A stretch of DNA of 21,027 nucleotides from a virus: IMG/VR virus record IMGVR_UViG_3300049846_000332, positions 1-21,027 of that record, one strand, 5' to 3'. The notes beneath the pieces were generated by a model that searched no databases, was not told where the DNA came from, and saw only the letters and a program-made list of their open reading frames with translations. The position numbers and the translations under genes are program-made. Every line of letters starts with the position of its first letter. The first letter of the stretch is position 1. Below, piece after piece: positions 1 through 21,027 of this stretch.

Positions 1-84
1 GGAAGGGGGTAGATTCGCGCAGTTGTGTGTAGGCGTATATGCACTCTCCCACCCAAGCGATAAATAGGGGGGGGTAACAACCCC
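1..84 (+). other. G-rich leader; possible 3' end of an upstream gene; small hairpin
   Basis: No complete gene lies here. One frame is open from base 2 to a TAG at 65-67 and would encode the last 21 residues of an upstream protein, but this is too short to assign. The stretch holds two long G tracts (5-9 and 67-74). Bases 71-75 (GGGGT) and 80-84 (ACCCC) form a perfect 5-bp inverted repeat around AACA, just upstream of the promoter -35 box. It could be an operator, a hairpin at the end of an upstream transcript, or chance. There is no T-run, so it is not a convincing terminator. Confidence 0.3.
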
Positions 85-113
85 TTGACATTCCATCAAT
101 ACTCACCTACTAT
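85..113 (+). promoter_or_regulatory. Sigma70-type promoter immediately upstream of the first gene
   Basis: TTGACA at 85-90 is a perfect -35 box. It is followed by a 17-base spacer and TACTAT at 108-113, which matches the -10 consensus at four of six positions, including the important first two and last bases. Transcription would start near 119-122, practically on the ATG at 123. A GGGGT/ACCCC dyad abuts the -35 box and could be a regulator site. This is the only promoter-like pair I found outside coding sequence, so it may drive the whole rightward structural operon. Inference from sequence only. Confidence 0.5.
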
Positions 114-122
114 TACTGGTAT

Positions 123-557
123 ATGGAAGAGATTATTGCTTTTTACAATCAATTCAGGGTAGCTCCTGATAAGGTACGTACTGACGATATTGAACTATGG
201 GCGGGGGTATGTAAGTACCTGCTTACTATAAATAGCGACAAGGGGGTAGATGGGGTACTGGAGAGGTATACGGTGGCCAAGGAACAGGGATTTGAGGGGT
301 TACTGGATATGGATGCGAAGGATGTTGACTACTTAATAAAGAGTGGGGCTAGGGGGGTAGCTATACGGGATAAGCTTATATTAGAGGCATTAGCGAGTAA
401 GAACCTACAACTACTAGAGAGCTTGATGGACAGGGCGTATGGGAAGGCGTTGAATAGGAGTATAGAAAGGGTGGAGGAGAAGAAAGAAATTGTTCAGGTG
501 TATTTGCCTGAGAGTAGGAAAATTATCGGGGAGGCTGTACGTGAGATTACTAACTGA
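123..557 (+). CDS. Putative terminase small subunit
   Basis: This 144-residue, mostly charged helical protein sits directly before the large terminase. No catalytic motif is visible. Small terminases bind the packaging site as oligomeric rings and recruit the large subunit. The C-terminal third (about residues 85-140) has the pattern often seen at the end of these proteins: a helix ending in LMDRAYGKALNRS, a charged linker, then the tail IVQVYLPESRK. Position and length fit the family, but sequence divergence leaves the assignment provisional; it could be another small packaging or early protein. No in-frame ATG, GTG or TTG exists between the upstream stop at 75-77 and the ATG at 123, and no Shine-Dalgarno sequence precedes that ATG, so the message may be leaderless. 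Codon use is extreme: 7 of 10 Arg codons are AGG and most Gly codons are GGG. The gene overlaps the next ORF by 17 bases. Confidence 0.55.
   Translation: MEEIIAFYNQFRVAPDKVRTDDIELWAGVCKYLLTINSDKGVDGVLERYTVAKEQGFEGLLDMDAKDVDYLIKSGARGVAIRDKLILEALASKNLQLLESLMDRAYGKALNRSIERVEEKKEIVQVYLPESRKIIGEAVREITN
528..534 (+). promoter_or_regulatory. Shine-Dalgarno site for a GTG-started small ORF
   Basis: GGGGAGG lies six bases before the GTG at 541, inside the end of the preceding gene. This is the best ribosome-binding site in the first kilobase and is the main reason for believing that the 44-residue ORF is translated. Confidence 0.45.
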
Positions 558-675
558 CGAAGAGTGTAGGGAAATCTGGGAGAGTGGGGCGAAGGTTGTT
601 GTGGACTCGGAAGAGGGTAAGCAGGTGATAGCTTGGCTACACAGGGATGTCCAGAGGGTTTCGCATGGAAATTAA
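541..675 (+). CDS. Small hypothetical protein between the terminase genes
   Basis: A 44-residue acidic protein starting at GTG and opening LLTDEECREIWESGAKVV. I do not recognise a family with certainty. Small proteins with a similar 'LTDEE...EIW' opening occur in other phage genomes, but I cannot name a function. The frame is open further upstream to 490, but GTG at 541 follows a strong Shine-Dalgarno sequence (528-534) and is the best start. It overlaps the upstream gene by 17 bases and the large terminase by 11 bases, an arrangement that suggests translational coupling across the three genes. Short length keeps confidence moderate. Confidence 0.5.
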   Translation: MRLLTDEECREIWESGAKVVVDSEEGKQVIAWLHRDVQRVSHGN

Positions 676-2044
676 GCCTCAACCAGGAAAGCAGGAGGAG
701 TTTCTTAGCTCAGAGGCCGATGTGGTTATATATGGGGGGAGTGCTGGATCTGGTAAAAGTTGGTGTATGTTACTAGACCCACTGAGGTATGTAAATGTGC
801 CCGGGTTTTACGCTGTGTTATTTAGGCGTACTTATCCAGAGATAAAGAATCCAGGGGGTTTGTGGGATGAGAGTTGGAAAATATATCCATATACAAACGC
901 AGATGCCAAGGTGGGGGATTATACTTGGGAGTGGCAGACTGGTGGGGTAGAGGGTAGTAAGTTGAAAATGAGCCACATGGAGCATACTAAGGATAAGTAT
1001 AGCTGGCAGGGTTCTCAGATTGCATGGATTGGGTTTGACGAGGTTACGCATTTTGATAGGGATGCGGTGTTGTATATGTTCTCGCGGAATAGGAGTATGT
1101 GCGGGGTTAAGCCGAAGATAAGAATGACGTGTAACCCAGATTCGGAATCATGGGTGCGGGGGATGATAGATTGGTGGATAGATGCGGATACGGGATTGGC
1201 CATAGAGGAAAGATGTAAGCAGATTCGTTGGTTTACTATTGAGAATGATAAGTTTGTTTGGAGCGATATTCCGAAGGATGGGTATAAGAGTTTCCAATTC
1301 ATAGCGGCGAAGCTGACTGATAATCAGAAATTGATGGAGGCTGACCCAGGGTATATTAATAATTTAAAAGCGTTGCCATTGGTTGAGCGTGAGCGGTTGT
1401 TGGGGGGTAACTGGAATATCTCGAATAAAGGCGGGATAATAAAACAAGAATGGTTACAGAAAACATACGAGGGGACTAAGCCTTATCTTCAGATACTACA
1501 ATCGTGGGATACGGCATTTAAGGCGGCTGAGATTAATGACCCATCGAGCTGTACTACGTGGGGAGTGCATAGGGGGGGGATTGATCTGCTTGATGTGATT
1601 AATGAAAGATTAGAGTATCCGTTACTGAAGCAAAGGATAGTGCAACATGCGAAAGATTGGAAGCCCGATGTTGTACTTATTGAGGATAAGGCTTCGGGGC
1701 AATCGCTAATACAGGAATTACGTAGCCAGACCAAGATTCCGATTAAAGCCATCATGCCAACGGCGGATAAAATCACCCGCGCTTCTGTGTGTAGTTTGAT
1801 GTTTGAAAACGGAAAAGTGCATTTACCAGCGGAATTCAAGAATTGGAAAACAGACTATACTTCGCAATTACTTGCGTTTCCAAATGGAAAGCATGACGAT
1901 ATGGTTGATAGTACATCACAAGCGTTATCATATTATATGCACTTAGATATAGACGAAATGTTAGAAAGAAATATTTATGAGCTTGCAGAAGAGGAATTTT
2001 TAGATTATACTGCACCACAAGGTAATATGGTTACAGGATATTAG
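665..2044 (+). CDS. terL: Terminase large subunit (packaging ATPase and nuclease)
   Basis: The DNA-packaging motor: it hydrolyses ATP to push DNA through the portal and cuts concatemers to genome length. With the start at 665 it has 459 residues, normal for the family. The Walker A loop GGSAGSGKS is at 24-32, the Walker B strand IAWIGFDE at 119-126, and a coupling-type motif TCNPD at 155-159. The RNase H-like nuclease supplies its acidic residues from SWDT (D282), LIEDKASG (E340/D341) and HDDMVD (D411, D412, D415). An in-frame ATG at 647 would add six residues; I prefer 665 because the protein then opens MEIKPQPGKQ, as relatives usually do, and AGAGGG lies just upstream. The stop abuts the portal ATG. 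Codon use changes inside the gene: 17 of 28 Gly codons are GGG up to about base 1700, then none of four. Confidence 0.95.
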   Translation: MEIKPQPGKQEEFLSSEADVVIYGGSAGSGKSWCMLLDPLRYVNVPGFYAVLFRRTYPEIKNPGGLWDESWKIYPYTNADAKVGDYTWEWQTGGVEGSKLKMSHMEHTKDKYSWQGSQIAWIGFDEVTHFDRDAVLYMFSRNRSMCGVKPKIRMTCNPDSESWVRGMIDWWIDADTGLAIEERCKQIRWFTIENDKFVWSDIPKDGYKSFQFIAAKLTDNQKLMEADPGYINNLKALPLVERERLLGGNWNISNKGGIIKQEWLQKTYEGTKPYLQILQSWDTAFKAAEINDPSSCTTWGVHRGGIDLLDVINERLEYPLLKQRIVQHAKDWKPDVVLIEDKASGQSLIQELRSQTKIPIKAIMPTADKITRASVCSLMFENGKVHLPAEFKNWKTDYTSQLLAFPNGKHDDMVDSTSQALSYYMHLDIDEMLERNIYELAEEEFLDYTAPQGNMVTGY

Positions 2045-4093
2045 ATGATACCCCAAATAAATCTCCCATTTAAAGATATACTCGCAACAGATAACGTGGC
2101 AGAGCTTCTGGATAAGACAGACTTAGCTGGCATAGGTCAGCACTGCTTTAGGATGTATGAAAGGGATTTGACAAGTAATGCGGAACACTTCGAGCTTCTC
2201 GATAAGATTGATGAGATGCTAAAGCCTAGAACACAAGCGAAATCGTATCCGTATGAGGGGTCGAGTAACGTAAATATTCCATTGATACAAAATGCCGCAA
2301 TAGCTTTCGCAAGTAGGGCTTACGGGATTTTATTTAAAGATGATACTATAGTATATGGCAAGGTGAATGGCTCGGATGAGGGGTTGTTTGATATTACGAA
2401 GTTGGATGAGCAGGGCAAACCAAAAGTTATTGAGGCCGCTGGCGGGAAGAAAAAGAAAGCTGCGCGGATAGCGGGCTTTATGTCGTATCAGCTTTTGTGC
2501 GAAGATAAAAACTGGCAGGAAGATACAGACAAACTTCTTATACAATATCCTGCTTATGGGGAAATGTATCGTAAAAGATATTATGATAAATTCGAGAAAC
2601 GTCAGCGCAGTAGAATCATACACCCAAAAAATTTAATTATAAATAATGAAGCTCGTGCTTTCGATGGTTCGAGGAAAACAGAAATAGATTCTTTATATCC
2701 TTGGGAAATACACGAAAGAATCATGAATAATTTCTACGTAGATTTTGAGTATAAAGATGACGGCACGAATGAGCCGCATGAAATATTAGAGCAGCATACT
2801 CGCTTAGATTTGGATGGCGATGGATACGCAGAGCCGTATATCGTAACACTACATAGTGAAACAAAATTACCGACTAGAATTGTAAAGGCATTTGATGAAG
2901 ATGACGTTACTCGTAAGAACGGAAAAGTGTTGTATATCGAAGAAGATAATTATTATACACAATATATTTTCATCCCAGATATTAGAGGCGGAATTCACGG
3001 AATAGGATTCGGCTACCTTCTTCTTAACTTAAACCAGAACATCAACACATCCATGAATCAACTAAATGATGCTGGTAGATTAAGCAATACTCCTGCCATA
3101 CTAGCGGGTAGGGGTATTCGTATGAAGGGCGGAAAAACACCTGTTACTCCAGGTAAGATGCTATTCGTTGATTCCGATGGTAAAGCGTTGCGTGATAATA
3201 TTTATGAAATACGATTCCCTGAACCAAGTGCTACGTTATATAACTTAGCGCAATTCCTAATTGGATATGCGAAAGAGTTGGGTGGCGTGAGGGATGCGCT
3301 TTCAGGCGAACTACGTAGCGATCTTCCTGCTAATACTGCCTTGGCGATGATAGAGCAGGGTATGAATGAATTCAAATCTATCTTCAAAAGATTATATCGG
3401 GCGATGAGTAAAGAGTACAAAATTCTGTACGACTTAAATGCGGAATATTTAGATGAGGGTGTTTACTTTGAGTATGGTGATAATGAAGGTTACGTTGCGA
3501 GAAAAGATTTTGTTGATGATGATATAGATGTAATGCCCGTTGCGGATTTCAGTGCGCTTACAAGTATTGAAAAACAATACAAGGCACAAAGATACATGGA
3601 GCTTGCAGAGAAACAGTTGATAGCCCCACAATACGCAGCGAAGAAAAACCTTGAAGCTCTTGGCTGTGATGATGAAGAAGAGGCGTTGGATTTCCAACCT
3701 ACGAATCAGGAATTGGATATTCAGAAAGCGGCGTTAGATGTTGAGCGTGAAAAAACTCAACAGAAAATGCTTGACCAAATTAATAAAATGAGAGAGATAG
3801 ATATTAAAGAGAAAAAACTTCCTGCAGAAGTAATGGAGATGGTGGCTACAGCTATTCAGAAAACAGCGGATGCGGAAAGTAAAGAAGAAGGAAGTCAACT
3901 GCAATTTTACGATAGATTCGTAGAGGAAATGAAAGGGCAGTGGGCTGATTATGAAACGAAGAAGGAGATGACAGATGTCGAAGAAGGAGAAGGAGAGGAA
4001 TCAGGAGAGTCTGACGAAGGAGCAACTGGAGTTCCTGAAGTCAACGGAAGCGTTCAAGGCTTACCGCAGGTTCCTACAGGACTTTCGCAATAG
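2045..4093 (+). CDS. Portal protein
   Basis: Forms the dodecameric ring at one capsid vertex through which DNA enters and leaves, and on which the terminase and later the gp4-like adaptor dock. At 682 residues it is similar in size to the P22 portal (about 725). Recognisable features are the segment TRLDLDGDGYAEPYIVTLH near residues 250-270, common in podovirus portals, and a long helical region around residues 430-470 that probably lines the channel. A charged helix at about 560-640 precedes an acidic, Gly/Ser/Pro-rich tail (about 645-682) that is likely disordered. The gene starts on the base after the terminase stop without a clear Shine-Dalgarno sequence, suggesting translational coupling. 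Its last 119 bases also encode the start of the next gene in another frame. Confidence 0.93.
   Translation: MIPQINLPFKDILATDNVAELLDKTDLAGIGQHCFRMYERDLTSNAEHFELLDKIDEMLKPRTQAKSYPYEGSSNVNIPLIQNAAIAFASRAYGILFKDDTIVYGKVNGSDEGLFDITKLDEQGKPKVIEAAGGKKKKAARIAGFMSYQLLCEDKNWQEDTDKLLIQYPAYGEMYRKRYYDKFEKRQRSRIIHPKNLIINNEARAFDGSRKTEIDSLYPWEIHERIMNNFYVDFEYKDDGTNEPHEILEQHTRLDLDGDGYAEPYIVTLHSETKLPTRIVKAFDEDDVTRKNGKVLYIEEDNYYTQYIFIPDIRGGIHGIGFGYLLLNLNQNINTSMNQLNDAGRLSNTPAILAGRGIRMKGGKTPVTPGKMLFVDSDGKALRDNIYEIRFPEPSATLYNLAQFLIGYAKELGGVRDALSGELRSDLPANTALAMIEQGMNEFKSIFKRLYRAMSKEYKILYDLNAEYLDEGVYFEYGDNEGYVARKDFVDDDIDVMPVADFSALTSIEKQYKAQRYMELAEKQLIAPQYAAKKNLEALGCDDEEEALDFQPTNQELDIQKAALDVEREKTQQKMLDQINKMREIDIKEKKLPAEVMEMVATAIQKTADAESKEEGSQLQFYDRFVEEMKGQWADYETKKEMTDVEEGEGEESGESDEGATGVPEVNGSVQGLPQVPTGLSQ
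3962..3967 (+). promoter_or_regulatory. Shine-Dalgarno site inside the portal gene
   Basis: AAGGAG ends seven bases before the ATG at 3975. It shows that the next gene starts well inside the portal coding sequence, and that the 119-base overlap is not merely an over-called start. Confidence 0.6.
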
Positions 4094-4286
4094 AACCTTA
4101 GAAAGGTTAGGTGCGGCAGAATATCTAACTGAAGATTCATTCAGTACACTAAACAACTACGCAAATGTTTTGGGAAAAATTGAAGGACTTGATCTCGCAA
4201 GCGAGCTTGAGTATGAAATCGTGCGTGAGTTTTATAGAGGAATTACTAACATAGAGGAAAGCGAAGATGGCGAAAGTACAATTTAA
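3975..4286 (+). CDS. Small helical protein of unknown function, head module
   Basis: A 103-residue, highly charged, apparently all-helical protein (for example EQLEFLKSTEAFKAYRRF) with no signal peptide, membrane segment or catalytic motif. I do not recognise the family. It begins inside the portal gene with a textbook ribosome-binding site and ends 20 bases inside the co-chaperonin gene, so it is embedded in the capsid-assembly operon and probably made together with portal and co-chaperonin. A role in head assembly is inferred from position only. The first 39 residues are encoded by bases that also encode the acidic portal tail. An internal start after the overlap is less likely because no comparable Shine-Dalgarno sequence is seen there. 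Confidence 0.75.
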   Translation: MSKKEKERNQESLTKEQLEFLKSTEAFKAYRRFLQDFRNRTLERLGAAEYLTEDSFSTLNNYANVLGKIEGLDLASELEYEIVREFYRGITNIEESEDGESTI

Positions 4287-4602
4287 TCCTGATGAGTGGG
4301 AGCTATTAAATAATTGGGTATTAGTAGAAGTAGAGAAGGTAGAGGAAAAAACAGCAGGTGGAATATACCTAGCTGACGCATCAAGAGAACGTGAACAACA
4401 TGGTCGTATCTACGGCAAGTTATTAAAAATGTCTGAAGGGGCTTACCCTTATCCAGAGTTTCCAAGAAAACCAGAATTAAATACTATAGTAAGTTTTGAC
4501 CGTCATGCAGGAAAATATGCGGATGATGATGGTATATACAGGTTCTTATCTGACATGGATATAATTGCATTTAAACCAACCAAGGAGAATACTAATGGCT
4601 GA
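4267..4602 (+). CDS. GroES-like (cpn10) co-chaperonin
   Basis: A 111-residue protein that matches GroES in layout. An opening strand WVLVEVEKVEEK (residues 17-28) precedes the mobile-loop segment TAGGIYLADAS (29-39), corresponding to the GroES loop SAGGIVLTGS whose hydrophobic triplet (IVL; here I33-Y34-L35) contacts GroEL. HGRIYGKLLKM then parallels RGEVLAVGNG, and the end SDMDIIAFKP parallels SESDILAIVEA. Length equals that of T4 gp31, the phage co-chaperonin that replaces GroES during coat folding. Between the loop and the C-terminus, this protein carries an extra segment rich in Pro and aromatic residues (about 52-75). Placement between portal, scaffold and coat genes supports a role with host GroEL in folding the capsid protein. 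The host partner and strict need for it are inference. It overlaps its neighbours by 20 and 8 bases. Confidence 0.88.
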   Translation: MAKVQFNPDEWELLNNWVLVEVEKVEEKTAGGIYLADASREREQHGRIYGKLLKMSEGAYPYPEFPRKPELNTIVSFDRHAGKYADDDGIYRFLSDMDIIAFKPTKENTNG

Positions 4603-5557
4603 CCTACAAAAGCTTTCTAATGATTTAATGACGGGGGAGGCCGCACCAGCGCAAGAGGCGGAAGCTACGCAGGCGGTTGAGCAGACGGAATATGCTGGTA
4701 AGGATCTTACGCAGATGTCTATTGACGAAAAAAAAGCTTACGCAATAGACCAGGGCTGGAAACCAAAAGATCAGTGGAAGGGTGATACATCTAAGTGGAC
4801 TGATTTCGATGAGTTCGCAGATAGGCACAGTAATATATATATACGTTTGGAAAAAGCGGAGAAAGCAAATGAGAAAACAAGCGAAATGCTTGCACGTCAG
4901 GCTGAGTTGCACAAAAAAACACTAGAAAGGCAGGAAGCTAGGTACAAAAAAGAACTAGCTGATAAGCTTGCAGAGCTAAACGCACAGAAAAAACAGGCTA
5001 AAGATGATTTAGACGTAGATAAAGTAGAGCGTTTAACGGAAGAAGTAAGGCAAACTGAGCAGGAAATCAAGGATATTGACACTGCTCCGAAAGAAGATAC
5101 GCAGCGTATGATACAAGAAACTCAGCGTATTTTGAACGATTGGCAGTTAAAAAATCCTTGGTATGGCAAGGATTTGACGCTTACAGCAGAAGCGGATAGA
5201 ATTGCGCCGTATATCGGGAAAATGCACCCAGATCTAACTCCACAAGAGCGCTTGAAAATGGTGGAAGATGAGGTTAAACGTAGATACCCAGATGATTTTA
5301 GAAATAAAAATCAAGATAGGCAACCAGTTGATTATGGTGGAGAAAGAAATGCTGCTGCACCACGTCAGACATACAAAAAATTCGGTGTGAATGATTTAGA
5401 ACCTACTGATAGAATGTTGTTCGAAAGGTATAAAAAGAATAGCTGGGGCATACCTAAAAAGCAGCAGACACCAGAGCGTTTGAAGGAATCAGAAGATAAA
5501 TTTTTCGAGGACTTAAGAGAAATTTACGAGGCTGACAAAAGAAAGAATAAAAATTAA
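4595..5557 (+). CDS. Scaffold-like head assembly protein
   Basis: A 320-residue, very hydrophilic protein immediately before the coat region, the usual place for a scaffold that guides procapsid assembly and is then released or cleaved. The N-terminal 45 residues are Ala/Glu/Gln-rich and probably disordered. GWKPKDQWKGDTSKWTDFDE (about 54-73) is a pattern typical of phage scaffold-type proteins. A long coiled coil runs over about residues 80-165, rich in Lys, Glu, Gln and Leu. The C-terminus is Lys-rich, as expected for coat-binding scaffolds. The start was set at 4595 (AAGGAG at 4582-4587, seven bases upstream) rather than an in-frame ATG at 4565, which has no ribosome-binding site and lies deep in the co-chaperonin gene. 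No protease motif is visible. Confidence 0.8.
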   Translation: MADLQKLSNDLMTGEAAPAQEAEATQAVEQTEYAGKDLTQMSIDEKKAYAIDQGWKPKDQWKGDTSKWTDFDEFADRHSNIYIRLEKAEKANEKTSEMLARQAELHKKTLERQEARYKKELADKLAELNAQKKQAKDDLDVDKVERLTEEVRQTEQEIKDIDTAPKEDTQRMIQETQRILNDWQLKNPWYGKDLTLTAEADRIAPYIGKMHPDLTPQERLKMVEDEVKRRYPDDFRNKNQDRQPVDYGGERNAAAPRQTYKKFGVNDLEPTDRMLFERYKKNSWGIPKKQQTPERLKESEDKFFEDLREIYEADKRKNKN

Positions 5558-5598
5558 GTTGCAAATTTTATTATTTAATAATACAATGGAGAGGAATC

Positions 5599-6060
5599 AT
5601 GGTAAAAGACCAGATTGATAAGACCGAAGCCGCTACTGAAACAGAAAGAAAAAGAAGAAAAGTAAGAGCGGGTAGTACAAGCGAAGTAAAACTAAAATCC
5701 GATTATTTTAATCCGTATATAACTGATGACAGTTATGAATATAGGTTAGTAAATGATGAGGATGAATATCGTGTCAGCACCCTTGAGGATAATGATTGGG
5801 ATAAAGTAACTGACGGTAAGAATAAAGTAGTTCGACAAGCTTGCGGTACTTTAAAAGATGGTCGTACACAGCATCGTATCTTAATGCGTAAACGCAAAGA
5901 GTGGTATGATGCAGACCAGAAAGAAAAACTAGCTCCGTTAGATGAAATGGAAAAGGAGCTTCTCCGAGGACAAGGCAAAGAAGGCTTTGGCAATAACAAG
6001 GTGGAAGCTGACAAATTTTACATTCCAAAAGATTCTAAGAATCGAGTAGAGCATAAGTAA
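5599..6060 (+). CDS. Conserved-looking phage head-region protein, unknown function
   Basis: A 153-residue charged protein. The core contains YEYRLVNDEDEYRVSTLE, then DWDKV, a run ending RQACGTLKDGR, and LMRKRKEWYDADQKEK, followed by an acidic helix and a short C-terminal stretch ending in Pro-Lys motifs. I have a sense of similar small proteins between scaffold and coat genes in other podovirus-like genomes, but cannot name a function. It may be a minor scaffold or capsid-associated factor. GGAGAGG at 5588-5594 sits just before the ATG. No membrane segment or enzyme motif is seen. Confidence 0.78.
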   Translation: MVKDQIDKTEAATETERKRRKVRAGSTSEVKLKSDYFNPYITDDSYEYRLVNDEDEYRVSTLEDNDWDKVTDGKNKVVRQACGTLKDGRTQHRILMRKRKEWYDADQKEKLAPLDEMEKELLRGQGKEGFGNNKVEADKFYIPKDSKNRVEHK

Positions 6061-6115
6061 AACATAGTCATACATAGCTTCCGCATTTTTTAACAATTTA
6101 TAAGGAGGCTATAAC

Positions 6116-6682
6116 ATGCCAAATACTAACATTCCAGGTGTAGATATAGTCCAATACGAGGGCAGAAAACCACAATTACGTACTTACGTAGTTCCGACTT
6201 CTGATTCCACAGCTATTGGTCTTGGAGCTTTTGTAAAATACACAGGCTCAACAACTACCTACTCTGGCGATCTACAATTCTATCCTATCGTTGCGAAAGC
6301 TGGATCTGCTGATACCATTTGCGGTATCGTAGTTGGTGTTCTGCCTGTAACAGGTGATTCACTAACATATAGAGCAGCATCTACTGAACGTCTAGTTACT
6401 GTTGACGTTGATCCAGATGTTCGCTTTGCGATTCCTATGAGTGGCGCCCTAGTTGCTGCTGACATTGGTAACAACGCTAATATCGTTGATGCTACTACAG
6501 TAAATGGACTAGGTATACAGCAAGAAGCTCTACTAACTTCATCTATCAATACAACCTCTACACTTCAAGTAAGAATTGAGGCTGTTGAACAACGTAATGA
6601 TAATGCTGCTGTAGATTCTTACACACGCGTAGTTTGCAAAATCAACAGACACTTCTTTGCTGATAATACAGCAGGTGTATAA
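6116..6682 (+). CDS. Probable capsid-associated or decoration protein
   Basis: A 188-residue, beta-rich protein of low charge placed directly before the major capsid gene. The central pattern RLVTVDVDPDVRFAIPM, then a small Ala/Asn-rich stretch, VNGLGIQQEALLTSS, TLQVRIEAVEQRNDNA and a closing VCKINRHFF is like that of structural proteins paired with coat proteins in many environmental tailed phages. It may bind the outside of the capsid or stabilise it. AAGGAGG at 6102-6108, seven bases before ATG, is the strongest ribosome-binding site in the window, consistent with a protein needed in many copies. Codon use resembles the coat gene and not the terminase genes. The exact role is inference. 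Confidence 0.72.
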   Translation: MPNTNIPGVDIVQYEGRKPQLRTYVVPTSDSTAIGLGAFVKYTGSTTTYSGDLQFYPIVAKAGSADTICGIVVGVLPVTGDSLTYRAASTERLVTVDVDPDVRFAIPMSGALVAADIGNNANIVDATTVNGLGIQQEALLTSSINTTSTLQVRIEAVEQRNDNAAVDSYTRVVCKINRHFFADNTAGV

Positions 6683-6702
6683 CCCAATAATGGAGAAATA
6701 AC

Positions 6703-7623
6703 ATGGTAGCAAATTCAATTATAACTACTGGTAGTTTTCCTAAGGCGTTACGCCCTGGGTTAGCTTCCATTTTCGGAAATGTCTATGACGAGAAAACTGC
6801 GGTTTGGTCACAGATATTTAAGACTGAAGCGTCAACAAAAAGCTATGAAGAAGATTTAGAAGCTTCTAGTTTTGGTTTGGCGGTACTAAAACAACAAGGC
6901 AATTCGGTAACTTTCGATGCCGATATGCAAGGTGACGTGATTCGTACAGTTCACGCTGTAATGGGTCTTGGCTTCATCATCACGGAGGAAGAAATTGACG
7001 ACAATCAATACGCTCAACTTTCTGAACGCCGTACTGAAAACCTTGGCTGGTCTATGCGTCAAACTAAAGAGATAATTGCGAACAACATCCTTAACAGGGC
7101 GTTTGATTCCTCTTATACCTTTGGTGTGAACAACCCGAAAGAACTATGCTCTACTTCGCATACAACTTTCGTTGGTTCACAATCAAACAAACTAAATCCT
7201 GCGGCTGACCTTTCACAAGCGTCACTACAAGATATGGTTACTATGGTTTACAACGCTAAAAACAACCGTGGCCTACGTATCAATCTAAAAGCAGAACGCT
7301 TGATTGTTCCGAATGAATTAATTTGGACAGCTCAAGAAGTTTGCAATTCAGTTCTTCAACCAGGTGGTGCGAATAACAATATCAACTCCATTTACACAAT
7401 GGGTGTGATACCTGAGATTCTGCAAGATACTTACCTGACTGATACTGATGCTTGGTTCCTACAAACCAACGCTCCTCGTGGTGCAATCCATTACTCTCGT
7501 AAACCAATAGCGTTTAGCGATGACAATGATTTCGCTACAAACAACATGAACTTTAAAGCAACTGAAAGGTATAGCTTCACTGTTCCTGATTGGAGAGCGA
7601 TGTACGGTTCTACAGGCGCTTAG
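6703..7623 (+). CDS. Major capsid protein (HK97-fold type)
   Basis: A 306-residue protein in the coat position after the scaffold. The segment SFGLAVLKQQGNSVTFDADM, then VHAVMGLGFIITEEEIDDNQ and ERRTENLGWSMRQTKEIIAN fit the N-arm/E-loop and spine-helix part of HK97-like coat proteins. The P-domain region includes RGLRINLKAERLIVPNEL and IYTMGVIPEI, and WFLQTNAPRGAIHYSRKPI is typical of the A-domain end. No protease-cleaved N-terminal delta domain is obvious, in keeping with a separate scaffold. GGAG at 6692-6695 lies seven bases before ATG. Codon choice looks optimised: 10 of 13 Arg codons are CGT or CGC, and GGG is nearly absent among Gly codons. A hairpin follows the stop. Confidence 0.9.
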   Translation: MVANSIITTGSFPKALRPGLASIFGNVYDEKTAVWSQIFKTEASTKSYEEDLEASSFGLAVLKQQGNSVTFDADMQGDVIRTVHAVMGLGFIITEEEIDDNQYAQLSERRTENLGWSMRQTKEIIANNILNRAFDSSYTFGVNNPKELCSTSHTTFVGSQSNKLNPAADLSQASLQDMVTMVYNAKNNRGLRINLKAERLIVPNELIWTAQEVCNSVLQPGGANNNINSIYTMGVIPEILQDTYLTDTDAWFLQTNAPRGAIHYSRKPIAFSDDNDFATNNMNFKATERYSFTVPDWRAMYGSTGA

Positions 7624-7628
7624 TAAAA

Positions 7629-7664
7629 TTGGGAGTAGTGTTAAAAAGCTACTCCCAAACTTTT
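7629..7664 (+). terminator. Terminator-like hairpin after the major capsid gene
   Basis: TTGGGAGTAG (7629-7638) and CTACTCCCAA (7649-7658) are perfect 10-bp inverted arms around a 10-base loop, followed after two bases by TTTT (7661-7664). This is a plausible intrinsic terminator six bases past the coat stop codon. The short T-tract suggests partial termination, so downstream genes would be read at a lower level. It could also protect the 3' end of the coat message. Confidence 0.75.
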
Positions 7665-7684
7665 AATAATAAAGGAGATAAAAA

Positions 7685-8470
7685 ATGCCTGTTACAGCTT
7701 TTCCTGGTGGGATTAATACTACTGGTCTTAATACTGCCAACACAGTTCTTGATGGTGATGTCACAACTACTACATTAACTGCGACTACTGCTAATATTAC
7801 AAATACATATAACTCAGCTACAAACGCTATTACTGCCTTTGCAACTGGTGGACAAGCATCTGCAACTGCTCTTACTACAACAATTAATAGAATTACTACT
7901 TGTGCTACTTTGCATGATTCAGTAAAACTTCCTACTTCTGCCGCTGGTAGAATGATAAAGGTAATTAACGATGGCGCAACTGGCGTTGACGTTTATCCTG
8001 CGACTGGCGATTTAATCACTGGTTTAGCGGCAAACTTACCTGTTACAATTCCTGCTGGTCGTGAGTCCATCTTTGATTGTGCGGTTGCTGGTACTTGGTC
8101 TGAAAAACGTCCTTCACTAGTTAATGCTCAATATACTACTGGTACAACTACAACTACTTTTGCTGCCAACCAACTTACTGGCGCTGCTTTTGTGGTTTAT
8201 AACAATACACAAGGTACTCCTGGTTCTATTGCTACTCGTACTGCAACGCAAATGTATCAAGATGATCCTCAAGCTCGTATTGGTGGTTCTTACATTCTTC
8301 GTATTAAAAACGGACAAGGTACAGGTACACTAACTGTAACTGCTGGTTCTGGTGTAACTCTAACTGGTACAGCTACTATAGCTATCAATACTTGGAGAGA
8401 TTTCCTTGTAACTTATACCTCTGCAACTGCTCTTGTTATGCAAAGCATTGGTACTGGTACTGATTCTTAA
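7685..8470 (+). CDS. Thr/Ala/Gly-rich structural protein (fibre or head decoration)
   Basis: A 261-residue protein with very few charged residues, dominated by Thr, Ala, Gly and Val, as in phage beta-structured appendages. The first ~60 residues are a Thr-rich linker. Residues about 60-145 form a module (VKLPTSAAGRMIKVINDGAT, VYPATGDLITGL, then an Ile-Pro-Ala-Gly turn and CAVAGTW) of a kind common in tail fibres and capsid fibres. The C-terminal half (about 150-261) is another beta domain with GSYILRIKNGQGTGTLTVTA. Its place right after the coat gene favours a head fibre or decoration, but a tail appendage is possible. Start supported by AAAGGAG at 7671-7677. It lies just beyond the putative terminator. 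Confidence 0.7.
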   Translation: MPVTAFPGGINTTGLNTANTVLDGDVTTTTLTATTANITNTYNSATNAITAFATGGQASATALTTTINRITTCATLHDSVKLPTSAAGRMIKVINDGATGVDVYPATGDLITGLAANLPVTIPAGRESIFDCAVAGTWSEKRPSLVNAQYTTGTTTTTFAANQLTGAAFVVYNNTQGTPGSIATRTATQMYQDDPQARIGGSYILRIKNGQGTGTLTVTAGSGVTLTGTATIAINTWRDFLVTYTSATALVMQSIGTGTDS

Positions 8471-8490
8471 TAATTAGGAGCATACTAGGT

Positions 8491-8823
8491 ATGCGTAAAA
8501 GTGGTACAAGAGGTAGTGGTGCGAGTCGTTTTAAGCTTGGGTCGTATAATGTAGTCTGCGATTATAGTGGATTTACGGCCAAGGCGGAAGACACTCGCAT
8601 GACTTGGGATGGGTACCGCGTTTTGAATTCGTGGTGGGAGCCAAGGCATCCACAGGATTTTGCTGCAACAGCCCGTGATAAGCAATTTGTACCAAACGCA
8701 CGCCCAGAAGCTCCTTTTATTTTTACGGATTTAGACTATACCTTTATGGGTACAAGTGACGATGATTTTTTACTTTTAAGCAACAATACAGTTATGGAAA
8801 CAAGTAATCCATTTGAGGTTTAA
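8491..8823 (+). CDS. Hypothetical phage protein, appendage/neck region
   Basis: A 110-residue protein rich in aromatic residues (MTWDGYRVLNSWWEPRHPQD, FIFTDLDYTFMG). No signal peptide or membrane segment. I do not recognise the family. The N-terminus is basic and Gly/Ser-rich (MRKSGTRGSGASRFKLG). Position between two appendage proteins suggests a virion component. AGGAG at 8476-8480 is ten bases upstream of the ATG, slightly long spacing. It uses GGG and TGG more than the neighbouring fibre genes, but it is too short for a firm composition claim. Confidence 0.7.
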   Translation: MRKSGTRGSGASRFKLGSYNVVCDYSGFTAKAEDTRMTWDGYRVLNSWWEPRHPQDFAATARDKQFVPNARPEAPFIFTDLDYTFMGTSDDDFLLLSNNTVMETSNPFEV

Positions 8824-8825
8824 CG

Positions 8826-10487
8826 ATGACTACTGGCACAAGATTAGATGGCTTTCCCGCAATAACAACACCTGCAAATGCGGATTTGCTTCATGTTGAA
8901 CTTTCCTCTGGTGGAGATTTTCTTACAAGAAAGATTACTTACGCGAACTTGAAGGCCGCTATTACTGGCACAACCTCACTTACCGTAAATAATACTACAA
9001 TTTCTGGTGGCACTAATGGAAGGGTTCTCTATGACAATGCTGGAGTATTAGGCGAATATACAATAAGCGGCACAGGTAGTGTGGCTATGACTAATTCACC
9101 TACTTTAGTAACTCCAGCGCTAGGTACGCCAACAAGTGGTACACTAACTTCTTGCACAGGATTACCAATATCTACAGGTGTTTCTGGACTCGGTACGGGT
9201 ATAGCAACGGCATTAGCTGTTAATACTGGCTCTGCTGGCGCACCCGTGTTATTTAATGGTGCTTTAGGTACGCCAACATCAGGTGTAGCAACAAACCTAA
9301 CTGGTACGGCATCAGGATTAACTGCTGGTAACGTTACTACTAATGCGAATTTGACAGGGCATATCACTTCCGTAGGCAACGCTACGACACTTGGCTCTTT
9401 TACAGCCGCGCAACTACTTTCCGCTTTAAGCACTAATATACCTGAAGTTATAAGCCTAACTCCTTCAGCAGACCAGAATAATTATGCGACTGGTATTTCA
9501 ACTAATATGAACGTTCTTTCTGAAGTAAGAATAGCACCAACTAATTCAATCCAAATTACAGGTATCTCTGCTACAAGCGTAGTGAATGGTAAAAGAATAT
9601 CAATTACAAATACCACAGACCCATCGGCTTCTACAGCTAGGATGATATTAATACCAAGAGAAAGTGCATCCTCAACCGCAGCTAATAGAATATCCTATTC
9701 TCCAAATTCAGCAGTACCGATTATTCTAATGCCTGGTGATACTATTGATTTAATTTATAATACCACCTCTTCAAGGTGGGTATTGCAAAGTGGAAATAGA
9801 CACGGCTCGCCTTACGATTCTTTTGACCAATTCAACGATTTTGTTGGTGGTTCTGCGCCGTTCACTACCTCAACAAATGGCACTGGCGCAGCAACAGCAA
9901 TAGCTTCAAATTTTGGTACTAACACTACCCAAAAGGCGATGGGTGAGTTACAGTGTACAACGGGAACTACAACAACAGGCGGTTGCCATGTTGGTACTTC
10001 GAGTGCGATGACATTGGCTGCGTTAGGTGGATGCGCTCTGTTCTTAAGTAGGCAAGCCGTAGATACTCTTTCTGACGGAACTGATACATACATAGCAAGA
10101 GCAGGTTTTAATAATGGAACTGGTTCAACCGCTCCAACAAACGGAGTGTATTGGGAGTATGACCAAACTACATCAACGGATTGGAGAACAGTAGCCAATA
10201 ATAACTCTGCTGCAACAAAAAATACTGTTACTGGCTTTACGGTTTCAACAACGGTAATGCACTATACTGGAATATTTATTAATGGTGATTGGACAAACGC
10301 AGAGTTTTTCTACTCGACAGATGGAGATACTTGGACAATCTTTTCAACTCAAACTTCTACAAACTTACCTACTAATGCGCGCTCAATTGGGGTGAGGACT
10401 GGAATAATAAAATCAGCTGGCACAACATCAAGAGCGATTCAATCTGATTATATGGGTTGGAGATATATGATTAAGAGGGGTGCATAA
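8826..10487 (+). CDS. Tail fibre or spike protein with C-terminal lectin-like domain
   Basis: A 553-residue appendage protein. The N-terminus (FPAITTPANADLLHVELSSG) resembles the attachment ends of fibre proteins. Residues about 50-205 hold fibre-type repeats, including two copies of ALGTPTSG (bases 9117-9140 and 9261-9284) and GGTNGRVLYDNAGVLGEYTI. A beta module around 210-325 includes AVPIILMPGDTIDLIYN. The C-terminal domain (about 330-553) has features of concanavalin/lectin-like beta sandwiches: alternating aromatic and polar residues, NGVYWEYDQT, and IFINGDWTNAEFFYSTDGDT. It probably binds a cell-surface sugar. The stop codon overlaps the next ATG. A capsid-attached fibre cannot be excluded, because the gene sits between coat and neck genes. 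Confidence 0.75.
   Translation: MTTGTRLDGFPAITTPANADLLHVELSSGGDFLTRKITYANLKAAITGTTSLTVNNTTISGGTNGRVLYDNAGVLGEYTISGTGSVAMTNSPTLVTPALGTPTSGTLTSCTGLPISTGVSGLGTGIATALAVNTGSAGAPVLFNGALGTPTSGVATNLTGTASGLTAGNVTTNANLTGHITSVGNATTLGSFTAAQLLSALSTNIPEVISLTPSADQNNYATGISTNMNVLSEVRIAPTNSIQITGISATSVVNGKRISITNTTDPSASTARMILIPRESASSTAANRISYSPNSAVPIILMPGDTIDLIYNTTSSRWVLQSGNRHGSPYDSFDQFNDFVGGSAPFTTSTNGTGAATAIASNFGTNTTQKAMGELQCTTGTTTTGGCHVGTSSAMTLAALGGCALFLSRQAVDTLSDGTDTYIARAGFNNGTGSTAPTNGVYWEYDQTTSTDWRTVANNNSAATKNTVTGFTVSTTVMHYTGIFINGDWTNAEFFYSTDGDTWTIFSTQTSTNLPTNARSIGVRTGIIKSAGTTSRAIQSDYMGWRYMIKRGA
9117..9284 (+). repeat. Two copies of a fibre repeat encoding ALGTPTSG
   Basis: Bases 9117-9140 and 9261-9284 both encode ALGTPTSG and differ mainly at synonymous positions. 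They lie exactly 144 bases (48 codons) apart. This sequence recurs in fibre proteins of many environmental phages. Synonymous drift shows the copies are maintained at protein level and are not a recent DNA duplication. Confidence 0.6.
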
Positions 10488-10666
10488 TGGCTAGAAAAGT
10501 TACAGGATTATTCTTAAATGGGCATAAATACGAAGTAGTAGTTGCTGATGGGGATTGGTTAGATTTTGAAATAAATTATATTAATTCTACAGACGATGGA
10601 TTCGCTTTAGATGTAGATAGTATAGAGATTGAAGATGATTACCCAGAGCCAATAATTACTGATTAA
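10487..10666 (+). CDS. Small acidic hypothetical protein
   Basis: A 59-residue ORF whose ATG overlaps the stop of the fibre gene (TAATG), a classic coupled start. It opens MARKVTGLFLNGHKYEVV and has an acidic second half (DVDSIEIEDDYPEP). It looks like one small beta domain. No family is recognised; it could be a fibre chaperone or a minor virion protein. The following gene has its own ribosome-binding site 8 bases beyond the stop. Confidence 0.6.
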   Translation: MARKVTGLFLNGHKYEVVVADGDWLDFEINYINSTDDGFALDVDSIEIEDDYPEPIITD

Positions 10667-10686
10667 TAACAACAAAGGAGAAAAAA

Positions 10687-10839
10687 ATGGATAAAAAAAT
10701 CACTATGCCTACACTAGACCAGATTAATGCTTCCAAGATAGGTATACACAGAGTAGTGTCTACACAGGGCGTAAAAGGTATTGTTGCAAAACGTAATGAT
10801 GGCGATGGCAAAAAAGATAAAAACGATGGCGCGAGATAG
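10687..10839 (+). CDS. Small basic hypothetical protein
   Basis: A 50-residue ORF with a strong ribosome-binding site (AAAGGAG at 10674-10680, six bases before ATG). It opens MDKKITMPTLDQINASKIG and ends in a Lys/Asp/Gly-rich tail (RNDGDGKKDKNDGAR). The tail-encoding bases contain A6 (10810-10815) and A5 (10819-10823) runs and overlap the next ORF, in another frame. No family recognised. See the finding on a possible frameshift with the next ORF. Confidence 0.5.
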   Translation: MDKKITMPTLDQINASKIGIHRVVSTQGVKGIVAKRNDGDGKKDKNDGAR

Positions 10840-10966
10840 TGACATTGTATTTAAAGTGGGTAGCGGTGTAAACGGCAAGCAACCTGTTGATAATAACAAA
10901 CGGATTGTTCCAGTTTATCCTCCATTACCTCATAAGGGCGTAGTAAAAACTAATTTAGGAAAGTAA
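10826..10966 (+). CDS. Small hypothetical protein, start uncertain
   Basis: A 46-residue ORF from ATG 10826: MARDSDIVFKVGSGVNGKQP, a Pro-rich part (VPVYPPLPHKG) and a basic end. It overlaps the preceding ORF by 14 bases with no good Shine-Dalgarno sequence. Alternative in-frame starts are ATG 10805 and TTG 10781, the latter preceded by AAAAGG; with TTG 10781 it would have 61 residues. It could also be the second half of a frameshifted fusion with the preceding ORF. It ends one base before the adaptor gene, whose start it may help to couple. Function unknown. Confidence 0.5.
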   Translation: MARDSDIVFKVGSGVNGKQPVDNNKRIVPVYPPLPHKGVVKTNLGK

Positions 10967-10967
10967 A

Positions 10968-11945
10968 ATGGCAGTTTCAGGATCATACAATTTCGATATG
11001 AATCGTGACCAGATAGTAAAGGCCGCACTTAGAAAGCTGCGTGTTACAAACCAATTTGACGACCCTACGGAAAGAGAGATAGAAGAAGGTGCCGAGGCAC
11101 TTAATCTTCTCGTTAAAACTTGGCAGACGCAAGGCATCCATCTTTGGAAATACGAAGAAATAGTAGTGTTCCTTGCAGAAAATCAAAATTTATATACACT
11201 TTCACCTACAGGTGATAACGCTTGTTTAGATAGTGATTTGGTGCAGACTGCTTTAGCCGCTGATGCTGCTGCGGCAGCTACATCTATTACAGTTGATGAT
11301 ACCACGGGCATGTTAGTTAGTGATTACATCGGAATACAACTTGACGATGGTTCAATGCAGTGGACAACTATTGCAACACTTCCTGGATCTAACGTCATAA
11401 CTTTAGGCGCAGCATTAACTGGCGCTGCTACAACTGATAACGGCATTTATTCTTATACAACTAAAATCCAAAAACCAATGCGTGTGAATGGCGCTCGCAG
11501 AAGGTTAGGCTCTACAGCTTCTAGTATTACTGGCGTTGTAGATGTACCCGCTAAAATTTTAGCGAGAAGGGATTACATGGATTTATCAATTAAAAATTCT
11601 ACAGGTTCTAGTACACAAATACACTATAATCCAAAAATCAACGGTGGAAATTTATTCGTCTGGCAGGAAACTGGAAACGTAATGGACACGCTGCGTTTAA
11701 CAGTTGAATACCCGATACAAGATTTTGATGATTCTTCTAACAATCCAGATTTTCCGATTGAGTGGTATGAAGCTATCGTATTTGGTTTGGCTGTGCGTTT
11801 AGCACCTGAATATGGTGTTACGGGTCAGCAACTACAGGATTTAATGATGTTAGCTTCTCAGTTCTTAGATGCAGCTAAAGGCTTTGACCAAGAGTATGAT
11901 TACGTACAGTTCGTTCCAGATTATGACGGCAACTACAACGCTTAG
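10968..11945 (+). CDS. P22 gp4-like head-to-tail adaptor (tail accessory factor)
   Basis: Binds the portal after packaging and forms the first ring of the tail. The N-terminal pattern is diagnostic: RDQIVKAALRKLRVTNQF (about 13-30), then ALNLLVKTWQTQGIHLW (44-60), and a helical end including IEWYEAIVFGLAVRLAPEYG that resumes the fold. At 325 residues it is about twice the length of P22 gp4 (166). The excess is largely a beta-rich insertion around residues 92-166, with TSITVDDTTGMLVSDYIGIQ and LDDGSMQWTTIATLPG. Similar inserts occur in gp4-like proteins of other phages as I recall them. The gene is followed after two bases by the gp10-like gene, matching the P22 order. Confidence 0.82.
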   Translation: MAVSGSYNFDMNRDQIVKAALRKLRVTNQFDDPTEREIEEGAEALNLLVKTWQTQGIHLWKYEEIVVFLAENQNLYTLSPTGDNACLDSDLVQTALAADAAAAATSITVDDTTGMLVSDYIGIQLDDGSMQWTTIATLPGSNVITLGAALTGAATTDNGIYSYTTKIQKPMRVNGARRRLGSTASSITGVVDVPAKILARRDYMDLSIKNSTGSSTQIHYNPKINGGNLFVWQETGNVMDTLRLTVEYPIQDFDDSSNNPDFPIEWYEAIVFGLAVRLAPEYGVTGQQLQDLMMLASQFLDAAKGFDQEYDYVQFVPDYDGNYNA

Positions 11946-11947
11946 AG

Positions 11948-13387
11948 ATGCAAAAGAAAAAAACAAAGATACCAAGTCAGAGTTACCAGAATAGGAGCTT
12001 GCCTGTTAGTGCGGAACGCTTGGTAAATATGTATTTTGAAAAAGCTTCCCCTACTTCTAAATCAGAATTTGTTATTCATGGCTCATGTGGCCTGAAAGCA
12101 TTTACTGATTTAGGTACAAATGCTCCCGTATATGGTATTCATGCTTTTGGGAATTATGTCTACGCAGTAAGCGACAACAAAGTTTACAAAGTAGACTCGC
12201 TTGGTGGCTCTACGTTGATTGGCTCTTTATCTGCGGGGACATATAATAATGTTCAAATAGTAGATAATGGCGTTGATGTTGTAGTTCTAAATAACCAGAC
12301 TGGTGTAGCGCATATAGTTACAGAAACTACAGTCACAGAAATTACGAATCCAGATTTTAAAAGTGCTTCTAGTGTGACATATCTTGATGGATATTTAATT
12401 TTTTCAGAAGCGGGAACTTCGCAGTTTTTCATATCAGGACTAAGGGACTCGAATAGTTATAACGCCCTTGACTTTGCAACCGCAGAAGCAAGTCCCGATA
12501 ATATTGTTAGGGTATTCGCAGGATACAAATTACTTTATTTATTTGGAGAAACTTCTACAGAAATTTGGTGGGATTCTGGTAATGCAGATTTCCCTTTTGA
12601 AACATATCAGTCAGGCGCTTTCCAGCGTGGTTGTGGCGCTGTATTAAGTGTGGGACAAATAAACAATATTATTACTTGGTTGGGTGAAGATGGTTTTGTT
12701 TATGCTATCCAAGCTGATTCCTCTGCATCCCCAATTAAAATATCTTCTCACGCCATGGATGACGCGATAAGAAAATATTCTACTATTAGTGATGCTGTAG
12801 CGCAAACGTATTCGAAAGATGGACATTATTTCTATGAACTCACTTTCCCTACTGCCGATGCTACTTGGTGTTGTGATGTGGCTGTGGCTCTCGAATCTCC
12901 TGATTACGGTGCTTGGCATGAGTTGAAATCTTACGGTATGGGTAGACATAGAACTAATGACTGTACATTTGCTTTTGGTAAGTTTATTACCTGCGATTTC
13001 GAAAATGGTAAATTGTATGAGTTAGATTTAGATACTTACACAGATAATGGTGACACCATTGAACGTATTGGCGTAATTCCGCCTATTTTTAATGATAAGA
13101 ACCCTATATTCTTAGATAGGTTGGAGTTTGACTTCGAGCCTGGCGTTGGCTTAAATTCAGGTCAGGGAATTAATCCGTTGGTTAGCCTAAGGCGCTCGGT
13201 AGATGGCGGTATCAACTGGGGCAATAGGTTATATGCGGAGATGGGTAGAATGGGTGAGCGCAGAAAGGTAACGGCCTTCAGGAAATGCGGTACAGCAAAT
13301 AATATGACATATGAGTTTACGATAACCGACCCCGTGAAGGTAAGTTTAGCGGGTATATACGCGATAGTTAGCGGAGGTGAAAGCTAG
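11948..13387 (+). CDS. P22 gp10-like packaged-DNA stabilisation (tail hub) protein
   Basis: A 479-residue protein, nearly the size of P22 gp10 (472), placed after the gp4-like adaptor as in P22. The N-terminus SQSYQNRSLPVSAERLVNMY is the typical opening of this family, in which Asn-Met-Tyr is well conserved. The body is a beta-propeller-like series of strands: YGIHAFGNYVYAVSDNKVYK, YLDGYLIFSEAGTSQFFISG, LLYLFGETSTEIWWDSG and WLGEDGFVYAIQ. The C-terminal region has LRRSVDGGINWGNRLYAEMG. The protein seals the portal channel and forms the hub on which spikes or fibres sit. No good Shine-Dalgarno sequence precedes its ATG, two bases after the upstream stop, so it is likely coupled. Confidence 0.9.
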   Translation: MQKKKTKIPSQSYQNRSLPVSAERLVNMYFEKASPTSKSEFVIHGSCGLKAFTDLGTNAPVYGIHAFGNYVYAVSDNKVYKVDSLGGSTLIGSLSAGTYNNVQIVDNGVDVVVLNNQTGVAHIVTETTVTEITNPDFKSASSVTYLDGYLIFSEAGTSQFFISGLRDSNSYNALDFATAEASPDNIVRVFAGYKLLYLFGETSTEIWWDSGNADFPFETYQSGAFQRGCGAVLSVGQINNIITWLGEDGFVYAIQADSSASPIKISSHAMDDAIRKYSTISDAVAQTYSKDGHYFYELTFPTADATWCCDVAVALESPDYGAWHELKSYGMGRHRTNDCTFAFGKFITCDFENGKLYELDLDTYTDNGDTIERIGVIPPIFNDKNPIFLDRLEFDFEPGVGLNSGQGINPLVSLRRSVDGGINWGNRLYAEMGRMGERRKVTAFRKCGTANNMTYEFTITDPVKVSLAGIYAIVSGGES

Positions 13388-13388
13388 C

Positions 13389-13664
13389 ATGGCTGGAACT
13401 AAGATAAAGATACCTAATGACTTAACTACCAATGAAAGGGCGGCTTTTGGCTGCATGAATGAAACAGTTAATAGATTGCAAGCTATAACCTCTTTTCATC
13501 CTTCTGCTGGAACTATACTTGTTCTACCTAATTACTCTACTGCCGATAGACCAACTGATTTAACATCTACAGACGCGGGAGTTATAATATTTAATACGAC
13601 CACATCATTAATTAATGTGTGGACAGGAACTGGATGGACGCTGACTGACGGTACTCCAGTTTAA
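13389..13664 (+). CDS. Small virion-region protein in the tail-needle position
   Basis: A 91-residue protein starting MAGTKIKIPNDLTTNERAAF. The upstream in-frame ATG at 13377 lies inside the GGAGG (13373-13377) that serves the ATG at 13389, so 13389 is the start. A short N-terminal helix is followed by a compact beta tail (VIIFNTTTSLINVWTGTGWT) of a kind found at the ends of phage fibre proteins, where it displays a Trp-containing turn. P22 has the trimeric needle gp26 in this place, but no long coiled coil is present here, so it is not a needle by sequence. It may be a minor tail tip or plug protein. Function inferred only from place. Confidence 0.65.
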   Translation: MAGTKIKIPNDLTTNERAAFGCMNETVNRLQAITSFHPSAGTILVLPNYSTADRPTDLTSTDAGVIIFNTTTSLINVWTGTGWTLTDGTPV

Positions 13665-13687
13665 ATAGTTGCGAAGAAGAAGAAAAT

Positions 13688-14143
13688 ATGCTAAAAGTAG
13701 AAAGAGAGAGTTTCGAGGGAAACTTAGATGACCTGAAAGCCTTTTTTCCCTTACAGTGGAAGGAAACTATCTATCCAGATGGAAAAGAACAGCTAAACCC
13801 AAACTTAGAAGCCTACATAGAAGTAGAGAAGAATGACTCATTAATTTTCCTTTCTTTAAGAAGTGAGGAAAAGTTAATCGGTTATTTTTTAGGCGTTAAA
13901 TATCAATATCCGCATAGTAAAGATGAGTATTATATTTTACAGGATTCGATATTTATCCATCCCGACTATCGTGGAATTGGTGGCGGAGTAAAGCTTATAA
14001 AGAAAGCGGAAGAAGTAGCGAAAGAGCTAAGAGTATCGAGAATACTTTTATGTTCAAGGTCGCACAACGATATTACTAAGTTATTTGAGAGGCTGAATTA
14101 TAGCCTTTCGGAAGTTTATTACTCTAAATATATAGGTAATTAA
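13688..14143 (+). CDS. GNAT-family N-acetyltransferase
   Basis: A 151-residue protein with the acetyl-CoA-binding core of the GNAT fold. ILQDSIFIHPDYRGIGGGVK (83-102) gives the beta4 strand and the pyrophosphate loop R-G-x-G-x-G (95-100), followed by the alpha3 helix LIKKAEEVAKEL. RVSRILLCSRSHNDITKLFE gives beta5 and the helix after it, and LNYSLSEVYYSKYI the C-terminal beta segment. Members transfer acetyl groups to amines of proteins or small molecules; the substrate here is unknown. It lies between neck and ejection genes, in the place of gp14 in P22. It could modify virion proteins, modify host targets after injection, or be a passenger. The N-terminal ~50 residues are not recognised. Spacing of 23 bases upstream and 1 base downstream shows it is part of the operon. 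Confidence 0.85.
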   Translation: MLKVERESFEGNLDDLKAFFPLQWKETIYPDGKEQLNPNLEAYIEVEKNDSLIFLSLRSEEKLIGYFLGVKYQYPHSKDEYYILQDSIFIHPDYRGIGGGVKLIKKAEEVAKELRVSRILLCSRSHNDITKLFERLNYSLSEVYYSKYIGN

Positions 14144-14144
14144 T

Positions 14145-14729
14145 ATGGGCGGAATTGTAGGCGGAATAACAGGCGCTATTGGCGGAATGAAAGCTTCCAA
14201 GCAGCAGCAACGTGGTATAGCTGCGGGTATGGAGCAATTACGTACTGGTGCTGCTGGCACTGAGGAAAGGCTTGGAAATACTAAGGATATAACCCCTGAT
14301 GCGATGGGGATATTGCAATCTTTAATAAATGGTGATTTTTCTAAGTTTCAAGAAAGCCCTGGGTATCAATTCGCTAAAGATGAAGCATTACAAATGGCAG
14401 AAAGAAGTGCCGCTGCTAGAGGTGGTTTAGTTTCGGGTCGTACATTAAAAGAACTGGAAAGATATGGTTCTGGTATGGCTTCCCAAGAATATGGTAATTA
14501 CTTTAATCAGGTGGGAGGTTTAGCAAAGCTGGCCTCCCCTTATTACTCTACTTATGCAAGTATGCCTTGGGATTTGGCACAAGGACTATCTGCGGGTGAA
14601 AACGCGATGGGTAAAGCTAAATCTACTGGTACTATGGCGAGATATGGCGGGATTGGTAGTGCTTTAGATAGTGTAGGTGATTTTGCATCTGGCGGAACAA
14701 GTTCAATGTTTGGGTATAAATTATGGTAG
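14145..14729 (+). CDS. P22 gp7-like DNA ejection (internal virion) protein
   Basis: A 194-residue protein carried inside the head and released into the host envelope with the DNA. The N-terminus is an Ile/Gly-rich hydrophobic segment (MGGIVGGITGAIGGMKASKQ). The central block is very typical of phage DNA-transfer proteins: FQESPGYQFAKDEALQMAER (69-88), then SAAARGGLVSGRTLKELERY (88-107) and GSGMASQEYGNYFNQ (108-122). The C-terminus is Gly/Ser/Tyr-rich. The stop of the acetyltransferase gene is one base away, and the last seven bases overlap the next ejection gene. P22 gp7 is made as a precursor with its N-terminus removed; whether that happens here cannot be seen. Confidence 0.85.
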   Translation: MGGIVGGITGAIGGMKASKQQQRGIAAGMEQLRTGAAGTEERLGNTKDITPDAMGILQSLINGDFSKFQESPGYQFAKDEALQMAERSAAARGGLVSGRTLKELERYGSGMASQEYGNYFNQVGGLAKLASPYYSTYASMPWDLAQGLSAGENAMGKAKSTGTMARYGGIGSALDSVGDFASGGTSSMFGYKLW

Positions 14730-16231
14730 ATTTCGGCACAGCAGGTGGTTCAATAATAGGCGCGGCTAATCCTGAAATATTTCAGGGTGATTCGGCATTA
14801 CTCCAACTTATAGCTAATATGCCTTCTAAGTTACAAGATATGTCTACTGCACGCGCGCAACGTCAACAAGCACTTATGGAAATGGCTTTAGCTCCTGTGA
14901 AGATGAAACAGCAGCAAGCGGCGATTGAAGCGGAAAATGCGAGGACTGAGGCTATAAAATTAAAATACATGAATCAATTAAATTTCCAAAGGGAAATGAG
15001 TGGTTTGCCTCCTTTAGATGTAAGCAACTTAACTGGTGGTGCGATGCCGATGGCATCAGGTGGTAGTTCTGGTGGTGGTAGTCAAAATCCTTTAGAGCAA
15101 ATGATTAATCCAGTAAGTGACTCTACTTATTCTAGTGATGAAAGTGGGTTAGTGCCTGTAGTAGATTTGGGAGATATGGGGGAGGATACTATCCTACAAT
15201 CAACACCTATACAACAACTAATACAGCCTCAAGATGAAGTTGCAAGAAAGGTGGCTATAGCTAAGAAATACGGACAGCCAACTACAGACATTATTAGTGA
15301 GGCAAATTATAATGTTTCTAAACAAAGATTAGGTTTAGAGCAGGTTAAAAGTAGTCCTGATTACTTGCAAACAAAAGAAAGAATTCAAGAAGGTGAAAAA
15401 AGTAGAAGAACCTATCTTGATAAAATTTATGATGAAACTGATAAATCTATTGCAGGTCAGGAGCATGTAAAAATATTAAAGTCTGAGCTTGACTCTATGA
15501 AAGATGAGGCAATTAAAACTGGTGTTGCTGCTCCAGCAGTAGTAATATTAAATAGCTTAAGTAAGCAATTCGACCTTGGTATCCCAACCCTCGATTCTGG
15601 CTCTAATATGGAAGTTGTTGAGGCATCAGCGAATAAAATTGCCATACCATTAGCTAAGCAACTTGGCTCAGTTAATCCTACCGATTTTGACTTTAAACAA
15701 ATCAAAGCTACCGTTGCTAGTGCTGGAAAATCAATGCAAGGTAACTATGCCTTGGTCGATATTATGGAGCAATCTACGAAACGCGCTGAAAAATTACAAC
15801 AATTATTAACTCAGGCAGAACAAGATAATTTAAGTGCTGCTGATATTCGCATTAAGGTGAGAGAGTTTAATAGTCAGCAGCATATCTTCCCTCCTAAATC
15901 TTTGCCTAAAGATATGAAAAAATTAAAAATAGGCGAAAGATATGTGAGTGATAAGGGTGTTTATATTTGGGATGGTAAAGCTTTTGTATCTCCTGATGAA
16001 GGTGGTGCACCAGAATTACAAGCTGCCTCACCTGCGAATACGGGTGGGTTGACTGTGAAGGTTCCGCGTTCTTATGGTGAAGATAGAACTACAGGTTTGC
16101 CACCGGAAGCCTATAGAAATTCACCAGATAAGGGTTTTGAGGCCGATAAAACTACTGGTTTTGGCTTGCAAGATAGGCCAAGTATGCCTAAAAATATGCA
16201 ATTTACTCCACGTAAACCGAGGACATATTAA
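14723..16231 (+). CDS. Internal virion / DNA ejection protein (P22 gp20-position)
   Basis: A 502-residue protein between two other ejection proteins, matching the position of P22 gp20 (about 470 residues). About residues 35-95 form a long Gln/Met/Ala-rich helix (RAQRQQALMEMALAPVKMKQ). A Gly/Ser/Met-rich flexible linker follows (about 100-135), then a large helical middle part (KVAIAKKYGQPTTDIISEAN, LAKQLGSVNPTDFDFKQIKA). Near the C-terminus, GERYVSDKGVYIWDGKAF is a small beta unit seen at the ends of phage internal proteins. The tail is disordered and Pro/Gly-rich. It probably forms part of the DNA conduit across the envelope. Family membership rests mainly on context and composition; no enzyme motif is visible. 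Confidence 0.72.
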   Translation: MVDFGTAGGSIIGAANPEIFQGDSALLQLIANMPSKLQDMSTARAQRQQALMEMALAPVKMKQQQAAIEAENARTEAIKLKYMNQLNFQREMSGLPPLDVSNLTGGAMPMASGGSSGGGSQNPLEQMINPVSDSTYSSDESGLVPVVDLGDMGEDTILQSTPIQQLIQPQDEVARKVAIAKKYGQPTTDIISEANYNVSKQRLGLEQVKSSPDYLQTKERIQEGEKSRRTYLDKIYDETDKSIAGQEHVKILKSELDSMKDEAIKTGVAAPAVVILNSLSKQFDLGIPTLDSGSNMEVVEASANKIAIPLAKQLGSVNPTDFDFKQIKATVASAGKSMQGNYALVDIMEQSTKRAEKLQQLLTQAEQDNLSAADIRIKVREFNSQQHIFPPKSLPKDMKKLKIGERYVSDKGVYIWDGKAFVSPDEGGAPELQAASPANTGGLTVKVPRSYGEDRTTGLPPEAYRNSPDKGFEADKTTGFGLQDRPSMPKNMQFTPRKPRTY

Positions 16232-18210
16232 TGGTTGATAGACTAACATTAGAAGAGATGTACGGTATGCAAAACCCGAATTTCCTTTCTACTGGCGGCG
16301 CTCCTGATATGCCTCCAAGTAAAGAGGGTTTTGAAGCTGAGAAGCAAATCATTCGTCAAGTTCCTGAAATTATTGGTGGTATAGGTGGATCTGCACTAGG
16401 CACTGCCGCAGGTGGTATCCCTGGTGGTTTTGCACTTGGTATAGCTGGAACTGCCGCAGGTAAGGAGTTTTCTCAAAGATATTTAGGCGCACCAGAGAAA
16501 TCCACTGGTAAGAATATTTATGATGCCCTTATTGAAGAAACCGTAGGTCGTGCAACTATGGGCGCTATTCATGGCGGCGCCGAATTAACAACTAAAATAC
16601 CAGGGGTAAAAACTGGTGTTAATTTTATACATGATAAAGCTTTACTACCGATTGCAGAAAGGCTTGGTTTAGTTACTAAAGATATAACTCCTGACATTAT
16701 AAAAACATCTGATATTTTTCCTACTGGAGCTAATCTTCCTGATAGAACCGTAGCTGAAGCTCAAACACAAGCTTTGGGAGAAAGGGTATTAACCCCATTT
16801 GAGGAAACTGCTGGTAAACGTGGTGGTAGAGAGCAAGGTAAGTTAGAGTCAGAAGCCAAAGTAATGCAACAATTTACTGGCGAGAAACCTAATTGGCAGA
16901 AAGCTCGTGAAGATACAATGGAAACTCTAAAAACTAGGGTTACTGGCGACATGCCGTTAGAAAAAATACAGGGCGCAACTTTTGATGCTATTAAGAAGGA
17001 TATTAATTTCCAAGAAAAACAATTATCAGATAAAATTGGTCAAGTGGATAGAGAGTTAATGGATTTAGCTCCACAAGTTAATGTCAATACACAAACTTTT
17101 ATACCAGAGTTAGCTAAAACTAGGCAAATTTTTAGACAGAAGCTTGGTAGTAAAGGTGACAAAATGTTTGATGCCATTCTACAAAAATATAAAGCTAGGT
17201 CTAAAGCTAACGGCACGTTAATGGATGCTGCCAACCTTCGTGCATTTAAAGCTGATATGCAAGACATGATGGGTAATTTCGCGGACAATAAAGATGTGCA
17301 GAAGCAAGCAGCTGGCGTTATATCTGATACTGTAAATCCTATACTTGATAATGCAATAGAGATAACTAAAAATAGCCCGTTGGGTCAAACTCCGATAGCA
17401 AAGCAATATCTATCTAAATGGGCTGAATATAGTGACTTGGCAAAACAAAAAGGTGAATTATTAAAGAACCCACTAATTAGAAAGTTGGGAGCTAGAGAAT
17501 CTACGCAAGTTATAAAAAATCTTTCACCTGACAAGTTTTCTAAGATTATCATGGATGACCCAAAAGCTTATGAGTATGTAAGAACTGCATTTGCAGGTAA
17601 ACCTGAAATCTTAAATAAAATCCACAGAGATTTAAAAACTAGAGTATTTGAAGATGTTTACGTGCCTGGAAAAGCTGGCAATCAAATAGGTGGTTTTGAT
17701 ATACCTACTATTGGTAAATATTTGAGTGATCCTCGTAAGCTAAACTTTTTAAAGCAAATAGACCCAGAGGGTCATTTACCTAATGAGCTTCTAAATGTTG
17801 CCTTGATACAAAGAGGATTAAACGCTTCTGCTCCTACACCTATTGGTAAAGGTGTCAACCCCACTGACGAAATCTTTAATAACGCAGCAAAAGCCATTAC
17901 TGCCAATCAAACCTCAAGTAAGGTTAGTGTATTCTCAGCTTTATATACAAAAGCTCGTCAACTTTTAGGTGGTAGTATATCTGATAAGAAACTATATGAA
18001 ATGTTAAAAGGCGAAAAAGGTCAAAAGCTTATAGAGCGTAGTATAGTAACTCCATTAAATAGCCCACAAGCATACAATTTATATGCTGAAATTATAAAAG
18101 AATATGGTAAGTATGATAAAAGTATGAATCAACAGCAATTTGATTCTGGCGTGGCAGCTACGATTCATTCTATTAACGCTGAAAGAGATAAATTACAGGA
18201 GAAAAAATGA
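16231..18210 (+). CDS. Large internal virion / DNA ejection protein (P22 gp16-position)
   Basis: A 659-residue protein, third of the ejection set, corresponding in place and rough size to P22 gp16 (about 609). Its striking part is a Gly-zipper-like hydrophobic segment at about 47-78 (PEIIGGIGGSALGTAAGGIP continuing to GIAGTAAGKEF), which could insert in a membrane or pack against partner helices. The rest is long helices rich in Lys, Gln and Asp (for example ILQKYKARSKANGTLMDAAN). No lysozyme or transglycosylase motif was found. It starts on the last base of the previous stop (TAATG) and ends with an ATGA overlap with the spike gene. The function in penetration is inferred from order, composition and the Gly-rich segment. 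Confidence 0.72.
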   Translation: MVDRLTLEEMYGMQNPNFLSTGGAPDMPPSKEGFEAEKQIIRQVPEIIGGIGGSALGTAAGGIPGGFALGIAGTAAGKEFSQRYLGAPEKSTGKNIYDALIEETVGRATMGAIHGGAELTTKIPGVKTGVNFIHDKALLPIAERLGLVTKDITPDIIKTSDIFPTGANLPDRTVAEAQTQALGERVLTPFEETAGKRGGREQGKLESEAKVMQQFTGEKPNWQKAREDTMETLKTRVTGDMPLEKIQGATFDAIKKDINFQEKQLSDKIGQVDRELMDLAPQVNVNTQTFIPELAKTRQIFRQKLGSKGDKMFDAILQKYKARSKANGTLMDAANLRAFKADMQDMMGNFADNKDVQKQAAGVISDTVNPILDNAIEITKNSPLGQTPIAKQYLSKWAEYSDLAKQKGELLKNPLIRKLGARESTQVIKNLSPDKFSKIIMDDPKAYEYVRTAFAGKPEILNKIHRDLKTRVFEDVYVPGKAGNQIGGFDIPTIGKYLSDPRKLNFLKQIDPEGHLPNELLNVALIQRGLNASAPTPIGKGVNPTDEIFNNAAKAITANQTSSKVSVFSALYTKARQLLGGSISDKKLYEMLKGEKGQKLIERSIVTPLNSPQAYNLYAEIIKEYGKYDKSMNQQQFDSGVAATIHSINAERDKLQEKK

Positions 18211-19616
18211 CAATTCAATTAAGTTTTCTACGCGAACGCCTAATAGGCTCAGACAGTTTAGTTCTAGGCGGTGCGAAGCTTTACACATACACATCAGGAA
18301 CAACTACACCCGCGACTACATATTCTACCCCTACATTTACGCCAGGAACAGAGCTTTCCAATCCTGTAGTGGCTGATTCAGGTGGTTTGCTTCCACAGAT
18401 ATTTTTCCCAACTGGAACTTATACATTAACACTCACAACTTCTACGGGCGTAGCAGTGTGGAGTCAAGATAACGTAGCGGTGGATAACGGTTCAGCTATT
18501 ACTTTTGATAATACAACAATTCAAACTGTTTCTAGCACTACAGGCGTGTATGCAATTCCAAACGCGCAAACAGGAACTTCTTATACAATATTAACTACTG
18601 ACAGGGGTAAGCTTGTAACTTTCACTAACTCAAGTGCCATTTCCGTTACATTACCTGCGGCTGGTTCTTCATTCCCGAATGGTTGGTTTGTTGACCTTGA
18701 GAATAGGGGTGTTGGGTTAGCTACTGTTAGTGCTTCTAGTAATATAGACGGGCAAGCTTCTATCGTTTTAGCACAAGGACAAGGTGTTAGGGTATTTAGT
18801 GATGGTGCTACGTACTATTCTCAGCGTGGTAAGGCGCAGGCTATATACGCAAGCACAGGTGGCACACTAACTATTGCGACTGGCGCTGTAACCGCACTTT
18901 CTTTCTCACAATATTTAATAGACACAGAAGGCGCTGCTGCTAGTGATGATTTAGACACAATCTCAAATGGTATAGATGGAAAGATTATCTTTCTGCGTAC
19001 TGTAGCAGATGCACGTGACGTTGTGGTTAAGCATAATACGGGGAATATTTATAATCCTTTACAAACGGATATAACATTAGCGAAAACGCAGGATGTAGTA
19101 CAGTTGCGATATGACGCTGCATTGACTAAGTGGGTTGTAGTTTCCCCTAATATGTTAATGCCTACAGCTAAATATACATATACAGTAGCATCAGGTACAG
19201 ATGGTGGTGGTTCTACCGCTAATGCTTGGACTACTAGAGCTATTAATACAGAAGATTATGATGATATAGGAATTACATTATCATCTAATCAGATGACAAT
19301 TCCTGCGGGAACTTATTTAATATCTGGTTTCGGACAATGTACAAATGCTGGTACTGCTATGTCAGCTAGACATAGATTCCAAAATATTACAGCAGGCAGC
19401 ACAATAGCGGTTTCAGATTCAGCATATGCTGGCAATACTTCTATAATGCTTATTCCTACAATTTTACCAGCTAAAATAACGTTTACTACTTCGACCGTAG
19501 TAGAGATGCAGTATTATGTTACGCAGGCTGTAGCTACTAATGGACTAGGAAAAGCGTCAACAATAGCTAGCACTAGTGAAGTATATGCGCAAATTTTTAT
19601 TACTAAAATAGCTTAA
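18207..19616 (+). CDS. Tail fibre / spike protein
   Basis: A 469-residue appendage protein. The N-terminal ~95 residues form a recognisable virion-attachment domain found on many tail spikes and fibres: GGAKLYTYTSGTTTPATTYS (21-40), SNPVVADSGGLLPQIFFPTG (51-70) and a strand ending VAVWSQDNVAVD (82-93). A module at about 125-215 (YTILTTDRGKLVTFTNSSAI, then VTLPAAGSSFPNGWFV) is widespread in fibres. A hydroxyl-rich beta region follows. The C-terminal ~135 residues (SSNQMTIPAGTYLISGFGQC, MSARHRFQNITAGSTIAVSD) resemble the trimeric jelly-roll (C1q/TNF-like) ends of fibre proteins. It lacks an obvious sugar-cleaving active site. AGGAG precedes the ATG by six bases, and the start overlaps the previous stop (ATGA). 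Confidence 0.85.
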   Translation: MTIQLSFLRERLIGSDSLVLGGAKLYTYTSGTTTPATTYSTPTFTPGTELSNPVVADSGGLLPQIFFPTGTYTLTLTTSTGVAVWSQDNVAVDNGSAITFDNTTIQTVSSTTGVYAIPNAQTGTSYTILTTDRGKLVTFTNSSAISVTLPAAGSSFPNGWFVDLENRGVGLATVSASSNIDGQASIVLAQGQGVRVFSDGATYYSQRGKAQAIYASTGGTLTIATGAVTALSFSQYLIDTEGAAASDDLDTISNGIDGKIIFLRTVADARDVVVKHNTGNIYNPLQTDITLAKTQDVVQLRYDAALTKWVVVSPNMLMPTAKYTYTVASGTDGGGSTANAWTTRAINTEDYDDIGITLSSNQMTIPAGTYLISGFGQCTNAGTAMSARHRFQNITAGSTIAVSDSAYAGNTSIMLIPTILPAKITFTTSTVVEMQYYVTQAVATNGLGKASTIASTSEVYAQIFITKIA

Positions 19617-19641
19617 CAATTAACAATCAAGGAGAACTAAA

Positions 19642-19992
19642 ATGGCTTTAAGAAAAAACGTAGCGAAGAGAGGAACTCTTACTATAGCAAACGCGGGAAC
19701 AACTACTTCTGCAATTCATATTAAATCTGGGCAACTCGCTGGTATAGGCACAGGCGCGTCTGTAAATGGTTTAGCAAGCTTGACTATGACTGTATCAGAT
19801 GATGAGAATGGAACCTACATTACTCACGCCGCTAAAGATGGTACTGCAACTACCTTTACTTTAACAGGAAATACGTCTAAGATGTTGGGACTATCACCGC
19901 TTGAGTCGCAAACAATACCTGAATGGATAAAATTTGTTTCAAATGCTGGTTCAACTGGTACATTTACATTCGATGTTTATGTAGCTGACTAA
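19642..19992 (+). CDS. Small beta-rich structural protein, fibre cluster
   Basis: A 116-residue, mostly beta protein (RGTLTIANAGTTTSAIHIKS, ASLTMTVSDDENGTYITHAA, VSNAGSTGTFTFDVYVAD) with one likely jelly-roll-type domain. Its DDENGTYI turn and IPEWIKFVSNAG strand resemble fibre-head or carbohydrate-binding domains in phages, but I cannot name the family. A strong AAGGAG lies seven bases before ATG, so it is expressed well. It lies between the spike gene and the next fibre gene, and its stop overlaps the next start (TAATG). It could be a fibre tip, a small adhesin or a fibre-assembly partner. Confidence 0.72.
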   Translation: MALRKNVAKRGTLTIANAGTTTSAIHIKSGQLAGIGTGASVNGLASLTMTVSDDENGTYITHAAKDGTATTFTLTGNTSKMLGLSPLESQTIPEWIKFVSNAGSTGTFTFDVYVAD

Positions 19993-21027
19993 TGGATGAC
20001 AAGGAACTTAAAAGAACATTGGGAAGATTAGATGACGCGGCAAGCAAATCTAACACCCATGACCTTTTGTTCCAAACCACTACAGCTCTTACAAATCTAG
20101 CTGACAACATTCAAACTCTTTCTAAGGAGAAGGCATCCAAGAAAGACCCAAGATTTTCAGATAAACGTGAGCCAATAGCCCATAAACACGCAATAAGTGA
20201 CGTAGTGGGATTAGAGAAGGTTCTTACTTCTATTAAAGATAGCTTGGGTAATTTACCCCAATTTTATACCACGCAAGAAATGGATGAGCTACTTGGTTCT
20301 GTAAAAGACCTAACGGAAGAACAAAAGCAAGAATTACAGGCAAATATTGCCGAACTCGGCAAAACTTTTCGATTAGCTGACAGTGCTTTAAATGAACAAA
20401 TTCAAGCTGCCGTTAAAGAGCTTGAGGCTAAAATAGAAGAGGTTAAAGCATACAGACCTGAAAAGATTATAGAGCGCGTAGAAGTTCAAAAAGAAGTTGC
20501 ACCACCAGCCACAGTAATAAATCAGGTAGTAGATACAGTTGCTATCGAGAAACTTAAATCTGATAACTTGCGCTTATTCCAAAAAATTAAAGATCTGTCT
20601 GATGGGGCTATAGACACTCGTAAGCTTGAAGATGATATTTTAGCCAAGATACAAGCAAAAGTAGAGCTTAAAAATCAAACCTTATACATAACAAGAAACG
20701 GCATACAAAGATTATCTCAGTTAGTTGACGTAGATATAAATACCCCCACAAACGGACAGGCGTTAGTTTATAATAGCACGACTGAAACGTGGGAGAATGG
20801 GACAGTCGGCGCAACCCCCGCTGGCTCCAACACCCAAGTACAATACAACAACGCTGGTGCATTCGGAGCTAGTGCAAACCACACATGGGATAATACTAAC
20901 GGCAATTTAAAAGTTACCGCAACTGGCACAAACAACTTCAACTACATTCTTGGGCTTTCAGGTTTTACCAACCCATATACAGGTTTTCCAACTGGAAGTA
21001 ATGGTTTTGTAGGTAACGTATCTGTAA
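19992..21027 (+). CDS. Tail fibre protein, 3' end beyond the window (partial)
   Basis: An open frame runs from the ATG at 19992 (overlapping the previous stop) to the end of the window without a stop: 345 codons so far. The first ~245 residues are a long, charged, coiled-coil-like shaft (LTEEQKQELQANIAELGKTF, then KEKASKKDP) and contain HKHAISDVVGLEKVL, the His-x-His motif typical of tail fibres. About residues 245-300 are a fibre repeat unit: LSQLVDVDINTPTNGQALVY, STTETWENG and NTQVQYNNAGAFGAS. The sequence then enters a beta region cut off at 21027. An auto-cleaved endosialidase-type chaperone at the unseen C-terminus is common in such fibres but cannot be checked here. Confidence 0.85.
   Translation, partial: MDDKELKRTLGRLDDAASKSNTHDLLFQTTTALTNLADNIQTLSKEKASKKDPRFSDKREPIAHKHAISDVVGLEKVLTSIKDSLGNLPQFYTTQEMDELLGSVKDLTEEQKQELQANIAELGKTFRLADSALNEQIQAAVKELEAKIEEVKAYRPEKIIERVEVQKEVAPPATVINQVVDTVAIEKLKSDNLRLFQKIKDLSDGAIDTRKLEDDILAKIQAKVELKNQTLYITRNGIQRLSQLVDVDINTPTNGQALVYNSTTETWENGTVGATPAGSNTQVQYNNAGAFGASANHTWDNTNGNLKVTATGTNNFNYILGLSGFTNPYTGFPTGSNGFVGNVSV

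Follow-up and report, generated by a model that had tools for sequence, protein, structure and literature searches.

A GroES-family co-chaperonin gene linked to one coat-protein family in the head module of a phage lineage

The window analysed here, a 21-kb IMG/VR record (IMGVR_UViG_3300049846_000332, 21,027 nucleotides), encodes a real phage co-chaperonin of the Cpn10/GroES family, and the gene is ordinary within its lineage. It lies directly before the scaffold-like gene, and in relatives it is linked to one family of coat protein. We consider it probable that the product is a dedicated phage co-chaperonin, a lid for host GroEL that would most likely serve the folding of the coat protein; gene context and the precedent of T4 carry part of this reading.

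The gene runs from ATG to TGA at 4267–4602 on the plus strand and encodes 111 amino acids, and the opposite strand across this interval is rich in stop codons. The protein matched Pfam Cpn10 (PF00166) with 29.6 bits, above the gathering cut-off of 21.1, and PHROG 3188 ('co-chaperonin GroES') with 5.5e-8. A search of the PDB with the window protein alone matched Cpn10 chains, and a profile that included its relatives matched Cpn10 chains with E values as low as 9e-26. A weak PDB match to the Sf14 'phage protein' (9c39/9mt4, E 0.13) was absent with the profile and was dropped. The protein falls below the NCBIfam equivalog cut-offs (approximately 100 bits or more), and it is thus a member of the Cpn10 family but no orthologous bacterial GroES. 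The AlphaFold model, made with an alignment of 52 relatives, has a pLDDT of 79 and a pTM of 0.69. When this model was compared with known structures by Foldseek and VIA-align, the top rows contained only Cpn10 proteins, T4 gp31 among them, with a best Z of up to 9.0 over 94 residues (rmsd 3.4). Family matches and model together confirm a Cpn10/GroES-family protein with a predicted Cpn10 β-barrel fold, as the original prediction of a GroES-like co-chaperonin within the head cluster had proposed. The GroES-like C-terminus described there was also recovered, the final strand SDMDIIAF pairing with the GroES end SESDILAI. A chance or spurious open reading frame is ruled out by the family match, the model and the conservation.

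The features of the window on which the argument draws are as follows.

647–2044 (+): terminase large subunit (Pfam Terminase_6N/6C, phrog_979)
2045–4093 (+): portal protein (phrog_1216, 4e-14; weak P22_portal match; 18 phage records)
3975–4286 (+): small open reading frame between portal and GroES; small open reading frames precede GroES in relatives too
4267–4602 (+): phage co-chaperonin, Cpn10/GroES family, 111 aa (PF00166, phrog_3188, AlphaFold model)
4351–4371 (+): putative GroEL-binding mobile-loop core, residues 29–35, T-A-G-G-I-Y-L (conservation in relatives)
4372–4413 (+): arm after the mobile loop, residues 36–49, host GroES plus 4 residues (spacing counts, model)
4432–4485 (+): roof loop, residues 56–73, SEGAYPYPEFPRKPELNT (roof aromatics in relatives)
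4582–4597 (+): ribosome-binding site AAGGAG (4582–4587) and ATG (4595–4597) of the scaffold-like gene, within the 3′ end of GroES (read from the sequence)
4595–5557 (+): scaffold-like protein (position, composition, family alignment, presence in the block across loci)
5599–6060 (+): conserved block gene X (equal position in relatives)
6116–6682 (+): conserved block gene Y, possibly a capsid accessory protein (phrog_37556, synteny)
6703–7623 (+): major capsid protein, 306 aa, Phage_capsid_4/Mu gpT type (PF25209, 1.6e-12; phrog_371; 21 phage records)
10968–11945: P22-like tail adaptor
11948–13387: P22-like tail gene, gp10-like
14145–14729: P22-like, gp7-like gene

The gene therefore occupies the predicted position between the portal and scaffold genes, with the small open reading frame intervening. 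This small frame overlaps the portal gene as well as GroES. The overlaps of the GroES gene are 20 nt with the small upstream frame and 8 nt with the scaffold-like gene, and the AAGGAG stands 7 nt ahead of the scaffold-like ATG. Overlaps with both neighbours and the internal AAGGAG suggest one translationally coupled late operon, and coupling of GroES and the scaffold-like gene is likely from this arrangement. The coat protein is assigned by its profile matches to the Phage_capsid_4/Mu gpT type. Outside this block, the frame at 123–557 is a putative small terminase by position, but it matched no family, and a search of the phage collection gave no relative. A GNAT acetyltransferase gene (13688–14143) is flanked by tail and ejection-protein genes, and a GNAT gene is also present in the tail region of QDWS535 (L004, 12778–13206) and CRP-902 (L005, 30529–30963).

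Searches of phage records found 21 by coat protein and 18 by portal. GroES precedes scaffold, X, Y and coat in the annotated regions of all 13 records inspected (12 plus MW202785), which include the SAR11 phages HTVC023P/027P, Roseobacter phages CRP-901/902, Caulobacter phage RW, Planktothrix phage Pag-Yong1, Alcaligenes phage QDWS535 and Manatee Spring phages. Scans of viral contigs with the single GroES or coat sequence of the window gave no close relative; the coat alignment, scanned against viral and cellular contigs, added 160 further loci. Linkage was counted only in loci where 3.5 kb or more of sequence precedes the coat gene. A same-strand GroES lies upstream of the coat in 116 of these 120 loci (viral contigs 41/41, genome contigs 61/63, phage records 13/15, plus the window), and the pairing with the same coat family that the original prediction had proposed looking for is thus found in other genomes. 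GroES lies upstream at median distances of 2.06–2.12 kb in the different groups, and the usual order is GroES, scaffold-like gene, X, Y and coat, with the scaffold-like gene directly 3′ of the co-chaperonin apart from rare insertions. Insertions sit mostly between portal and GroES, so GroES usually moves with the capsid block. The reverse test, starting from GroES, found the coat downstream in 41 of 41 contigs with room, all within the subclade nearest the query.

Two apparent counterexamples were rejected as broken or chimeric: L132, a contig in which gene Y runs into bacterial genes, and L158, which has an N-run inside the scaffold gene. Around 8116–8217 of L158, a Dehalococcoidia 'chromosome', bacterial genes (atpI-like) give way to phage genes across this N-run; the junction is likely a misassembly or masking. 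In the remaining exceptions, vir526 and MW202601, Cpn10 is found elsewhere in the genome, and the coats are just 25% identical to that of the window. The module is also present in long contigs of isolate genomes (L099, Phenylobacterium deserti; L101, Sphingomonas sp. MA1305; L104, S. melonis; L155, Salinisphaera hydrothermalis). These are likely prophages and could possibly serve as laboratory systems.

As controls, we took 12 phages picked by similarity of tail (11) or terminase (1) and without this coat family, although one of them gave a marginal match to it. Cpn10 is present in 15/15 annotated records with the coat family, versus 3/12 controls with another coat (Fisher-type calculation, approximately 5e-5, on records that are not independent). 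In two of the three positive controls, PBR31 and DSL-LC05, GroES lies just upstream of the terminase or portal, so head-module co-chaperonins are not unique to this coat. These other-coat genes are found at 4392–4715 in Xanthomonas phage PBR31 (L297) and at 10731–10979 in DSL-LC05 (L298). The expectation that such a phage would not carry a co-chaperonin was therefore not borne out: the gene is lineage-wide, it is a published core gene, and these two controls have one too. No GroEL homologue was found in the 15 phage records, nor in the 21-kb window, where absence counts for little because the record is a genome fragment. With no GroEL of the phage's own, the partner would have to be host GroEL.

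The predicted mobile-loop pattern is intact in the window protein (K28-T29-A30-G31-G32-I33-Y34-L35, KTAGGIYL). Among 193 distinct relatives, 184 are hydrophobic at both the I33 and L35 positions, and 187 keep G32. A degenerate loop that lacks the GG-I core is seen in QDWS535 (L004, 3531–3872), L018 (4967–5296) and L160; these co-chaperonins possibly differ in their GroEL interaction or in their role. The arm that follows the loop is extended. The spacing from G32 to G50 is 18 in 182 of the 193 phage sequences, and the equivalent spacing is 14 in E. coli and host GroES, a figure counted directly on the sequences because E. coli was misaligned in this region by the automatic method. Residues 37–45 of the window protein form a helix in the AlphaFold model. 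The Pro/aromatic segment noted by the original prediction at residues 52–75 is indeed present and represents the roof loop (56–73); as a feature specific to this phage it did not hold up, being aromatic in most of the 193 relatives. A roof stretch of approximately 16–18 residues is retained in the phage family, 189 of the 193 sequences have Y, F or W at position 60, and most phage sequences have four roof aromatics, with none in the aligned stretch of E. coli GroES. The roof of the window protein is a variant of its own subclade. Natural variants with a short roof loop and no aromatic motif are present in L003 (6666–7001) and L042 (2972–3304).

A lid of the GroES or gp31 type caps GroEL through its mobile loops. 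We propose that seven copies of the window protein would form a GroES-like lid, whose GGIxL loops would bind host GroEL, and that late in infection the phage lid would replace host GroES on a fraction of the GroEL present. It would then most likely fold, or keep competent for assembly, a product of its own operon, chiefly the abundant coat and possibly the scaffold-like protein. Translation just before scaffold, X, Y and coat would supply the lid at the right time, and the +4 arm and the aromatic roof may tune the chamber. The fixed place before scaffold and coat, the linkage to the coat family and the precedent of T4 point to coat folding. With 306 residues and approximately 33 kDa, the coat fits an ordinary GroEL–GroES chamber, and a special need is not obvious, which counts against a dedicated lid, as do the degenerate loops of QDWS535, L018 and L160 and distance correlations that do not single out the coat as client. 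The original prediction had suggested that the coat or an adjacent protein needs an altered folding chamber. Given this small coat, chamber size is an unlikely reason for the phage lid, and tuned lid chemistry or an extra supply of lids is more likely than extra volume. The stronger proposal of an essential, coat-specific lid that acts on the 33 kDa coat by the chemistry of the chamber, with its aromatic roof and longer arms, and not by extra volume is one we hold only tentatively, and on balance we doubt it.

One explanation considered for the phage copy was a host without its own GroES. Each of the 14 host or MAG genomes searched gave a Cpn10 match, and 12 of the 14 host genomes contain both a canonical GroES and a prophage-type copy. 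In these 12 the phage copy is no substitute for a missing host gene, and this explanation is ruled out for them. The host-like copy appears frameshifted or poorly assembled in the Parvibaculum MAG L139, and the phage-type copy alone was found in SAG L137, an incomplete genome. That a host groES was captured recently and is carried as a passenger is scarcely credible: groES genes are common in hosts, but a tree of 80 sequences splits 12/12 host from 68/68 phage sequences (support 0.83), and the gene is lineage-wide and under strong purifying selection (median dN/dS 0.056 over 36 close pairs). We regard as unlikely, but far less so, a general supply or takeover, in which the lid boosts or redirects host GroEL for many phage proteins without a special tie to the coat and owes its site in the head operon to strong expression. 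Distances between GroES sequences correlate with those of portal (r 0.85), scaffold (0.80) and coat (0.77), and the partial correlation of GroES and coat given portal is 0.04. Coat-specific co-evolution thus finds no support by distance correlation beyond the module as a whole; GroES tracks portal and scaffold at least as well as coat, and vertical co-inheritance of the whole module gives an equal picture. A general supply agrees with this co-inheritance with the packaging and head module rather than the coat alone, with the location of cpn10, which in vir526 and MW202601 is not part of the head block and in PBR31 precedes the terminase, and with the ability of gp31 to serve all GroES clients (PMC3012670). 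It does not account for the fixed site directly before scaffold and coat in approximately 116 loci, though insertions are tolerated elsewhere, or for the lack of Cpn10 in most control phages with another coat.

The Cpn10 fold could also have lost its GroEL function and taken on a structural or assembly role, as a decoration, a portal-proximal ring or a scaffold partner. The place of the gene among structural genes and the loss of the GGI core in a few members (QDWS535, L018, L160) would fit such a role, but it leaves unexplained the hydrophobic mobile-loop residues conserved across the family, and we judge it very improbable.

We prefer the reading of a dedicated phage lid that would work with host GroEL and most likely serve to fold the coat. 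T4's own lid is usually explained by the bigger chamber needed for a coat of 56 kDa. Here, a probable dedicated lid stands beside a small coat, and in hosts with their own GroES, across phages of SAR11, Roseobacter, Caulobacter and cyanobacteria and prophages of Alphaproteobacteria. Such a small-coat lineage makes the question of chemistry versus volume testable in cultured phage–host pairs. If true, a chemistry-based, coat-specific lid would be a second solution of a different kind from T4 gp31, kept across a large aquatic phage lineage. The analysis also suggests that, in aquatic viromes, many 'GroES' genes serve capsid assembly and are not auxiliary metabolic genes. GroES is one of the 13 core genes of HTVC023P-type phages (PMC9599517), it is labelled in the genome map of CRP-901 (PMC10149686), and a siphovirus GroES was reported by the authors of B8b (PMC4294664). 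Our literature search, which covered few subscription journals, found no paper that ties GroES to this coat family, describes the arm or roof, or tests the function.

The window shares with HTVC023P-like capsid modules a homologous coat, the order GroES–scaffold–X–Y–coat and a GroES without a phage GroEL. The HTVC023P-type pelagiphages and CRP-901-type roseophages, alike in coat family and order, differ from it in their larger genomes of 52–61 kb and in an N-terminal extension before the Cpn10 domain. In pelagiphage GroES the W-C roof motif is complete (about GPLAYKDKEKFPDGPWCK), and the window protein has only part of it. The closest relatives of the module are Caudoviricetes ct2G2228 (MW202785) and the Alphaproteobacteria prophages of Hyphomicrobium (L097), Phenylobacterium deserti (L099) and Sphingomonas (L101/L104). 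Their coats are 42–47% identical to that of the window and their GroES proteins about 29–36% where aligned, in the same order; they are distinct species, and some have insertions between GroES and scaffold (L104). With bacterial GroES, the window protein has the Cpn10 fold and the mobile loop in common, whereas the phage family has four more residues after the loop, an aromatic roof and a separate clade. T4 gp31 and RB49 CocO are, like the window protein, phage-encoded lids of Cpn10 fold with a mobile-loop region longer than that of GroES (PMC6318259). The window model matches the gp31 structures 2cgt and 1g31 with Z of 8.0 and 7.6, at 6–9% identity in structure-based alignments. T4 gp23 requires gp31, and GroES is no replacement; lid-specific preferences among T-even phages hint at subtler causes than chamber size (PMC3012670). 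T4 gp31 has no roof loops and enlarges the chamber for the 56 kDa coat (PMC6318259), whereas the family described here serves, in our reading, a coat of approximately 33 kDa and has kept its roof, which is aromatic.
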